Part shown: positions 1 to 64,000 of the stretch, piece by piece
How the letters are laid out: the number at the start of each line of letters is the position of its first letter
Position numbering within the stretch: the first letter of the stretch is position 1
Notes under the pieces: model-generated
Told to the model about the DNA's origin: nothing
The model's input: the letters and a program-made list of their open reading frames with translations, nothing else
Database searches by the model: none
Origin: Planctomycetota bacterium
Lineage (GTDB): Bacteria > Planctomycetota > UBA1135 > GCA-002686595
DNA: 64,000 nt
NCBI GenBank assembly: GCA_016779205.1
Contig: JADHOC010000016.1
Coordinates: 1-64,000, forward strand
Direction: 5' to 3'
Program-made: the position numbers and the translations under genes

Positions 1-49
1 CGCCGGTGACGGCGACCTCATCCGGGTCGGCTTCAACGCCGCCTTCTGA
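1..49 (+). CDS. 3' end of an unidentified gene
   Basis: Reading from base 2, the frame gives a short C-terminus (AGDGDLIRVGFNAAF) and a TGA stop at 47-49. A strong terminator hairpin follows 51 bases later, which supports this as a genuine gene end rather than random sequence. The alternating polar/hydrophobic ending would suit a secreted or beta-rich protein, but 15 residues are too few to assign a family. Confidence 0.45.
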   Translation, partial: AGDGDLIRVGFNAAF

Positions 50-100
50 TCAGGTTGGATCGGGCGGGCCTTCGGGCTCGCCCCATCCAAGATCCATGAA

Positions 101-131
101 GAGAGCCCCGCGCCAGTGGCGCGGGGCTCTC
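101..131. terminator. bidirectional intrinsic terminator
   Basis: A perfect 14-bp stem (gagagccccgcgcc paired with its complement) closes a 3-base loop. It lies between the forward gene ending at 49 and the reverse gene ending at 160, so it can serve both. The T-run after it is weak (ttcgttgtt). Confidence 0.8.
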
Positions 132-159
132 TTCGTTGTTCAGGTTCTCGGGCGGCGGA

Positions 160-666
160 TCAGGGCCGCGGGCCCATGCGGAAGTCAACGAACTCCGCGC
201 CGCAGGAGGTGCACTTCTGGATCCTGGACGCGTTGGTCCACAGGAACCAGAGGGGGTAGGCGGCCACGGCCACCGAGAGTCCATAGGTCCACGGCGCGAG
301 CCCTGCGGCCAGCGCGAGCCACAGGAGCCCCATCAGAATCGATGCGCGGGAGGCCTCCATGCGCCCCTTGAGCCCGGCCGATCCGCAGTGGAGGCACCGT
401 TCGATGGTGCCGTCCTCTTTCCGGTGGCTGAGGTCGAGCTCGATCCGGCCTCCGGAGCCCTCGACCTCGTAGTAGCTCCGCAGCGAGAAGGGCCCATCGA
501 CCTTCCAGGAGATGAGTTCGCCCTTCCTGGACGGGTGGGGCAGCCGGATCTCGCTCCAGCGGATGACGTGCTCGTTGATGGCCAAGGGAATGGACGGCTC
601 GTGGGGTTGGGTCCCGTTCGGGGATCCGGTGGCGAATCGCGCCAGGTGCGGGCCGGAGCGGCCCAC
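160..666 (-). CDS. hypothetical zinc-ribbon membrane protein
   Basis: A 168-residue protein of no family I recognise. The middle contains CLHCG (about residue 92) and the end contains CTSCGAEF, so two CxxC pairs could bind one metal across the intervening segment. Between them lie two hydrophobic stretches (about residues 108-145) that look like membrane helices, so the Cys pairs may meet on one face of the membrane. The GTG start at 666 is chosen because a TAAGCT hexamer sits 10 bases upstream; a later start before the conserved-looking part (around residue 28) cannot be excluded. It is divergent from the SDR-like gene at 771. Confidence 0.65.
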   Translation of the reverse strand: MGRSGPHLARFATGSPNGTQPHEPSIPLAINEHVIRWSEIRLPHPSRKGELISWKVDGPFSLRSYYEVEGSGGRIELDLSHRKEDGTIERCLHCGSAGLKGRMEASRASILMGLLWLALAAGLAPWTYGLSVAVAAYPLWFLWTNASRIQKCTSCGAEFVDFRMGPRP

Positions 667-676
667 CCGTGCCCGA

Positions 677-682
677 AGCTTA
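677..682 (-). promoter_or_regulatory. -10-like TAnnnT box for the gene at 160-666
   Basis: TAAGCT on the reverse strand, 10 bases before the GTG start. It is one of a recurring set of such boxes in this window. Confidence 0.4.
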
Positions 683-756
683 CCGCCCGCCGGGCCGGAT
701 CGAGGCCATTTGCCGGGGAGTGGCGACGCTCCGGGCGCCAGGGGGGGCCATCGGGA

Positions 757-762
757 TACACT
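757..762 (+). promoter_or_regulatory. -10-like TAnnnT box for the SDR-like gene
   Basis: TACACT lies 8 bases before the ATG at 771, implying a very short 5' leader. Confidence 0.45.
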
Positions 763-770
763 CCTGCACC

Positions 771-1475
771 ATGACTGACTCCAGCCAGAGCCCCCTCAGG
801 GTCTTCATCACCGGTGGAACCCGGGGTATCGGCCGCGCGATCGCGCTGCGCTTCGCCCGCGAGGGCGCCATGGTGGCCGTCGCCGCCCGCACCTCCGCGG
901 ATCTCGATGCGATCGTCAGCGAGATCGAGGCGGCTGGCGGGCAGGGTGAGGCCTGCCAGACCAATATGCGCGACCACGGCTCGGTGGAGGCGGCGGTCTT
1001 CAGGGCCGTGGACTTCTTCGAGGGGGCCACGGACGTCGTGGTGAACTGCGCCGGGCTGGTGGAGTTCAAGCCCTTCGACGAGCTGGGCGTGGACGACTGG
1101 GAGCGGGCCCTGGCCGTGCACCTGACGGGGCCCTTCCTGGTCATGGCGGAGGTCTTGCCGTCCCTGCGCGAGAGCGAGCGGGCCCACGTCTTCAACGTGG
1201 GGGCGCACCTCGCGGGCCAGCCCGGCCCGGGCCAGTCGCTCATGGCGGCCTCCAAGGCGGGGGTCGAGGGGATGACCCGCGGGCTCCGGGCGGATCTGGG
1301 GCCCGAGGGCATCCGGGTCACCTCGGTGCTGCCCGGATTCGTGGACACGCCCGGACTGGAGCCCTGGAAGGGCTCACTGGACGGTGCGGCGGTGACGACG
1401 CCTGACGCGGTGGCGGAGGCGGTCTGGAACGCGTACCAGGCTGAGACCGCCCCCGACGAGATCTCGATCTGCTGA
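771..1475 (+). CDS. SDR-family protein with degenerate active site
   Basis: A 234-residue short-chain dehydrogenase/reductase fold. The N-terminal nucleotide-binding motif TGGTRGIG (residues 14-21), the NCAG motif (92-95) and the PG motif (188-189) are intact. The classical catalytic set is not: the YxxxK position reads MAASK (Met158, Lys162), and the serine position about 13 residues upstream falls in NVGAH with no Ser. It may bind NAD(P) without ordinary dehydrogenase chemistry. The ATG at 771 is preferred over an in-frame upstream start at 669, because homology begins just after it and a TACACT box precedes it. Substrate unknown. Confidence 0.85.
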   Translation: MTDSSQSPLRVFITGGTRGIGRAIALRFAREGAMVAVAARTSADLDAIVSEIEAAGGQGEACQTNMRDHGSVEAAVFRAVDFFEGATDVVVNCAGLVEFKPFDELGVDDWERALAVHLTGPFLVMAEVLPSLRESERAHVFNVGAHLAGQPGPGQSLMAASKAGVEGMTRGLRADLGPEGIRVTSVLPGFVDTPGLEPWKGSLDGAAVTTPDAVAEAVWNAYQAETAPDEISIC

Positions 1476-1695
1476 TCCTGGCCCCCTTTCGAGACAGCCC
1501 CATGGGTGTCGGGGCCACGAAATCTCATTCGGGGCTGGGGGCACAAAACAGTGGAGGTATCGCGCATGCGGGGCCTCCGGAGGCCGATGACTCCCTGAGC
1601 CGAGCCGGGTGCGGCGCTGTTTGGATTGGGTTTCCACCCTTCGGAGCGGCGCGGGATCCGGCTCTTACGAGAGTCCCATGAACTGGAGGCCCCCC

Positions 1696-2055
1696 ATGAA
1701 GCATTCGTACGATCACGACAACGCCTCGAAGCTGGTTCCCCTGCTGGAAGCCATCTTCAATGAGGTCGCCGACCGCCGCCGGGCGATCCGTGAGCTAGAG
1801 CGCACCCTCAAGGCCATGAAACTCGAGGGCTGCTCCTCCGCGACGACCGGAACCGTGGTGGCGCGGCTCGCCACCCAGCGACGCGAGCTCCGCCTGACGT
1901 CCAAGGAGTTCGAGCGTCTCGGCTGTGCGGTGGATGAGCACAACCCGAACCGGGTGTTCATCCCCGGCGCCAACGGCGGACTCGAGGGCGGCTTCCACTG
2001 GCAGGCCGGAGAATCCACGGTGCAGAACAACGCGCCGGAGCACAGCACCTTCTGA
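1696..2055 (+). CDS. DUF2203-like coiled protein
   Basis: A 119-residue soluble protein. An N-terminal helix pair (NASKLVPLLEAIFNEVADRR) with leucine and arginine heptads is followed by a short strand-rich end containing GCAVDEHNP, FIPG and GFHWQAGE. That layout resembles DUF2203 proteins, whose function is not established. The ATG at 1696 is chosen for the good Shine-Dalgarno (ggagg) 6-7 bases upstream; in-frame starts at 1609 and 1678 lack one. The 220 bases between the SDR-like gene and this one contain no other gene I can support. Confidence 0.7.
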   Translation: MKHSYDHDNASKLVPLLEAIFNEVADRRRAIRELERTLKAMKLEGCSSATTGTVVARLATQRRELRLTSKEFERLGCAVDEHNPNRVFIPGANGGLEGGFHWQAGESTVQNNAPEHSTF

Positions 2056-2095
2056 TCCGGGCCCTTCGCCAGGGCTGATTCAGCCTCTGACCGAC

Positions 2096-2130
2096 GCGGG
2101 CCGCGTCTTCCCCAGGAAGACGCGGCCCGC
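2096..2130. terminator. bidirectional intrinsic terminator
   Basis: A perfect 16-bp stem with a 3-base loop (cca), followed by ttgccttgtt. It sits between convergent genes ending at 2055 and 2166. Confidence 0.85.
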
Positions 2131-2165
2131 TTGCCTTGTTGAGTCCTGGCGACAGGGCCCTGGCG

Positions 2166-3152
2166 TCAGGCGCCGTCGCTCCCGCCCGAGGCCGGGCGCC
2201 CCTTGCCGCCGTCCTTGGAGGGCGGCGCCGTCCCGTCCTCCGGCGTCCTGGGCTTCTTCACCTTCTTGGGCTTGGTGGGGACCGGGGTCGGCTTCTTGGC
2301 GTCCGCCTTGTCGCCGCCGTCGGCCTGCTTCTTGCGCGCCTCCTCGACGCGCTTGGCGTCGAGTTCGGCCTGCTGCTTGCGGGCGGCGGCGGTGCGCGCC
2401 TCGGCGCTGTCCTGGGCCTGCTTCTTGCGTGCCTCCTCGATGCGCTTGGCGTCGAGCTCGGCCTGCTTCTTGCGAGCGGCGGTGGTGCGCGCCTCGGCGC
2501 TGTCCTGGGCCTGCTTCTTGCGCGCCTCCTCGATGCGCTTGGCGTCGAGCTCGGCCTGCTGCTTGCGGGCGGCGGTGGTGCGCGCCTCGGCGCTGTCCTG
2601 GGACTGCTTCATGCGTGCCTCCTCGATGCGCTTGGCGTCGAGCTCGGCCTGCTGCTTGCGTGCCGCGGCGGTCCGTGCCTCGGCGCTGTCCTGTGCCTGC
2701 TTCTGTCGGGCGTCCTGGGTGCGCTTGGCGTCGAGGTCAGCCTGCTTCTTCCGGGCCGCCTGAACACGCTGCTCCTCTGCGGCCTTCTTCCTGTCCGCCT
2801 GGATCCCCTTCACCGCCTGCTCCAGGTCCGAGGCGATCGGATAACCGCCGCTCGCCAGCAGGTCCCGATACAGCAGGATGAACTCACTCTCGGAGAGGAG
2901 CTTGTCGCCGTCCGCGTCCTGCGCGTTGAAGGCCTTGGCGGGGACGCCGGTCCGACCGGCTTCCGCCAGCGAGACCTTGCCGTCCTTGTTGGCATCCAGC
3001 TTCTTGAAGGTCCGCTTGGCGAGCTCCAGGGTGGCCGTACGCTTCTCCTGGACCGCGGGGGCCGGGGCGGCCTCGGCTGCGGAGAGGACGCCAGCGAGGG
3101 CCAGCGCGAGGGCCAAGGTCGAGGAGCGAGGGATTCGAGTGCTGTTCTTCAT
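2166..3152 (-). CDS. secreted EF-hand protein with tandem coiled-coil repeats
   Basis: A 328-residue protein. A signal peptide (about residues 1-28, ending AEAAPA) is followed by two EF-hand loops: DANKDGKVSLAE (53-64) and DADGDKLLSESE (79-90), both with canonical Asp/Asn spacing and a terminal Glu. Next comes a long Ala/Lys/Gln/Glu coiled coil containing four near-identical 31-residue units (154-277), then a Lys/Pro-rich low-complexity tail. The ATG at 3152 is chosen because the signal peptide starts there. Role inferred only as a calcium-responsive envelope or periplasmic protein. The opposite strand of the repeats is also open over a long stretch, which I treat as an artefact of composition. 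Confidence 0.85.
   Translation of the reverse strand: MKNSTRIPRSSTLALALALAGVLSAAEAAPAPAVQEKRTATLELAKRTFKKLDANKDGKVSLAEAGRTGVPAKAFNAQDADGDKLLSESEFILLYRDLLASGGYPIASDLEQAVKGIQADRKKAAEEQRVQAARKKQADLDAKRTQDARQKQAQDSAEARTAAARKQQAELDAKRIEEARMKQSQDSAEARTTAARKQQAELDAKRIEEARKKQAQDSAEARTTAARKKQAELDAKRIEEARKKQAQDSAEARTAAARKQQAELDAKRVEEARKKQADGGDKADAKKPTPVPTKPKKVKKPRTPEDGTAPPSKDGGKGRPASGGSDGA
2322..2693. repeat. four tandem 93-bp repeats inside the EF-hand gene
   Basis: Each unit encodes 31 residues beginning QDSAEART and ending near KKQA. The four copies differ by only a few substitutions; a degenerate copy lies just N-terminal in the protein. Such units are prone to copy-number change by slippage or recombination. 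Confidence 0.9.
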
Positions 3153-3447
3153 GGCGGTCGGGTGTGGTGTCCTGGGGACGTCCCGCTCCCCAGCAGGAAG
3201 CGTGCCAGCGTGGAGCCTGTCCTCAGGATACGGAATCACCGCCAGGGGCCGTCCGCTTCTGGGGGGTGTCCGATGGGGAGGTCCCCGGGACCCCATTCGA
3301 GGTCATCCGGGGCGCCTCGTGATCCGTCGAGACTTCCGCCGAGAGCGCGTGGACTGCGCTTCCGGTCACGCGGTACAAAGACCTTTCGCAGCCGGGGCGC
3401 GGTCCCGGCGAGCACCCGACCCCCCCCCGCGAAGGCCCCCCCCGCCC

Positions 3448-4434
3448 ATGATCGCAACCCCCGAACTCGCGCCGCTCTTCGACGGCGTGGAGCCCCGGAA
3501 GGCCGCCACCCGTAACGCCTACGGAGAAGCTCTCCTCGAACTGGGAGCCTCCAATCCGGACGTCGTCGTCCTCGACGCCGACCTCTCCGGCTCGACGAAG
3601 ACCAAGGCCTTCGGCAAGGCCCACCCCGAGCGGTTCTTCAACATGGGGGTCGCCGAGGCCAACATGATCGGCGTCGCGGCGGGCCTCGCCTCCCAGGGCA
3701 AGGTCGCGTTCGCCAGCTCCTTCGCCATGTTCGCCACCGGCAAGGCGTTCGAGCAGATCCGCCAGAGCGTCTGCGTCCCCGAGCTCAACGTCAAGATCTG
3801 CGCGACCCACGCGGGCCTCACGGTGGGGGAGGACGGCAAGTCCCACCAGATGCTCGAGGACGTCACGATCATGCGCGTGATTCCGGGCATGCAGGTCATC
3901 GTCCCCGCCGACGCCGTGGAGGCTCACCAGGCGGTCCTCGCGGCGGCCGAGATCCCCGGCCCGGTCTACGTGCGGCTCTCCCGGGCGTCCACGCCCGTGG
4001 TCTTCTCGGACGACTATCGCTTCGAGTTCGGCAAGGCCGCGATGCTCCGCGACGGCGGCGACCTCGCGATCGTCGCCATGGGGGTGACCGTCGCCGCGGC
4101 GCTCGAGGCTGCGGACACGCTCTCCACCATGGGGATCGAGGCGCGGGTGCTGAACATGTCCACGATCTCGCCCATGGACAGCGACGCGATCGAGAGCGCC
4201 GCCCGCGACTGCGGCGCGATCCTCACGGCGGAGGAGCACCAGGAGAACGGTGGCCTCGGTGAGGCGGTCGCCCAGGCGGTCGTCCGCACCCACCCCGTGC
4301 CCATGGAGATGTGCGGCATGAACGGGTCCTTCGGGCAGAGCGGCACAGGGGACGAACTCCTGGCCCACTACGGTCTCGACGCCGCGGGCCTCGTGGCGCG
4401 CGCCCAGCAACTCCTCAAGCGCAAGCAGGCCTGA
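3448..4434 (+). CDS. transketolase, C-terminal (pyrimidine/TK_C) subunit
   Basis: A 328-residue split-transketolase half. The pyrimidine-binding domain is at the N-terminus, with FFNMGVAEANMIGVAAGLA carrying the Glu expected to activate thiamine diphosphate, and the transketolase C-terminal domain follows from about residue 190. It must pair with the adjacent N-terminal half to interconvert sugar phosphates in the pentose phosphate pathway. The ATG at 3448 is the first plausible start. The C-terminal half is encoded before the N-terminal half, the reverse of the order I know from other split transketolases. The 295 bases upstream (3153-3447) are a divergent intergenic region in which I see no gene. 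Confidence 0.92.
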   Translation: MIATPELAPLFDGVEPRKAATRNAYGEALLELGASNPDVVVLDADLSGSTKTKAFGKAHPERFFNMGVAEANMIGVAAGLASQGKVAFASSFAMFATGKAFEQIRQSVCVPELNVKICATHAGLTVGEDGKSHQMLEDVTIMRVIPGMQVIVPADAVEAHQAVLAAAEIPGPVYVRLSRASTPVVFSDDYRFEFGKAAMLRDGGDLAIVAMGVTVAAALEAADTLSTMGIEARVLNMSTISPMDSDAIESAARDCGAILTAEEHQENGGLGEAVAQAVVRTHPVPMEMCGMNGSFGQSGTGDELLAHYGLDAAGLVARAQQLLKRKQA

Positions 4435-4438
4435 TCCC

Positions 4439-5296
4439 ATGACGCTCTCTCAAGCAGACCGCGCCGCCGTCGAGGCCGCCGCTCGCCAGATCCGCATCGA
4501 CACCGTCCGCATGGTGCACGCCGCCGCGTGCGGCCACCCGGGCGGCCCCATCGGGATGGCGGACTTCATGGCGACGCTCTTCCTGCGGCACATGAACCTC
4601 TCCCCGGAGACGCTCCACCGCCCTGACCGGGACCGCTTCGTGCTGGGCAACGGGCACACCTGCGCCGGCTACTACTCGATCCTCTCCCAGAAGGGGCTGA
4701 TCCCGAGGGACGAACTGCTCACCTTCCGGAAGCTGGGCTCCCGCCTCCAGGGCCACCCGCACCGGACCCCTGACATGGGCATCGACTTCTCCACGGGGTC
4801 GCTCGGCAACAGCCTCTCGGTCTCCCTGGGCATGGCCCTCGCGGCCAAGTCGAACGGCTGGGACACCCGCGTCTACAGCGCGTCCTCGGACGGAGAGAGC
4901 CAGGAGGGCCAGATCTGGGAGGCCGCGACGGCGGCGGCCCACTACGGCGCCTCCAACCTCACGGTGCTGGTGGATTTCAACAACGTGCAGATCGACGGCC
5001 ACATGCGCGACGTCATGGACGTGCGGGACCTCCGTGAGAAGTACGAGGCCTTTGGGTGGCACGCGCTGGATGTGGATGGCCACGACATTGACGCCATCGA
5101 CGCCGCCCTGGTCGCCGCCCGTGAGGAGACGGCGCGCCCGAGCGCCCTCATCTGCCACACGCTGATCGGCAAGGGCGTCTCCTTCATGGAGGACCAGCCC
5201 GGCTGGCACGGCGTGGCCCCCGGGGATGAGGACGCCCGCAAGGCGCTCGCCGAGCTGGGCATCGAGGGTGCCGAGCTCGAGGCCATGATGGCCTGA
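4439..5296 (+). CDS. transketolase, N-terminal (TPP-binding) subunit
   Basis: A 285-residue half-enzyme. It contains HPGGPIG near the N-terminus, the thiamine diphosphate/metal motif SDGESQEGQIWEA and the closing VDFNN about 27 residues later, then GHD and GKGVSFME as in full-length transketolases. It starts 4 bases after the stop of the C-terminal half, so the two are co-transcribed and should be made in equal amounts. Confidence 0.92.
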   Translation: MTLSQADRAAVEAAARQIRIDTVRMVHAAACGHPGGPIGMADFMATLFLRHMNLSPETLHRPDRDRFVLGNGHTCAGYYSILSQKGLIPRDELLTFRKLGSRLQGHPHRTPDMGIDFSTGSLGNSLSVSLGMALAAKSNGWDTRVYSASSDGESQEGQIWEAATAAAHYGASNLTVLVDFNNVQIDGHMRDVMDVRDLREKYEAFGWHALDVDGHDIDAIDAALVAAREETARPSALICHTLIGKGVSFMEDQPGWHGVAPGDEDARKALAELGIEGAELEAMMA

Positions 5297-5308
5297 GCCG
5301 GAATCCCG

Positions 5309-6658
5309 GTGAGCGGCACCCCCAATGATGGTCTCCAGGCCCGGGCCCAGGGCTCGGGCCAGGCGGCGATCGCGATCTTCGCGCTCGGGATGATGTCGGG
5401 GATGCTCGTCCTGATGATCGCGTTCCTGCTCTTCCCCGAGCCCGAGGACCCCGCGACGGCCGAGTTCGAGGCGGTCCAGGACTTCGCGCGGCGTCACTTC
5501 GTCCGCGAGGTGGATTCGGAGGAGCTGGTGACCCGGGCGCTCTCCGGGATGCTCGACGGGCTGGACCCCTACTCGCGCTACTACGACGAGGAGAGCTCCG
5601 AGCAGGTGCGGCGGGAGATCGACGGTGACTTCCGGGGCATCGGCGTCGTCTTCCGCTCCCCGATCTCCCGAGGCCAGGTCCTGTTCCCTCTCGCCGGCTC
5701 GCCGGCCTCGCAGGCTGGCGTGAGGGTGGGGGACCGCCTCGTGGAGGTGGATGGTGCCCCGGTGGAGGGGCTCTCTGGCCCCGAGATCCGCGCCCTCTTG
5801 TCCGCGCGGGGCCGGAGCGAGATCTCTCTGCTGGTGGAGGGGCTCGACGGGGGCCAGCGGAACCTGGTGGTCGAGCCCGCGCTGCTCCTGGATCCCACCG
5901 TCCGCCACGCCGGTCTCCTGGAATCGGCGCCGTCCACCGGGTACCTGGCGGTGCGTTCCTTCAGCCACCGCACGGCGGAGGAGTTCGACAGCGCGGTCCT
6001 CGCGCTCCGGGAGCGAGGCGTGGAGTCCCTCGTGGTGGACCTCCGCTTCAACTTTGGAGGTGTCCTGGACGCGGCGGTCCACATGGCTTCGCGCTTCATC
6101 GCCGAGGGGGTCATCGTGACGTCCGAGGGGCGGAACCGGAGCGTGTCCTACGAGGCGGGTGAGGTCGAGGCGCTGTTCGAGGGGATGGGCCTGGTGGTCC
6201 TCGTGGACGAGGACACGGCGAGCGCGAGCGAGGTCTTCGCTGGCGCGCTCCAGGACTACCGACGCGGGGTGGTGGTGGGGGCGCCGACCTACGGCAAGGG
6301 CATGATCCAGATGACCCAGTCCTTCCCGCGCTTCGGCAGCCGGGCCAAGGTCACCAGCGGCTACTACTACTCGCCCAGCGGTCGCAACTTCGAGAAGAGC
6401 GCGGACCCCGACCGGTCCAGCGGGATCCTGCCGGACATGATCGTGGAGATGGACCCGGAGCAGCGCGCGCGGGTCCACGGATGGATCGCCCGATATGATC
6501 CGCCCACCTCGATGCTCGACGAGCTGGCCGAGTGGTCGGCGGCCGAGGGCGGCGTGGTCCTGCCCGAGGCACCGGAGGACCCGCAGCTGGACGCAGCGCG
6601 CGCCCTCCTGCGGGGCGAGCACCCGGCGCCGGCCCGGCGAAGCGGACGAGGCGACTGA
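5309..6658 (+). CDS. S41-family C-terminal processing peptidase
   Basis: A 449-residue membrane-anchored protease. One N-terminal transmembrane helix (about 19-42) leads to a periplasmic body: the family N-domain with LDPYSRYYD (85-93), a PDZ domain (about 108-185) and the S41 core. The catalytic pair is visible as Ser307 in TASASE and Lys330 in TYGKG. The family cleaves periplasmic or secreted proteins near their C-termini. The GTG start at 5309 lies 12 bases after the transketolase stop, in the same run of genes. The C-terminal 50 residues are acidic and probably disordered. Confidence 0.9.
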   Translation: MSGTPNDGLQARAQGSGQAAIAIFALGMMSGMLVLMIAFLLFPEPEDPATAEFEAVQDFARRHFVREVDSEELVTRALSGMLDGLDPYSRYYDEESSEQVRREIDGDFRGIGVVFRSPISRGQVLFPLAGSPASQAGVRVGDRLVEVDGAPVEGLSGPEIRALLSARGRSEISLLVEGLDGGQRNLVVEPALLLDPTVRHAGLLESAPSTGYLAVRSFSHRTAEEFDSAVLALRERGVESLVVDLRFNFGGVLDAAVHMASRFIAEGVIVTSEGRNRSVSYEAGEVEALFEGMGLVVLVDEDTASASEVFAGALQDYRRGVVVGAPTYGKGMIQMTQSFPRFGSRAKVTSGYYYSPSGRNFEKSADPDRSSGILPDMIVEMDPEQRARVHGWIARYDPPTSMLDELAEWSAAEGGVVLPEAPEDPQLDAARALLRGEHPAPARRSGRGD

Positions 6659-6674
6659 GCCCCGAAGGGACACC

Positions 6675-7727
6675 ATGGAGAGAAGACTGATCCTGGGAAT
6701 CGAGTCCTCCTGCGACGAGACCGCTGCGGCGGTCGTCGAGGCGGGCGTGGAGGTGCACTCGAACGTGGTCTTCAGCCAGGCCGCCGAGCACGCCAAGTTC
6801 GGCGGCGTGGTCCCGGAGGTGGCGGGGCGGTCGCACCTCGAGGCCATCCTCCCGGCCATCGACCAGGCGCTCGCCGACGCTGGCGCGGGCCTCGAGGACC
6901 TCGCTGGCGTCGCGGTGACCGCGCGCCCCGGCCTCATCGGATCGCTCCTCGTGGGGCTGTCTTCGGCCAAGGCGCTGTGCTGGTCCACGGGGCTCCCCCT
7001 CGTGGACGTGGACCACATCGAGGCCCACGTCTACGCCGCGACCATGGAGGAGCCCGACGCCGTGCAGTTCCCCTGCCTCGCGCTCGTGGTCTCCGGCGGG
7101 CACACCGCCCTCTACGAGGTGCGCTCGCCCCTGGAGATGACGCGTATCGCCACGACCCTGGATGACGCGGCCGGAGAGGCCTTCGACAAGGTCGCCTGGC
7201 TCCTTGGCCTCGAGTACCCCGGGGGACCCTCCGTGGCGCGCCTCGCCCTGGAGGGGCGGCGAGACGCGATCGCCTTCCCGCGCTACTCCCCCAAGCGCAA
7301 GCCGGGGGCGGAGCAGCGGCCGGTCGGGTTCTCCTTCAGCGGCCTCAAGACCGCCGTCCTGTATCACCTGCGGGGGGGGGATGCGCTCCAGCCGACCCCA
7401 CCGCCGGACCAGATTCCCGACCGGGCGGACGTGGCGGCCTCCTTCGAGGAGGCGGTCGTGGACACGCTCGTCACCCAGACCCTGCGCGCCGCGGAGCAGC
7501 GCGGGGTCGAGCAGGTGCTCGTGGCCGGCGGGGTCGCGTGCAATCGCAGGCTGAGGGAGGTCATGCACGCCCGCGGAGCGGACCAGGGCGTCCGGGCGTT
7601 CTTCCCCTCGCCGGCGTACTGCACGGACAACGCGGTGATGATCGCTGGCCTCGGTTGGCGCCGGCTCGAGGCTGGCCTGGTGGCAGGGCTGGACCTGGAC
7701 GCCTCCCCGCGCTCCCTGGATCGGTGA
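6675..7727 (+). CDS. tsaD: tRNA N6-adenosine threonylcarbamoyltransferase TsaD
   Basis: A 350-residue protein of full family length. It shows the N-terminal GIESSCDETAAAVV signature, the metal-binding HIEAH, the SGGHTAL motif and GEAFDKVA, then the C-terminal AGGVACNRRLR. TsaD transfers threonylcarbamoyl to A37 of ANN-decoding tRNAs together with TsaB and TsaE, which are not in this window. A Shine-Dalgarno-like gaaggga precedes the ATG. Confidence 0.95.
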   Translation: MERRLILGIESSCDETAAAVVEAGVEVHSNVVFSQAAEHAKFGGVVPEVAGRSHLEAILPAIDQALADAGAGLEDLAGVAVTARPGLIGSLLVGLSSAKALCWSTGLPLVDVDHIEAHVYAATMEEPDAVQFPCLALVVSGGHTALYEVRSPLEMTRIATTLDDAAGEAFDKVAWLLGLEYPGGPSVARLALEGRRDAIAFPRYSPKRKPGAEQRPVGFSFSGLKTAVLYHLRGGDALQPTPPPDQIPDRADVAASFEEAVVDTLVTQTLRAAEQRGVEQVLVAGGVACNRRLREVMHARGADQGVRAFFPSPAYCTDNAVMIAGLGWRRLEAGLVAGLDLDASPRSLDR

Positions 7728-7773
7728 CCGCCGTTCCTGGCCAGGGGGTATCCCCCCCCGGCCCCCGTATCGC

Positions 7774-7779
7774 TAGAAT
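7774..7779 (+). promoter_or_regulatory. -10-like TAnnnT box for larB
   Basis: TAGAAT, 11 bases before the GTG at 7791, in the 63-base gap after tsaD. It suggests an internal promoter for larB-carA. Confidence 0.4.
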
Positions 7780-7790
7780 CGGCGCCCGAC

Positions 7791-8579
7791 GTGGATAGGC
7801 GCGCTCTCGAAGGTCTCCTCCGATCCATCCAGGACGGGAACCTCTCCGCCAAGGAGGGCGTCGACCCTGTTCTCGAGGCCCTCGGTACCGCGGGCCAGTT
7901 GGACCTGGGCCATTCGCGGCTCGACACCGACCGCGAGGAGCGCTGCGGGCACGCCGAGGTGGTCTATGGGGAGGGCAAGTCGCCGGAGGAGCTCGTGGAG
8001 ATCTGCGGCGCCCTCATGGAGGCCCACGGCCGCTTCCTCGCCACGCGCGTGCAGCCCGCCGGACGCGTGGCCCTCGCCCGCGCCATGGACGTCGACGTGG
8101 ACGACCGCGCTGGGACCGCCGTGGGAGGGACGCTGCCCGAGGCGGCGGGGGACGTGGCCATCATCAGCGCGGGGACGAGCGACGGGGCCGTGGCCCGCGA
8201 GGCGGCGGTCACCGCCCGCTTCCTGGGCGCCGCGGTCGAGCAGATCCCCGACGTCGGCGTGGCCGGGATCCACCGCATCCTCTCCGTCGCCCCGCGGATC
8301 CGGGAGGCCAACGTGATCGTGGTGGTCGCGGGCATGGAGGGGGCGCTCCCGAGCGTGGTCGGGGGGCTCGTGGACCGGCCGGTGATCGCGGTTCCCACGT
8401 CCGTGGGATACGGAGCCAGCCTCGGGGGTGTCGCAGCGCTCCTCGGGATGCTCAACTCCTGTGCGTCGGGCGTCACCGTCGTCAACATCGATAACGGGTT
8501 CGGCGCTGGTTTCGCCGCGGCCCAGATCAACCGTCAGATCGTGCGAGCCGCCCAGAGCGGCCGCTCCAGAACGTCATGA
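7791..8579 (+). CDS. larB: LarB-like pyridinium biscarboxylate mononucleotide synthase
   Basis: A 262-residue protein of the LarB family, related to PurE-type AIR carboxylases. LarB carboxylates and hydrolyses nicotinic acid adenine dinucleotide in the first step of nickel-pincer nucleotide synthesis. Diagnostic stretches are [44 protein letters not shown] and [12 protein letters not shown]. No larA, larC or larE lies in the window, so it is an orphan here and may serve another enzyme. GTG start; its stop overlaps the carA start (ATGA), so the two are translationally coupled. Confidence 0.9.
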
Positions 8580-9724
8580 GTGTGGAAGAGAACGGAGCGC
8601 GTGCCTGGCTCGCGCTGGAGAACGGACTGGTCGTCGAGGGCCGTTCCGTCGGCGCGAGCGGTGAGGTCAGCGGTGACCTCGTCTTCAACACGGCCATGAC
8701 CGGCTACCAGGAGATCCTCACGGACCCCTCCTACGCGGGCCAGGGGGTCGTGATGACCTATCCGCTCATCGGCAACTACGGCATCGCCGACGAGGACATG
8801 GAGTCCTCCCGGTGCTGGGCGGAGGCCTTCGTCATGAAGGAACTCTCCACGGTGGCATCGAACCACCGCTCCACCGAGACCCTCGAGCACTGGCTCGACC
8901 GTCACGGGGTCGTCGCCATCGACGGCGTGGACACCCGCCAGCTCACGAAGGCCATCCGCGAGCAGGGCTCGCTCCGATTCGTGCTGAGCACCGAGGACAG
9001 CGACCCCGCGTCCCTCGTGGCCAAGGCCAAGGGCGCCACCTCCACCGACGGGAGGGACCTGGCGAGCGTGGTCACCTGCGCCGAGACCTACCAGTGGTCC
9101 TCGGCCTACGACGAGTCGTTCCCCGAGGTGCAGGGCTCCTGGTCGGGGGACCGCCTCAAGTGCGTGGCCTACGACTTCGGCGCCAAGCGGAACATCCTCC
9201 GCAGCCTCGTCCACTTCGGCTTCGACGTCACCGTCGTCCCCGCGTCGACGCCCGCCAGCGAGGTCCTGGCCATGGAGCCTGACTGCGTGTTCCTCTCCAA
9301 CGGCCCCGGCGACCCGGCTGCCGTGGACTACGCGGTGGAGAGCGCGCGGGAGCTGGTCCAGGCGGTGCCCGTGTTCGGGATCTGCCTCGGCCACCAGATC
9401 CTCTCCCTGGCCCTCGGGGCGAAGACGAAGAAGATGCCCTTCGGTCACCACGGGGCGAACCACCCGGTGCGCGACGAGGAGACCGGGCGCATCGAGATCA
9501 CCTCCCAGAATCACAGCTACGTCGTGGACGACTCCGAGCTGCCCGACGACCTGGTGCCCACCCACTGGAACCTGAACGACATGTCCCTCGCGGGGATGAA
9601 GCACCGGACGCTGCCGGTGTTCAGCGTCCAGTACCACCCCGAGGCCGCCCCCGGCCCCGGCGACTCCGCCCACCTCTTCGCCCGCTTCCGCGAGATGGTC
9701 GAGGGGCAGCAGGCCCGCGCCTGA
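8576..9724 (+). CDS. carA: carbamoyl-phosphate synthase small subunit
   Basis: A 382-residue glutaminase subunit that feeds ammonia to CarB for pyrimidine and arginine synthesis. The CarA N-terminal domain ([17 protein letters not shown]) is followed by a class I amidotransferase domain with nucleophile Cys270 in GICLGHQ and the His/Glu pair in [10 protein letters not shown]. carB is not next to it. Confidence 0.95.
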
Positions 9725-9738
9725 GGGCCGGGTTGTCG

Positions 9739-11145
9739 ATGCGCTGGTCTCCCCTTGTCCTGGCCTCGCTGGCCGCCCTCGGCGGCTGCGCGGAGCCCGA
9801 GGTGGAGCGCCCCAACGTCGTCTTCATCGTCTGCGACACCCTGCGCGCGGACCGGACCTCGACCTACGGTCACTTCCGCCCGACCACCCCGAACCTCGAC
9901 GCCCTCGCGGACCGCGGCACCGTCTTCGAGCGGGCCTTCGCCATGTCCTCCTGGACCCTCCCGTCCATGAGCATGCTGATGACGGGGGAGGTGAAGAGCC
10001 TCGCGGACCCGTCGATCCTCCCGGACCATGTCCACATGGCCGAGAGCTTCCTCGACGCCGGCTACGACACGGCCGCCGTCGTGGCGAATCCCATCCTCAA
10101 CGACCGGCTGGGGTACGACCGGGGCATCGAGTCCTTCGTGGTCGATCGGGCCGAGCAGATGTCCTGGCGGGCGGACGAGGTCCTCGAGAAGGGGCTCCAG
10201 TGGCTCGACGGACGGGCCGATCAGGAGCGCCCGTTCTTCCTCTGGCTCCACCCGGTGGACCCCCACCACCCCTACGAGCCCCTTGATCCTCGCGGGTTCG
10301 AGCCGGACGCCGAGGGGGCGGTCCGCGACGCCGCCCGCGCCGCCCTCGACGCCCAGCGGGAGGACCACCCCGCGACCATGCTCGCCGAGGGCCTCTCGGA
10401 CGAGGACTGGGAGACGGTGGAGGGCATCCGGCGCCTGTACGACGCCGAGGTCTATCAGTTCGACCTGGCCCTGGGCCAGCTGGTGGAGTCGCTGAAGGAG
10501 CGCGGGCTCCTCGAGTCGACGATCATCGTCGTGACGTCGGACCACGGGGAGGGGCTGATGGAGCGTCCCTCGCTCCCGGACCTGAAGCACCCCGAGGACG
10601 AGGCGCCCGACCTCTATCGTCGGCACGGCCTCATGCTCCACGACGAGCAGGTCTGGATCCCGCTTGTCTTCGCGGGGCCGGGGGTCCCCAGGGGCGTCCG
10701 CCGCCCCGACTGGGTCCAGCACATCGACGTGGTCCCCACGCTCCACGGACTGTGCGACCTGCCGGTGAAGCGGCCCCAGCCGGGCCAGGCCATGTTCGAG
10801 CAGGCCGCTGACCCGCGGTCGGCGCTCTTCGCCGTCTGCGCCCGGTCGCACTCGGTCACCGTGGACGAGCGCTGGCGCTTGCACCTCCCGAAGGAGTTCC
10901 GGCGCAAGAAGTTCGGGGTCGAGCCGGAGCTGTATGACCTCGCCGCAGACCCCGACGAGCGGCGCCCCATCGAGGACCCCGCCCGCGCCGAGGGGATGGC
11001 CGAGCTGATCCGTGAGTGGGAGCAAGCCCACGCCCCGGTCTCCCTGGGCGGGACCCTTGACCAGTCCACCATCGACACCCTCCGCTCCCTGGGCTACGGC
11101 GGAGAGGTCGAGCGGAAGAACCTGCCGGCGGAGACGGACCGTTGA
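9739..11145 (+). CDS. sulfatase-fold lipoprotein with Thr nucleophile
   Basis: A 468-residue alkaline-phosphatase-superfamily hydrolase (PF00884 type). A lipobox (LAALGGC) predicts lipidation at Cys17. Metal ligands are visible in FIVCDTLRADR, TSDHGEG and RHGLMLHDE. At the position where true sulfatases carry the formylglycine Cys/Ser it has Thr73 (WTLPSMSM...TG), so it is unlikely to be a formylglycine sulfatase and may cleave or transfer a phosphoester. It ends with the LGYGG tail shared by three other proteins here. The ATG at 9739 is preferred to a TTG at 9733. It is 14 bases after carA and upstream of a TPR lipoprotein. Confidence 0.88.
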   Translation: MRWSPLVLASLAALGGCAEPEVERPNVVFIVCDTLRADRTSTYGHFRPTTPNLDALADRGTVFERAFAMSSWTLPSMSMLMTGEVKSLADPSILPDHVHMAESFLDAGYDTAAVVANPILNDRLGYDRGIESFVVDRAEQMSWRADEVLEKGLQWLDGRADQERPFFLWLHPVDPHHPYEPLDPRGFEPDAEGAVRDAARAALDAQREDHPATMLAEGLSDEDWETVEGIRRLYDAEVYQFDLALGQLVESLKERGLLESTIIVVTSDHGEGLMERPSLPDLKHPEDEAPDLYRRHGLMLHDEQVWIPLVFAGPGVPRGVRRPDWVQHIDVVPTLHGLCDLPVKRPQPGQAMFEQAADPRSALFAVCARSHSVTVDERWRLHLPKEFRRKKFGVEPELYDLAADPDERRPIEDPARAEGMAELIREWEQAHAPVSLGGTLDQSTIDTLRSLGYGGEVERKNLPAETDR

Positions 11146-11192
11146 GCGCCCCGGACGAGCCCTCCCTCGGCCCTCGCCGCCTGGGCTGGTCC

Positions 11193-12203
11193 ATGCGGCG
11201 GAGCCTGGGCCTCCTCGCGGCCTGGGGCCTCGGCCTCGGGCTCATGGGCGGCTGCGTGAGCACCGAGGTCGAGGCGGAGGAGTCGAGTCCGCGGGAGCCC
11301 CTCGTGCGCCAGCTCGGGCGCGCGGATGAGGCCTTCAACGGGCGTGCCTATCGGCAGGCGCTCGACATGTACTCGGCCCTGTACCTCGCGGCGCTCTCCG
11401 GTGGGTACGACGACCTGGCGGCCGAGGCGGCGGCGCAGGCCGCGGCGATCAACGCGCTCCAGGACGACCCCGAGGAGAGCGACCGCTGGATGTCCTTCGC
11501 GGCGCGCTACGCCGAGGACGAGGGGGACGGTGCCCGGAGCCGGGTGATGCTGGCCCGCGGCGTCCGTCAGTGGAAGCGGGGGCAGTCGGGCGAGGCCCTG
11601 GACACCTTCGAGGCGCTGGTGGAGCTCTGCGGGGACAACGGCCTCGAGGTCCGCGCCATGCAGGGTGCGAGCCTCTGTGCGCTGGTGACCGAGGGTGAGG
11701 CGCAGCTGGACTGGAGCCTCAAGGCCATCGACATCTGCCAGGGGCAGGAGCAGCCCAGGTGGGAGAGCGCGCTCTGGTCCAACCACGGGTGGCTGCTGGA
11801 GGCGCGCGGGGAGTTCAGCGACGCCTCCCGGTGTTTCGAGCGCGCCCGGCAGCTCCTCTCCGAGGGGAGCGCATCGACCATGGAGCGGCTCCAGGCCGAC
11901 TGGGCCCTGGGGCGCTCCCTGCGCCTCTCAGGGCAGCTGGCCGAGTCCCGGATGTTCCTGGAGCAGGCCGACTTGCGCGGCCGTGAGCTGTACGCGGCGA
12001 ACCCCGCGGCGCGCCAGGCGGAGTGGCTCGGGCGGGCTTGGTGGGAGCTCGGGGAGCTGGAGGCGGTGGAGGGGCGGGACGACAAGGCCCGCGCCCTCCT
12101 GCAGAGCGCCAGGCGCAAGCTGCTGGAGGCGGGCGTCGCGGACGCGGCGCCGGAGCTCCTGCGCCGCCTGGACGCGCGGCTGGCCGCCCTCGGCCCGCGC
12201 TAA
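11193..12203 (+). CDS. TPR-repeat lipoprotein
   Basis: A 336-residue, mostly helical protein. The ATG at 11193 gives a clean lipoprotein signal (two Arg, hydrophobic run, lipobox LGLMGGC). An upstream in-frame TTG at 11142 overlaps the preceding stop and is the alternative. Repeated Ala/Leu/Glu helices with A-x-x-x-Y/F spacing, such as GRADEAFNGRAYRQALDMY, suggest several tetratricopeptide repeats, so a scaffold for protein contacts is likely. It is probably co-transcribed with the sulfatase-fold lipoprotein. Confidence 0.75.
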   Translation: MRRSLGLLAAWGLGLGLMGGCVSTEVEAEESSPREPLVRQLGRADEAFNGRAYRQALDMYSALYLAALSGGYDDLAAEAAAQAAAINALQDDPEESDRWMSFAARYAEDEGDGARSRVMLARGVRQWKRGQSGEALDTFEALVELCGDNGLEVRAMQGASLCALVTEGEAQLDWSLKAIDICQGQEQPRWESALWSNHGWLLEARGEFSDASRCFERARQLLSEGSASTMERLQADWALGRSLRLSGQLAESRMFLEQADLRGRELYAANPAARQAEWLGRAWWELGELEAVEGRDDKARALLQSARRKLLEAGVADAAPELLRRLDARLAALGPR

Positions 12204-14188
12204 CGCTCCCGCTCGAACCAGGCGAGGATGTGGAGCACCTTGGCGATGAGGTGGCTCGGGCGCCGCGCGATGCCGTGGCCCGCCTCGGGGATGCGCACCA
12301 TGGCGGTCTCGACCCCCTGGATCTTGAGCGCCTGGTAGTACTGCTCCGACTCGGAGATGGGCGTCCGGAAGTCCTGCTCGCCCGTGAGCAGCATGGTCGG
12401 CGTGGTCACGTTCCCCACGCGGGAGAGCGGTGAGCGCTCCCAGTAGTGCTCGAAGTGATCCCAGGGAGCGCCCGGGAACCAGTACTGCCAGAAGAAGTCG
12501 TAGGCGTCCGCCGTCAGGGCGAAGGAGATCCAGTTGATCACCGGCTTGGCGACCACCGCCGCCTTGAAGCGGTCGGTGGTGCCCACGATCCAGGCGGTCA
12601 GGACCCCACCGCCGCTCCCGCCCGTGACGAACAGGCGCGTCCGGTCGATGATGCCGCGTTCGATCACCGCGTCGACCATGCCCATGAGGTCGTCGTAGTC
12701 CTGGCTAGGGTAGGCGTGGTGGATCCGGTTGGCGAAGGACTCGCCGTAGCTGGTGCTGCCCCGCGGGTTGCCGTACACGACGACGTAGCCCTGGGCGGCC
12801 ATGAGCTGGAGCTCGAAGGTGAAGGCGGGGCCATAGGCGGAGAACGGGCCGCCATGGATCTCGAGGATCAGCGGGTGCGTCCGGTCCGACTCGAAGCCCG
12901 GGGGAGTGATCACCCAGGACTGGACGCGGAGGCCGTCCGCGCTGGTCTCGGTCCACATCTCCTCCACCGCGCCCAGCTCGATCGTCGCCCGGAGGTCGGC
13001 GTTCACGTCGGTGACCTGGCGCGGCGCCTGACCCTGCCGGGCCACGTGGAGCTCGCCGGGCCACGCGGGGTCGCCGCCGATCCAGGCCATGGTGCCCCCG
13101 GCGACGTGGAACTCGCCGCTGGAGTACGGCCGGCCGGAGCCCATGCCGTGCAGGCCGAGGTCGAGGACCTCGACGCCGCCGCCGGCGCTGGTCACCCCCA
13201 CCCGCGTCCGGCCCTCGTCCACGAAGGAGAAGTAGAGCGAGCCCTGGTCGAAGATGAGGCCCCCCGGGGAGCGGTCGAGCCCCTCGGTCAGGACCTGGCT
13301 GTCCCCGCCCCCGAGCGGCCGCGCGTAGACCTCGCGCTGTTGGTGCCCTTGCCGGCGGTCGTCGAACCCGGTCCAGAAGAGCGTCCCTGAGGCCGCGTCG
13401 AGGGCGGCGCCGCCGTCGGGCCCCTCGCGGAAGGTGAGCTTCGTGAGCTCCCCGTCCGCGACGCGGATCGACCAGAGGTCGGTGTCGTTGGGGTGGTCGT
13501 GGCGGTCCTCCCGGAGGTTGGCGCTGAAGACCAGGGTCTCGTCGTCTGCCCACATCAGCCCGCCGCCGTGGTCAGCCGGTCCGTCGGTGAGCTGCCTGGG
13601 GGTGCCGCCCATGGCGTCGACCACGAAGACCTGACGGTCGGTGTCCTCGAGGTAGCCGCCGCCATCCGCCCGGTAGCGGAACTGCTCCACGACCTTGGGG
13701 GCCGGGGCCCACTCCGCGCCAGCGGGCCGCTTGGGCATGGAGGCCAGGGGCTTGGACTCGCGCGGCACGTCCATGGTGAACGCGATTCGCCGCGAGTCCG
13801 GGGACCAGCGCAGGGAGCCGGGGGATCCGGCGAGGCGCGTCACCTGACGCGTGGTCCCGTCGTCCATCCAGCGCACGAAGACCTCAGCCCCGTCCTCCTC
13901 TGCGCCCTTCACGTACGCGATGTGGCGACCGTCGGGGGACCACCGGGCGCTGCCCACGTTCTCCAAGAGCGGCCGGGCGTCGCCGCTCTCCACGTCGTGA
14001 AGCCAGAGCTCGCGACGCTGCCTGTCGCTCATCACGTCGAAGCCGACGCGGGTGAAGAGCACCTGGGAGCCGTCGGGGGACACCGCGGGGCTCGCCACGC
14101 CCTCCAGTTCGAAGAGGTCCATGGCCTCCAGCGGGCGGAGCCCCGAGGGGTCTTGGGCGGCGACGAGGAGGGTGAGGGTGAGCAGCAT
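12200..14188 (-). CDS. S9-family prolyl-oligopeptidase-like peptidase
   Basis: A 662-residue secreted serine peptidase. A short hydrophobic leader (1-11) precedes a seven-bladed beta-propeller (about 25-420), where SPDG/SPDS motifs recur (WSPDGRHIAY, WSPDSRRIAF). The C-terminal alpha/beta hydrolase carries the triad Ser525 (GGSGGG), Asp606 (GEQDF) and His638 (EAGHG). The family releases dipeptides or acyl-amino acids from oligopeptides. The last 4 bases overlap the end of the convergent TPR gene, with no terminator between them. Confidence 0.92.
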   Translation of the reverse strand: MLLTLTLLVAAQDPSGLRPLEAMDLFELEGVASPAVSPDGSQVLFTRVGFDVMSDRQRRELWLHDVESGDARPLLENVGSARWSPDGRHIAYVKGAEEDGAEVFVRWMDDGTTRQVTRLAGSPGSLRWSPDSRRIAFTMDVPRESKPLASMPKRPAGAEWAPAPKVVEQFRYRADGGGYLEDTDRQVFVVDAMGGTPRQLTDGPADHGGGLMWADDETLVFSANLREDRHDHPNDTDLWSIRVADGELTKLTFREGPDGGAALDAASGTLFWTGFDDRRQGHQQREVYARPLGGGDSQVLTEGLDRSPGGLIFDQGSLYFSFVDEGRTRVGVTSAGGGVEVLDLGLHGMGSGRPYSSGEFHVAGGTMAWIGGDPAWPGELHVARQGQAPRQVTDVNADLRATIELGAVEEMWTETSADGLRVQSWVITPPGFESDRTHPLILEIHGGPFSAYGPAFTFELQLMAAQGYVVVYGNPRGSTSYGESFANRIHHAYPSQDYDDLMGMVDAVIERGIIDRTRLFVTGGSGGGVLTAWIVGTTDRFKAAVVAKPVINWISFALTADAYDFFWQYWFPGAPWDHFEHYWERSPLSRVGNVTTPTMLLTGEQDFRTPISESEQYYQALKIQGVETAMVRIPEAGHGIARRPSHLIAKVLHILAWFERER

Positions 14189-14221
14189 GGAGGCTCCGTT
14201 GCCGAGGTGGGGTAGGGGGGG

Positions 14222-15640
14222 TCAGCGCGGCGCGAGGGTGGCCGGGAGTGGTAGGCCGGGCACGAGCTGGACCTGGATCTGGTCGGGGGTCGGGAGAGGT
14301 CGCTCCGTCCCGCTCGAGAGCAGGACGGGCTGGCCCTTCAGGGTGAGCTCTGCCAGGGCGGAGAGGCTGTAAGGAGCGTGCACGAAGATCGGCGGAGCTC
14401 CTGGCGCCGTGGAGATGGCGAAGACCCAGGGCTCGAAGGTCGCGGTCCCACCGGACGGGGTGGCGTGGAGGAGCGCCTGGAACCGCTCCGCCTGGTCCTG
14501 CGAGACGGCCTGGGCCACGGCGAGGGTGGCTCGCTGGGGCGAGCGGGCCTGGCCGATCGCGACGAGGGCCACCGCCAAGGCGCCGAAGAGGGGGCCCACG
14601 CGGCGGCTGCCGGTGGCGGCCCCGGCGAGGACCGAGAGGGGAGCGACGAGCGTCAGGGCGTACCAGTCATGGAAGCGCCCGGACACCGACGTGATCAGGA
14701 GGCCGGCGGCGATCCACACCACGAGGAGCGAGGCGGTGGCCTTGCCCCGGCCTTCGGCCTCGAGCAAGAGGGCGGCGAGTCCTGCGGCGGCGAGGAGCGC
14801 GAACAAGGGACCCCCTCCGGGAATCACGTCGCTGACGGCCCGCCAGAGGGCGACCGACATTGAGCCGAGGGACTCTCCCCGGGGGGCTCCGGACTCCGCG
14901 TGTCCACCGAGGCCGCCGAGCACCGCCGTTCGGGCGGCGAGGCCGATCGCCAACCCAAGCGCCGGCCCGATGGCCGCGCGGGCGCAGGTCCGGAGGTCCG
15001 TACCCGGGCGAGTGCCGGCGGCGGCGATCACCACCGGCAGCGCGATGACGCCGCTCTCCTTGGAGAGCAGGGCGCAGAGGGTGAGGGCCGCGGTCCAGCC
15101 GGGTCGAGCACCCCTGCGCGCGGCGAGGGCGGCGGCGGCCACGAAGAGCACCGCGAGGGCGTCCGCACGGCGCGGAGCATAGGGCACGACCTCGAGCTGG
15201 GCCCGGTGGAGGATGAAGAGCGCGGCGGCGGAGCCCGCGGCGATGGCCGCCGACCGAGACCGTCTCCGGTCGAGGGCTCCTGCGAGGGTGCCCGCGAGTG
15301 ATCCAGCGAGGAGGCCGAGGAGCGTGGCGGAGATGGCCACGAGGGCGATGTCCGTGCGGGCGAACCGGGACGGGTCCAGCCCGCCGAGGGCGTGGTCCAG
15401 GCCGATGCTCAGGTGGACCAGCGGACGGTAGAAGCGACCGTCGGGGTAGCGCCCGCCCATCAACTCGTCGCCGAAGGTGCGCAACAGGTCACCCGCGGAG
15501 TTCACCTGCGAGGCGGCGATGAGGGGGTAGCTGTCGAAGCCGAGGAGGGCGCCGCCGCTCACCGGGCCGTAGCTGACCCAGGCGAGCACCCACGCCGCGG
15601 CGAGCAGGGCTGCGACCTGCGTTACGACCGAACGCGTCAT
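14222..15640 (-). CDS. GT-C-like polytopic membrane protein
   Basis: A 472-residue protein with roughly ten hydrophobic segments and a soluble C-terminal tail. The early loop FYRPLVHLSIGLDHALGGLDP and the later LLSKESGV resemble motifs in GT-C/TMTC-type protein O-glycosyltransferases, which take sugars from polyprenyl phosphate donors; the acidic residues of the first loop (GFDSYP) fit a GT-C catalytic position. Its start overlaps the stop of the upstream phosphodiesterase-like gene (TGATG), so the two are coupled. The glycosyltransferase role is an inference from motifs. Confidence 0.65.
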   Translation of the reverse strand: MTRSVVTQVAALLAAAWVLAWVSYGPVSGGALLGFDSYPLIAASQVNSAGDLLRTFGDELMGGRYPDGRFYRPLVHLSIGLDHALGGLDPSRFARTDIALVAISATLLGLLAGSLAGTLAGALDRRRSRSAAIAAGSAAALFILHRAQLEVVPYAPRRADALAVLFVAAAALAARRGARPGWTAALTLCALLSKESGVIALPVVIAAAGTRPGTDLRTCARAAIGPALGLAIGLAARTAVLGGLGGHAESGAPRGESLGSMSVALWRAVSDVIPGGGPLFALLAAAGLAALLLEAEGRGKATASLLVVWIAAGLLITSVSGRFHDWYALTLVAPLSVLAGAATGSRRVGPLFGALAVALVAIGQARSPQRATLAVAQAVSQDQAERFQALLHATPSGGTATFEPWVFAISTAPGAPPIFVHAPYSLSALAELTLKGQPVLLSSGTERPLPTPDQIQVQLVPGLPLPATLAPR

Positions 15641-17229
15641 CAGCCGCCGTACCCGATGGACTGGATGCGGCTGGTGACCTCTTCCTCGCCGGCCCCGGTG
15701 GGCTCGCCGAAGTCCCCCTTCAGGGCCCTCATGCCGCGGTCCTCGCTGGCGGGGATGCGGCGGACGGGCCGCGGCCGCCGCTCGAGGGAGGGCCGAGGGT
15801 CACCGCCGAGGTGGGAGGGCACGGGCTCTCCCATCAGGTGATAGAGCATGGGGGCCACGTCAGTGAGCTGCGCCCGGGCTCGCTCTCCATGGCCCTTGAT
15901 CGACGGCCCAGCGACCACCAGCACGCCGTCCAGGGCATGGTCGGGGAAGGGCTGTGTCCCGGCGGACATGGGCGGGCCGAACACGTCGGTGTAGGCACGC
16001 CACGCCGGAGCGAACTCCACGATCAGGTCGGGGACACGCTCCTCCTGCAGGGGGCCCGGATAGAGGTCCGCGCCACGGTGGACCCCCTGGACCACAGGAA
16101 CCCCGGCGGGGAACTCGAGGCCGCGGAGCTTCGCCGTCAGCGCCTCGAGGGCGGCCTCGACCTCCCCCTCGGGCAGCACTCCTTCGGCCTCTCGTCCCGC
16201 GACGTTGAGCCGGATCGCGCCGAAGTTGCCCTCGGCGACGTCCGCGAAGGCGCGGCTCGTGCCGAGGTCGAGGGTCGCCAGCCGGGCGGCGCGCTGGGAG
16301 GCCTTGGCGTCCGCGAGGGGGCCGGCGGATGTGGCGCCCGTGGACTCTCCTCTCCGCTGGACGCTCCAGCCCTCCTCCACCAGCCAGCGGTGAAGGTTGA
16401 AGGTGCGACGGTAGCTCCGGAAGCCGTGATCGGAGAGGAACACCACCGTGGCCTCGGGACCCGCGGCCTCGACCAGCTTCCCGAGGATCCCGTCGAGACG
16501 CCGGAGCAGCCCGCTGATCTCAGGCCCTTGGAGGCTGAGGTTGGGCCGGTGGCAGAGCACGTCCAGGCTCTTGAACACGAACATGCAGAGCCGCCAGTCG
16601 CGCCGGCTCGCGAGGTCGAGGAGCTCACGCTCCTTGAGGTCGAGCTGGTGCTCGATCGCGGCGAGGTCCGCCACCTCGTCCTGACGCCAGACGCCCAGGT
16701 CCGGCACGAATCCCTTCGCGCGGAGGTCGTCCGCCAGACCGGCGGGGTGCGCGTACTGGGCCGCGAAGGGGCTGAGCATCCCGGCCACCAGCGTGCCGTC
16801 GATGCGCTCCGGCGGGTAGGTGATCGGCACGCCCCAGACATGGCTCCGCTGGCCGCGCCCGGACAGGACGCGCCAGATGGGGGGCGCGGCCACGTCCTCG
16901 GCCGAGACCAGGCGCACGTCGTAGCTGTCGGGCTCGGTCTGGAAGAAGGAGTAGATCCCGTGGACGCCGGGCCCGACGCCGGTGGTGATCGTCGGCCACG
17001 CGGCGCTGCTGATCGGGATCCTGGTGGACTCCAGCGTCGCGCTCTGCCCCCGCTCGAGGAGCGCGGCGAGATGGGGGAGCTCACCCTGGTCGACCAGGGG
17101 ATCGAGGAGGTCGAAGGTGGCCCCGTCCCATCCCACGACGAGCACCCGTGTCCCATCCTCGGAGGCGCCGCAGCCGGTGAGGGCGAGGGCCCAGCAGGCG
17201 AGGGCAGAGGTGACGGTGAGGAGTCGCAT
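15640..17229 (-). CDS. phosphodiesterase/nucleotide-pyrophosphatase-fold lipoprotein
   Basis: A 529-residue alkaline-phosphatase-superfamily protein, closest to the type I phosphodiesterase group. Lipobox LALTGC predicts lipidation at Cys20. The first metal Asp is Asp35 in VVGWDGATFD. The nucleophile position is Ser74 (PISSAAWPTITTG), followed by GPGVHGIYSF, and later ligands appear in FLSDHGF and FPDHALDG. It ends in IGYGG, matching the tail of the nearby sulfatase-fold lipoproteins. The ATG at 17229 is chosen for the signal peptide. It is divergent from the gene at 17351 and coupled to the GT-C-like gene downstream. Confidence 0.88.
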   Translation of the reverse strand: MRLLTVTSALACWALALTGCGASEDGTRVLVVGWDGATFDLLDPLVDQGELPHLAALLERGQSATLESTRIPISSAAWPTITTGVGPGVHGIYSFFQTEPDSYDVRLVSAEDVAAPPIWRVLSGRGQRSHVWGVPITYPPERIDGTLVAGMLSPFAAQYAHPAGLADDLRAKGFVPDLGVWRQDEVADLAAIEHQLDLKERELLDLASRRDWRLCMFVFKSLDVLCHRPNLSLQGPEISGLLRRLDGILGKLVEAAGPEATVVFLSDHGFRSYRRTFNLHRWLVEEGWSVQRRGESTGATSAGPLADAKASQRAARLATLDLGTSRAFADVAEGNFGAIRLNVAGREAEGVLPEGEVEAALEALTAKLRGLEFPAGVPVVQGVHRGADLYPGPLQEERVPDLIVEFAPAWRAYTDVFGPPMSAGTQPFPDHALDGVLVVAGPSIKGHGERARAQLTDVAPMLYHLMGEPVPSHLGGDPRPSLERRPRPVRRIPASEDRGMRALKGDFGEPTGAGEEEVTSRIQSIGYGG

Positions 17230-17244
17230 GGGAGGCGCCGCGGC

Positions 17245-17250
17245 AGTGTA
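17245..17250 (-). promoter_or_regulatory. -10-like TAnnnT box for the phosphodiesterase-like gene
   Basis: TACACT on the reverse strand, 15 bases before the ATG at 17229. Confidence 0.35.
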
Positions 17251-17333
17251 CGAACCAGGCCCCCCGAGGTTGGCTCGCGGACCCGCGCCCCGTGGATTCT
17301 CCGGTGGTCGCTCGCACCGCTCCCCGTGGCCCG

Positions 17334-17339
17334 TAGCCT
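17334..17339 (+). promoter_or_regulatory. -10-like TAnnnT box for the 17351 gene
   Basis: TAGCCT, 11 bases before the ATG. The 121-base divergent gap thus has one candidate box for each direction. Confidence 0.4.
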
Positions 17340-17350
17340 CTTGCTGGCCC

Positions 17351-18691
17351 ATGAGTACCGTCCTCCGCGCCTCCCTCGCTCTCCTCGGCCTCGCCGCCTG
17401 TGGCGGGCCTGTCGCCGCTCCGCCGACGGTGGTGCTGATCTCCCTGGATACGGTCCGGGCGGACAACCTCTCGGTCCAGGGCGCCCCCGAGGGCGCGACG
17501 CCGAACCTCGACCGGTTCGCCGCGACCGCCGATCGGTACGAGTCGGCCTGCTCGACGGCCCCGTGGACGATGCCGAGCCACGCGTCCATGTTCACGGGGC
17601 TCTTCCCCTTCGAGCACGGGGCCCACACCTTCCTTCCAGGGGAGGGGCACCGGGGGGACAACGTGTTCGCCCTGCACCCGCGCTTCCGCACCCTCGCGGA
17701 GGCGCTGGCGGGCGAGGGCTACGCGACCCACGGGGTGGTCTCGAACACGGTCTACCTCCGGCCAGGCCTCGGGCTCGACGCGGGGTTCCAGTCATGGGAC
17801 GTGCGGCGGGAGGGCGGCGCAGGGGTCACCGCGCGCGCCCTCGACTGGCTGGACGAGCGCGCCGGGGGCGACCGGCCCGCGTTCCTCTTCGTGAACTACA
17901 TGGACGCCCATCGCCCCTACGCCCACGGGCGGCCAGGGAGGGACGGTCACGCCGCCCTCGACGAGCTCATCGACCGGGTCATGGTCCATGGCGACCCGGC
18001 GGACGACATCGGTGCGGCGGTGCGAGAGCTCCACCAGGAGGCGGTCACCCAGCTCGACGTCCACGTCGGGGGGTTACTCGACGGGCTCGAGGCACGCGGG
18101 CTGCTCGAGGGCGCCCTGGTGATCATCACCTCGGACCACGGCGAGGCGTTCGGCGCCCACGGGATCGTCGAGCACTCGAAGGACGTGTACGAGGACCTCG
18201 TTCGGGTGCCGCTCCTCGTCAAGTCGCCGGGGCAGCGCGAGGGCCGGGTGATCGAGACGCGCGCCTCCTCGGTGGACGTCCCGGGGATCGTGGCCCGGGG
18301 GCTCGAGGCCGCAGGACTCCCGTCCCTGTCCGCGGCCTTCGCGCGCACGCCCGGGAGCCACCCGGTCATCGTGGAGAACTACTACAGCCGCATGCGCGAC
18401 CTCGAGCGCTTCGGGGATCGGTTCCGTCGCCGCCGCATCGCCATCTACGAGGGATCGACGAAGCTCATCGTGGACTCCTCGGGCGCCGCGGAGCTCTACA
18501 CGCTCGCCGAGGACCCCGCGGAGGGGACGAACTCCGCGGCGGAAGACCCCGAGGTGGTCCAGCTCATGGGGGGCTTGCTCGACGCGGTCCTCTCCGAGGG
18601 GGGCTACGAGGGCGAGCGGGTGCTCCCGGACCAGCTCACGCCGGCGCAGGCGGACGAGATGGGGGAGCTCGGATACGGGGGCGGTCGATGA
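17351..18691 (+). CDS. sulfatase-fold lipoprotein with Thr nucleophile
   Basis: A 446-residue PF00884-type protein, lipidated at Cys17 (LGLAAC). Metal motifs are LISLDTVRAD and ITSDHGEAFG with a downstream His in IVEHSKD. Thr73 (PWTMPSHASMFTG) takes the place of the formylglycine residue. The C-terminus is ELGYGG plus two residues. It is very similar to the next gene along its length, so the pair looks like a tandem duplication. Its stop overlaps the next start (ATGA). Confidence 0.88.
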   Translation: MSTVLRASLALLGLAACGGPVAAPPTVVLISLDTVRADNLSVQGAPEGATPNLDRFAATADRYESACSTAPWTMPSHASMFTGLFPFEHGAHTFLPGEGHRGDNVFALHPRFRTLAEALAGEGYATHGVVSNTVYLRPGLGLDAGFQSWDVRREGGAGVTARALDWLDERAGGDRPAFLFVNYMDAHRPYAHGRPGRDGHAALDELIDRVMVHGDPADDIGAAVRELHQEAVTQLDVHVGGLLDGLEARGLLEGALVIITSDHGEAFGAHGIVEHSKDVYEDLVRVPLLVKSPGQREGRVIETRASSVDVPGIVARGLEAAGLPSLSAAFARTPGSHPVIVENYYSRMRDLERFGDRFRRRRIAIYEGSTKLIVDSSGAAELYTLAEDPAEGTNSAAEDPEVVQLMGGLLDAVLSEGGYEGERVLPDQLTPAQADEMGELGYGGGR

Positions 18692-20040
18692 GGGCGCCCC
18701 AGGTCGCCCTCCTGGCGTCGCTCCTCGCGGCGTGCGGCCCGGGGGAGGCGCCCCCGCCGCCGAACGTGATCGTGCTGTCCCTCGACACGGTCCGGGCGGA
18801 TCGACTCGGGTGCTACGGCGCGGAGGGAGTACGGACGCCTGGCCTCGACGCCCTCGCGGCGGCGGCGGACCGCTACCGCACCTGCATCGCCACCGCCCCG
18901 TGGACGCTCCCGTCCCACGCCTCCATGTTCACGGGGCTCTTCCCCTTCGAGCACGGCACCCACGGGTTCCGGGTTGAGGAGTACGTCGACAACGCGCACC
19001 CGCTTCACCCCGACCACCTCACCCTCGCGGAGGGTCTCGCGGCGGCGGGCTACGAGACCGCGGCCTTCGTCGCGAACACGGTCTACCTCGCGAACCGCTT
19101 CGGACTCGCCCAGGGCTTCGACACCTACGAGGTCCGCCGGCAGGACGCGGCGGCCATGACGGACCGCGCCCTCGGGTTCCTCGACGAGCGGGGCGCCGAC
19201 CGTCCCTGCTTCCTGTTCGTCAACTACATGGACGCCCACCGGCCCTACGGGATGGCGTCGGCGGAGGAGCTCGCGCGGCTCGCCGATGCGGAGCACCCCG
19301 CGAAGCTCCTGGAGCGCCTGTGCGAGCAGGTCATGGTCCAGGGCGCGGCGCCGGGAGAGCTGGCCGACCGGGTCTCTGCGCTGTACGACGAGGGCCTGGG
19401 CCAGCTTGACGAGGAGGTGGGGAGGCTCCTCAAGGGGCTCGAGGCGCGCGGCCTCCTGGAGGATGCGCTGGTGGTGGTCACCTCCGATCACGGCGAGGCG
19501 TTCGGTGATCATGGGATCGTCGAGCACGGCAAGGACGTGTACGAGTCCCTGGTGGCCGTCCCCTTGATCGTGAAGTGGCCGGGCCAGACCGAGGCGGTGG
19601 AGCGCGAAGAGGTGGCCTCCTTGGTGGACCTCCCGGGGCTCATCGCGCGGTCCCTGCCCGGAGAGGCGGGGGAACTGCTGCGGCGCAACTTCCCCCGGCT
19701 GCCCGGGTCCCACCCGGTGACCTCCGAGGTGCACTTCGCCCGGCCCCGGGAGCTCCAGCTCTACGGGGCGCGGTTCCAGCGGGAGCGTGTGTCCCTGCGG
19801 GAGGGCAGCTACAAGCTGATCGCCGGACCGGAGGGGGACGAGCTCTACAACCTCGCCGTGGATCCAGAGGAGTTGGACGACCTCACGGGTCGAGAGCCCG
19901 ACCGTGCTTTGGCGCTGCGCTCCCGCCTCGACTCATTCCTGGACAGCAACGCCTATCGCGGCGAGCGGCTCTCCCCTGTCCCGGCTTCCGCGGCTCAGGC
20001 CGCCGAGACGCGTGCCCTGGGATACGGGGGCAGTAAGTAA
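18688..20040 (+). CDS. sulfatase-fold lipoprotein with Thr nucleophile (tandem paralogue)
   Basis: A 450-residue paralogue of the preceding protein, with lipobox LLAAC (Cys16), the same VLSLDTVRADR, PWTLPSHASMFTGLFPFEHG (Thr73) and VTSDHGEAFGDHGIVEHGKD blocks, and the tail ALGYGG. The translationally coupled start implies equal expression. Substrate unknown. The family fold hydrolyses sulfate or phosphate esters, and the Thr favours phosphoester chemistry (inference). Confidence 0.88.
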   Translation: MRAPQVALLASLLAACGPGEAPPPPNVIVLSLDTVRADRLGCYGAEGVRTPGLDALAAAADRYRTCIATAPWTLPSHASMFTGLFPFEHGTHGFRVEEYVDNAHPLHPDHLTLAEGLAAAGYETAAFVANTVYLANRFGLAQGFDTYEVRRQDAAAMTDRALGFLDERGADRPCFLFVNYMDAHRPYGMASAEELARLADAEHPAKLLERLCEQVMVQGAAPGELADRVSALYDEGLGQLDEEVGRLLKGLEARGLLEDALVVVTSDHGEAFGDHGIVEHGKDVYESLVAVPLIVKWPGQTEAVEREEVASLVDLPGLIARSLPGEAGELLRRNFPRLPGSHPVTSEVHFARPRELQLYGARFQRERVSLREGSYKLIAGPEGDELYNLAVDPEELDDLTGREPDRALALRSRLDSFLDSNAYRGERLSPVPASAAQAAETRALGYGGSK

Positions 20041-20216
20041 CCCTCGCCACAGCGCCGTCCGCTCGAAGGGGACGCTCCCGTGGTGCGCGGTCCATGGGGC
20101 GTCTCATGAGAGCGATGTGAGCCCCCGTTTGATGATCAGCCCCGGGTGGGCGACTCTTCTGGTGAACCCGAGCCCTCCCCAGCTCGGCCGAGTCGCTTCC
20201 CGAACCGCAGTCGATC

Positions 20217-21845
20217 ATGATCCGTTCCCTCGTTGTCCCGGTGCTCGCCCCCGTCGCCCTGGCCCTTCCCGCCATGGCCCAGGGCCCCCTCCCGCCGCCG
20301 CCGATCCCGTCCCAGAACCCCCAGACTGCGGAGAAGGCGGTGCTGGGGAAGATGCTCTTCTGGGACGAGCAGCTCTCCAGCGACGGGACGATGGCCTGCG
20401 GCACGTGCCACATGCCCGGCCACGGGGGGTCCGACCCCCGCGCCGAGGGGCCGGCGCTGAACCCCGGTCCTGACGGGGTCTTCCTGACTCCGGACGACGT
20501 CTTCGGCTCCCCCGCGATGCACGGCTCGAACGCCTTCGGTCACTTCGTCGAGGACCCCGACTTCGGCTTCGGCGCGAAGGCCACCGACCGCTACACCCCG
20601 AGCATGGTGGCCGCGGCCTACTTCCCCGAGCTCTTCTGGGACGGCCGCGCCTCCGGGACGTTCGTCGACCCGATCACCGGCTCGGTGGTGATCCCCCAAG
20701 GTGGCGCCCTGGAGAGCCAGTCCCTGCAGCCGGTCCTGTCGGACGTCGAGATGGCCTGGTCCGGGCGCTCATGGAGCGACGTCACCGACCGCCTCGCGGC
20801 CGCCGAACCCATGGCCATGGCCACGGACCTGACGCCGGACATGGCCTCGGCGCTGGCTTCGAATGGGAGCTACCCCGCGCTCTTCGACGCGGCCTTCGGG
20901 TCGACCGAGATCACGCCCGTGCGGATCGCCTTCGCCCTCGCCGCCTATCAGCGCACGCTGATCCCGGACCAGTCGAAGTTCGACCGGGTCATGCGGAACC
21001 AGGCCAACTTCACGCCCCAGGAGAACAACGGCTTCGGCGCGTTCCGCAGCCCGGGTTCCCGGTGCAACCAGTGCCACAGCGGCTCCCTCTTCTCCGACGG
21101 CCAGTACCACAACCTCGGCCTGCGGCCGATCTCCGAGGACGCCGGCCGCCGGATCGTCACCGGCCTCTTCAGCGATCGCGGTCGCTTCAAGACGCCCTCC
21201 CTGCGCAACGTCGACCTGCGCGGCCGCTTCTTCCACACGGGCGCGCCGGGGATCGACAACCTCAACGACGTCATGGTGTTCTACAACAACGACGGCGGCC
21301 CCTTCGGTCAGAACAAGGACCCGCTGCTGAACAACCTGAACGTCCCGGGCAACGTCCGTCCGGACCTGGTGGCCTTCCTTCGCACCCTGACGGATCCCCG
21401 CGTGGCGAACGAGACGGCGCCCTTTGACCGGCCCACGCTCTGGAGCGAGCGTACGTTCGCCAACCCCGCGTCGCTCCCCTTCGGAGCGGTCGCTGGCGAG
21501 GGCGGGTTCGTCCCGCAGATCATCGCCACGGCGCCGCCCAAGAGCGGCAACGGCGGCTTCCGGGTCGGCCTCCACGGGGCCGTCGGGAACACCTTCGCGG
21601 TCCTCAAGGTCAACCTGGTCTCGATCCCGGGCTCCGCATCGGTCGTCGACCTCCGGAACGGGCTCCCGCTCGCGCAGACGGTCCAGGGCTCAGGGCCCGG
21701 GAACGGGACGGCGACATGGATCGACGCCGACGCCACGGCGCCGGTCCTCGTCGGGCTCACCTACGAGGCCCAGTGGCTCGTGCGTGACTTCTCCGCCAAT
21801 AACAACATCGCGCGCTCCTCGGCGGTCCTGATCACGATCGAGTGA
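20217..21845 (+). CDS. di-haem cytochrome c peroxidase / MauG-like protein
   Basis: A 542-residue exported protein with a signal peptide (1-21, AMA|Q). Two c-type haem sites are visible: CGTCH (61-65) and CNQCH (283-287), as in bacterial di-haem peroxidases that reduce peroxide or, in MauG, oxidise a protein substrate. After the peroxidase domain (to about residue 395) comes an unusual extension of about 145 residues that looks beta-rich and ends WLVRD...AVLITIE, like the ends of other secreted proteins in this window; it may be a sorting or attachment module. The 176 bases upstream hold no gene I can support. Confidence 0.9.
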   Translation: MIRSLVVPVLAPVALALPAMAQGPLPPPPIPSQNPQTAEKAVLGKMLFWDEQLSSDGTMACGTCHMPGHGGSDPRAEGPALNPGPDGVFLTPDDVFGSPAMHGSNAFGHFVEDPDFGFGAKATDRYTPSMVAAAYFPELFWDGRASGTFVDPITGSVVIPQGGALESQSLQPVLSDVEMAWSGRSWSDVTDRLAAAEPMAMATDLTPDMASALASNGSYPALFDAAFGSTEITPVRIAFALAAYQRTLIPDQSKFDRVMRNQANFTPQENNGFGAFRSPGSRCNQCHSGSLFSDGQYHNLGLRPISEDAGRRIVTGLFSDRGRFKTPSLRNVDLRGRFFHTGAPGIDNLNDVMVFYNNDGGPFGQNKDPLLNNLNVPGNVRPDLVAFLRTLTDPRVANETAPFDRPTLWSERTFANPASLPFGAVAGEGGFVPQIIATAPPKSGNGGFRVGLHGAVGNTFAVLKVNLVSIPGSASVVDLRNGLPLAQTVQGSGPGNGTATWIDADATAPVLVGLTYEAQWLVRDFSANNNIARSSAVLITIE

Positions 21846-21870
21846 TCCGCGACTTGAGCGGGTGACTCCG

Positions 21871-21912
21871 GGCGGCGGGGCGTGGATCCTTCGGGGGCCC
21901 CGCCCCGCCGCC
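21871..21912. terminator. hairpin terminator between convergent genes
   Basis: A 12-bp perfect GC stem (21871-21882 with 21901-21912) around an 18-base loop. It separates the peroxidase gene from the histidine kinase gene ending at 21916. There is no clear T-run. Confidence 0.6.
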
Positions 21913-21915
21913 TCC

Positions 21916-23418
21916 TCATCCGGCGGGCAGCTCGATGGCGATGCGGAACGAGCCGTGGTCCGTGGTCACCGTTGCGCGACCGCCCATGGCCGAGACGCAG
22001 CTGTCGACGATCGCGAGCCCGAGCCCGACGTTCTGACCACCGGCGCTGCGGGCCTGGTCCGCCCGCCAGAACGGCTCGAAGACGCGGCGCGCAGCCGCGG
22101 CATCCAGGCCCTCCGCCCGATTCTCGACGACCAGGGTCACGGATCCGGCGCCTGAGCGGGTCGTGACGGATATCGTGGACCCCAGGTCCGCATGTTCCAC
22201 GGCGTTGCGCGCCAGGTTGGAGGTGATGCGCCGCACGACGGCCGGTGCGCCGGAGCTCAGGTGTGGTCCGTCCCCCTCGGAGTGATAGACCACCTCGAGT
22301 GAACGGCTCTGGAGGGCCTCACCCAAGTCCGCGAGGGCCCGTTCCATCTCCGCCCGGAGATCCACCGGTTCCGCGTCCTCCGCGGCCGGGACCGGGCGGC
22401 GCAGCAGCAGCAGGCTGTCCACGATCTGCTGGAGGTCGAGGGCGGCGGCGAGGTTCTGCTCGAGCACCTCCTCCAGCTCCTCAGGGCTGCGCCGGCGGCG
22501 CAGGGCGACCTCCAGGGCGGCTCGCAGGCCGGCGAGCGGCGTGCGGAGCTCGTGGGCGACGTCGTCCGTGAAGCGCTGCTCCCGCGCGAAGGACTCCGCG
22601 AGCCGCGCGCGTGATTGTTCGAGCGCGTCCACGATGGGCGCGAGCTCGGTCGGGGCTCCGGCGAGGTGCACCGACTCCTCGAGGTGGCCCTCGCCGAGGC
22701 CCTCGATGGTCCTGGTGAGCGCCACCAGGGGTGCCATGCCGCGGCGGACGCTGGAGCGGATGAGGAGGACCGCGGCCAGCACGGCCCCGGCTCCGCCGAG
22801 GAGCATGATCCGGGCGAGCTCCGTGGACCGCTCGAACTCCTCCTGCATGGGCGCCACCGCCAGCAACAGGAACTGTTCTCCGGGCAGGAACGGGGGGTCA
22901 GGCGAGCGCTGCGCCCGTCGGTCTCGTTCGCGCCTGGCGGCTCGGCCTTCTCCGCGGAGGTGGGGGGGGAGCCCCCGGAGTCGCGGGACGAAGGAGGCGG
23001 TGGCGATGCGATAGTGGAGGCCGTCGTCGCCGACCACCTCGACGAATCGCAGGTCGGTGGGGACGCCCTCGGGCCCGGGCTCGCGGCCCTCCACGCGGGG
23101 GACCGTCACCGCCGGGAAGGCGGTGGAGCGGCACAGCTCCTCGGCTTCATCCGCCCGCCAGCAGATCCACCCGTACTGGCTCAGCGGGCCTCCCCGCTCG
23201 GGAGGCAGGGCGCGGTCGCCGGTGCGGCTGGCGAAGACCGACTCCGCCACGGCGCGCTCGGCGCCGAGCCCGAGGAGGTTGGCGATGGCCTGTTCCCCGT
23301 CAGACCGGGCTCCGCTCTGGTAGGCCTCGAAGATCAGCGCGCCTGATCCGAGGATCGTCGCTGCCATGGCGACGGTGGCGCTGATGACCACGCGCCTCTC
23401 GATGCTCCCGTTGCCCAT
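21916..23418 (-). CDS. sensor histidine kinase
   Basis: A 500-residue membrane kinase. Two transmembrane helices (about 12-32 and 202-221) flank a periplasmic sensor region, followed by a HAMP linker, a HisKA dimerisation domain with phospho-acceptor His289 (DVAHELRTPL) and a HATPase domain with NLARNAVEHA (N box) and GLGLAIV. Its start overlaps the stop of the response regulator (TGATG), so it is the partner of that protein. Signal unknown; the regulator gene follows the MATE exporter gene, so the exporter is one possible target. Confidence 0.93.
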   Translation of the reverse strand: MGNGSIERRVVISATVAMAATILGSGALIFEAYQSGARSDGEQAIANLLGLGAERAVAESVFASRTGDRALPPERGGPLSQYGWICWRADEAEELCRSTAFPAVTVPRVEGREPGPEGVPTDLRFVEVVGDDGLHYRIATASFVPRLRGLPPHLRGEGRAARRERDRRAQRSPDPPFLPGEQFLLLAVAPMQEEFERSTELARIMLLGGAGAVLAAVLLIRSSVRRGMAPLVALTRTIEGLGEGHLEESVHLAGAPTELAPIVDALEQSRARLAESFAREQRFTDDVAHELRTPLAGLRAALEVALRRRRSPEELEEVLEQNLAAALDLQQIVDSLLLLRRPVPAAEDAEPVDLRAEMERALADLGEALQSRSLEVVYHSEGDGPHLSSGAPAVVRRITSNLARNAVEHADLGSTISVTTRSGAGSVTLVVENRAEGLDAAAARRVFEPFWRADQARSAGGQNVGLGLAIVDSCVSAMGGRATVTTDHGSFRIAIELPAG

Positions 23419-24098
23419 CAGGACGGATCCAACGCCTTGAGGATGTAGCCCTGCCCACGGCGGGTGTGGAGCACGCGGGGCGCACCGTCGGCCTCCAGCT
23501 TCTTGCGCAGGTAGCCCACGTACACGTCGACGACGTTGCTGCTTGCCTCCGTCTGGGCTCCGTAGAGGCTCAGGTGCGCCTCGGCCCGGGTGACGACCTC
23601 GTTGGGCCTGTGGGCGAAGTACTCGAGGAGGGCGTACTCCCTGGCCGTCAGCTCCACGGTGCGGCCGCTCATCTTGACCATCCGATCCGCGGTGCTGACG
23701 GTCAGCGGGCCGACCTTGATCACGGGGGACTTCATCTGGAACTTCCGGCGCAGGAGCGCGCGGGTCCGGGCGATGAGCTCCTCGATGGCGAAGGGCTTGA
23801 CCAGGTAGTCGTCCGCGCCGGCGTCCAGCGCCCGCACCCGGTCCTCCACGCTGTCCCGCGCGGTCATGACCAGCACATGCACCTGGTTGCCCGCGGCGCG
23901 GCAGCGCTGGAGGACGTTGAGGCCGTCCACGCCGGGGATCATCAGGTCGAGGATCACCAGGTCGTGCTCCTGGCCCGCCAAGGCGTTCAGCGCCCCGTTG
24001 CCGTCCCCGGCGACGTCGACGCTCCAGCCCTCGTCGCGGAGCGCGGTCACCACCGGCCCTCGCAGGGGGCCATAGTCTTCAACGACGAGGATTCGCAT
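23418..24098 (-). CDS. OmpR/PhoB-family response regulator
   Basis: A 226-residue regulator. The receiver domain has VVEDYG and phospho-acceptor Asp51 (LVILDLMIPG), with the conserved Lys in DDYLVKPF. The C-terminal winged-helix domain shows ELTAREYALLEYFAHRPNEVVTR and DVYVGYLRKKLE. It is expected to bind direct repeats as a phosphorylated dimer; a pair of 11-bp direct repeats lies just upstream of its gene. Confidence 0.94.
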   Translation of the reverse strand: MRILVVEDYGPLRGPVVTALRDEGWSVDVAGDGNGALNALAGQEHDLVILDLMIPGVDGLNVLQRCRAAGNQVHVLVMTARDSVEDRVRALDAGADDYLVKPFAIEELIARTRALLRRKFQMKSPVIKVGPLTVSTADRMVKMSGRTVELTAREYALLEYFAHRPNEVVTRAEAHLSLYGAQTEASSNVVDVYVGYLRKKLEADGAPRVLHTRRGQGYILKALDPS

Positions 24099-24106
24099 CG
24101 GAGCCC

Positions 24107-24112
24107 AAGCTA
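24107..24112 (-). promoter_or_regulatory. -10-like TAnnnT box for the two-component operon
   Basis: TAGCTT on the reverse strand, 8 bases before the regulator ATG. Confidence 0.4.
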
Positions 24113-24138
24113 GCCGGGCGCCGGACGGAGCCGTTCGT

Positions 24139-24160
24139 TTCCTCTCACCTTCCTCTCACC
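24139..24160 (-). promoter_or_regulatory. candidate OmpR-type operator (two 11-bp direct repeats)
   Basis: Reverse-strand sequence GGTGAGAGGAA occurs twice back to back (24139-24149 and 24150-24160), 41 bases upstream of the response-regulator start and about where a -35 region would lie relative to the TAGCTT box. An 11-bp period places both half-sites on one face of DNA, as in PhoB/OmpR boxes. It overlaps the last 5 bases of the MATE gene. Confidence 0.5.
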
Positions 24161-25616
24161 GTGGGTCCCGCCCTGGCCCAGTTCCTGAGCGACGGGAGGC
24201 GGCGGGGTCGAGCGACGGTGGAAGCGGTGGGGCGATGGACGCGGGGCCGCGCTTGAGGACCCAGGCCACCACGAGGATCGCGACGACGCCGAGGCCAAGG
24301 GCGAGGGACCACCAGACCTCCACCAGGCCCCCGCCGCGCCGCAGGACGAACCAGCCGCCCAGCGGGAGCGCGATCACCCACCAGGCGATGAAGTTGAAGA
24401 CCGCGGGGGGGACGGTGCGGCCCATGCCGCGCAGGATCCCGGCGCCGACCACCTGGAGCCCGTCGACCACCTGGAAGGCGGCGGCTATGGGGAGGATCGC
24501 CGCCGCGACCGCGAGGGCGCCGGGGTCGTCGGGGATGTACAGGGAGGGGAGCCAGTGCCTGCCGAGGTAGAGCATCAGGCCCAGGGCTGCCATGGCGACG
24601 CCGCCGAGTCCGAGGGCCAGCTGGGCGCTCGCCTGGGCGTCGCCGTAGCGCCGCTCCCCGATCAGGTTCCCGATCCGGGTGGTGGCGGCGAGGGCGATGC
24701 CGAGCGGGACCATGAAGGTCATGCTCGCCATGTTGATGACCACCCCGTGGGCCACGGTGGCCTGGATGCCGAGCATGCCGGCGAGGTAGGTCGTGGTCCC
24801 GAAGGCGCCCATCTCGAGCGTCAAGTGGAGCGCGACCGGGATGCCGTAGCGGAGGACGCGCGCGATCCCGGCCCAGGAACGTGATGCCCGGTCCCAGCTG
24901 ACCCACGCCCCCCGGAGGAGCCGGTGACGGTGGACCAGCCAGAGGATCGCCAGGCACATGAAGGTCCGTGTGGCGCCGGTCGCCAGCCCGGCGCCGGTGA
25001 TGCCCCACCCGAGCTGGAAGATCAGGAGCCAGTTGGCGAACACGTTGACCCCGTTGGCGATCACCGCGACGGCGAGGGCCGGCTTGAGGATCCCTCGGCC
25101 CTGCAGGTGCTGCCGGAAGGCGATGTACACCAGGAAGAAGGGGGTCGCGAAGGACTGGCTCAGGGCGTAGCGCTCCCCGGGCCCGCCCAGCTTGGCCGCG
25201 CTCTCCACGTCGATGCCCGCGGCGGTCACGACGTCGCCTGATCCGGCCACCCATTCGGCGAAGGTGCAGGTGGCGGCGATGAGCTCGGCGGTCAGGAAGC
25301 GCAGGCCGATGACGGGGATGGAGGCCAGCAGGGCGACGAGGATGCCCCGCTGGAGGGCGCGGCCCAGGGCCTCGCGGTCGCGGGCGCCGTGGCCCTGGGT
25401 CACGATGGGGTCGATCCCCATGACGAGGCCCATGCCCGCGACCTGGGTCAGGTGGACCCACACGCCTGCGAGCAGCGCCGCCGCGACGGCCTCGCTGGAC
25501 CAGCGCCCGAGCATCACCAGGTCAACGAGGCCGATCGCCATCCAGCACACGTTCGTGAGCAGGATGGGGAGGGAGAGGCGGCAGAGCACGCCCAGCTCTT
25601 GGCGGGTCTTGGTCAA
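24156..25616 (-). CDS. MATE-family multidrug/toxin exporter
   Basis: A 486-residue protein with about twelve hydrophobic helices arranged as two similar halves (LSLPILLTNVCWMAIGLVDLVMLG at the start and a related LEMGAFGTTTYLAGMLG in the second half), as in cation-coupled MATE antiporters. The start is taken as TTG at 25616, since no ATG or GTG lies before the first helix. It is divergent from the HtrA-like gene at 25759. The downstream two-component genes run in the same direction and may be partly read through. Confidence 0.88.
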   Translation of the reverse strand: MTKTRQELGVLCRLSLPILLTNVCWMAIGLVDLVMLGRWSSEAVAAALLAGVWVHLTQVAGMGLVMGIDPIVTQGHGARDREALGRALQRGILVALLASIPVIGLRFLTAELIAATCTFAEWVAGSGDVVTAAGIDVESAAKLGGPGERYALSQSFATPFFLVYIAFRQHLQGRGILKPALAVAVIANGVNVFANWLLIFQLGWGITGAGLATGATRTFMCLAILWLVHRHRLLRGAWVSWDRASRSWAGIARVLRYGIPVALHLTLEMGAFGTTTYLAGMLGIQATVAHGVVINMASMTFMVPLGIALAATTRIGNLIGERRYGDAQASAQLALGLGGVAMAALGLMLYLGRHWLPSLYIPDDPGALAVAAAILPIAAAFQVVDGLQVVGAGILRGMGRTVPPAVFNFIAWWVIALPLGGWFVLRRGGGLVEVWWSLALGLGVVAILVVAWVLKRGPASIAPPLPPSLDPAASRRSGTGPGRDPR

Positions 25617-25744
25617 GGTGAGAGGGCGCAGCAGGGGCGCCGGGCCGAGGACGATACGCGCTCGGCGGGTCGCCTGCCCGGTCCTGCGTGCCCTGACTTG
25701 CGGGGATCACCGCAAGGGCGCTCACAGACATGGCGCCCGGTGCG

Positions 25745-25750
25745 TACGCT
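25745..25750 (+). promoter_or_regulatory. -10-like TAnnnT box for the HtrA-like gene
   Basis: TACGCT, 8 bases before the ATG at 25759. Confidence 0.4.
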
Positions 25751-25758
25751 CCCATTGC

Positions 25759-27030
25759 ATGGACAGAGACGATGCAGCGGCCGCCCACGGCGGAGGGAGC
25801 CATGGGGCCGAGGGCGGGCGCAGGGACGCGCTCCTGGTCTTTCTGTCCACGCTCTGCGTCGCACTCCTGGTTCTCCTCGTGCTGATCCGCACGTTCCCCG
25901 ATCGATTCGATCTCGCCTCCCCGTCGCCTGAGGTCTTGCCACTGGCCCCCAGGCCCGAGGCGGTGGGCACCGCTGACCTTCCCAGGCCAGTCGCGGAGCG
26001 AGCGTGGCGCGCGCCGACGCTGGCCCAGTCGATCTTCGCGGACGCCTCACCCTCGGTCGTGCACGTGACCACCCGATCGCGGGAGGTCGAGGGCAACGAC
26101 TTCGACGCGGCCGAGTTCGTGTCCGGCACGGGGTCCGGTTGGGTCTGGGACCGGACGGGGCACGTGGTGACCTGCTTGCACGTGGTCAACGGCGCCAGCT
26201 CGGCCCTGGTCACGCTGGCGGACGGCTCCCAGTGGGAGGCGAAGCTCGTGGGCGTCGACCCCGCGACCGACGTGGCCGTGGTCCGCATCGATGCCCCTCC
26301 GGAGCGGTTGGTTCCGGTCCGCATGGGCTCCTCCGAGGACCTCACGGTGGGCGCCCAGGCCTTCTCGGTGTCTTGCCCCTACGGCCTCGCACACTCGCTC
26401 TCCGTGGGGTACGTGAGCGGGCTCGGTCGCCGGATCCGGTCCAAGTCGGGGCAGTTCATCGAGGGGGTCATCCAGACCGACGCCGCCATGCACCCCGGAT
26501 CGTCGGGGGGCATGCTGCTCGACGACCAGGGGCGCATGATCGGGATGAACGCGGCGATCCACGCCGACTCTCGCCGGCAGGTCGGCGTGGGCTTCGCGCT
26601 CCCGGTGGATCGCCTGCAGGAGGTCGTGCCCTCGCTCTTGCGGAGCGGCTTCCGCTGGGAGCCGAGGTTCGGCTTCGTCACGGCGAGCGACGGGAACAGC
26701 GAGGCGCTCCTGAGCAAGATCAGCGATGAGCCCGAGGCGCCCGCAGAGGGCGTGGTGGTGGCTGAGGTGGACGAGGGGGGCCCCGCAGCGCGGGCCGGCC
26801 TCCGCGCCATGCAGACGATCCGACCGGCGGGCCTCGAGGAGAAGCTGGTGGTCCGCGACGTGATCGTCGGGGCGGGGGGACAGCGGATCCGTCAGCGCGC
26901 GGAGCTGAACGAAGTGCTCGGCGCGCTGGAGCCGGGGGCGCCGCTGGTCCTGAGGGTGGCCAAGCCCACCGGGGAGGTCGAGATCACCCTGGAGCCGACG
27001 GCGCGGCGGATCCCTGGCGAGGGCCTCTGA
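25759..27030 (+). CDS. HtrA/DegP-like serine protease with PDZ domain
   Basis: A 423-residue membrane-anchored protease. A hydrophilic start is followed by one transmembrane helix (24-43), a proline-rich linker, then a trypsin-like domain with the triad His141 (TCLHVVNG), Asp171 (DPATDVAVV) and Ser249 (MHPGSSGG). The C-terminal PDZ domain (about 300-410) includes AARAGLRA and an inserted segment. It would degrade or refold damaged periplasmic proteins. It stands alone, divergent from the MATE gene. Confidence 0.92.
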   Translation: MDRDDAAAAHGGGSHGAEGGRRDALLVFLSTLCVALLVLLVLIRTFPDRFDLASPSPEVLPLAPRPEAVGTADLPRPVAERAWRAPTLAQSIFADASPSVVHVTTRSREVEGNDFDAAEFVSGTGSGWVWDRTGHVVTCLHVVNGASSALVTLADGSQWEAKLVGVDPATDVAVVRIDAPPERLVPVRMGSSEDLTVGAQAFSVSCPYGLAHSLSVGYVSGLGRRIRSKSGQFIEGVIQTDAAMHPGSSGGMLLDDQGRMIGMNAAIHADSRRQVGVGFALPVDRLQEVVPSLLRSGFRWEPRFGFVTASDGNSEALLSKISDEPEAPAEGVVVAEVDEGGPAARAGLRAMQTIRPAGLEEKLVVRDVIVGAGGQRIRQRAELNEVLGALEPGAPLVLRVAKPTGEVEITLEPTARRIPGEGL

Positions 27031-27051
27031 CGGGCTCCCATCGGGCCGGGG

Positions 27052-28380
27052 TCAGCGCTGGAGCCAGGCCGGTCGGGGGAGGCGCTCCGCCATGAAGAGG
27101 GCGGCGATCAGCTCGTCGGCCTCACCGGTGACGCGGGGGCTCACGAACTCCCAGACGACCTCACTGCTGGCGCCCTCGATCTCAAACGCCCGCCCCTGGG
27201 TGGACTCGGCGACCAGGAGGTTGCCGGACGGCAGCTCCTGGACCGTGCCGCAGAAGAACGACTCGAAGGCCGAGACGGGGGTCGCAGCCCACCTCCAGCG
27301 GATGGCCCCCGTCGCGGGGTCGATCCGCAGGAGGCGCGAGGTCTCGGCCAGGCCGCCGCGGTTATCGAAGATCAGGATCGAGCCGTCGCTGGCGACGGAG
27401 GGGTCGTGGGGCGCTCTCCAGCGGGAGACCGAGGGGCCGCCGGAGATCCAGGTGAATCGCCCGGCGTCGAGGTCCACCGCGACCACCAGGTCCAGGTCAC
27501 GGAGGCAGACCAGGACCTGTCCGGCGGTGACGCCACGGGCGCCGAGCCGCGCGGCCTCGCGCTCGTCGAGGAGGTCGATGGAGTTTGCGTGCATCACATC
27601 GCCGGAGCGCACGGTGAGCTGGTCGATGAGGTCCGCGTAGGCCGAGCTGGCGAAGGCGTCCCAGAGGCTGACCGAGCTTTGGCGCGTGCCGTCGGGGGCA
27701 TAGCGGACCACGAGGTCATCCACGATGGGCTCCTCGGCGTTCACGCGCGGCACCCGGGCCTCGATGCGGGCGAGGGCGAGGATGGAGCCGTCGGGGGCCA
27801 CGTCGAGGTCGTGGTGGACGCGGTCCATCACGGCCCACCGCAGGCCGGAGTCGCGGTCGACGCAGACGAGGGCGCGGCCAGAGTGGATCGCGAGCAGGCT
27901 GCCGTCTTGCAGGAGCCGGACGCGGCGCCAGGGGAGCTGGTGGGGGCCCTCTGCGGGTGGAGCGCCCGGGAGGTCGGAGTAGGGCCGAGCCCAGCGGTGG
28001 ACCACCTTCCCTTCCATCGAGAGGAGGACGGCCTCCGCGGCATCGCCCGAGCACATCAGCGTCAGCCCATCCGCGGTGCGGCCACGGTCCCACCGCAGGA
28101 GCCCCGTGGCTGCGGGGGCCTGCTCGGAGCCGGTCGCGTAGCCGATGCCGCCCAGGTCTCCGGCGCCCTGGGCCGCGCGGCGGAACCCGAAAAGACCCGG
28201 CTGGTCGGTGGCCCAGCCGCGCCCGGTCGGATCGCCAGCGTCCGGCGGGGCGGCCCCCCCTTCGCAGGCCGAGAGGGCGAGGAGGCTGGCGGGGAGCCAG
28301 AGCCACGACCAGGCGCGGCGGCCTCTCCAGCCCGCTGGCGTCCGGCGATGCCGCGCGCCGGTCCGGGTCCAGGTCCACAC
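27052..28380 (-). CDS. arylsulfotransferase (ASST)-like lipoprotein
   Basis: A 442-residue beta-propeller protein. A long basic N-terminus leads to a hydrophobic run and a lipobox-like LLALSAC. Repeated motifs RVHHDLDVAPDGSIL, DVMHANSIDLL, APHDPSVASDGSILIFDNR and RAFEIEG...VVWEF are those of arylsulfotransferase-type proteins; the His in the HHD and MHAN motifs would be the expected active-site positions. ASST enzymes transfer sulfate between phenolic compounds in the periplasm; whether this one does is untested. The GTG start is 7 bases after the stop of the MeaB gene, so the two are co-transcribed. Confidence 0.75.
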   Translation of the reverse strand: MWTWTRTGARHRRTPAGWRGRRAWSWLWLPASLLALSACEGGAAPPDAGDPTGRGWATDQPGLFGFRRAAQGAGDLGGIGYATGSEQAPAATGLLRWDRGRTADGLTLMCSGDAAEAVLLSMEGKVVHRWARPYSDLPGAPPAEGPHQLPWRRVRLLQDGSLLAIHSGRALVCVDRDSGLRWAVMDRVHHDLDVAPDGSILALARIEARVPRVNAEEPIVDDLVVRYAPDGTRQSSVSLWDAFASSAYADLIDQLTVRSGDVMHANSIDLLDEREAARLGARGVTAGQVLVCLRDLDLVVAVDLDAGRFTWISGGPSVSRWRAPHDPSVASDGSILIFDNRGGLAETSRLLRIDPATGAIRWRWAATPVSAFESFFCGTVQELPSGNLLVAESTQGRAFEIEGASSEVVWEFVSPRVTGEADELIAALFMAERLPRPAWLQR

Positions 28381-28387
28381 GGCGGAG

Positions 28388-29386
28388 TCAGCCCCTGTAG
28401 GTCTCGAGGAGGCGGGCGGCGGCGGCCCCCGGAGGCAGCGCGCCGCCCTTCACCTCGGCCTCGATGGCGGCGAGCATCCCTCGGACCTCTCCGTGCTCGC
28501 AGAAGCCGGCCATCAGCCGCTCCTCGATGATGGACCACATCCAGCGGGCGGCCTGTTCGCCGCGGCGGGCCTCCAGGACCCCCGCCCCCTCAAGCGCGGC
28601 GCGGTGGCGCCGGACGGTCTCCCACAGCTCCTCCATCCCGGACCCGGTCTCGGCGCTCACGACGACCGTGGAGGGGACCCAGTGCTCGTCCCGCGGCCGG
28701 AGGTAGCGCAGCGCAGCCTCGTGGTCCCTCGCCGCCGCGCGGGCGGAGGCGACGCGGTCGCCGTCCGCCTTGTTGACCGCGAGCACGTCGCCCACCTCGA
28801 GGATGCCCTTCTTGATGCCCTGCAGCTCGTCCCCGGCGCCGGGGAGGAGGAGGACGACGAAGGTGTCGACCATGTCGCGGGCCGCCGTCTCGCTCTGGCC
28901 GACACCGACGGTCTCGACGAGCACGATGTCGAAGCCAGCGGCCTCGCACAGGAGCAGGGTCTCCCTGGTCCGGCGGGCAACTCCGCCCAGGGTCGCGGCG
29001 CTGGGTGAGGGTCGGATGAACGCGCCCTCCCGGCGCGCGAGCGTCTCCATACGACTCTTGTCGCCGAGGATGCTCCCGCCCGTGAGGGCGCTCGAGGGGT
29101 CGACCGCGAGGACCGCGACCCGATGACCGGCGTCCACGAGCTGTCCGCCGAGGCGTTCGATCAGGGTGCTCTTCCCCACGCCCGGGACGCCGCTGATCCC
29201 GATCCTGTGGCTCTTGCCCGTCGCAGGGAGGATGGCCTCGAGGAGCCCCTGGGCGAGGGCCTCGTCCTCGCTCCGGGTGCTCTCCACGAGCGTGATCGCC
29301 CGCGCCAGCTCGGTCCGGTCGCCCGCGAGGACCCCCTCGGCGAGGCGCTTCAGTCGTCCCTCGTCCTGCTCGCTGCGCTGATCCAC
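28388..29386 (-). CDS. meaB: MeaB-type GTPase, methylmalonyl-CoA mutase chaperone
   Basis: A 332-residue G3E GTPase. The P-loop is GVPGVGKST (66-74), and VDPSS, VETVGVGQSE and VNKAD are the further nucleotide motifs. MeaB protects and reloads adenosylcobalamin-dependent methylmalonyl-CoA mutase, which is encoded at 37245-41365 in this window. It is not adjacent to the mutase genes here, unlike many genomes. The GTG start is supported by a TACGCT box 6 bases upstream. Confidence 0.93.
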   Translation of the reverse strand: MDQRSEQDEGRLKRLAEGVLAGDRTELARAITLVESTRSEDEALAQGLLEAILPATGKSHRIGISGVPGVGKSTLIERLGGQLVDAGHRVAVLAVDPSSALTGGSILGDKSRMETLARREGAFIRPSPSAATLGGVARRTRETLLLCEAAGFDIVLVETVGVGQSETAARDMVDTFVVLLLPGAGDELQGIKKGILEVGDVLAVNKADGDRVASARAAARDHEAALRYLRPRDEHWVPSTVVVSAETGSGMEELWETVRRHRAALEGAGVLEARRGEQAARWMWSIIEERLMAGFCEHGEVRGMLAAIEAEVKGGALPPGAAAARLLETYRG

Positions 29387-29392
29387 GGCCAG

Positions 29393-29398
29393 AGCGTA
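29393..29398 (-). promoter_or_regulatory. -10-like TAnnnT box for meaB
   Basis: TACGCT on the reverse strand, 6 bases before the GTG start, which would give a leaderless mRNA. Confidence 0.45.
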
Positions 29399-29486
29399 GC
29401 GCGTGGCCGTCGGGACCGTCAGCCTCGGTTACGCTCCAGCCGGGCGGGGACACGAGCAGTCCTCGCGCCGGGACCCTGTGAAGCCC

Positions 29487-30167
29487 ATGAACCTCTGCCT
29501 GACCACCCCCGCGCCGTCCCCCGACCGATCGGTGGCCTTCCTGACGAGGCTCGGGTTCGCGCCGATCAGGGAGGACTCCCGCCTCATGACCGACGGGGCC
29601 GCCCTGATCGACGTGGACCCCGAACCTCGTGCACGCGCTGGCGTCCGGGTCTGGCGTGGAGCGCTCGACGCGGCGGCGGGGGAGACCCTGGACCTCCACG
29701 GAACGGTGGCCTTCGAGGGCGGCCGCCTGGTCACGGCGCCCTCGGGGGTGCCGGTATGGGTGATGGATACACCGGGCCCCGACCTCGAGCTCGCGCCGCG
29801 CGGGGAGGTCCTCGGGAACTACGCGGGCGTCTCCCTCGAGACCCCGAGCCTCGCGCGGTCCGTGGCCTTCTGGGCCGGGCTCCTCGGGCTGGAGGTCGCC
29901 GCAGGTGGAGCCGATCAGGGGTGGGTGACCCTGCGGAGGCCGGGGATGGTGGACCTCAGCTTGATGGGACCGCTGGCCTGTCCACACTCGTTCGCGAACC
30001 CCTCGTTCACCTACTTCAACGGCGGGCGAAACCCCGAGGTGCTGGACGCCATCCGCACCCGGGGGGTCGAGATCTTCGAGGAGGTCGGGGCGAAGGACGG
30101 GGCTCCAGCGGAGAACGCGATCCTCCGCGAGCCCGGCGGCGTGGGCTTCTTCGTCTTCAACGACTGA
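29487..30167 (+). CDS. glyoxalase/VOC-superfamily protein
   Basis: A 226-residue protein with two VOC modules. The N-terminal half (MNLCLTTPAPSPDRSVAFLTRLGF) and the C-terminal half (VSLETPSLARSVAFWAGLLGLEV) show the same beta-alpha pattern, and the end (ILREPGGVGFFVFND) has the typical closing strand. The family includes metal-dependent dioxygenases, isomerases and resistance proteins; the substrate cannot be told. The ATG at 29487 is chosen because the fold starts there. It converges with the flavoenzyme gene ending at 30183. Confidence 0.8.
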   Translation: MNLCLTTPAPSPDRSVAFLTRLGFAPIREDSRLMTDGAALIDVDPEPRARAGVRVWRGALDAAAGETLDLHGTVAFEGGRLVTAPSGVPVWVMDTPGPDLELAPRGEVLGNYAGVSLETPSLARSVAFWAGLLGLEVAAGGADQGWVTLRRPGMVDLSLMGPLACPHSFANPSFTYFNGGRNPEVLDAIRTRGVEIFEEVGAKDGAPAENAILREPGGVGFFVFND

Positions 30168-30182
30168 GCCAGCGTCCCGCGC

Positions 30183-31340
30183 TCAATCGAGGAGCTGGAG
30201 ACCTCGCAGGGGCTCCGGCAGCGCCTGGTCCAGGTCGATGGCGCGCGCGGCGACCTCGCCGATGGCGGGCCCCAGCTTGTACCCGTGCCCGGAGCCGCCG
30301 CCCAGGAGCCACAGGCCGGGCAGCCCGGGGTGGCGATCGACCAGCAGCTCGGAGTCCCGGCGCATCGTGTACTGGCAGACCCGGGCGTCGATGAGAGGCG
30401 CGTCCGCCAGCGCAGGAAAGCGGTGGGAGAGGTAGGCGCGGGCGCGCTCGAGGCGCTCCGGGTCCACCACGCGCTCGCCGTGGGTGGGATCCCAGGGGCC
30501 GCCCGAGGTGTCCTCACCGAGCTTGAACCCACGGCTCAGGCCGTCGGGGATGCCGTACCAGAAGCTCCCGTCTCCGAAGAGCTCGGTGGCGTGTTCTGCC
30601 CAGACGGGCAGGCGCAGGTGCTCCTCGGCGCCGGGGGGCGGACCGAAGGAGAAGACGTCCTGGCGCGTGACCTCCAGGCGAGAGCCGAGGGCCTCGGGGA
30701 AGAGCTCAGGCATCCAAGGTCCGGCGGCGAAGACCGTGACGTCTGCCAGGTGGGTGCTCCCGTCCGCGAGCTGGACGCCCCGGCAGGCGCCGCTCGAGTC
30801 GAGGGCCGGGCGGGCGGTGGAGACGAGCACCCGCCCCCCGGCCTCACGCACGGCGTCCCAGACCACCTCGCAGCCGCGGCGCGCGAAGAGCGCGCCGGCG
30901 TCGGGTTCGTACATCGCCCAGGGAATGTCCCCGAAGCTCATGGAGGGGTAGCGGCCCTCGAGCTCGCCCCGGCTCAGCTCCTCGAACCGCACGCCCTCGG
31001 CGCGGAAGGCGTCCATCGACTCCCGCTCGAACTCTCCGGGCTGGCTCGCCATCCACAGGACCCCACGGCGATCCAGGAGAGGCGTCTTCGCCGACTCCTC
31101 GAGCTCGCCCCAGAGCTCCAGCGCCCGCGTGACGAGGGGCACGTAGTGGCTTCGGTGCCCGTACCCTCGCCGGATGACCCGGGTCTCGCCACCGGAGCTC
31201 GCCCGTCCATTCCCCGGGCCCCATGCGTCGACGAGCGTCACCTCCCAGCCGAGCCGGGTGAGGTGTAGCGCCGTCCATCCTCCGAGCGCTCCGGCGCCCA
31301 CGACGACGGCGCGGCGTTGAGATCGGTCCGTGGTCGCCAT
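30183..31340 (-). CDS. FAD-dependent sarcosine oxidase/N-methyl-amino-acid oxidase-like protein
   Basis: A 385-residue DAO-superfamily flavoenzyme. The dinucleotide motif VVGAGALGG (13-21) is followed by VTLVDAW, with GGETRVIRRGYG and a C-terminal GGGSGHGYKLGPAIGE. Cys322 in VCQYTMRRDSELLVDRHP lies where monomeric sarcosine oxidase attaches FAD covalently. Oxidation of a secondary amino acid such as sarcosine with production of peroxide is expected. It is a single gene with no glycine-cleavage or C1 genes nearby. Confidence 0.88.
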   Translation of the reverse strand: MATTDRSQRRAVVVGAGALGGWTALHLTRLGWEVTLVDAWGPGNGRASSGGETRVIRRGYGHRSHYVPLVTRALELWGELEESAKTPLLDRRGVLWMASQPGEFERESMDAFRAEGVRFEELSRGELEGRYPSMSFGDIPWAMYEPDAGALFARRGCEVVWDAVREAGGRVLVSTARPALDSSGACRGVQLADGSTHLADVTVFAAGPWMPELFPEALGSRLEVTRQDVFSFGPPPGAEEHLRLPVWAEHATELFGDGSFWYGIPDGLSRGFKLGEDTSGGPWDPTHGERVVDPERLERARAYLSHRFPALADAPLIDARVCQYTMRRDSELLVDRHPGLPGLWLLGGGSGHGYKLGPAIGEVAARAIDLDQALPEPLRGLQLLD

Positions 31341-31347
31341 GGTGCTC

Positions 31348-31353
31348 AGCTTA
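31348..31353 (-). promoter_or_regulatory. -10-like TAnnnT box for the flavoenzyme gene
   Basis: TAAGCT on the reverse strand, 7 bases before the ATG at 31340. Confidence 0.45.
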
Positions 31354-31364
31354 CGCGCGCGGGG

Positions 31365-31715
31365 TCAGGCCGCTCCCCCGTCGCCCTGCCCGTCGTCGAT
31401 CGTCTCGATGAATTCGGTGAGCCGCTCGTCGCTCGCCGCGAGCCGTTCCTTGGCGGTCTTCGACAGGCGCTTGATCCTCGTCTCGACCCGCTGCGCCCGC
31501 GAGCGGTCGCCGGCGGCGCTGGAGGCGAGGAGTTCGAGCGGACCGCGACCCCGAAGGGCCTTGGCTCCACGGCCCTCACGGTGCTCCGTGAAGCGCCGCT
31601 CCACGTCCGTTGCGATGCCGGTGTAGATGGCGTTGTCCGCGCGTCGCACCAGGTAGACCCACCAGGAGTCGGCCACGGGACGGCGCTCGGGGTCGTTGTC
31701 GGGGGGCGCGCTCAC
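31365..31715 (-). CDS. GIY-YIG (YhbQ/UPF0213-like) protein
   Basis: A small single-domain protein of the GIY-YIG nuclease superfamily. WVYLVRRADNAIYTGIATDVERRFTEHREG contains the two core strands and the RRxxEH helix, followed by a helix with KRLSKTAKERL as in YhbQ-like members. These may act on damaged DNA, but the role is poorly defined. The GTG at 31715 is my choice; a TTG at 31781 or a GTG at 31676 are alternatives, so the first 13 or so residues are uncertain. Confidence 0.8.
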   Translation of the reverse strand: MSAPPDNDPERRPVADSWWVYLVRRADNAIYTGIATDVERRFTEHREGRGAKALRGRGPLELLASSAAGDRSRAQRVETRIKRLSKTAKERLAASDERLTEFIETIDDGQGDGGAA

Positions 31716-31947
31716 GGGCCAAGTGGACCAAAGATCCGCCTCCAAGGGGCCGCTTCGGCCACCCAGGGAGGCCTTTTGCAAGGGGGGCTTAGGTGCCGGC
31801 CGCCCGATCCACGGCCAGTAAGTCGGTCCGAACGGTGGAGGCTCGGACCCCCATCAGTATCCTCTCCGGCCCCTGGCGCCGGGCAGAATCCGCTTCGCTG
31901 CCCGTGACCACGCCCGGGGTTTCCGACACACCTTCCGTATCTGCACC

Positions 31948-32961
31948 ATGACTCTCACCGCAATGGTCCGGGGGATCGCACGCACGGCGCTTGCTGCTGC
32001 TGTGATCGCGCCCTTCGCCACCGTCGAAATCGCTTCTGCCCAGTACCTCGAGATCGGCGGGATGATCGCCATCGAGATCGAGGACGAGGGCCCCAACGGC
32101 TGGGCCACGCCGAGCACGCCCACCGGATTCAGTGGAGACGGCTTCCTCCGCTGGAACGGCCCGAACTTCTTCAACAGCCCCGGTACGGCGGTCCTCACGT
32201 ACCAGATCTTCGCCAGCAACCCCGGGAACTACAGCGTCAAGCTCCGCAACCGGCACGACAACCCGAACGCCACCGAGGAGAACGACACCTGGATCCGTAT
32301 GAACAACGGGCCCTGGATCAAGATGTTCTCCAACAACCCCAACACGCCGGGGAACTGGAACTGGGAGTCGCGCTTCGAGCTGCCCGGACCGCAGTACACC
32401 AACGCGAACTTCGACATCAACGCCGGGATGAACACGCTGCAGTTCTCCGCCCGGAGCCGCGGGTTCATGATGGACCGCATCCACCTGTTCCTCCCGGGCA
32501 CCCCGGGCGGGACGTCGCTCGCGACGCCGCTCTCCCCGAAGATCATCGGCAACAACTACTGCACGCCGGCGGCTCAGAACTCCGGGGGCGACTGGGCTCG
32601 CCTTGACGCCATCGGCTTCGAGGACGTCACGGACAACGACCTGCGGCTGCGGGCAGCACGCCTGCCCCAGAACACGATCGGGATGATTGTGGCGTCCCAG
32701 AGCCAGGGCTTCACCCCCGGCGCCGGCGGGGGGCAGGGCACGCTCTGTATCTCCGGCTCGACGCTGCGGATGGAGGCGACTCTCTTCAACAGCGGGGCCA
32801 ACGGCTCGCGCGAGATCCAGGTCGACCTCACGTCGTTCCCGCCGCCCTACAACGGCGCGGTCCTCGCCGGGCAGACCTGGAACTTCCAGACCTGGTACCG
32901 GGACGCGAACCCGCAGCCGACCAGCAACTTCTCGAACGCCACGAGCGTGACCTTCGAGTAG
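31948..32961 (+). CDS. secreted CBM-like protein with C-terminal NYCT module
   Basis: A 337-residue exported protein with a signal peptide (1-32, ASA|Q). Residues about 35-183 form a beta-sandwich resembling carbohydrate-binding modules of the CBM6/35 kind (IEIEDEG at the start, GNYSVKLRNRHDN, a late FMMDRIHLF strand). Residues 204-337 form a module beginning NYCT and ending WNFQTWYRDA...TSNF...TFE, which recurs in the protein at 47706. A role in binding surface polysaccharide is plausible but unproven. It is a single gene followed by a strong terminator. Confidence 0.8.
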   Translation: MTLTAMVRGIARTALAAAVIAPFATVEIASAQYLEIGGMIAIEIEDEGPNGWATPSTPTGFSGDGFLRWNGPNFFNSPGTAVLTYQIFASNPGNYSVKLRNRHDNPNATEENDTWIRMNNGPWIKMFSNNPNTPGNWNWESRFELPGPQYTNANFDINAGMNTLQFSARSRGFMMDRIHLFLPGTPGGTSLATPLSPKIIGNNYCTPAAQNSGGDWARLDAIGFEDVTDNDLRLRAARLPQNTIGMIVASQSQGFTPGAGGGQGTLCISGSTLRMEATLFNSGANGSREIQVDLTSFPPPYNGAVLAGQTWNFQTWYRDANPQPTSNFSNATSVTFE

Positions 32962-32982
32962 GGCTCACCCGCGCTCCATGCA

Positions 32983-33017
32983 GCGGCCCCCCGGCGATCG
33001 ACTCGCCGGGGGGCCGC
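32983..33017 (+). terminator. intrinsic terminator
   Basis: A perfect 15-bp stem (gcggccccccggcga with its complement) and a 5-base loop, 22 bases after the CBM-like gene. Confidence 0.8.
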
Positions 33018-33098
33018 GGTCGTTCCAGGGGCCGGCGCGCTTGCCGCCCTGTGGACCATGAATGCTGCCTCTCCTCGCAGGCGCGGGGGATGGGCGGT

Positions 33099-33104
33099 TA
33101 GGGT
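33099..33104 (+). promoter_or_regulatory. -10-like TAnnnT box for the 33111 gene
   Basis: TAGGGT, 6 bases before the ATG, consistent with a leaderless mRNA. Confidence 0.45.
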
Positions 33105-33110
33105 GCGGGC

Positions 33111-33776
33111 ATGAAGCCGAGGGAACGGGTGGGGAGCGCGAAGACGCCGGACGGGACGGAGCTGGAGCTGTTCGAACACGACGGCCATCACGAGATCGTC
33201 GCGGCCAAGCGGGCGCTGATGTCCTCCCGCCAGCACAACTCCGAGGAGGAGCTGGCGCGGCACGTGTGTGAGGACCTCGAGCCGGGCGCGCTCGTACTCA
33301 TCGGCGGTCTAGGGCTGGGGTACACGCTCCGCACCGCCCTGGACCTGCTGCCAGAGGGCGGCCGGGCCATCCAGGTGGAGCTCCTGGACGCCGTGGTCGA
33401 GTGGAACCTAGGCCCGGCCGGTGCCCACGCCGGGGATCCCCTGGGGGACCCCCGAACGAAGCTCATCCGGGGCGACGTGACCAAGGTCCTCCAGCGCTAC
33501 GGAGGGGCGCTCTCGGCGCTGATGCTCGACATCGACAACGGGCCGGCCCCGATGGTCGACCGCCAGAACCGCGCGCTCTACGGGCGCGCCGGGATCCGGA
33601 TGATCCGGGACGCGCTGCGCCCGGGCGGGCGGGTCGCCTTCTGGTGCAGCAACGAGGAGCCCGAGTTCGCGGCCACCCTTGGGAGGGGGGGCTTCGAGGT
33701 CTCGAGGCACCGCTCGTACGCGCGCCCCCGCCGGAAGGGGACGCGCCACGAGATCATCGTGGGCAAGCGGGTCTGA
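33111..33776 (+). CDS. spermidine-synthase-like SAM-dependent protein
   Basis: A 221-residue Rossmann-fold protein. LVLIGGLGLGYTLRTAL is a glycine-rich SAM-binding motif, IQVELLDAVVEW the acidic second strand, and LMLDIDNGP the post-II motif with the Asp pair seen in polyamine aminopropyltransferases. The late LRPGGRVAFWCSNEEPEF fits the same family. Whether it makes polyamines or methylates a substrate cannot be decided. A strong TAGGGT box precedes it directly. Confidence 0.75.
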   Translation: MKPRERVGSAKTPDGTELELFEHDGHHEIVAAKRALMSSRQHNSEEELARHVCEDLEPGALVLIGGLGLGYTLRTALDLLPEGGRAIQVELLDAVVEWNLGPAGAHAGDPLGDPRTKLIRGDVTKVLQRYGGALSALMLDIDNGPAPMVDRQNRALYGRAGIRMIRDALRPGGRVAFWCSNEEPEFAATLGRGGFEVSRHRSYARPRRKGTRHEIIVGKRV

Positions 33777-33791
33777 GTCCCGGGGCCTCGG

Positions 33792-34529
33792 TCAGTCGCC
33801 GGACCGCAGCCACTCCATCGCGTCCTCTCGATCGTCGAAGTCGAAGGACTTCACCTCCGCCGAGACGAAGTGCTTACCCAGGGAGGGCAGGTGCTGGGCG
33901 GCTGAACTATCGGAGCAGACGGCGATGCGCTTGACGTGCTGGTGGTGGTCCTTGGCGAAGCGCAGGTGAGCCAGGAAGGAGCCAAAGGAGGTCCACCCGG
34001 GGATCGACTTGGTGGCGATGAGGATCCCCGCGAGATCCCCCTCCTCCTCGATCACGGGGTCGATCGCGGCGGCTGCGTCCGCGAAGTCCTCCTTCGTGAG
34101 GCGGCCACCAGGTTCGAGCGTGGCGATCCGGGGGAGCGTCTCCGAGAGCGTCACGTGCAGCCCGCCGTCCTCGCAGGCAGCCCACTCCACGGCCTCATCG
34201 AACTGGTCGAGGTCGAAGGCGCGGAACTGGCCCGGCATCATGAAGTTGGTCACCCGGATCGACGCCTTGATCCAGGACGCGTCCGCCAGCATTGCGATCC
34301 GGCGCCACTGACCGCAATACGCGGTGGCGAGCTTGATGTCGTCCCACATGGCGCCGGCCGACATGGAGGGGCACTGGGAGAGGCGGACGACGGCGCGCAC
34401 GCCGTTGCCGGCCTCGGCCTGGGCCCAGATGGCAGGGCCGAGGATGTCCTCGTAATCGGCGGTCGTGATCTTGTCGCCGATGTCAAAGCCGAGCACGCCC
34501 TCCGGGAGGCCTTCGATGGGGGAGATCAT
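33792..34529 (-). CDS. tandem SpoIIAA/STAS-like protein
   Basis: A 245-residue protein made of two SpoIIAA-like domains (PF11964 type). The first (1-120) has GVLGFDIGDKITTADYEDIL and RRIAMLADASWIK. The second (about 125-245) has RIATLEPGGRLTKEDFADA and KRIAVCSDSSAAQHLPSLGKHFVSAEVKSFDFDDREDAMEWL. Single-domain members bind lipophilic ligands or membranes and their roles are unclear; the two-domain form is less common. The ATG at 34529 is the first start before the domain. Confidence 0.8.
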   Translation of the reverse strand: MISPIEGLPEGVLGFDIGDKITTADYEDILGPAIWAQAEAGNGVRAVVRLSQCPSMSAGAMWDDIKLATAYCGQWRRIAMLADASWIKASIRVTNFMMPGQFRAFDLDQFDEAVEWAACEDGGLHVTLSETLPRIATLEPGGRLTKEDFADAAAAIDPVIEEEGDLAGILIATKSIPGWTSFGSFLAHLRFAKDHHQHVKRIAVCSDSSAAQHLPSLGKHFVSAEVKSFDFDDREDAMEWLRSGD

Positions 34530-34570
34530 GGGTCGTCTGCGAGCGGTGTGGGTGGAAGAGGAGGGGCGGA

Positions 34571-35824
34571 TCAGATGGACCAGCCGAATTGTAGGGCGGC
34601 CCCGAAGGCCTCGGTGCCGACCGCGAGGGTGAACTCGAGGGGGGCCTGGAGGTAGGTGGGGAACGACACCCCGAGGCTCCAGAGGTCTTGCTGGGTCGAT
34701 TCGAGGTCCGTGGTGAAGCCGGCGCGGACGACGACGGCGTCGTTCATATCGCCTTCGAGGTCGCTCAGGTGCGGGTGCCCTGGCATCCCACGCATGGCCA
34801 GGGGAGTCCCCAGGCTCAGCTCTCCGCCGATGCGCAGGAAGCGAGAGTCGGCGAGGCCCTGGAAGCGGCTGGTGGAGTTCAGGTCCAGGTCCGCGGTCAG
34901 CATCCAACCGTTCTCGCCATACGCGACGCCCGCGGTGGTGAGGGGCTCGAGCTCGTAGGCGAACTCGCTGCCAGCGACCGTGGGCGCGTCGAAGGTGTGC
35001 CGAAGGAGGTTCCTGGTTGCGAGCCCCGCGCGCATCTTCGGGGTCAGGTCCACCGCGACGCCGACGTCCACGTTGCCGATGTCATCCCGACGGACCTCCC
35101 CGTCTCCCAGATCTGAGAGGGTGTCGGACTGGTCGGCCTGGGACACGGAGACGGCGTAGAGCCGGCTCTCCACCGACTGGAACTTCGGCGTCACCCCCGC
35201 GGAGCTTTGGAGTCCGAAGAGGGAGAAGTCGGTGGCGAAGGTGAACCCGATCTCATCGACGCGGACGGACGGGACCAGCACCTCGGACGCGAGCTGGTCG
35301 AGGTCGAGCGGGTTGGCGGTGTTGCTGATGGTCGTGAAGTCCGCCGGGTCGATGGAGGTCACTCCCCGGAGGTCCACGAAGCTCCGCCACGTCAACCCGA
35401 GGCTGACGGGGCCGCGCGGCAGCACGAAGGACGCGCCGATCCCCGCGTCCCCGAAGACCTCTGCGCCGCCGATGGCGGTGAGGTCGCCGGCGAGGTTGCT
35501 CCGCAGCGCCGCCTCGTCGGGGCCCCCGAGGCCGGACTGGAGCGCGTCGATGGAGTCCTGGAGCCGCTCGATGCCCCGGCGCAGGTCAGACTCGTCCGCG
35601 GCGATGATGGACACCACCGGCGCCGTGAGCTCGATCCGGTCCGACGCCCTGGCCCGCTGGGCGAGGGCCGGATTGACGAAGGCCGAGTTCTGGGCGCGCG
35701 CCGCGGCGGTCCCCGCGCCGCCGAGCGAGAGCAGGCGAGCGCTGCTCGTCTGGCCGGACGCCGTCTGGGTGAGGAGGGCTCCGAGGAGCAGCGAGCAGGG
35801 GGCGAGTCTCATGGGCCCATTCAT
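34571..35824 (-). CDS. TraF-like outer-membrane beta-barrel protein
   Basis: A 417-residue exported protein with a signal peptide (about 1-25 after MNGPM). SLGGAGTAAARAQNSAFVNPALAQ is the N-terminal signature of TraF_2/PF13729-type proteins. The rest is alternating beta strands ending in ALQFGWSI, a C-terminal aromatic-containing strand suitable for outer-membrane insertion. There are no conjugation genes nearby, so 'TraF' is a fold label and not a function. Starts at 35824 or 35812 are both possible. Confidence 0.78.
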   Translation of the reverse strand: MNGPMRLAPCSLLLGALLTQTASGQTSSARLLSLGGAGTAAARAQNSAFVNPALAQRARASDRIELTAPVVSIIAADESDLRRGIERLQDSIDALQSGLGGPDEAALRSNLAGDLTAIGGAEVFGDAGIGASFVLPRGPVSLGLTWRSFVDLRGVTSIDPADFTTISNTANPLDLDQLASEVLVPSVRVDEIGFTFATDFSLFGLQSSAGVTPKFQSVESRLYAVSVSQADQSDTLSDLGDGEVRRDDIGNVDVGVAVDLTPKMRAGLATRNLLRHTFDAPTVAGSEFAYELEPLTTAGVAYGENGWMLTADLDLNSTSRFQGLADSRFLRIGGELSLGTPLAMRGMPGHPHLSDLEGDMNDAVVVRAGFTTDLESTQQDLWSLGVSFPTYLQAPLEFTLAVGTEAFGAALQFGWSI

Positions 35825-35907
35825 GCCGCCTGGCGGCGCCGAGACCCAGCCTTCATCGGTCGAATCCGCCTGCGAGGGACGTCGTGTCCTCGCCCTGTTC
35901 GGGGCGC

Positions 35908-35913
35908 TAGACT
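35908..35913 (+). promoter_or_regulatory. -10-like TAnnnT box for the 38-aa gene
   Basis: TAGACT, 30 bases before the ATG at 35944, in the divergent gap with the TraF-like gene. Confidence 0.3.
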
Positions 35914-35943
35914 CCACCGCGCGGCGGCGCCGCCGCCTCACCC

Positions 35944-36060
35944 ATGAAGTTGCTTCGCGAGAACTGGATCTGGATCGCCGCTCCGATCGTGGTGTTCCTG
36001 CTCATCGTCCTGGCCCTGAACATGCTGGACACGGGCGAGCCCATCTACGACCTGCGGTGA
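35944..36060 (+). CDS. 38-residue single-span membrane microprotein
   Basis: A short open frame MKLLRENWIWIAAPIVVFLLIVLALNML followed by DTGEPIYDLR and TGA. A positively charged start, a clean 20-residue hydrophobic helix and a short acidic tail make a convincing one-span microprotein. The start (W followed by APIVV) and the end (PIYDLR) recall the DUF5989 small proteins, but the match is by eye only. A TAGACT box precedes it. Function unknown. Confidence 0.6.
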   Translation: MKLLRENWIWIAAPIVVFLLIVLALNMLDTGEPIYDLR

Positions 36061-36079
36061 CCCGCACCCTCGCCGGCGC

Positions 36080-37108
36080 CTATCGGTCGCGCCGGCGCCG
36101 GGGCCCGTCGCGGCGTCCGCCCTCTTCGCCGCGCCGCCGTGGCCCGTGGGAGTCCGTCACGGGGATCGCGGTCTCCCAGCGGATGCCGCGCTTGCGGGCC
36201 TCGCGGATGTGATCGTCGTGGTCCCTCTCGGCGGCCTCGAAGGCCTTCACGCCCGACGCCAGGGTCGCGGCGAGCTCTGGAGTGGTCGAGGTGAGGCTGC
36301 GCGTGGCGAGCACGTCTCCACCGAGGCCGTGGGGGTCCGGCTGGACCACCGTGATCCCCTCCCCGGGGGCGAGACCCTCGAAGGCCTCCTTCGACTCGAG
36401 CACGACGAAGTGGAAGCGGCCCACCCACTCCTCTGTCCAGGCGAGCTTGGCCACGGCCGCGGTCAGGCGCGTCCGGTCGGCGGGCTTGTCCGCGCGCAGC
36501 ACGATCAGGGGTCGCATGTCGGCAGCGGCCACGTTGAGGGACAGCCGCAGGTCGCGGAGCGTGGGCAGGCCCTCGATGGGGCGGGCCTTCGGCGCGTACC
36601 GGGCGCTGATGCGGGTCAAGGCCCCCTGGAACTCCTCCGTGGAGCCGTAGGTCATGGACGGGGACCTGGATCCGCGGGTGAGCTTCTTGCCGTCGGGGTC
36701 CAGCAGCGCGAAGGAGGTGTTCTCGAGGCCGCCGCGACCGGCGAAGACGTAGGAGAGGACCTTGGCCTCGGCCGCGTCCTCGTAGGTCTGCGGTCGGACG
36801 CAGACGAACTCGCGTGAGGCGGCGACGATGGTTGGGTCAGACAGGACACTCCTGTCGGTGTGCTGATAGCCAGGTCACCAGACCCCGGGGACCTCGTGAC
36901 ACTGGGGAGCGGCCGACATGAAGAGGATCGGCCGCTGCGTCCGCTTCGCCTCAGCGAGGGCGCCCTCCCAGGTGCCGAACCAGGCGATGCCGGGCTCGGT
37001 GGGGGGGACATGGGTCGCGAGCGGGCCCTTGGGGCCCTGGGGCATGGGGGCCGCTGCCGCGGCGACCGGTGCGAGGGTCAGGGCGAGGGCCAGGAGCGGG
37101 GTCTTCAT
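36080..37108 (-). CDS. candidate thioredoxin-like selenoprotein (UGA at codon 78)
   Basis: One continuous frame of 342 codons interrupted by a single UGA at 36875-36877. A signal peptide (1-20) is followed by a thioredoxin-like start (IAWFGTWEGALAEAKRTQRPILFMSAAPQCHEVPGVW), the UGA as residue 78, then PGYQHTDRSVLSDPTIVAASREFVCVRP and a second domain ending in an Arg-rich tail. Hydrophobic pattern and codon choice continue unchanged for 264 codons after the UGA. A hairpin with a G-starting loop lies 18 bases after it. I read the UGA as selenocysteine, with Cys70 as the likely redox partner. A pseudogene with one premature stop is the alternative. It lies 136 bases downstream of the mutase operon in the same direction; the ATG at 37108 is chosen for the signal peptide and has no clear Shine-Dalgarno. 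Confidence 0.7.
36840..36856 (-). promoter_or_regulatory. candidate bacterial SECIS hairpin
   Basis: On the reverse strand GACAGGA-GUG-UCCUGUC forms a perfect 7-bp stem with a 3-base loop beginning with G. There are 18 bases between the UGA and the stem, and 25 between the UGA and the loop. That falls within the spacing and loop rule known for bacterial SECIS elements (loop about 16-37 bases from the UGA, a G among its first two bases). Confidence 0.6.
36875..36877 (-). other. in-frame UGA codon, candidate Sec78
   Basis: TGA on the reverse strand between the GVW and PGY residues of the thioredoxin-like protein. The frame is open on both sides: 77 codons before, 264 after. Confidence 0.65.
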
Positions 37109-37214
37109 GGTGGGCTTCGAGGCGGGCGTTGGCTCCGGCCTCTTCGGCAAGGAGAGCACGGATCTCAAGGCCCTGCGCGCCGCGGCGCCGACCTTCTAAG
37201 GCTCCCCTCATCAA

Positions 37215-37232
37215 AGGGCGTGAAAGCGCCCT
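37215..37232 (-). terminator. weak hairpin after the mutase operon
   Basis: A 6-bp stem (agggcg/cgccct) with a 6-base loop, just 3' of the mutase large-subunit gene on the reverse strand, followed by ttgatg. It may only partly stop transcription into the candidate selenoprotein gene. Confidence 0.3.
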
Positions 37233-37244
37233 GGAGACGGGGGC

Positions 37245-39401
37245 TCAGCCGCGGAGCGTCTCGATCAGGGTACTGGCGGCCTCGGTGATCACCGTCCCCG
37301 GGCCGAAGACGGCGGCCGCGCCCATCTCGAGGAGGGCCGGGACGTCCTGGGGAGGGATCACCCCGCCGACCACCACGAGGATGTCGTCGCGGCCGAGGCG
37401 GGCGAGCTCGCCGCGGAGGGCAGGGACGAGCGTGAGGTGCCCCGCCGCCAGGGAGGAGGCCCCGATGACGTGCACGTCGTTCTCCACGGCCTGCCGGGCG
37501 GTCTCCTCCGGCGTCTGGAACAGCGAGCCGATGTCCACGTCCCAGCCGAGGTCGGCGAACGCCGTGGCGATGACCTTCTGGCCGCGGTCATGGCCGTCCT
37601 GACCCATCTTCGCCACCAGCAGCCTGGGGCGCCGACCGGTGGCGTTGAGGAAGTCCTCCGCGGCGCTCCGCGCGCCGTCCACGTTCTCGTTGCTGTCCTT
37701 CATCTCGGATCGGTAGACGCCGGAGACCGCCCGGATCGTCGCGCGGTGACGCCCGAAGGCCTCCTCCATGGCGGAGGAGATCTCGCCGACCGTCGCCCGG
37801 CAGCGGGCGGCCTCGATCGACAGGCTGAGCAGGTTCTCGTCCTCGGTTCGGTCGTCGCCCGCCTGGACCTTGTGCGCGGCGCGCGTGAGCGCCGCGAGGG
37901 CGCGCGCTACCGCGTCGGGGTCCCGGTCGCGGCGGAGCTGCTCCAGCCGGCGCAGCTGGGCGGCGCGGACCTCGGCGTTGTCGATGGAGAGGACGGGCAC
38001 GTCCTCCTCGTGGTCCGGTCGGTGCTCGTTGACGCCGATGATCGGCTGGACGCCGGAGTCGATGCGCGCCTGCGCGCGCGCCGCCGCCTCCTCGATCCGG
38101 AGCTTGGGGAGGCCGTCCTCGATGGCGCGGGTCATGCCGCCGAGGGCCTCCACCTCATCGATGTGCTCGTCGGCGCGCGCCTTGAGATCCCGGGTCAGGC
38201 GCTCCACGTAGTGGCTTCCCCCCAGGGGGTCGACCGTCCGGGTGATGCCGCTCTCCTGCTGGAGCACCAGCTGGGTGTTCCGGGCGATCCTGGCGCTGAA
38301 GTCCGTCGGCAGCGCGAGGGCCTCGTCCAGGGAGTTGGTGTGCAAGCTCTGGGTCCCCCCGAGGGCGGCGGCGAGGGCCTCGGTCATGGTCCGCGGGACG
38401 TTGTTGAAGACGTCCTGGGCCGTGAGCGACCAGCCCGAGGTCTGGCAGTGGGTGCGGAGGGTGCGGGACTTGGGGTCCTCGGGCCCGAAGCGCTCCATGC
38501 GCTCCGCCCAGATCATGCGGGCCGCGCGGAGCTTGGCGATCTCCATGAACGGGTTCATCCCGATCGCGAAGAAGAAGCTCAGGCGGGGCGCGAAGTCGTC
38601 CACCGAGAGGCCGGCGGCGATGCCCTGGCGGACGTACTCGATCCCGTCGGCGAGGGTGTAGCCCAGCTCGAGGTCCAGCGTCGCGCCGGCTTCCTGCATG
38701 TGGTAGCCGCTGATCGAGATGGAGTTGAAGCGCGGCATGTGCCGCGACGTGTACCGGAACACATCGGCGACGCACTGCATGGAGGGCGTCGGCGGATAGA
38801 TGTAGGTGTTCCGGACCATGAACTCCTTGAGGATGTCGTTCTGGATGGTCCCGCTGAGCTGTTCGGGGCGCACGCCCTGCTCCTCCGCCGCCACGACGTA
38901 CAGGGCGAGGATCGGCAGCACGGCCCCGTTCATGGTCATCGACACGCTCATCCTGTCGAGCGGGATGCGGTCGAAGAGGACCTGCATGTCGAGGATCGAG
39001 TCGATGGCGACACCAGCCATGCCGACGTCACCCACCACCCGCGGGTGGTCCGAGTCGTAGCCCCGGTGGGTCGCCAGGTCGAAGGCGATGGAGAGGCCCT
39101 TCTGGCCGGCGGCGAGGTTCCGCCGGTAGAAGGCGTTGGACTCCTCGGCCGTGCTGAACCCGGCGTACTGGCGGATCGTCCAGGGACGGCGCACGTACAT
39201 CGTGGAGTAGGGGCCGCGGTCGAACGGGGCGAACCCCGGCGCGGACGAGGTCGGGTCCAGGTCGCCCTGGGGCCCGTAGGAGGCGGCGATCTCGATGCCC
39301 TCCGGGGTGTGCCACGGCTCCGGCGAGCTGGCCCCTCGGGTTGTCTTCGCGGGCCGGGCGTCCTCGAAGGCGAGCCGGCCGAGGTCGGGGTGGGTGGTCA
39401 T
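37245..39401 (-). CDS. methylmalonyl-CoA mutase large (catalytic) subunit
   Basis: A 718-residue adenosylcobalamin enzyme that interconverts methylmalonyl-CoA and succinyl-CoA. The TIM-barrel substrate domain has [23 protein letters not shown] near the N-terminus, including the Tyr of methylmalonyl-CoA mutases, and later [16 protein letters not shown]. The C-terminal cobalamin-binding domain carries DGHDRG (Asp602, His604, Gly607), the DxHxxG signature for base-off/His-on B12. Its ATG overlaps the stop of the small-subunit gene (ATGA). MeaB at 28388 is the likely chaperone. Confidence 0.96.
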
Positions 39402-41365
39402 CGGCTGGCCTCCGCGTGGCTGGAGGTGGCGGCCACGGCGCGCAGGTCCTCGAGGATGGTGGCCGCGTCGCAGCCGGCAAAGATGTGCCCGGTGTGGCCT
39501 GCCGCGTCGACGCCCTCTTCGCCGCCCGAGGGGCGACGGGCGAGGAGGATGAAGCGGGCCCCCGCGGCGCGGAGGGAGGTGCAGGTGGCCTCCTCCAGCT
39601 GGGCGTCCGCCCCCTTGCCAGCACAGACGCAGGCCACCTGGGCTCCGGAGGCGTGGAAGGCCTCGCCGAGTGCCTCGGGGCCGAGGTCGGGTTCCGAGCG
39701 AGCGACGCTGAATCCGCCGGCTCGGAGCAGGTCCTCGGCGAAGGCGCTCCGGGCGCTGTGTGCGGAGAGCGGTCCCAGGCACGCGAGGAAGGCGGCGGGA
39801 GCGTCGGCTCCCGGGGGGGCGAGGTCCTCGAACACTGCGGCCTCCCGGAACGAGGGGAGCGGCGGACGCTGGAGCGGCGCGCCCCGGACGAGGCCCTCGC
39901 CGATCTCCTCGAGGGTGGCGCCAGCCGCGGCCGCTCGGATGGCGTGGGGCAGGTCGTCCACGGGTCCAAGGACCACGTCGCCGCGTGCGGCGAGGCGCGC
40001 ACGGCGGGCGTCGCGGTCGGGGTCCTCGAGGGGGTGCTGGTCGGGGGGCTCGGCGTCCTCGGTGGGGGGGAAGACCGAGACGCCGACGACGGGGCGACGG
40101 CGGGTGGAGAGCTCCGCGATCAAGGACTCCCGCGAGCCTCGCAGGGCCTCGTCCACGCCCCCGGCGGTCAGCGCTGCGCCGAACCCACCCTCGGCCTCGA
40201 TGCCCTGCATGAGGTCCCACGCGCCGCGGGCGAGGGCGTCGGTCCGTGCCTCGAAGGCGTAGGCACCCCGCGCGGGGTCTCCCACGTGGTCGAGGCGCGC
40301 CTCCCTCGCGAGGACGAGCTGGATGTTCCTCGCGTTGCGCCGTCCGAGGGCGCTGGGCGTGCCGAGGGACCGGTCGTGGGGGAGGGTCGTGATCAGGTCC
40401 GCGCCTCCCATGGAGGCGGCGAAGGCGCCGAGGGTGGTCCTCAGCATGTTGGTCCAGTGATCGCGCCGGGCGAGTCCACGGGGTGACGTGGTGGCGTGGA
40501 GCACGAGCGGGGCGGCTTCGACCGCGCCAAAGGCGCCGAGGACCTTGGCGTGGAGGAGCCGCAGGGCACGGAGCTTGGCGACCTCCGTGACGAGGTCGTG
40601 CCCCACGTCGAAGCGCCAGACGAGCTGGGCGTCGGCGTCCTCCGGGCTCATGCCGGCCGACGTCAGCCAGCGGAGCACCTCCGCGTACGCCGCGAGGGCG
40701 TACCCGAGCTCCTGGACCGCGTGCCCTCCGGCTCGATACCACGGGGAGGCGTCGACGGCGAGGGCGCGAGAGCGCCCCATGTGGAGGGCGGCGTGCCCCG
40801 CGAGCTCGCAGGCCTCGCGCCGCGCGTCGGTGAGGTCTCCGGGCAGCGAGCCCTGGGCCGCGAGGGTCGCGAAGGGGTCCATGCCCAGGTGAGCCTCCAC
40901 CGCTTCGGGCGCGACGTCACGCTCGGCGCAGAGGGCCGAGAGCTGGGCCGCGAGCGGGAGCGCACCCCCGTTGGTGCCGAAGGCGATCGGGATGGCCTCG
41001 AGGTAGACGCCATCGAGGAGCTGGTCGAGGTCATGGATCCACTCCAGCTCGACGCCGCCATCGGCGCCTGCCGTCTGGATGAGGCAGCCGTTGGCGCCGC
41101 CGGCGAGGTCGGCCAGCAGGTGCTGGTTCGCCTCCTTCGGTGAGGGGTGGTCGACGCGCTGGGCGATGGTCCACCCGCCTCCCCGGGGAGACACCGCGCC
41201 AGCGGGCGCCTCGGACGGAGCCCCCGCCGCGGTGTAGAGCGGCTGGACATCGATCCCCTCGAGGGTCCTCGAGACCAGGGCCTGCTCGAAGTCCCGGTCC
41301 GGGCCGAGCTCGCGCTCGACCCGTGCGCGCCAATCCTCAGGCGTCGGGCTGTGGGTCGTCGTCAT
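39398..41365 (-). CDS. methylmalonyl-CoA mutase small subunit
   Basis: A 655-residue structural partner of the catalytic subunit. It keeps the mutase barrel pattern (QRVDHP...[65 protein letters not shown]). The C-terminal domain has the flavodoxin-like fold but no DxHxxG, as expected for the non-catalytic subunit, which does not bind B12. It is translationally coupled to the large subunit, and its start overlaps the end of the upstream DUF2339 gene by 29 bases. Confidence 0.93.
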
Positions 41366-44300
41366 GGGGGAGCAGGTTATCGCCCCCGGCCCCGTCGCGC
41401 CCGGAGTCCTGCCCGAGGACCTTGCCGTAGAGCAGGGAAACGCCGAGCAGGCAGATCGCGAGGCCCAGGAACGAGCCCACCCGCGCCAGGCCCTCGAGGG
41501 CACCCAGGTCATACAGGAAGACCTTCAGCACCGTCGCCACCAGGACCACGAGGCTGGCCCAGCGCAGGCCCGAGACGCTGCGCCGGACGCCTGCCACCAG
41601 CAGGACCACCGCGAAGGCGGTCCAGGCGAAGGACATGGTGAGGTCCCTGGACTGCATCCGCTCGACGTCGAGGGTGATGACGTCGCCGGTGCTGAAGTGA
41701 TTGAGGATGACGGCGTTGATCCACGAGAACGCGACGCCAAGGAGGGCCGACGCGAGGCCGACGCGGAGCCCGGTGATCTCCCGGAGCCTCCCGGACTGGC
41801 TGAGCCCCCCGAGGCCCATGAGGAGCGCCGCCGCCACGAGGGCGTGGTCGATGGTGACATCCAGCGGGATCAGCAGGGGCTCGCGGCTGAAGGTATCGAG
41901 GACGTAGGTCGAGAAGATGAGCCCGAGTCCTGCGGCGCCCAGCGTCGTCCCGGCCACCACGGCCACGATCTGCCCCTGCGCCCGCCCGGTGAAGAAGGTG
42001 AAGGCGGCCGCCACTCCGGCGAGGGAGGTCGTCGGCCAGTCGAAGCTCACGAGCTGAGCGAGGCCGCACCAGGCGAGGGTGACGGTGGTGGCGTCGATGA
42101 TTGCGCGAGCCCTGGGGCTGCTGGCGCTCTGCCTCGCGACACGCCGTGCGAGGTGGAGGACGACAGCGGCGCTGAAGAGCATGACGAGCCGGCCGTCGAG
42201 CCCGAGCACGGCCAGTCCCGGTGCCTCCTCGAGCAGCCCGGAGTCGGACGCGGCGAGGGCCAGGACGAGCGCGGGGAGCGCCGAGATGAGCGCGAACACC
42301 TCACCCTTCGGGCCACTCTCCTCACGCTGCCAGAGGGCGACGAGGGGGAGCGAGCCCGCGATCACGCAGAAGCTCAGCACCGGCAGCACCATGGTGGCCT
42401 CGCCCCAGCGCGGGCTCAGGCCGAGGTATCCGGTCACGTCCATCGCGGTCGCGCCGGCGACGAGGCCGGCGACCACAAAGCCCCAGCGGTTCCGGAGAGC
42501 GGTCGCCAGGCCCAGGGCCGAGATGGCCACGAGGGCGGCGGTGATTGCGGGCGACTCGTAGGTGTTCCGGGTCAGGACCAGGAGCACGAGCGGGACCACG
42601 GGGAAGGAGGCCGCGAGGGCGCCGGCGGCGTCCCTGCGGTCGGGGCGCATGCGTCCGAGGACCAGGGCTGCCGCGGCCAGCGCGAACCCCGCGAGGAGCG
42701 GCGGGGAGTCAGGCCGGAGGCACTCATGGTCCAGCGTCAAGCTGATGAAGCTGGCCGCCAGACCCATGAGGGTCCCCGCCAGGAGGGCGTAGCGGACCCC
42801 ATTCATCATCAGGGCCGAGGCGCCTGCGATCAGGCCCATGGACAGGACGCCGACGGTGAAGGGCATCGGGAGGTCGAGCCGCGCAGGTAGCCAGCCGACG
42901 AAGGGCGCCGCCAGGAGGGCGAGGGCGGCGACGGCGAAGGGGGGCCGGCCCAGGTCCTTGCGCTGGTCCGATCCGGCGCGGAGCGCGAGGAGGAGCAGGC
43001 TGCCTGAGATTCCGCACATGCCAATGGCCCACTGGATCCAGGTCCAATCGGTCAGCTCGCCCGACAGGGCGATGCGGGTCCTCAGGGCGATGATCGTCAG
43101 GGTCAGGCCGCCGGTGATCGAGGTCGCCAGGGTGAGCTGGTCCGACCGCAGGATGAAGCGCGCGGCGACGATGAGAGCGCCCATGAGCGCCGTCATCGGC
43201 CAGAGGCTCGCGGTGCTGGTGACCTCTGGCGTCGTCAGGAGGGTGATCACGGCCGGGGCCAGGAGAGCCAGGAGGCTCGCGGGCGGGAGCTCCGAGCTGC
43301 GACCCGGAGCGGTCCGCAACACCGCGCTGAACAGCAGCGGGAAGAGACCGAGGCTCAGCACGATGCTCCATGGGCCTCCGGGAGCCTCGTTGAGCTGAAG
43401 CCAGATGGTCTGGACGAGGAACGTCCCGAGCGTCGCCCCCAGCCCCATCCAACTCCATCGGGTCACCCGCATGGCGGCGAGCAGGCCCACGTTCAGAACG
43501 AGCAGGAAGCCCAGGAGGGGGAAGGTGGAGGTCGCGGCGGTGTCCAGCAGGAGCGGCGTGGCGTATCCGCCGATCAGGGCGAACCCTGTCAGCACCTTGG
43601 AGCTCGAGCGAACCGCCATCAGGAGCGCCGTCCCCACGCCGCCGCCCATGATGAGCAGTGCGAGGCCGTGGGGGATCAGGTCGTGCAGCTGCGCGGCAGC
43701 CCACGCGCCCCCGAGGAGGAGCACGGTCCCGGCGCCGCTGATGGACTCTCCGAGGATGCGGTTTCCGCGTCGGATGAGCGGCGCGTGCAGGGTCAGACCG
43801 ACGATCCCCGCCGCCACGGCGATCGCGTCCCGGGTGGCCGGGTTCAGCCAACCTCGCTGGATCGCGACCTGAATGAAGAAGATCCCGGCGAAGACCAGGG
43901 CGATCCCGCCCACGAGGGCAGCGCCCCGCACGCCGAGCCAGCGCTCCCAGCTCTCGGCTCCCGACCCGGTCCCCTCCTCGCGCTTGGCCTGCCTGTTGCG
44001 CTCGATGGGCCCGGGGACGACGTCCCTTCGGAGCGGAGGCGATTCCGGCCGATCTGGCCCCAGGGGCGAGGGCTGCGCCGGCGAGGTCGATCCCTGGGCG
44101 AGCTCCTCCGGAGCTGGCTCTGCGGGGGACGCGCCCTGGTCAAGGGACTCCCCGGTCTCGGCTCCAGAGGGCTCCGGTTCCGAGGGCGCACCCTCTTCGG
44201 CCTCCGCTCCCACCGCGACGTCACCGCCCGAGAGGGCAGCGTCGACCTGCTCGCGGAGCGCCGCGTGCTTCCGACTCGCCGCCTTGACCTGCAGCTCGAG

Positions 44301-44393
44301 TCCGTCGATGCGCTTGCGCAACCGGTCGGTCTGCCGGATCGCTTCGGCGGCCAGGAGGGCGAAAGCGAGGAAGACGAAGAAGGGGATTTCCAT
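41337..44393 (-). CDS. DUF2339 polytopic membrane protein
   Basis: An approximately 1018-residue membrane protein. A short N-terminal helix, a coiled segment (RKRIDGLELQVKAASRKHAALREQ) and an acidic/proline-rich linker precede about 25 hydrophobic helices. RWLGVRGAALVGGIALVFAGIFFI and LGESISGAGTVLLLGGAWAA are typical of DUF2339. Function is not established; envelope stress or transport has been guessed for the family. The ATG at 44393 is preferred to a TTG 15 bases upstream. Its 3' end overlaps the mutase small-subunit gene, so it heads that operon. Confidence 0.88.
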   Translation of the reverse strand: MEIPFFVFLAFALLAAEAIRQTDRLRKRIDGLELQVKAASRKHAALREQVDAALSGGDVAVGAEAEEGAPSEPEPSGAETGESLDQGASPAEPAPEELAQGSTSPAQPSPLGPDRPESPPLRRDVVPGPIERNRQAKREEGTGSGAESWERWLGVRGAALVGGIALVFAGIFFIQVAIQRGWLNPATRDAIAVAAGIVGLTLHAPLIRRGNRILGESISGAGTVLLLGGAWAAAQLHDLIPHGLALLIMGGGVGTALLMAVRSSSKVLTGFALIGGYATPLLLDTAATSTFPLLGFLLVLNVGLLAAMRVTRWSWMGLGATLGTFLVQTIWLQLNEAPGGPWSIVLSLGLFPLLFSAVLRTAPGRSSELPPASLLALLAPAVITLLTTPEVTSTASLWPMTALMGALIVAARFILRSDQLTLATSITGGLTLTIIALRTRIALSGELTDWTWIQWAIGMCGISGSLLLLALRAGSDQRKDLGRPPFAVAALALLAAPFVGWLPARLDLPMPFTVGVLSMGLIAGASALMMNGVRYALLAGTLMGLAASFISLTLDHECLRPDSPPLLAGFALAAAALVLGRMRPDRRDAAGALAASFPVVPLVLLVLTRNTYESPAITAALVAISALGLATALRNRWGFVVAGLVAGATAMDVTGYLGLSPRWGEATMVLPVLSFCVIAGSLPLVALWQREESGPKGEVFALISALPALVLALAASDSGLLEEAPGLAVLGLDGRLVMLFSAAVVLHLARRVARQSASSPRARAIIDATTVTLAWCGLAQLVSFDWPTTSLAGVAAAFTFFTGRAQGQIVAVVAGTTLGAAGLGLIFSTYVLDTFSREPLLIPLDVTIDHALVAAALLMGLGGLSQSGRLREITGLRVGLASALLGVAFSWINAVILNHFSTGDVITLDVERMQSRDLTMSFAWTAFAVVLLVAGVRRSVSGLRWASLVVLVATVLKVFLYDLGALEGLARVGSFLGLAICLLGVSLLYGKVLGQDSGRDGAGGDNLLPHDDDPQPDA

Positions 44394-44522
44394 GTGTCCT
44401 ATCCTCAACTACGTCACCCGCCCGTCGCACGACTTCGCGCTCATTGGATCGCTTAGCTCTCCGAAGTGATCGGCGCAAGCGGCCCCCTCCGGACTCCCGA
44501 GGACCCCTCCCTTCCCCCCTCC

Positions 44523-45602
44523 ATGCGTCTCGCCGCGTACGTCTACACCGGATGGCACCCCATCCCCGAGCGAGATGAGAGCTTCCACGCTGGCTTCACG
44601 GAATGGGAGCTCGTTCGGGACTGCCAGCCGCGCTTTGACGGGCACGCTCAGCCTCGCGTCCCGCTGCTAGGGGCGTACGACGACCGGGATCCCCACGAGG
44701 CCGGTCGACGGCTCGAGCTCGCGCTTCAGCACGGAGTGGACGCGTTCGTGTATGGCGTCTTCTGGTGCCGGGGCAAGCGGGTCTTCGAGGGAGCCCTGGA
44801 TCAGGGGTTCCTCGGGAGTGAAGTGGGCTCCAGGGCGCCGTTCGCCCTCATGTGGGCCAACCGGATGCCGCGCCGGGTGCTCCCCGTGAGGAGGCCCGAG
44901 GCGGCGGTCATCGACCCCGCGAGACGGGTGACGTCCGACGTTGACGACTTCGTCGACTTCGTCTCGATGCTCGCCGACCGGTACTTCCAGAGACCGAACT
45001 ACATCCGGGTCGGCGGTGCGGTCTACCTGTCCATCTTCGACTCGACGTTCTTCATCCAGGAGCTCGGCGTCGACGGGGCACGCGCGGCGGTCACGGCGGC
45101 GCGGGAGCGGCTCCGGGAGGTTGCGGGCCTGGAGCTTCACCTGGCGGCGGTGGAGCCCAACGCGGCCTGCATCGGCGACGTCGCGTCCATCGGATTCGAC
45201 AGCGTCACCCACTACGTGTTCCTGCCCGAGTGGAAGGGACCCTCCCTGCAGGACTACCGCGAGATGGCGGCGCGGAGGGAGGGGGAGTGGTCCGGCTTCG
45301 GGGCCCGTTCGGGGCTCCCCTACATGCCCTCGGTCGCGCCGGGGTGGGACGCCTCACCGCGGGGGGCGGACTTCGGGAAGACGCGCCCGGATCGCTACCC
45401 CTGGTCCCCGGTCATCACCGGCGAGCACCCCGAGTACTTCCAGGCTCACCTGTCCCGAGCGCTCGCCTTCCCCTCGATCCTCGAGGACCCCTTGGTCTTC
45501 GTCGCCTCGCTCAACGAGTGGAGCGAGGGGCACTACCTCGAGCCTGACGACCGGTTCGGAACGGGTTGGCTCGAGGCGGTCGCCGGAGCCCGGTCGGGCT
45601 GA
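44523..45602 (+). CDS. WbsX-like (glycosyltransferase/GH99-like) protein
   Basis: A 359-residue protein. AAYVYTGWHPIPERDE, GFTEWELVRDCQPRFDGHAQPRVPLLGAYD and GVDAFVYGVFWCRGKRVFEGALD, with the late VASLNEWSEGHYLEPD, are the hallmarks of the GT-WbsX family (PF14307), found in O-antigen and glycan gene clusters and related to GH99 glycosidases. The Glu in NEWSEG is the likely acidic active-site residue. It stands alone here. The ATG at 44523 is favoured over a GTG at 44466. Confidence 0.85.
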   Translation: MRLAAYVYTGWHPIPERDESFHAGFTEWELVRDCQPRFDGHAQPRVPLLGAYDDRDPHEAGRRLELALQHGVDAFVYGVFWCRGKRVFEGALDQGFLGSEVGSRAPFALMWANRMPRRVLPVRRPEAAVIDPARRVTSDVDDFVDFVSMLADRYFQRPNYIRVGGAVYLSIFDSTFFIQELGVDGARAAVTAARERLREVAGLELHLAAVEPNAACIGDVASIGFDSVTHYVFLPEWKGPSLQDYREMAARREGEWSGFGARSGLPYMPSVAPGWDASPRGADFGKTRPDRYPWSPVITGEHPEYFQAHLSRALAFPSILEDPLVFVASLNEWSEGHYLEPDDRFGTGWLEAVAGARSG

Positions 45603-45641
45603 CGCGGGAGCCGGCGCTGTGGCTCGGGCGCGAGGGACGGC

Positions 45642-47342
45642 TCAGTCCTTGGATCGGCCGAAGACCTGGAGCTTGCCGAGGCCGATGTCAGCGAGCATCC
45701 CCAGGGCCTGCTCGTCGGCATCGCCGACGGAGATGACGTGGATCTCGACCTCGCGCAGCATGTTCATCCGGCGCGTGTCCTCAAGCAGCAGAGGCCAGTT
45801 CGAGTAGGGGCCGATGAAGTTCATCTTCATGGTCCGCTCCTTCCCTTCGCGCTTGCCCTCCTTGTCGGTGATGACCCTCCCGTCGCCATAGTCCACGTCG
45901 GTGACGGTGTAGTCATCGACTGAGGGGTTCCCGTCGCTCAGCACGAAGAGGGTGTCCGCGCCGCTCACGAAGGTCTCCGGGTCGACATAGCCCGCCCCCT
46001 TGACGCGCCCCTTCTTCGAGGTGGCGAACGCGAGCTTGAGGCCGGCGTGGAGGTTCGTGTCACCCCAGATCGTCCCGTGGACCCGCTCCCCCTGCGGCGC
46101 GCCGATCTTGATGCCGTCCAGCTCCTTGAGGACCTTCTTCACGTTGCCCGGGGTGGCCTTGACCATGCCCTTGGTGCCCTTGATGTACTCGGTCCTTGTG
46201 CCGAACCCGATCACGCAGAATTTCTGGTCCGGCTGGAGGCGTTCCAGGGAGACCCGGAGGTGTTCGCGGGCCACATCGAAGCGGGTCTTTACGATGTACC
46301 AGGGGATGTCGGCCTCGGTGGGGAGGTCGCCCTTCTTCCGCTTCTTGCGGACCTTCGGGCCCGACTCCGGCGCTCCCTTGGGCTTCCACTCCGGCGGAAT
46401 GGGGGCCGCCATGGAGTCCGATAGGTCGAGGAGGTAGCAGATCCGCTCCCCGGTCACCTCGACGCCGAAGAAGCGCGGGCGGACGTATTCGTCGTCCGCG
46501 CCGTCGGCCTTGGGCGCGGCCTTGTCGCCCTCCTTCCGCCGGTCCTTGGCTTCCTGGGCACGCTTCGCCAGGAGGGTCCGCCACGCCGCGGCCTCGAGCA
46601 CCACGGCCTCCGCGTCCAGCTCCGCGGCCAGGTGCCTCGCGAGGATCAACTTGGCGGCTCGCGGGACGTCCTCGTCCTCGAAGGTGGCCACGAGAGTGAG
46701 CGCCAGCTTCTTCCAGGGGGACTCCGTCTGGGTCTTCTTGTTGCCCAGCGTGGTGAGCGCGGAGGCGTAGGCGCCCATCAGCGCGATCTGGTCCTGCTCC
46801 TTCTTCGGCGGGCTCTGCAGGAGCTCGGGAATCAGGTCGTACAGGGCCTCGCTCGAGGTCGCGGTCAGGGCCTCGATGGCGGCTCCGCGCAGGGCGGTAC
46901 TCTTGGAGTTACGGGCAATGTCGATCGCACCCTCGGGCCCGGTCAGCTGGATCTCCACCGCCAGGGCGTGCCGCCACAGCCACGCGTCCTCGGCGCCGTT
47001 GGCGTCCTCTCGCCAGTCGGCGAGGGCCTGCGCGAGCCCGTCCTTCCCCTTCTTTCCAATGGCGGCAAGCGATGAGGCCATCAGATAGCGCTCCTGGTCC
47101 TTGGGCAGGTCGGGCTTCTCGTATCGGCGGGCAAGCTCGCTAATGGCCTCGGGCTCCCGGGACCTGGCGAGCGCTTCGTAGGCCTGGATGTGATAGCGGA
47201 GCGGCAGCCGCAGCATGAGCTCGTTCACCTCCTCCATCAGCGCCTCGAGTGCTTGGGTGTCCTGACCCATGGTCCTGGGAGCCGCTCCGGCGTGGCCGAG
47301 GCTGAGGGCGAAGACGGCTGCGAGGGCAGGGAGGTGACGCAT
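45642..47342 (-). CDS. secreted VWA-domain protein with HEAT-like N-terminal region
   Basis: A 566-residue protein with a signal peptide (1-21). The first half is helical with repeat-like segments (AISELARRYEKPDLPKDQ, AAIEALTATSSEALYDLI) resembling HEAT repeats. From about residue 305 a von Willebrand A domain begins: YLLDLSDSMA is the DxSxS metal-binding site, with a lysine-rich insertion straight after it, and FVLSDGNPSVDD provides the later Asp. A protein-binding scaffold at the envelope is likely. The ATG at 47342 is chosen for the signal peptide. Confidence 0.85.
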   Translation of the reverse strand: MRHLPALAAVFALSLGHAGAAPRTMGQDTQALEALMEEVNELMLRLPLRYHIQAYEALARSREPEAISELARRYEKPDLPKDQERYLMASSLAAIGKKGKDGLAQALADWREDANGAEDAWLWRHALAVEIQLTGPEGAIDIARNSKSTALRGAAIEALTATSSEALYDLIPELLQSPPKKEQDQIALMGAYASALTTLGNKKTQTESPWKKLALTLVATFEDEDVPRAAKLILARHLAAELDAEAVVLEAAAWRTLLAKRAQEAKDRRKEGDKAAPKADGADDEYVRPRFFGVEVTGERICYLLDLSDSMAAPIPPEWKPKGAPESGPKVRKKRKKGDLPTEADIPWYIVKTRFDVAREHLRVSLERLQPDQKFCVIGFGTRTEYIKGTKGMVKATPGNVKKVLKELDGIKIGAPQGERVHGTIWGDTNLHAGLKLAFATSKKGRVKGAGYVDPETFVSGADTLFVLSDGNPSVDDYTVTDVDYGDGRVITDKEGKREGKERTMKMNFIGPYSNWPLLLEDTRRMNMLREVEIHVISVGDADEQALGMLADIGLGKLQVFGRSKD

Positions 47343-47705
47343 GGGAGGTGTCTGTGGGGGATGGAGCGGCGGGAGTCCAGAGTACGTCCTCGATCGGGAT
47401 ACAACCTCGCCGGAAATCGGGGAGGTCCGGAGGAGACCAGGCAACGCAAATCGGGCGTGCCTTTGCCCGGAAGGCGACGTGCCTCAATGCGAACCACTGC
47501 TCGTCACCCAGAGGCGCTGATGTCGGGGTCGAGCCGGAGAAGTTGAAGCTCGCGCAAAACTCGGCGCCCAGATTTGTTCGCGGTGGGGTAGTTTTGAGCC
47601 AGGCGCCCGGAGCTTCTTGCCGGGTCGCTAACGGACCCTTGGTACTGCTCTGTTCGCCTCAGTTAAGGCGCTCGGACTCCTCTTCCCTACCTTCCCCCAC
47701 GCTTC
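47343..47705. other. 363-bp divergent intergenic region
   Basis: Less GC-rich than its surroundings, with AT-rich patches near 47540-47600 and 47660-47670. I see no convincing gene or RNA. It probably holds promoters for both the VWA gene (TACTCT about 38 bases upstream of its ATG) and the secreted repeat protein. Confidence 0.5.
47688..47693 (+). promoter_or_regulatory. -10-like TAnnnT box for the 47706 gene
   Basis: TACCTT, 12 bases before the ATG, with TTAAGG 19 bases further upstream as a loose -35 candidate. Confidence 0.4.
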
Positions 47706-49490
47706 ATGTTTAAGAAGACCAGCACCACCTTCGTGGCGGCTCTGTGCGTCGCCAGTGCGGCTTCCGCGCAGGTCACCAATGACGACTGTGCCAACGCAGC
47801 TCCCGCGCCCCTCGGCGCGACGGCGTTTGACACCACCCTCGCCATCGACGAGGCCGTGATCCCGTTCAACTGCGCCGGTGGCGGCGGACCGGACATCTGG
47901 TACTCGTACACCGCTGCGACGACCGATGACCTCACGTTCGACCTCTGCGGCTCGAGCTACGACACCGCCCTGACGGTCTACAGCGGCACCTGCGCCGCGC
48001 TGAACGAGATTCAGTGCAACGACGACTCGTGCGGCCTCCAGAGCTCCGTCACCGTCGGCGGCGTCGCCGTTGGTAACACCTACCTCCTCCGCATCGCTGG
48101 CTTCGCCGGCGGCACGGGCTTCGGAACGCTCAACATCACCGAGGTCGTCCCGCCCCCGGGCGTCGGTAACGACACCTGCGCCACGGCGACTGCCCTGACG
48201 CTCAACACCCCCGCGGCCACGGACAACACCCTCGCCATCGACGAGGGCCTGTTCCCCTTCGCCTGCGCCGGCACCACGGCCCCGGACATCTGGTACACCT
48301 TCACGTCGGCCAGCACCAATGACCTGCGCTTCGAGCTTTGTGGCTCCAGCTATGACACGGCCATGGAGGTCTTCGACGGCTCCTGCACCGCGCTCAACCT
48401 GATCGAGTGCAACGACGACAGCTGCGGCCTTCAGAGCGCCGTGACCGTCCCGAACGTCGTGGCGGGTACCCAGTACTTCGTCCGCGTCGGCGGCTGGAAC
48501 GGCTCGACCGGCTTCGGGACCATCCAGGTCACCGAGCAGACTCCGCCCCCGCCGCCCGCTCCGAACTGCGTCGAGACGACCTTCGCGAACAACAACGGTG
48601 GAGCCGCTGGCGGCGCCGTCTACTTCGACATCACGGTCACCCAGTCCATCTCGATCGCGCAGCTGCAGGTCAACACCGGTAGCGCCCAGACCGCGATCTC
48701 GGTGTACACGGTCGCTGGCACGTACCTCGGCAACGAGGGCAACGCTGGCGCCTGGACGCTGGTGGCTGAGGACGACGGTCTCGGCATCGGTAACGGTGCT
48801 GGCGCCCAGTCCCAGGTCGACCTCGCGACGCCCTTCTCCCTCGCCCCTGGTACCTACGGCATGTGCCTGGTCGGTGACAACTTCACCACCGGCATCACCA
48901 TGGCCCACGCCTACACGAACGGCACCGGCGCCAACCAGAACTACGTGAGCGGCGACGGTGTGATCACCCTCGACCTCGGCGCGGCGGACAACGCTCCCTT
49001 CGCCGGTGGCAACTTCTCCCCGCGCGTCTGGAACGGCGTCATGTGCAGCAGCGGCCCGATCGCCCCGGGTACCAACTACTGCACGGCCAACGTCAACTCC
49101 ACCGGCGTCGCCGCCTCGATGAGCGCCTCCGGTAGCAACTCGGCCTCGGCCAACGACCTCGTCCTCGAGGCCAACGACCTGCCGATCAACTCCTTCGGCT
49201 TCTTCCTGACGTCGCAGACCCAGGGCTCCGTCGCCAACCCCGGCGGCAGCCAGGGCAACCTGTGCCTCGGCGGTGCGATCGGTCGTTACGTCGGCCCGGG
49301 CCAGATCCAGAACTCTGGCGCCGGCGGGCAGATCACCCTCGCCATCGACAACACGCAGATCCCGCAGCCCACGGGCTTCGTGGCCGTCGCCGCCGGTGAG
49401 ACCTGGAACTTCCAGGCCTGGCACCGTGATTCCGTTGGCGGTTCCGCCACGTCGAACTTCACCGACGGCTACGAGATCACCTTCAACTGA
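47706..49490 (+). CDS. secreted two-repeat protein with C-terminal NYCT module
   Basis: A 594-residue exported protein with a signal peptide (1-21, ASA|Q). Two tandem beta-rich domains (25-147 and 155-278) share NDxCA, LAIDE, PDIWYxxT, CGSSYDTA, a GxC/ALN block and CNDDSCGLQS; paired Cys suggest disulfides. A middle beta region (about 288-455) and a C-terminal module (about 458-594) beginning NYCT and ending WNFQAWHRD...TSNF...ITFN follow. That last module matches the one in the 31948 protein. A cell-surface or matrix role is likely; no enzyme motif is visible. Confidence 0.82.
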   Translation: MFKKTSTTFVAALCVASAASAQVTNDDCANAAPAPLGATAFDTTLAIDEAVIPFNCAGGGGPDIWYSYTAATTDDLTFDLCGSSYDTALTVYSGTCAALNEIQCNDDSCGLQSSVTVGGVAVGNTYLLRIAGFAGGTGFGTLNITEVVPPPGVGNDTCATATALTLNTPAATDNTLAIDEGLFPFACAGTTAPDIWYTFTSASTNDLRFELCGSSYDTAMEVFDGSCTALNLIECNDDSCGLQSAVTVPNVVAGTQYFVRVGGWNGSTGFGTIQVTEQTPPPPPAPNCVETTFANNNGGAAGGAVYFDITVTQSISIAQLQVNTGSAQTAISVYTVAGTYLGNEGNAGAWTLVAEDDGLGIGNGAGAQSQVDLATPFSLAPGTYGMCLVGDNFTTGITMAHAYTNGTGANQNYVSGDGVITLDLGAADNAPFAGGNFSPRVWNGVMCSSGPIAPGTNYCTANVNSTGVAASMSASGSNSASANDLVLEANDLPINSFGFFLTSQTQGSVANPGGSQGNLCLGGAIGRYVGPGQIQNSGAGGQITLAIDNTQIPQPTGFVAVAAGETWNFQAWHRDSVGGSATSNFTDGYEITFN

Positions 49491-49530
49491 TCTCGGAGCC
49501 CAGCGGGCCCTGCCCGCTGCAGGCAATGAA

Positions 49531-49568
49531 GGCGCCCCCCGTCGAGCTGACGCTCGACGGGGGGCGCC
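49531..49568 (+). terminator. intrinsic terminator
   Basis: A perfect 17-bp stem (ggcgccccccgtcgagc with its complement) around a 4-base loop, 40 bases after the secreted repeat gene. Confidence 0.85.
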
Positions 49569-49627
49569 GCCTCGTTGGAGGCGGTGAGACGAGGCCTGAA
49601 GGCGCGGCGTCCTCGGCGGCAGTGCGC

Positions 49628-49633
49628 TAGCAT
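49628..49633 (+). promoter_or_regulatory. -10-like TAnnnT box for the DUF1573 gene
   Basis: TAGCAT, 31 bases before the ATG at 49665. It overlaps an alternative ATG at 49632, which argues against that earlier start. Confidence 0.3.
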
Positions 49634-49664
49634 GGGGAGGGAATCAGACAGACGACCCCCGACC

Positions 49665-50927
49665 ATGCTTCGAACGGACTCACCTGGCCCCGCCACCCAT
49701 CTCCTCCTCGCTCTCTCGGCCGCCGTGCTCGCCCTCTTGGCCGCGGCGCCGGCCATCGGGGCGGACCCATCGGGCGCACTCGCCGAGGCGGGGGAGCCCG
49801 CGGACCCGAGGAGCTGCTCCGGGGATGACACCAAGCCTTCACTCATCGTCGACCCGTCCAAGGCGACGTTCGAGACCCTGATCCTCCAGCAAGGGGCGCA
49901 GATCCAGCACCGCTTCGAGTTCAAGAGCGGAGGCGGCGGGCCCCTCGTCATCGAGCGGGTGATCCCGAATTGCGGCTGCCTCGATCCGAGCCTGAGCTTC
50001 AGGGCCGCGGGGGCAAAGGAGTACCAGGCCTACACGGTCGGGGAGCCCATCCCGGCGGGCGCGGATATCGCGCTCGACATGGGTGTGGACACGCTCCTCA
50101 AGCAGGACCGTTCGAAGCTGACCCTCCAGCTGATCACCAACGCCTCCGAGCTCCCGACCACCTTCGTCCTGATCGCCAACGTCGAGCCCCGGTTCCGGGT
50201 GACCCCCGCCGGGCTCGTCTTCGGGGACTTCCGCTCCGACGAGGAGCGCTCGGGTGAGATCGACATCGTCAGCACCAGCGGGAAGCCAGTCCGCTTCGTC
50301 CGGGACGAGGCCACGCGGCTGCCGCTGCCGCCGGGGATGACGTTCCAGTTCGAGCCGGTGCAGCCCGACCCGGATGGTCGCTCGAACCACTGGAAGCTCC
50401 GGGTCCAACTCGCGGCGGGAATGAAGGAGGGGCCGGGGGGCTACCGCTTCCTCTTCGTGTCCGACGAGCCGATGCCCGAGACCCCGACCCTGGCCAAGCG
50501 CCGGGCCGCGGCGAAGGCCCGGGGGCGGAGCTTCGGCCCCTCCTCCGCAAACTTCGCCGTCAACATCCTGACCAACTACCGCGTCCTGGGAGACCTCGAG
50601 ATCACCCCTGGTGTCGTCAGCTTCGGGCAGATGCGAGCGGGCCAGACGCTCCAGCGGCGGGTCAAGCTGGTGGCGACCAAGCCCGGCATCGACCTCTCCA
50701 AGGCGCGGGCCTACATCCGCGGGACCCTGGGGCTCGAGGTCCCCCTCGCGGATTGCATGAGCGTGAAGACCCGCCCCATCGAGGGCGAGGACGCGCTCGA
50801 GGTGACCGTGACCATCAACGGCGTCCCGGCTGGCTTCAAGGGCACGATCCGCTGCGAGCTGGCGTTCGACACCGGCTACGAGAAGAAGCCGCTGGTGCGG
50901 GTTCCCATCACCGGCGTGGTGCTCTGA
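49665..50927 (+). CDS. DUF1573-domain exported protein
   Basis: A 420-residue protein with an N-terminal signal (about 1-33). The core shows IQHRFEFKSGGGGPLVIERVIPNCGCLDPS, the DUF1573 signature with its CGC motif, followed by further Ig-like beta domains (FRVTPAGLVFGDF, EITPGVVSFGQM). DUF1573 proteins are abundant in planctomycetes and Bacteroidota; the function is unknown and the two Cys might be redox-active. The ATG at 49665 is preferred because the signal peptide starts there. Confidence 0.85.
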   Translation: MLRTDSPGPATHLLLALSAAVLALLAAAPAIGADPSGALAEAGEPADPRSCSGDDTKPSLIVDPSKATFETLILQQGAQIQHRFEFKSGGGGPLVIERVIPNCGCLDPSLSFRAAGAKEYQAYTVGEPIPAGADIALDMGVDTLLKQDRSKLTLQLITNASELPTTFVLIANVEPRFRVTPAGLVFGDFRSDEERSGEIDIVSTSGKPVRFVRDEATRLPLPPGMTFQFEPVQPDPDGRSNHWKLRVQLAAGMKEGPGGYRFLFVSDEPMPETPTLAKRRAAAKARGRSFGPSSANFAVNILTNYRVLGDLEITPGVVSFGQMRAGQTLQRRVKLVATKPGIDLSKARAYIRGTLGLEVPLADCMSVKTRPIEGEDALEVTVTINGVPAGFKGTIRCELAFDTGYEKKPLVRVPITGVVL

Positions 50928-51605
50928 TCACCCTTCAGGTGTCTCGTCGGCCGGGTTCGGGTAGATCCGGCGCAGGAGCGGCACGGCCGCGATGGCGCCG
51001 AGGAGCTGGACGACGATGAACGACGGGGCGTTGGCGGGGGCGATGCCGGCGAACGTGTCGGAGAGCGTGCGCGCGATCGTGACCGCGGGGTTGGCGAAGC
51101 TGGTGGACGAGGTGAAGTAGTACGCCCCTGCGATGTACGCGCCCACGGCGTAGGCGGCGAGGTGGGCGCGGCCGGAGCGGACCACGCCGTGGATCACCCC
51201 CACGAGGCCCAGCGTGGCCACGAACTCCGCGAGGAGCAGGTGAGGGCCCGTGCGAGCCTTGGTCGAGATCTCGATGGCGGGGAGCTCGAACATCAGGTTG
51301 GCGAGGCAGACACCGACGATCGCGCCGGTGATCTGGGCCACGGTGTATTCCAGTGCCTCCCGAGTGGAGAGCCCACCCGAGAGTCGCGCCGCCAGGGTGA
51401 CCGCCGGGTTGAAGTGGGCGCCGGAGGCCTCCTGGAGGGCCAGGATCAACGCCACGAGGACGGCCGCCGTGGCGATGGCGTTCTGCAGGAGCTGCAGGCC
51501 GACGTCGCCCGGGGAGAGGCGCTCGGCCATGATGCCCGAGCCCACGACGCCGGCGAGGAGCGCGGCAGTCCCTACAAACTCGGCGAGGAAGGCGCGCCAG
51601 TTCAT
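50928..51605 (-). CDS. MIP-family aquaporin/aquaglyceroporin (AqpS-like)
   Basis: A 225-residue channel with six hydrophobic helices and both NPA boxes (residues 66-68 in HFNPAVT and 172-174 in ANPAVT). Its start overlaps the arsenate reductase stop (ATGA). In Sinorhizobium meliloti an aquaglyceroporin encoded in an ars operon lets arsenite leave the cell after ArsC has reduced arsenate. The same job is inferred here, as no ArsB or Acr3 pump lies nearby. The gene ends directly against the DUF1573 gene, with stops 0 bases apart. Confidence 0.9.
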   Translation of the reverse strand: MNWRAFLAEFVGTAALLAGVVGSGIMAERLSPGDVGLQLLQNAIATAAVLVALILALQEASGAHFNPAVTLAARLSGGLSTREALEYTVAQITGAIVGVCLANLMFELPAIEISTKARTGPHLLLAEFVATLGLVGVIHGVVRSGRAHLAAYAVGAYIAGAYYFTSSTSFANPAVTIARTLSDTFAGIAPANAPSFIVVQLLGAIAAVPLLRRIYPNPADETPEG

Positions 51606-52027
51606 GCGAGGGGAACCCCGAGCTCGCCGAGCAGCTGCTGGACATGGCCCTTGATCTCGTCGCGGACGGTGCGAACCAGCGAGATGCCCTGCCCGGCCGG
51701 GTCCGTGAGCGTCCAGTCAAGATAGCGCTGGCTCGGGAGGATCGGGCACTGGTCGCCGCAGCCCATGGAGACCACGACGTCCACCTTCGCGACGACTTCA
51801 GGGGTCCAGCGCTTGGGAGCAGCGCCAGAGATGTCCACGCCCACCTCGGCCATGGCCTCCACGGCCACCGGGTTCACCACCTCGGCGGGAGAGGAGCCGC
51901 CGGAGAAGATCTCGACGCCGTCGCCCCCCAGGGCCTGTGCCCAGCCGGCGGCCATCTGGGAGCGGCCAGCGTTGTGGCCGCAGAGGAAGAGAATGGAGGG
52001 CTTGGCCCCGTCGTTGGAGTGCTGCAC
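51602..52027 (-). CDS. arsC: arsenate reductase, low-molecular-weight phosphatase type
   Basis: A 141-residue protein of the LMW tyrosine phosphatase fold. The P-loop LCGHNAGRS supplies Cys16 and Arg22 (CX5R). The later MGCGDQCP gives Cys90 and Cys94, the further cysteines used in thioredoxin- or mycothiol-coupled arsenate reduction, and the WTLTDPAG loop has the general-acid Asp. It reduces arsenate to arsenite. The GTG start is supported by a TAAACT box 6 bases upstream. It forms a two-gene operon with the aquaporin; no arsR is in the window. Confidence 0.9.
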   Translation of the reverse strand: MQHSNDGAKPSILFLCGHNAGRSQMAAGWAQALGGDGVEIFSGGSSPAEVVNPVAVEAMAEVGVDISGAAPKRWTPEVVAKVDVVVSMGCGDQCPILPSQRYLDWTLTDPAGQGISLVRTVRDEIKGHVQQLLGELGVPLA

Positions 52028-52033
52028 GGCGCG

Positions 52034-52039
52034 AGTTTA
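52034..52039 (-). promoter_or_regulatory. -10-like TAnnnT box for arsC
   Basis: TAAACT on the reverse strand, 6 bases before the GTG start. Confidence 0.45.
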
Positions 52040-52142
52040 GGGATGGGGACCGGGTCGTGCCTCCATGGGGCCAGCGGGGCGGGATTAAGATCGTGTGGGT
52101 CCGCCCGTCAGGCTCTCCGGGGCTGCCGCCGACTCCGATCCC

Positions 52143-52469
52143 ATGCTCCCTCCGAAGAAGACGCCGCTCACCGGCCTGATCATGCTCGTGGCGCTGGGGT
52201 GTGGAGCCCCGGAAGGTGGGTTCGCCGGAGGCGCGGGCCCCGCGATCGGGCCCAGCGGGCCAGACGGGCGCCACCCGGCCGCCCCGGAGTCGGGGCAGCA
52301 GCAGGATTCGCGGGCCGCCGCGATGGAACGGACCCGGGCGCAGTTCGAGGCGGCGCGCCATGGAGCGCGCATTCACGCCTCGAGCGGGTGTCCGCTCTGC
52401 GCCGACCCGCTCGCCGGTCGCGTGCCCTCGGAGGCGCTCCTGAACGGGCCCGCCGAGGTCTGGAACTGA
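52143..52469 (+). CDS. small putative lipoprotein
   Basis: A 108-residue protein. A short basic start and hydrophobic run end in a lipobox (LVALGC), which predicts lipidation at about Cys20. The mature part is Gly/Pro/Gln-rich and then helical (RTRAQFEAARHG), with one CPLC motif near the end. I do not recognise a family. An upstream in-frame ATG at 52095 is less likely because the signal peptide begins at 52143. Confidence 0.55.
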   Translation: MLPPKKTPLTGLIMLVALGCGAPEGGFAGGAGPAIGPSGPDGRHPAAPESGQQQDSRAAAMERTRAQFEAARHGARIHASSGCPLCADPLAGRVPSEALLNGPAEVWN

Positions 52470-52477
52470 GGGTGGAG

Positions 52478-54163
52478 TCAGATGTCCGAGGCGACGAGCG
52501 GGTCCGCCTCGAGCACCGCGCCCCCCGGCGGTACCTCGATGATCAGGCTCCTCTCGACGCCGTTGTTGGCGAGCTTCACCTCGTACTCGCCCTCGTAGAG
52601 CCCCGTAAGGGTGTACATGCCGCTGGCGTCGGTGGTGGCACGTCGGGTCAGGTTGCCGTTCCGGCGCCCCGTGGCGCGGACGTCCACCCCGACCAGCGGC
52701 AAGCCCTCACGGTCGTGGACGATTCCGCGGATCCGACCCGACGGGGTCAGGTGGTCGTCAATGTACCGCTCTTCATCCTCGTCCAGCGTGAACGCCAGCC
52801 GGAGGCTGTAGTCCTGTCCAGCCTCGCCGCCGGAGCGGGCGTAGAGGAAGTACTCGCCGGGCGCACATCGCTCGAACGTGAACTCGCCGTTCTCGTCGGT
52901 GGAGGTGTGTTGCTGGCGAGCCGCGCTCCCCGGGGCGGACTTGGAGAGCAGTCGCAGGAAGCAGTCGATCCCCTCCGGTCCGCCAGCATCCGCCCGTAGT
53001 CGGCCCCTCAGCCTCGCGGTCCTGAAGAGCTGAATCGTCACCTGATGGACCTGAGGCTCGGCCTCGGTGAGCTGCACCTCCACGGACGAAGCCAGCCAGT
53101 CCGGGCCCGAGTCCGCTGAGTCGTCCGGCGCCTGGGACGGCCTGTAGTTTCGGAAGAGCCCCTCGAGGAGGGCTTGTTCCTCGAGGCTCGGTGAGGCGCC
53201 GTTCCCCACCGACTGCGGCGCCTCGGGTGAGCTCGTGTCCACCGGCTCGAAGTTCAGGACGATGTTGGTGGCCGCGAGGTCGAGCTGCCCGTTCCCGAGC
53301 CGGATGGTCGTGGTGGAGCCCTCAGACTGGAAGGAGAGCCCCTCCCAACCGATGAATTCGCTGGCGGGTGCGTGCAGTTCCACGGCCCCTGGCCCCGCGA
53401 CCGCGAAGGAGAAGCGGCCCATGGCGTCCGTCGTGACGCTCTGCATGTCGTCGATGGAGGGGCCGTTGATGGACAGGCTGCCGTGTGGGCTCGGCGGGTC
53501 GGTGACGCTGGCGAATCGGGGTGGGAAGTGTCGGTCGGGGAGGCGGTTCTCGTCGGAGGAGGACCACCAGCAGCTGACGGTGACCCCCTCGATCGGCTGG
53601 CCATTGGCGTCCGTGACCACTCCACCGACCGAGTACTCGAGGGCCTCGATCGAGATGGGTGCGCCACCCGCCAGCACGTCGACGGGGCCCACCGAACCGA
53701 GGGCCACCCGCTCCCCCTCCACCACGAAGGCGGTGAAGACCCAGGATCCCCGGGGGAGCGACTCGAAGGCCCACTCACGCGGCGCGAGGTTGGACGCGGT
53801 CACCGACCGCGCCTCCTCCTCGGCGGCTCCGGGGCGGTGGGCCCAGACCGTCGTGATCGCGTCGGAGGTGAACGTCGGCTCGGCCCGGACCCGGCCCGTG
53901 ACCCGGTGCCCGGAGTTCGATCGGGCGTCCGTCGAGGTCGTGGTGTCCGGTGCGGAGGGCACCTCCGCGCGCCGTCGCTCATCGGCGTGGACGGCGGAGA
54001 GGTCGGCCGGCCCTCCAGCCGCCTCCTCGGCACGCTCGGCGGATTCGGGGCGCACCTCTAGGCCGCTGCCCGGGTCCGCCTCCGAGCCGCCGAGGGCGAC
54101 CCACAGGACGCAGGCCAGCGCGGAGGCGGCCGCGGCGGCGGCGAGGCGGAGTGAGGTGGTCAT
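52478..54163 (-). CDS. carboxypeptidase-regulatory-like (Ig-fold) envelope protein
   Basis: A 561-residue protein with an N-terminal hydrophobic helix (4-25), a disordered acidic stretch (30-85), then several beta-sandwich domains. SVGGVVTDANGQPIEGVTVSCWW, TSTDENGEFTFERCAPGEYFLYA and RIRGIVHDREGLPLVGVDVRATGRRNGNLTRRATTDASGMYTLTGLYEGEYEV are carboxypeptidase regulatory-like repeats, which serve as stalks or binding modules. No catalytic site is visible. It lies 94 bases downstream of the icmF gene in the same direction. Confidence 0.82.
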   Translation of the reverse strand: MTTSLRLAAAAAASALACVLWVALGGSEADPGSGLEVRPESAERAEEAAGGPADLSAVHADERRRAEVPSAPDTTTSTDARSNSGHRVTGRVRAEPTFTSDAITTVWAHRPGAAEEEARSVTASNLAPREWAFESLPRGSWVFTAFVVEGERVALGSVGPVDVLAGGAPISIEALEYSVGGVVTDANGQPIEGVTVSCWWSSSDENRLPDRHFPPRFASVTDPPSPHGSLSINGPSIDDMQSVTTDAMGRFSFAVAGPGAVELHAPASEFIGWEGLSFQSEGSTTTIRLGNGQLDLAATNIVLNFEPVDTSSPEAPQSVGNGASPSLEEQALLEGLFRNYRPSQAPDDSADSGPDWLASSVEVQLTEAEPQVHQVTIQLFRTARLRGRLRADAGGPEGIDCFLRLLSKSAPGSAARQQHTSTDENGEFTFERCAPGEYFLYARSGGEAGQDYSLRLAFTLDEDEERYIDDHLTPSGRIRGIVHDREGLPLVGVDVRATGRRNGNLTRRATTDASGMYTLTGLYEGEYEVKLANNGVERSLIIEVPPGGAVLEADPLVASDI

Positions 54164-54257
54164 CGTGGGAACGGCGTGGGCTGCTCGCCCAGGGGCGTAC
54201 GCGGCCCAGGGCCGATCCCTTGGCGGGAATCCGAGAGAACGACGGGGCGTGGCCGGA

Positions 54258-57200
54258 TCACATGTTCCGGCGGTACTGCCCGCCCACCTCGTAGAGCGCC
54301 GCGGACATGTCACCGAGGGAGGCGACCTTGGCGACCTCGAGGAGGGCGTCGAAGGTGTTGCCGCCATCCAGCGCGGTTCGCTGAAGGCCGTCGAGCGCCG
54401 GGCCGGAGGCGTCCTGGTTCCGGGCCTGGAATGCCTCGCGGCTCGCGATGGCGTACTGCTTCTCTTCCTCGGTGGAGCGGATGACCTCGCCCGGGACGAT
54501 GGTGGGTGAGCCCTTGTCGTCCAGGAATGTGTTCACGCCCACGATGGGGAGCGCGCCGGAGTGCTTGAGGGCCTCGTAGTGGAGGGACTCCTCCTGGATC
54601 TTGGACCGCTGGTACATGCGCTCCATGGCGCCCAGCACGCCGCCGCGCTCGGAGATGGAGTGGAACTCCTCCATCACCGCCTCCTCCACGAGATCGGTCA
54701 GCTCCTCGATGATGAAGGAACCCTGGAGGGGGTTCTCATTCTTCGCGAGGCCAAGCTCCTTGTTGATGATGAGCTGGATCGCCAGCGCCCGGCGCACGGA
54801 CTCCTCCGTGGGGGTCGTGATCGCCTCGTCATAGGCGTTGGTGTGCAGGCTGTTGCAGTTGTCGAACAGCGCGTACAGAGCCTGGAGCGTCGTGCGGATG
54901 TCGTTGAACGCGATCTCCTGCGCGTGCAGCGAGCGACCGCTGGTCTGGATGTGGTACTTGAGCTTCTGGGAGCGCTCGGAGCCCTCGTACATCTCCCGGA
55001 CCGCCTTGGCCCAGATCCGGCGGGCGACGCGGCCGATGACGGAGTACTCGGGGTCGGTGCCGTTGGAGAAGAAGAACGACAGGTTGGGCGCGAAGTCGTC
55101 GATCTTCATGCCCCGCGACAGGTAGTACTCCACGTAGGTGAAGCCGTTGGCGAGCGTGAAGGCCAGCTGGGTGATGGGGTTCGCCCCCGCCTCGGCGATG
55201 TGGTAGCCGCTGATCGAGACGGAGTAGAAGTTCTGCACGTCGCGCCGGACGAAGGACTCCTGGATGTCGCCCATCATCCGCAGGGCGAACTCGGTCGAGA
55301 AGATGCAGGTGTTCTGGGCCTGATCCTCCTTGAGGATGTCGGCCTGGACCGTGCCCCGGACCGCGCTCATGGCCTCGGCCTTCAGCGTCTCGTAGACATC
55401 GGCGGGGAGGACCTCGTCCCCGGAGAGCCCGAGCAGCATCAGGCCGAGCCCGTCGTTGCCCTCGGGGAGCGCACCTTGATAGCTCGGCCGCTCGAGCCCC
55501 TGGTCGTCGTACCTGGCCTTGAAGGCCGCCTCGACCTCGGCCTGGAGGCCGTGCTCAACGATGTACTTCTCGCAGCGCTGGTCGATGGCGGCGTTCATGA
55601 AGAACGCGAGGACCATGGGTGCGGGGCCGTTGATGGTCATGGAGACCGACGTCGTGGGGGCGCACAGGTCGAAGCCGCTGTAGAGCTTCTTCGCGTCGTC
55701 GACCGTCGCGATGGAGACCCCGGAGTTGCCGACCTTGCCGTAGATGTCGGGGCGCGTCGCGGGGTCCTCCCCGTAGAGCGTCACGGAGTCGAAGGCGGTG
55801 GAGAGGCGCGCCGCGGGGAGCCCGCGGGAGACGTAGTGGAAGCGGCGGTTGGTGCGCTCGGGGCCGCCCTCGCCGGCGAACATGCGCGCGGGGTCCTCCC
55901 CCTGGCGCTTGAGGGGGAAGACGCCCGCGGTGAAGGGGTACTCGCCCGCCACGTTCTCCTGGAAGCGCCAGCGGAGCACGTCGCCCCAGTCGCGGAAGCG
56001 CGGCAGGGCCACGCGCTTGACCTTGGTGCCGGAGAGGCTCTCGACGGTGAGCGGCTGGCGTAGGGTCTTGCCGCGGACCTGGAACTCGAAGTGGTCCTTG
56101 CCGAAGCGCTCGAGGATGGCGGGCCAGGCCTCGAGGGACTTGCGCGCGCGCCCGTCGAGCTCCTTGGCGAGCTCGTCGTAGCGATCGAGCAGGGCCGCGA
56201 CGCCCGGGCCGTCCCCCTCGCGGGCCTCGAGGGCCGGGAGCACGTCGGTGTTCGGGTCGTCGCCGCGCAGGGCGAGGATCGAGCCGTGCAGCTGGTAGAG
56301 GGTTCGCGCGAGGGCCGCCTGGCGCTCCACCCAACCGTCGAAGCGCGCGGCGCTCTCCTTGATCTCGTCGAGGTAGCGGACACGGTCCGGGGGGATGACC
56401 GAGCGCTTGTCGCCGTCCGCCGTCGCGAGGTCACCGGCGGGCGCGAGGGGGGCGCCCGTGCGCTCGACGATCCTGTTCATCAGCGCCACGTACAGGCGGT
56501 TGGTGCCGGCGTCGTTGAACTGGCTCGCGATGGTGCCGTGCACCGGCATGTCGTCGGGGCTCGTCTCCCACAGCTCGCGGGCGCGCTGGACCTGCTTCTT
56601 GACGTCGCGCATGGCGTCGAGGCTGCCGCGCTTGTCGAACTTGTTGATGGCCACGAGGTCGGCGTAGTCGAGCATGTCGATCTTCTCGAGCTGCGTCGCC
56701 GCGCCGTACTCCGCCGTCATCACGTACAGCGACGCGTCGCTGTGGTCGGTGATCTCCGTGTCGGACTGACCGATCCCGCTGGTCTCGACGATGATGAGGT
56801 CGAAGCTCGCCGCCTTGCAGAGATCGATGGCGGACTGCACGTGCTTCGAGAGGGCGAGGTTGGCCTGGCGCGTGGCGAGTGAGCGCATGAACACCCGCTC
56901 GTCGTGGATCGCGTTCATGCGGATCCGGTCGCCCAGGAGCGCGCCGCCGGTCTTCCGCTTGCTCGGGTCCACCGACAGGATCGCGATCGTCTTCCCCGGC
57001 TGATCACGCAGGTAACGCCGCACCAGCTCGTCCACCAGGCTCGACTTGCCGGAGCCGCCGGTGCCGGTGATGCCGAGCACGGGCGCGTCCTTCCCAGCCC
57101 CGGCGGCGCTCCGCTGCTGGAGCTGGCCGGCGATGACCTCGGCCCCGTTCTCCAGGTTCTCCGCCAGGGTGATCAGCCGCGCCAGCTGGTCGTGGGCGCA

Positions 57201-57713
57201 GGCGGGGAGGTTCGTCACCAGCTCCTCGATGGGGGCGCTGGCGGCTGCCGACTTGTCCACCTCGGCGCACCGCTCGAGCAGGTCGTTGATCATCCCCTGC
57301 AGCCCCATGGCCCGGCCATCGTCCGGGGAGTAGATGCGCGCCACGCCAGCGGCGTGGAGCTCCTCGATCTCTCCGGGGAGGATGGTGCCGCCGCCTCCGC
57401 CGAACACCTTGATGTCGGCGCCGCGCTCGGCGAGCAGGTCCACCATGTACTTGAAGTACTCCACGTGGCCCCCCTGGTAGGAGGTCAGGGCGATGCCGTG
57501 GGCGTCCTCCTGGATGGCGCAGTCGACGATCTCGGCCACCGAGCGGTTGTGTCCCAGGTGGATCACCTCAGCCCCGGAGGACTGGAGGATCCGGCGCATC
57601 ACGTTGATGGCCGCGTCGTGCCCGTCGAACAGGGACGCGGCCGTCACGATGCGGACGGGGTGCTGGGGGCGGAAGGGCGCGGTGGGCTCGCTTGCGGTCG
57701 AGTGGAGGGCCAT
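54258..57713 (-). CDS. icmF: IcmF: fused acyl-CoA mutase with built-in GTPase chaperone
   Basis: A 1151-residue fusion. The order is a cobalamin-binding domain (1-150; LFDGHDAA, Asp30 and His32), a MeaB-like GTPase (about 165-420; P-loop TGTGGSGKS at 216-224, [18 protein letters not shown]), a linker, and the mutase barrel (about 560-1150; [58 protein letters not shown]). It isomerises isobutyryl-CoA and butyryl-CoA (some members also act on pivalyl- or isovaleryl-CoA) and repairs itself through the fused GTPase. It is separate from the methylmalonyl-CoA mutase of this window. Confidence 0.95.
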
Positions 57714-57841
57714 GCTGATGGGGGACGGCGCCCCGAACCGGGTGTTCGGAGGCGGGCCGTCGACTCCTCAAGTTAGGCGGCGGGCGAGGGGGCGGCAATC
57801 GGCGCCCCCGCTTCCGTTCATCCCGGGGCCCGGAAGCAGGC

Positions 57842-58879
57842 TCAGCGGCCAGCCGCGCGCCACTCGAAGTCGATCAGCACGGCCCCGTGGTCGCTGGGGA
57901 AGGCGCGCTCGGTGCGGGGCAACTCGGCGGGCTCATGGCGGTCGGGGAGGACCCTGGCGGCCACGGGCACGAGCCTCAGGTCGCCCTCGGTGGCCGGGCG
58001 GCGGTAGAGCCGGTCGATCCGGTCCAGGGGCATCGGGGCCTCGACGGTCCCCCGGGTCATGGGCGTCCAGGTGAAGCCCGGCCGGCGCAGGGGGTCGGGG
58101 TGCACCTCCCGGAACGTGTCGAGGAACCCCTCGGCGGCCATGCGGCGGCTGACGGGGAGGTCCAGGGGGCGCTTGAAGCGGAAGGCCCGCGCCGTGTCCT
58201 CGGTCCAGTCCAGGTGAGACGGGCAGTTCCAGTCGCCGCCCACGAGCAGCGGGACCGAGCGATCGAAGCGGCCGGTCTCCTCCAGGTGCTCCAGGAGCGC
58301 GTTGGCCTGGCCCAGGCGGTTGGAGCCCTCGGACTCGCAGCGGAGCAGGTCGGCGTTGGTGATGTCCGGGTCGTCCCGCAGGGCGTAGGCGACGTAGGCT
58401 CGGTAGTCGATCCACGTGCTGTAGACGTCGAACGCCCGGCCAGCCCGGTCCTCGAGTCGCGCGCCGACCCCGTGCCAGGTCGCGTGGAAGTAGCGGTCAC
58501 GGATCTCGAGCGGGGTCAGCACGCACAGGTGGGTGCTGTCGCCTTGCCAGCTGTTCCAGCCGAGCTCCTCCGCCATCCAGGCGCCGAGTTTCGGTCGCTC
58601 CCCGTCGATGTCGTAGCTCTCCTGGAGGAGGCACACGTCCGGAGAGAGGGCGCGGACCTGGGCCAGCGCCTTCTCGGCCCCGTTGGTGTAGGGGTTCGCG
58701 CCGCGCTCGATGTTCCACACGAGGACCCTCAGCCCGCGGGTCTCCTCTGCGGGGGCCTCCTGCGGGGCCGGCTCCTGTGCGCCTGCGGCGAGGGCGAGCG
58801 CCGACGCCGCGGTGAGCAGGACCAGAGCGGCGCCACCTCGGGCCTGGGTGGGGCGGGCCGCGGAGGTTGTCGTGATCAC
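57842..58879 (-). CDS. exported endonuclease/exonuclease/phosphatase (EEP) family protein
   Basis: A 345-residue protein with an N-terminal signal segment (about 10-34). The EEP fold is marked by RVLVWNIERG (metal Asn/Glu), VCLLQES, LLVGGDWNCPS and the final FPSDHGAVLIDF with the catalytic Asp-His. The family cleaves phosphodiesters in DNA, RNA or lipids. The GTG at 58879 overlaps the stop of the upstream DUF2846 gene (GTGA), so the two are translationally coupled. Confidence 0.88.
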   Translation of the reverse strand: MITTTSAARPTQARGGAALVLLTAASALALAAGAQEPAPQEAPAEETRGLRVLVWNIERGANPYTNGAEKALAQVRALSPDVCLLQESYDIDGERPKLGAWMAEELGWNSWQGDSTHLCVLTPLEIRDRYFHATWHGVGARLEDRAGRAFDVYSTWIDYRAYVAYALRDDPDITNADLLRCESEGSNRLGQANALLEHLEETGRFDRSVPLLVGGDWNCPSHLDWTEDTARAFRFKRPLDLPVSRRMAAEGFLDTFREVHPDPLRRPGFTWTPMTRGTVEAPMPLDRIDRLYRRPATEGDLRLVPVAARVLPDRHEPAELPRTERAFPSDHGAVLIDFEWRAAGR

Positions 58880-59343
58880 GGCGTCTCGCGCACCTCGGGG
58901 GCCTTGCGGCTCTCGATGAGGGCCTTGCCGTCCTCCTCTCCGAGGGGCTGGACCGTGGCCTTCTTGCTGCCGGAGTCCACGCGCATCTCGTAGTAGTACG
59001 TCCTTCCACCCTCGCCGTCGAAGCCGAACACCGCCTCCACGGGCTTGCCGTCGATGGCCGACCCGTGGAAGAGAGCCTGGACCACCGTGCGCCCCGCCGG
59101 GAGGTCCCAGCACAGGTAGCCTGCCTTTCCGAGCCGCCCGACCGTCTGGTCGTTGACGACGATCTCCACCGATCGTGCCCCGCCCATCATCTGGGTGGAG
59201 CGTGCCGCGTAGATCCGACACATGTCCCCCGCGGGACCCGCGGCGGGGTCCGGCGTGGGGAAGGTCTGGTAGGTCGTGGCGGCGCAGGAGAGCGCGACCC
59301 CGGCGAGGAGGCCGGCGAAGGCGAGGCGGAGGCGTGAGATCAT
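58876..59343 (-). CDS. DUF2846-like lipoprotein
   Basis: A 155-residue protein with a lipobox (VALSC, Cys20). MCRIYAARSTQMMGGARSVEIVVNDQTVGRLGKAGYLCWDLPAGRTVVQALF matches the DUF2846 pattern of a short beta-sandwich carried on a lipid anchor, and GRTYYYEMRVD follows. Function unknown. It heads a two-gene operon with the EEP-family protein. Confidence 0.82.
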   Translation of the reverse strand: MISRLRLAFAGLLAGVALSCAATTYQTFPTPDPAAGPAGDMCRIYAARSTQMMGGARSVEIVVNDQTVGRLGKAGYLCWDLPAGRTVVQALFHGSAIDGKPVEAVFGFDGEGGRTYYYEMRVDSGSKKATVQPLGEEDGKALIESRKAPEVRETP

Positions 59344-59560
59344 GGGGCGGTCGGTTCGGGACAGAGGGGCTGTGAGGCTAACCCATCGTGTCCCTCGGTA
59401 GGGGGTGGCGGGCCTCCGGCGAGGGGTGGGGGCGGCCCCTCGGAGGGCTCCATTGGGTCAGCCCCGAGGAAGAACAGGACTTTACTCTTCGTTCCACGGG
59501 TGCCTGGCCGATCTTCCTCCCCACGGGCCGAGGCACGCTCCTCGGCTGGCCCCGTATCCG

Positions 59561-59827
59561 ATGGAACCTCCGACCCACGAAGCCTGCTCACCCGGTCCTG
59601 GCAAGGGGCAGCTCCCTGCGAGCCTGGCGGACCCCCACCCCAGCCGACTCGGGGTCGGGCACCCCTTCAGGGACGCTATCATCGACGCCCACCGCGCGGC
59701 GCTCGCGAGCGGGGAGCCCTTCTACCTGGATCCCGAGTCAGGGCTGTGGGTCATGACCGCGGCCAGCCTCTGGGAGCGGGCCTGCTGCAACAACGGTTGC
59801 CGCCACTGCCCTCACCTGGAGCGCTGA
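59561..59827 (+). CDS. small DUF5522-like Cys-rich protein
   Basis: An 88-residue protein whose last 45 residues match the DUF5522 pattern: HRAALASGEPFYLDPESGLWVMTAASLWERACCNNGCRHCPHLE. The CC...CxxC cluster could bind a metal. The first 35 residues are Pro-rich and poorly conserved, so a later start near 59660 is possible. The 217 bases upstream (59344-59560) show no other gene. Confidence 0.7.
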   Translation: MEPPTHEACSPGPGKGQLPASLADPHPSRLGVGHPFRDAIIDAHRAALASGEPFYLDPESGLWVMTAASLWERACCNNGCRHCPHLER

Positions 59828-59845
59828 GGCCCGATGTGTCGGTTT

Positions 59846-59876
59846 GAGGCACCGGCCGTCGTCCAGCCGGCGCCTC
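59846..59876 (+). terminator. hairpin after the DUF5522-like gene
   Basis: Stem gaggc-a-ccggc pairs with gccgg-c-gcctc (one internal mismatch) around a 9-base loop, 18 bases past the stop. There is no T-run. Confidence 0.5.
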
Positions 59877-60013
59877 CCCCCCGGACGCCCAACCAGGCGG
59901 CCCTGCGGGACCGAACTCGGGAAGTCCCGAATAGCGTTTCGCTTTTTGAGAGGCACACTGTCCTCGGGAGTCCTAACCGGGCTCCTCTCCTTCCTTTCTA
60001 GCTCTCTTTTCAT

Positions 60014-60133
60014 ATGCCGCACCGGACCCTTGAATTCGGGTCGGAGAGGCCCCGCACCTCGAGGCACTGGCTGCCCGAGTTCGTGCTCTTCTCTGTCTGC
60101 CTGCTCACCCTCCTGATCGGCTTCAGCGGCTGA
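60014..60133 (+). CDS. possible 39-residue single-span membrane microprotein
   Basis: An ATG-started frame MPHRTLEFGSERPRTSRHW with a following hydrophobic helix LPEFVLFSVCLLTLLIGFSG and TGA. The basic front and single helix fit a small membrane protein. There is no Shine-Dalgarno, only a pyrimidine-rich run upstream, so this is tentative. Confidence 0.35.
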   Translation: MPHRTLEFGSERPRTSRHWLPEFVLFSVCLLTLLIGFSG

Positions 60134-60265
60134 TCCATCCCTACCAGGGGCCCATCGGATCGGACCCCTGACCTGTCCCCGGGCCCCCGCTGGCCCGTCG
60201 CCGCTTCGCCAGGCTCCTTGGTCTCCAGGGGGCCTGGAGACATTTCAGGAGGAGCCGTGGGCGTC

Positions 60266-60322
60266 CCAACGGGGTGCCCCAGACCCAGAGGGGAGCCCCG
60301 TATCCAGAGGGGAGCCCCATAT
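60266..60322. repeat. three 19-bp tandem repeats with a palindromic core
   Basis: Units 60285-60303 and 60304-60322 differ at one position; 60266-60284 is a degenerate copy. Each holds a ggggNNcccc-type palindrome (ggggagcccc). They lie just beyond the 3' end of the gene at 60336-60779, where they could form a row of small hairpins in its mRNA. Confidence 0.65.
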
Positions 60323-60335
60323 CCATCGGACAGCC

Positions 60336-60779
60336 TCAGACGAGATCGAGCAGGGCCTGGGCCGCCTCGTCCTGGGCGCTGGTGACCTGGGCGTTGATGG
60401 CCTCGAGGCCCTCCTCGAAGGCCCGCCGGACGCTCTCGGAGTAGCCGCGCCGGTCGGCGCCGTGCTCCCCCCTGAAGGCCTTGAGGAAGTGGTTGCGCTT
60501 TCGGTCGAGGGCATCCTGGCGGCGCACCCACGCGCCCATGGCCTCGCGCACGGGCTCCAGGGCTGTCCCCTCCGAGCCCCCCAGGTCACGGAAGAGTGCC
60601 TCGGCCCGAGGCGTCAGATCCAGCACCACGCTCGGTCCCTTGCCCAACCCGCAGCCGTCGCCGTCGCTTGAGAACAGGGCCGCCCCGGCCTGGTCACCGC
60701 GGGAACGGTAGACGGCCTCTTGAAGAAAGGACCGGGCGAGGGCGAGGCGCTCTCCGCCCGGTCCTGCCTCACCGCTCAT
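60336..60779 (-). CDS. hypothetical helical protein downstream of bacilliredoxin
   Basis: A 147-residue, mostly helical soluble protein of no family I know. It has an acidic/Gly segment (SSDGDGCGLGKG) in the middle and long charged helices at the C-terminus. Its ATG overlaps the bacilliredoxin stop (ATGA), so the pair is translationally coupled, which hints at a shared stress role (inference). Confidence 0.7.
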   Translation of the reverse strand: MSGEAGPGGERLALARSFLQEAVYRSRGDQAGAALFSSDGDGCGLGKGPSVVLDLTPRAEALFRDLGGSEGTALEPVREAMGAWVRRQDALDRKRNHFLKAFRGEHGADRRGYSESVRRAFEEGLEAINAQVTSAQDEAAQALLDLV

Positions 60780-61189
60780 CCGCAGTGCTTGGCGTACGCG
60801 TCGGAGAGGTTCTTCGCGACGGCGTCGGCCTGCTGCCCTTCGATGTCATGGCGCTGGATCATGTGGACGAGCTGGCCGTCCTTCATGAGCGCGATCTGGG
60901 GCGAGCTGGGCTGGTACGGCTTGAAGTACTCGCGCGCGCGCTCGGTGGCCTCGCGCTCCATGCCGGCGAAGACGGTGACGACGTTGTCGGGCTTCACGTC
61001 GTTCATCATGGACAGCCGCAGGCCGGGGCGAGCGGAGCCGGCCGCGCAGCCGCACACGGAGTTGACGAAGACGAGCGTGGTGCCCGGTGCTTTGACCGCC
61101 GCGTCGACGTCCTCGGAGGTCAGGAGCTCCTTGACTCCGATCGAGGTGAGTTCGTCGCGGAAAGGCTGGACCATCTGCGGGTCGTACAT
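60776..61189 (-). CDS. BrxA/BrxB-type bacilliredoxin
   Basis: A 137-residue thioredoxin-fold protein of the YphP/YqiW family. MYDPQMVQPFRDELTSIGV opens the protein, and VNSVCGCAAGSARPG carries the CGC active site (Cys46, Cys48). In Bacillus these remove bacillithiol from proteins or act as disulfide isomerases. Whether this organism makes bacillithiol is not shown here. Cys46 is in place. Confidence 0.92.
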   Translation of the reverse strand: MYDPQMVQPFRDELTSIGVKELLTSEDVDAAVKAPGTTLVFVNSVCGCAAGSARPGLRLSMMNDVKPDNVVTVFAGMEREATERAREYFKPYQPSSPQIALMKDGQLVHMIQRHDIEGQQADAVAKNLSDAYAKHCG

Positions 61190-61273
61190 GGGGCTCTTTG
61201 GGGTAGCTGGGTTCGGGCGGTTGGAGAGTTCACATCCAGTGGGGGCACGACTGCCGCCCGCGGGCCGAGGATC

Positions 61274-63151
61274 TTAGGCCCCCGGGCGCGGACCTGAAAC
61301 CGCGTTGGAGGCGCCTTTCAGCTCCTTGAGACGCTCGGCGTAGGCCTTGCCCACGTCATTTCGCTTCAGGAACGCCACCACGCGCCTCGTATCGGTGCCG
61401 TCCACCACGGGGAGGGCGCTGACGCCACGCCGCGTGAACAGCCGCTGGACGTCGTGGAGGGAGTCCTCGGCGGTCACGGTCGCGACCTGCTCCCGCATGA
61501 AGTCCCGGGCCACGATGATGTCCTGGACCTCGTGCTCGAGGAAGATCCGGCGCAGGTCGCTCAACGAAAAGATCCCCACGAGGTTCTCCCCGTCGTCGAC
61601 CACCGGGAAGTGGGTCTCCCGGGAGTCGCTCACGATCCGCATGGCGCGGCGGAGGGTCGTGGTCTCGTGGATGAGGGTGGGCTGCATGGAGTCGTCCAGC
61701 ACATCGGACACCTTCAGGCTCTGCAGGACGTCCACGATGTACTCGCCCACGTGCGCCGGAGAGTCCACGGGCCCGCCCACCTGGGAGGGGTAGAGGGACC
61801 AGCGGGTGGAGAGGGTCATGTGAACGACCGCCACGATCATCAGCGGCGCCAGGAGGTCGTAGTTCCCGGTCATCTCGCTGACCATGACCACCGCCGCGAT
61901 GGGGACCTTGGCGACGCCCGCGAAGAAGCCGCCCATCCCGACGAGCGCGAACTCGGAGGGGTCGAGGTCCAGGCCGGGGAAGACTGTGTCGGCGCCGACG
62001 CCGACGGCGGCGCCGAGCACGGCGCCGAGGCTGAGGGCCGGCGCGAAGAGGCCGCCCGCCCCGCCCGACCCGGCGGTGACGGCGGTCGCGAGCACCTTGG
62101 CCACGATCAGGAGCGTGAGCACCTTGAGCTCCAGGGCCCCGGAGAGGGCGGACTCCACGAGCGAGTACCCGCTGAAGGCCACCCCTGGCCCCTCGACGAT
62201 CGGCCGCAGGGCCAGGGCGATGGCGCCCACCAGGAGCCCGCCGAGGGCGGGCCGCACGACGCCGGGCACCAGCGGCAGGCTCCGGAAGAGGCGCTCCACG
62301 GCGCGGATCCCGTGCACGAAGAGCCAGCCCACGGCGGCGGCGAGGATGCCGAGGACGATGTAGCCGCCGATCTGCTTGAGCCCCCCGAAGGAGAGGTGCT
62401 CGGCGACCGCCCGGGGGATCATCACGGCCCGCTCCTCCCCGAGGATCGCCTCGAAGGTGGCGTAGGCCACCGAGGAGGAGACGACGCAGGGGATGATCGC
62501 GTCCCCCTCGAACTCCCCGCGCCGGTACATCACCTCCGGCAGGAACAGCGCCCCGCCCAGGGGAGAGGCGAACATCGCCCCGACCCCGGCGCTGCCCCCG
62601 GCCATCAGCATCAGGCGGCGGTCGCGGTCGGAGAAGCCGAGTCGGTCCGCGATGGAGCTCCCGATGGCGGCGCCGATCTGCGAGATGGGGCCCTCACGCC
62701 CGCCCGATCCCCCGGAGCCGATGGTGAGGGTCGAGGCCACGGCCGTCACGGCGGCGACCCGGCCGCGGACCCGCCCCTTCATCCTGTGGAAGGCCCTGAT
62801 GACCGCGTCGGTGCCCGCGCCGTCCCGCTCGGTGCCGGCGAGGTGGATCGTCAGCCCCACCAGCAGCCCGCCGAGGGTGGGGAGCGCCAGGACCAGGAGG
62901 GGGTTGGCGGTCCGGAGGACCCCGCCCTCCGTGGTCCCCGCGACCCGGCCGAAGCCGTGCTCGGTCGCCGCGTCCACGAGCACAGTGAACGCCGAGGCGG
63001 CGACCCCGCCCAGCACGCCGATGACCGCGGCCAGGGCGATCCACTTCGTGAACCCCCGGAGCTGGAGCCAGTCTCCCGCCCCGGAGCGGCCACCGGTCGG
63101 GCGCTCGCCGCCGGTGGGGTCCGCAGACCCGTCGGTCCCGTGCTCGCTCAT
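61274..63151 (-). CDS. ClC-family chloride channel/antiporter with CBS domains
   Basis: A 625-residue membrane protein. The ClC core (about 30-430) contains GSGGREGP (GREGP at 151-155, with the gating Glu153) and GGLFAPALSLG, which lines the selectivity filter. Two CBS domains follow (about 480-605; SLKVSDVLDDSMQPTLI and VTAEDSLHDVQRLFTRRGVSALPVV), which may sense adenine nucleotides. It could move chloride or fluoride or exchange chloride for protons. Its ATG overlaps the stop of the preceding CxxC protein (ATGA). Confidence 0.93.
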   Translation of the reverse strand: MSEHGTDGSADPTGGERPTGGRSGAGDWLQLRGFTKWIALAAVIGVLGGVAASAFTVLVDAATEHGFGRVAGTTEGGVLRTANPLLVLALPTLGGLLVGLTIHLAGTERDGAGTDAVIRAFHRMKGRVRGRVAAVTAVASTLTIGSGGSGGREGPISQIGAAIGSSIADRLGFSDRDRRLMLMAGGSAGVGAMFASPLGGALFLPEVMYRRGEFEGDAIIPCVVSSSVAYATFEAILGEERAVMIPRAVAEHLSFGGLKQIGGYIVLGILAAAVGWLFVHGIRAVERLFRSLPLVPGVVRPALGGLLVGAIALALRPIVEGPGVAFSGYSLVESALSGALELKVLTLLIVAKVLATAVTAGSGGAGGLFAPALSLGAVLGAAVGVGADTVFPGLDLDPSEFALVGMGGFFAGVAKVPIAAVVMVSEMTGNYDLLAPLMIVAVVHMTLSTRWSLYPSQVGGPVDSPAHVGEYIVDVLQSLKVSDVLDDSMQPTLIHETTTLRRAMRIVSDSRETHFPVVDDGENLVGIFSLSDLRRIFLEHEVQDIIVARDFMREQVATVTAEDSLHDVQRLFTRRGVSALPVVDGTDTRRVVAFLKRNDVGKAYAERLKELKGASNAVSGPRPGA

Positions 63152-63483
63152 GATCCGGGCGCTCCGGGCCAGAGGTCATCGCGGCGCTCCCGCATCCGCT
63201 GGATGACCTCGGTGAAGACGTCGTTCTCGCCGAGGGCGCTGATCGCGTCGACGTTGAGCTGGCACACCGCGCACACCGGCCGCGCGCCGCGGTAGCTCAT
63301 GATGTCCATCTCCTCGAGGACGACGTCCTCGAGGCCGTGGGCGGCGGCCTTGAGGGGGACGCCGTCCTCGTCGAAGCCGAAGAAGGACTTCACGTCCTTC
63401 GGCGACCGGCGGCAGAGGTAGCAGCGATCCTGGCCGTCGCCGACGGCGTGGAAGTAGCGCTGGAACTCATCCTCGAGTGACAC
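63148..63483 (-). CDS. small two-CxxC (zinc-binding-like) protein
   Basis: A 111-residue protein with CYLC (21-24) and CAVC (71-74). The two pairs are about 50 residues apart and may bind one metal. No known family is recognised. The GTG start at 63483 is supported by a TAGACT box 6 bases upstream. It is translationally coupled to the ClC gene. Confidence 0.7.
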   Translation of the reverse strand: MSLEDEFQRYFHAVGDGQDRCYLCRRSPKDVKSFFGFDEDGVPLKAAAHGLEDVVLEEMDIMSYRGARPVCAVCQLNVDAISALGENDVFTEVIQRMRERRDDLWPGAPGS

Positions 63484-63489
63484 GGCGGG

Positions 63490-63495
63490 AGTCTA
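63490..63495 (-). promoter_or_regulatory. -10-like TAnnnT box for the CxxC-ClC operon
   Basis: TAGACT on the reverse strand, 6 bases before the GTG at 63483. Confidence 0.45.
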
Positions 63496-63526
63496 CCCCC
63501 GCGGAGGCCCCCAGCGGGACCCGTCC

Positions 63527-64000
63527 TCAGAGGAGCTCCCCCTCGGGGACACGCTCCACCTCCAGGGGCCGATCCGCCCGCGAGGTGATGCCGTACACCA
63601 GCTTGATCGGGTCATCCCCGAAGACGGCCTTCAGGCCGCCCAGCTCGTTCTCGAGGGTCGCGGTGGAGCGGGTCCCGCTGGGGACGACGACCGCCGCCAC
63701 CGTGCGCTCGTCCGCGGTCCTGCCCACGGCGCGCACGTACTTGCCCTCGAACCGGCCCACCTCGACCAGCTCGGAGCCGACGATCTCGGCGGCCTCGCGG
63801 CGCAGGTGGTCCATGACGAAGTCGACCCGGGCGTCGTCGAACAGCGCGTCCATCTGTGGCCGGACGAACTCGGAGAGGACGCGCTCGCCGCGGCCGGCGT
63901 GGACGAGGGAGAGGTGGGGCTGGAGGAAGCGGAAGTGGAACGCGAGGAAGCGGTCCGAGATGCGGTAGCGGCCCTTGCGGGAGCGCAGGGGGTCCGGGTC
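63527..64000 (-). CDS. C-terminal part of a DUF234-type AAA ATPase (runs off the window)
   Basis: The frame is open to the window edge, giving 157 C-terminal residues. RKGRYRISDRFLAFHFRFLQPHLSLV is the start of the DUF234 (PF03008) nuclease-like domain found after a P-loop ATPase in archaeal and bacterial DEXX-box ATPases, and GRFEGKYVRAVGRTADERTVAAVVVP contains later strands. The ATPase part would lie beyond 64000. An internal ATG at 63853 is probably not the true start. Confidence 0.75.
   Translation of the reverse strand, partial: DPDPLRSRKGRYRISDRFLAFHFRFLQPHLSLVHAGRGERVLSEFVRPQMDALFDDARVDFVMDHLRREAAEIVGSELVEVGRFEGKYVRAVGRTADERTVAAVVVPSGTRSTATLENELGGLKAVFGDDPIKLVYGITSRADRPLEVERVPEGELL

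Follow-up and report, generated by a model that had tools for sequence, protein, structure and literature searches.

The window, a 64,000-nucleotide stretch of a Planctomycetota contig, very probably encodes a secreted-looking, thioredoxin-like selenoprotein in which UGA at codon 78 would be decoded as selenocysteine (Sec) by way of a hairpin in the message; the family to which it belongs lies outside the NCBIfam models scanned. The first-pass annotation had placed Sec at residue 78 from the letters of this one locus. A conserved UGA, a covarying hairpin and the presence of Sec machinery in the genome now support that assignment.

The reverse-strand frame holds one internal stop only, a TGA directly after ...CHEVPGVW, and the next 264 codons contain none. 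Beginning 18 bases past the UGA is GACAGGA-GTG-TCCTGTC, with its loop 25 bases off. On re-reading the window, the frame, its single UGA and the 264 open codons that had been annotated all agree to the base, and the same is true of the perfect 7-bp hairpin, its GUG loop and the two distances. The features of the locus are collected in the table.

Features of the thioredoxin-like selenoprotein locus, in window coordinates
Feature	Position	Strand	Basis
Predicted selenoprotein CDS, ATG at 37108 to TAG at 36082-36080, 342 residues (UGA as Sec) plus TAG	36080..37108	-	homologues align over almost the full length
Signal-peptide-like N-terminus, about residues 1-21	37046..37108	-	inspection of the sequence; hydrophobic N-termini in most family members
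UGA read as Sec (predicted), residue 78	36875..36877	-	TGA in 94 of 95 distinct homologous sites, TGG in one
SECIS-like hairpin with a stem of 7 bp and its GUG loop at 36849-36847	36840..36856	-	covariation; codon conservation in excess at residues 86-90
Cys70 codon, likely redox partner of Sec78	36899..36901	-	Cys at 91 of 95 sites; aligned with the first CxxC Cys in one profile comparison
Trp77 codon, immediately before Sec	36878..36880	-	at least 90% Trp across 58 rows
Cys103 codon, FVCVR strand	36800..36802	-	invariant in 58 rows; in the wider set 91 of 95 Cys, two Asn, two uncovered
Thioredoxin-like domain 1 with Sec78, about residues 40-175	36584..36991	-	weak Thioredoxin_7 match, AlphaFold, Foldseek and profile alignment; limits read off the model
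Domain 2, alpha/beta, no CxxC, about residues 181-290; probable second thioredoxin-like fold	36239..36568	-	predicted secondary structure

How much does such an arrangement mean by itself? All TGAs in the window were inspected for a perfect stem, 7 bp or longer, enclosing a loop of 3-6 bases, 16-37 nt downstream, with G among the first two loop bases. Hairpins of this kind follow 6 of the 1291 TGA triplets. An open frame across a UGA is little evidence alone, because in this GC-rich window 53 TGAs are preceded by more than 60 and followed by more than 200 open codons; a SECIS-like hairpin is present at one of these 53, the UGA of residue 78. Frame and hairpin in the window alone are therefore only suggestive of Sec decoding, and it is the comparative evidence that decides.

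A scan of a genome collection gave 15 homologues, in all of which TGA recurs at this position and the frame continues open beyond it, two copies (L013 and L016) being ended by the end of the contig. A profile of 15 rows (A1) was searched against 392 genomes of the phylum and a profile of 58 rows (A3) against 154 genomes of the class, a set that overlaps the first. At E ≤1e-25 the A1 search returned 59 matches. The Sec column is spanned by 55, every one reported with an internal TGA, and the four matches without a stop (G052 93-327, G332, G253 and G186:C1) all lie outside it. The A3 search provided 55 matches spanning the column at E ≤1e-20, and the A3 relatives (n = 57) share 32-94% identity with the window protein. 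Of 120 loci submitted to the codon reading, 111 span the Sec column at E 1e-10 or better and comprise 110 TGA and one TGG; the other nine, the fragment L088 and the distant matches L090-L097, fail to reach that E-value. Removal of identical contexts leaves 95 distinct sites, 94 with TGA and one with TGG. In complete copies the frame after the UGA stays open and conserved for approximately 250 residues. The TGG copy (L122) is a degraded fragment in which similarity to the family stops about 20 codons past the TGG.

No Cys orthologue occurs among the 111 loci that span the Sec column, nor is a Cys version of the family found across the 17 family-level groups within Planctomycetota that contain the strong matches. 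In both profiles the Sec column is written as Cys, so that Cys orthologues were not disfavoured in the searches. This Sec-only pattern holds for the 392 and 154 sampled genomes, which overlap, and one genome-contig scan. A search of plasmids with the family gave no match. A lone contig labelled Kiritimatiellia (L016) represents either a real occurrence or a binning error. Two genomes of the window's own family carry a divergent subfamily (L123 and L124) that keeps the UGA and a new version of the hairpin, with Cys103 changed to Asn; in L124 Cys70 is also lost.

From the UGA onward 63 distinct sites align free of gaps, and RNAalifold places a 7-bp helix at columns 21-27/33-39 of this alignment. 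In this set of 63 sequences, 62 of them distinct, pairing reaches 94.9% of cells, as against 29-55% when the helix is slid, and the covariation score of 0.432, compared with 0.183 in shuffles, was reached by none of 500 shuffles. With 93 distinct sequences 94.8% of cells are paired; sliding gives 32-56% and shuffling a mean of 80% and a maximum of 83%. Two-sided changes are present in all seven pairs and amount to 79 cells, where 1000 shuffles give a mean of 16.7 and a maximum of 26, and sliding a maximum of 27. The hairpin that had been proposed at the window locus is conserved in homologues with strong covariation and, judged from these alignments, is maintained through compensatory changes.

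All six core pairs form in 78 of the 93 sequences and at least five in 85. The remaining eight members (L039, which is the L015 site, L048, L057, L063, L152, L153, L154 and L167) lack the standard hairpin and have either an altered SECIS or are exceptions. These eight keep the UGA, some with what by eye is a shifted or bulged stem. In the window gene the outermost of the seven family pairs is a C-U mismatch, and the perfect stem is made up of the inner six pairs and an A-U pair that closes the GUG loop. The family loop has G at the second of five bases in 80 of 93 sequences and GU at positions 2-3 in 78 of 93, the commonest versions being AGUUU, AGUUA and AGUGU.

The stem persists while the encoded protein varies (DRSFLS, DQSLWS, EESFFS, ARSYLA in L164 and the divergent L123). 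The Ser87 codon is AGT in all 47 Ser-bearing members among 58, an observed identity of 1.00 against 0.19 expected (z 7.7), and residues 85-90 form the most codon-constrained six-residue stretch of the gene. This choice of codons confirms that the constraint acts on the RNA. The paired changes of stem and protein in DRSFLS, DQSLWS and EESFFS offer a clear natural record of a SECIS element constraining an amino-acid sequence. Folding energy was rejected as stand-alone evidence: within a 46-nt stretch the minimum-energy fold is the window hairpin (z -1.9), but for the 54 nt starting at the UGA it is another structure.

The window's own genome matches SelA at 456.8, SelB at 325.9 and SelD at 319.8 bits, the C-terminal part of SelB being matched separately, and it contains a tRNA-Sec with anticodon UCA that scores 70.5 bits, over the cut-off. 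All four components to which the first-pass annotation had tied its proposal are thus present. The SelD gene (L119, C23:108916-109860) likewise contains an in-frame TGA, within ACAGUAAKM, in agreement with the UxxK motif given for SelD in the accessible text of a selenoprotein inventory (PMC13188914), and a hairpin with a GUG loop follows. It resembles the window gene in this respect while encoding an unrelated protein, and provides an internal control suggesting that UGA can be Sec in this organism. A tRNA-Sec was found in 39 of 40 genomes with the family (40 chosen from 51 listed carriers) and in 34 of 40 without; being too common to discriminate, this co-occurrence is not counted as support.

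Might the UGA be an artefact, or a genuine stop? A lone in-frame stop in a single MAG does resemble a pseudogene or an error of sequencing or assembly, and a relative has one degraded copy, L122. However, the same UGA recurs at 94 of 95 distinct sites in many genomes, with some 250 open and conserved residues behind it in complete copies. Such conservation refutes this explanation, excluding the sequencing error that had been a concern at the outset, and we give it practically no weight. It is very improbable that the UGA truly terminates translation, leaving two separate proteins, or that it is a leaky stop at which Trp or some other ordinary residue is inserted. The one non-UGA case, being UGG, would suit the latter, but that copy loses its similarity to the family about 20 codons further on. 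In most distant relatives, moreover, a redox Cys occupies the UGA column, the hairpin that follows the UGA is conserved and covaries, and the genome has the Sec machinery. Several other members of the family terminate in TGA, which argues that UGA is not simply reassigned in the group. Decoding as Sec is the reading that we carry forward.

Most family members have hydrophobic N-termini, with starts set by script, and the protein is probably exported. The window protein matches Pfam Thioredoxin_7 (PF13899) at 20.3-20.6 bits, below the gathering score of 27, and 14 of the 15 A1 members match that model at E ≤1 (best 3.6e-5). An AlphaFold model derived with the 15 rows of A1 has a mean pLDDT of 79.5 and a pTM of 0.78. 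It comprises an alpha/beta domain, in which the loop at residues 65-85 is of low confidence, and a confidently predicted second domain (block pLDDT 88-97) that lacks CxxC and probably adopts a second thioredoxin-like fold. Domain-size matches in Foldseek include 3f9u, DsbD-gamma (2fwg) and AGR2 (9i3f); multi-domain PDI was also matched, with a large rmsd. Of all Foldseek matches only six reach E 0.001. A sequence search of the PDB gave nothing significant, the best E being 0.14.

AlphaFold and Foldseek indicate a thioredoxin fold. Sequence alignments place Sec78 on a Cys of the CxxC motif, and they differ on which. Profile alignment with 13 VPGUxxT proteins (hhalign probability 98.7) superimposes Sec78 on their Sec, the first residue of UxxC. 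Profile alignment with nine CxxC or CxxS relatives (probability 99.4) matches Cys70 to the first Cys and Sec78 to the second. Single alignments are similarly divided, with Sec on the first Cys for L125, L126, L127, L129, L132 and L134, and on the second for L092, L131 and L133. The disagreement arises because about eight residues are inserted at the motif. The initial reading, Sec78 as the first Cys of CxxC, was dropped as a settled matter, since the comparison with nine relatives gives the second. In 12 distant relatives free of stops the Sec column holds Cys in 10, Ala in L091 and Ile in L128. Position 78, where the first-pass annotation had looked to homologues for Cys or UGA, is accordingly UGA in 94 of 95 distinct sites of the family and Cys in 10 of these 12.

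Under either alignment Cys70 and Sec78 flank the inserted loop, and the family motif is C-x7-W-U. Cys occupies the Cys70 column in 91 of 95 sites, the others having Leu (L083), Asn (L084), Gly (L124) and Ser (L167); another Cys lies nearby in L083, L084 and L167. Cys70 and Sec78 are likely to be a redox pair, and the nine-relative comparison raises the odds of the pairing slightly, to a little above even. The partnership proposed for Cys70 from the outset is plausible in view of its conservation and its position on the first Cys of CxxC in one alignment.

A mechanism can be outlined on this basis. The hairpin starting 18 nt downstream would direct SelB and tRNA-Sec to decode UGA78 as Sec. Domain 1 would then carry a C-x7-U redox motif, with Trp right before Sec, in place of CxxC. 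Cys70 and Sec78 would form a selenenylsulfide/selenol-thiol pair able to reduce or exchange a disulfide, or to act on a peroxide-type substrate, outside the cytoplasm, and domain 2 may aid the binding of substrate or partner. What the comparisons support is a strongly selected Sec at the redox column of a thioredoxin domain, the protein being apparently exported; as to a Cys70-Sec78 pair acting on such a substrate outside the cytoplasm, we lean narrowly in favour. The chances are evenly divided on a broader proposal, that the family exists only with Sec, that in C-x7-U the thioredoxin active site is arranged in a new way and that the SECIS dictated the amino acids just downstream. With no Cys version found, and the UGA-less copy degraded, selenium chemistry would be a requirement of the reaction and not just a means of speeding it. 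As a small enzyme with a Sec-only pattern, the protein gives direct experimental access to the question of what Sec alone can do.

Gene neighbourhoods in the window and L002-L015 are shared only within two groups of close relatives, with no widely conserved neighbour that points to a substrate. In the window's genus the gene comes after what, by inspection, look like methylmalonyl-CoA mutase genes.

Does the protein belong to a selenoprotein family that is already described? None of the 58 members passes an NCBIfam selenoprotein cut-off, the best match having E 3.9e-5. That match is to VPGUxxT type 2 (NF041383), a family listed in the accessible part of the inventory (PMC13188914), and we consider it improbable that the window protein is merely a divergent member of it. 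The two have in common a Thioredoxin_7-type domain, a signal-like N-terminus, VPG ahead of Sec and an hhalign superposition of Sec on Sec, at a probability of 98.7 over the thioredoxin domain. However, the cut-off is 275 bits and the window protein reaches 18.1-18.3, and ordinary CxxC proteins resemble the window family no less closely, with a probability of 99.4. In NF041383 Sec directly follows VPG and Cys is at +3 (VPG-U-x-x-C), whereas the window family has VPG-V-W-U-P-G with Tyr or Lys at +3 (VPGVWU-PGY/K) and, unlike NF041383, a conserved Cys eight residues upstream of Sec. Cys versions of NF041383 exist (for example L100 and L108) but no Cys orthologue of the window family was found. 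Within NF041383 the second half of L105 matches PMSR and that of L099, only weakly, an MsrB/A model, whereas the window family gives no C-terminal PMSR match. A separate family is the assignment that we prefer.

The Trx7/PDZ family NF041199 is represented by 10.4 bits against a cut-off of 300, and weak similarity of the thioredoxin domain extends to 38 of the 58 members at E ≤1 (best 3.5e-4). Its motif, as printed in the accessible text of PMC13188914, is CxxU, compared with C-x7-U in the window family. Should the alignment with nine relatives be correct, C-x7-U would represent the NF041199 order, Cys then Sec, in expanded form. The fold of domain 1 is also common to ordinary CxxC relatives, such as L126 with TWCQKC, and to DsbD-gamma- or AGR2-like structures (2fwg, 3f9u, 9i3f). 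In the nine-relative alignment the window family differs from the CxxC proteins by five extra residues between the redox residues, the second of which is Sec; in the other alignment, against L126, Sec is the first redox residue and eight residues are inserted before it. By these comparisons the thioredoxin domain is distantly related both to VPGUxxT selenoproteins and to ordinary CxxC proteins.

Table 1 of the inventory, in its accessible text, gives 119 prokaryotic selenoprotein families or subfamilies, and neither C-x7-U nor WU is among the motifs printed in those 119 rows, several of which print no motif (PMC13188914). Neither motif nor family is named in the open-licence text consulted. 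The family could already sit among the supplementary selenoprotein candidates that PMC4807772 gives for two planctomycetes, or in a groundwater MAG study cited in PMC13188914. The deep-Sep method, according to the available portion of its description (PMC12013277), may miss selenoproteins without Cys homologues, a limit that bears on the window family because it has no close ones. What appears to be new here is a thioredoxin-like selenoprotein family, outside the NCBIfam models scanned, whose C-x7-U site is unusual and which has no close Cys version. It would add a widespread family to the 119 of the inventory, at least as that source's accessible part presents them (PMC13188914). Automatic annotation would probably truncate every copy at residue 77.

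Other UGA-interrupted frames were met in the course of this work. Five of the 13 VPGUxxT type 2 proteins over the cut-off (L099, L105, L106, L109 and L111) carry another TGA in frame within the C-terminal half (for example GMTUYWVGE), and in L105 this half matches PMSR. One Sec is given for the family in the accessible text of the inventory (PMC13188914); those with a second TGA are possible double selenoproteins. Thioredoxin-like frames with an in-frame TGA at or near the UxxC position are present in other genomes of the phylum (L090, L093, L094 and L098), and the three that were scanned, L090, L094 and L098, are below NCBIfam cut-offs. A further UGA-interrupted frame, with ACTUNNG or GCTUNNG, occurs in L095 (1010-2113, forward strand) and L097. 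The L095 frame matches no Pfam or NCBIfam model at E 0.001, and the pair is a candidate for a further selenoprotein family. By eye, a stem GACCAGAC...GTCTGGTC follows the UGA in L095.
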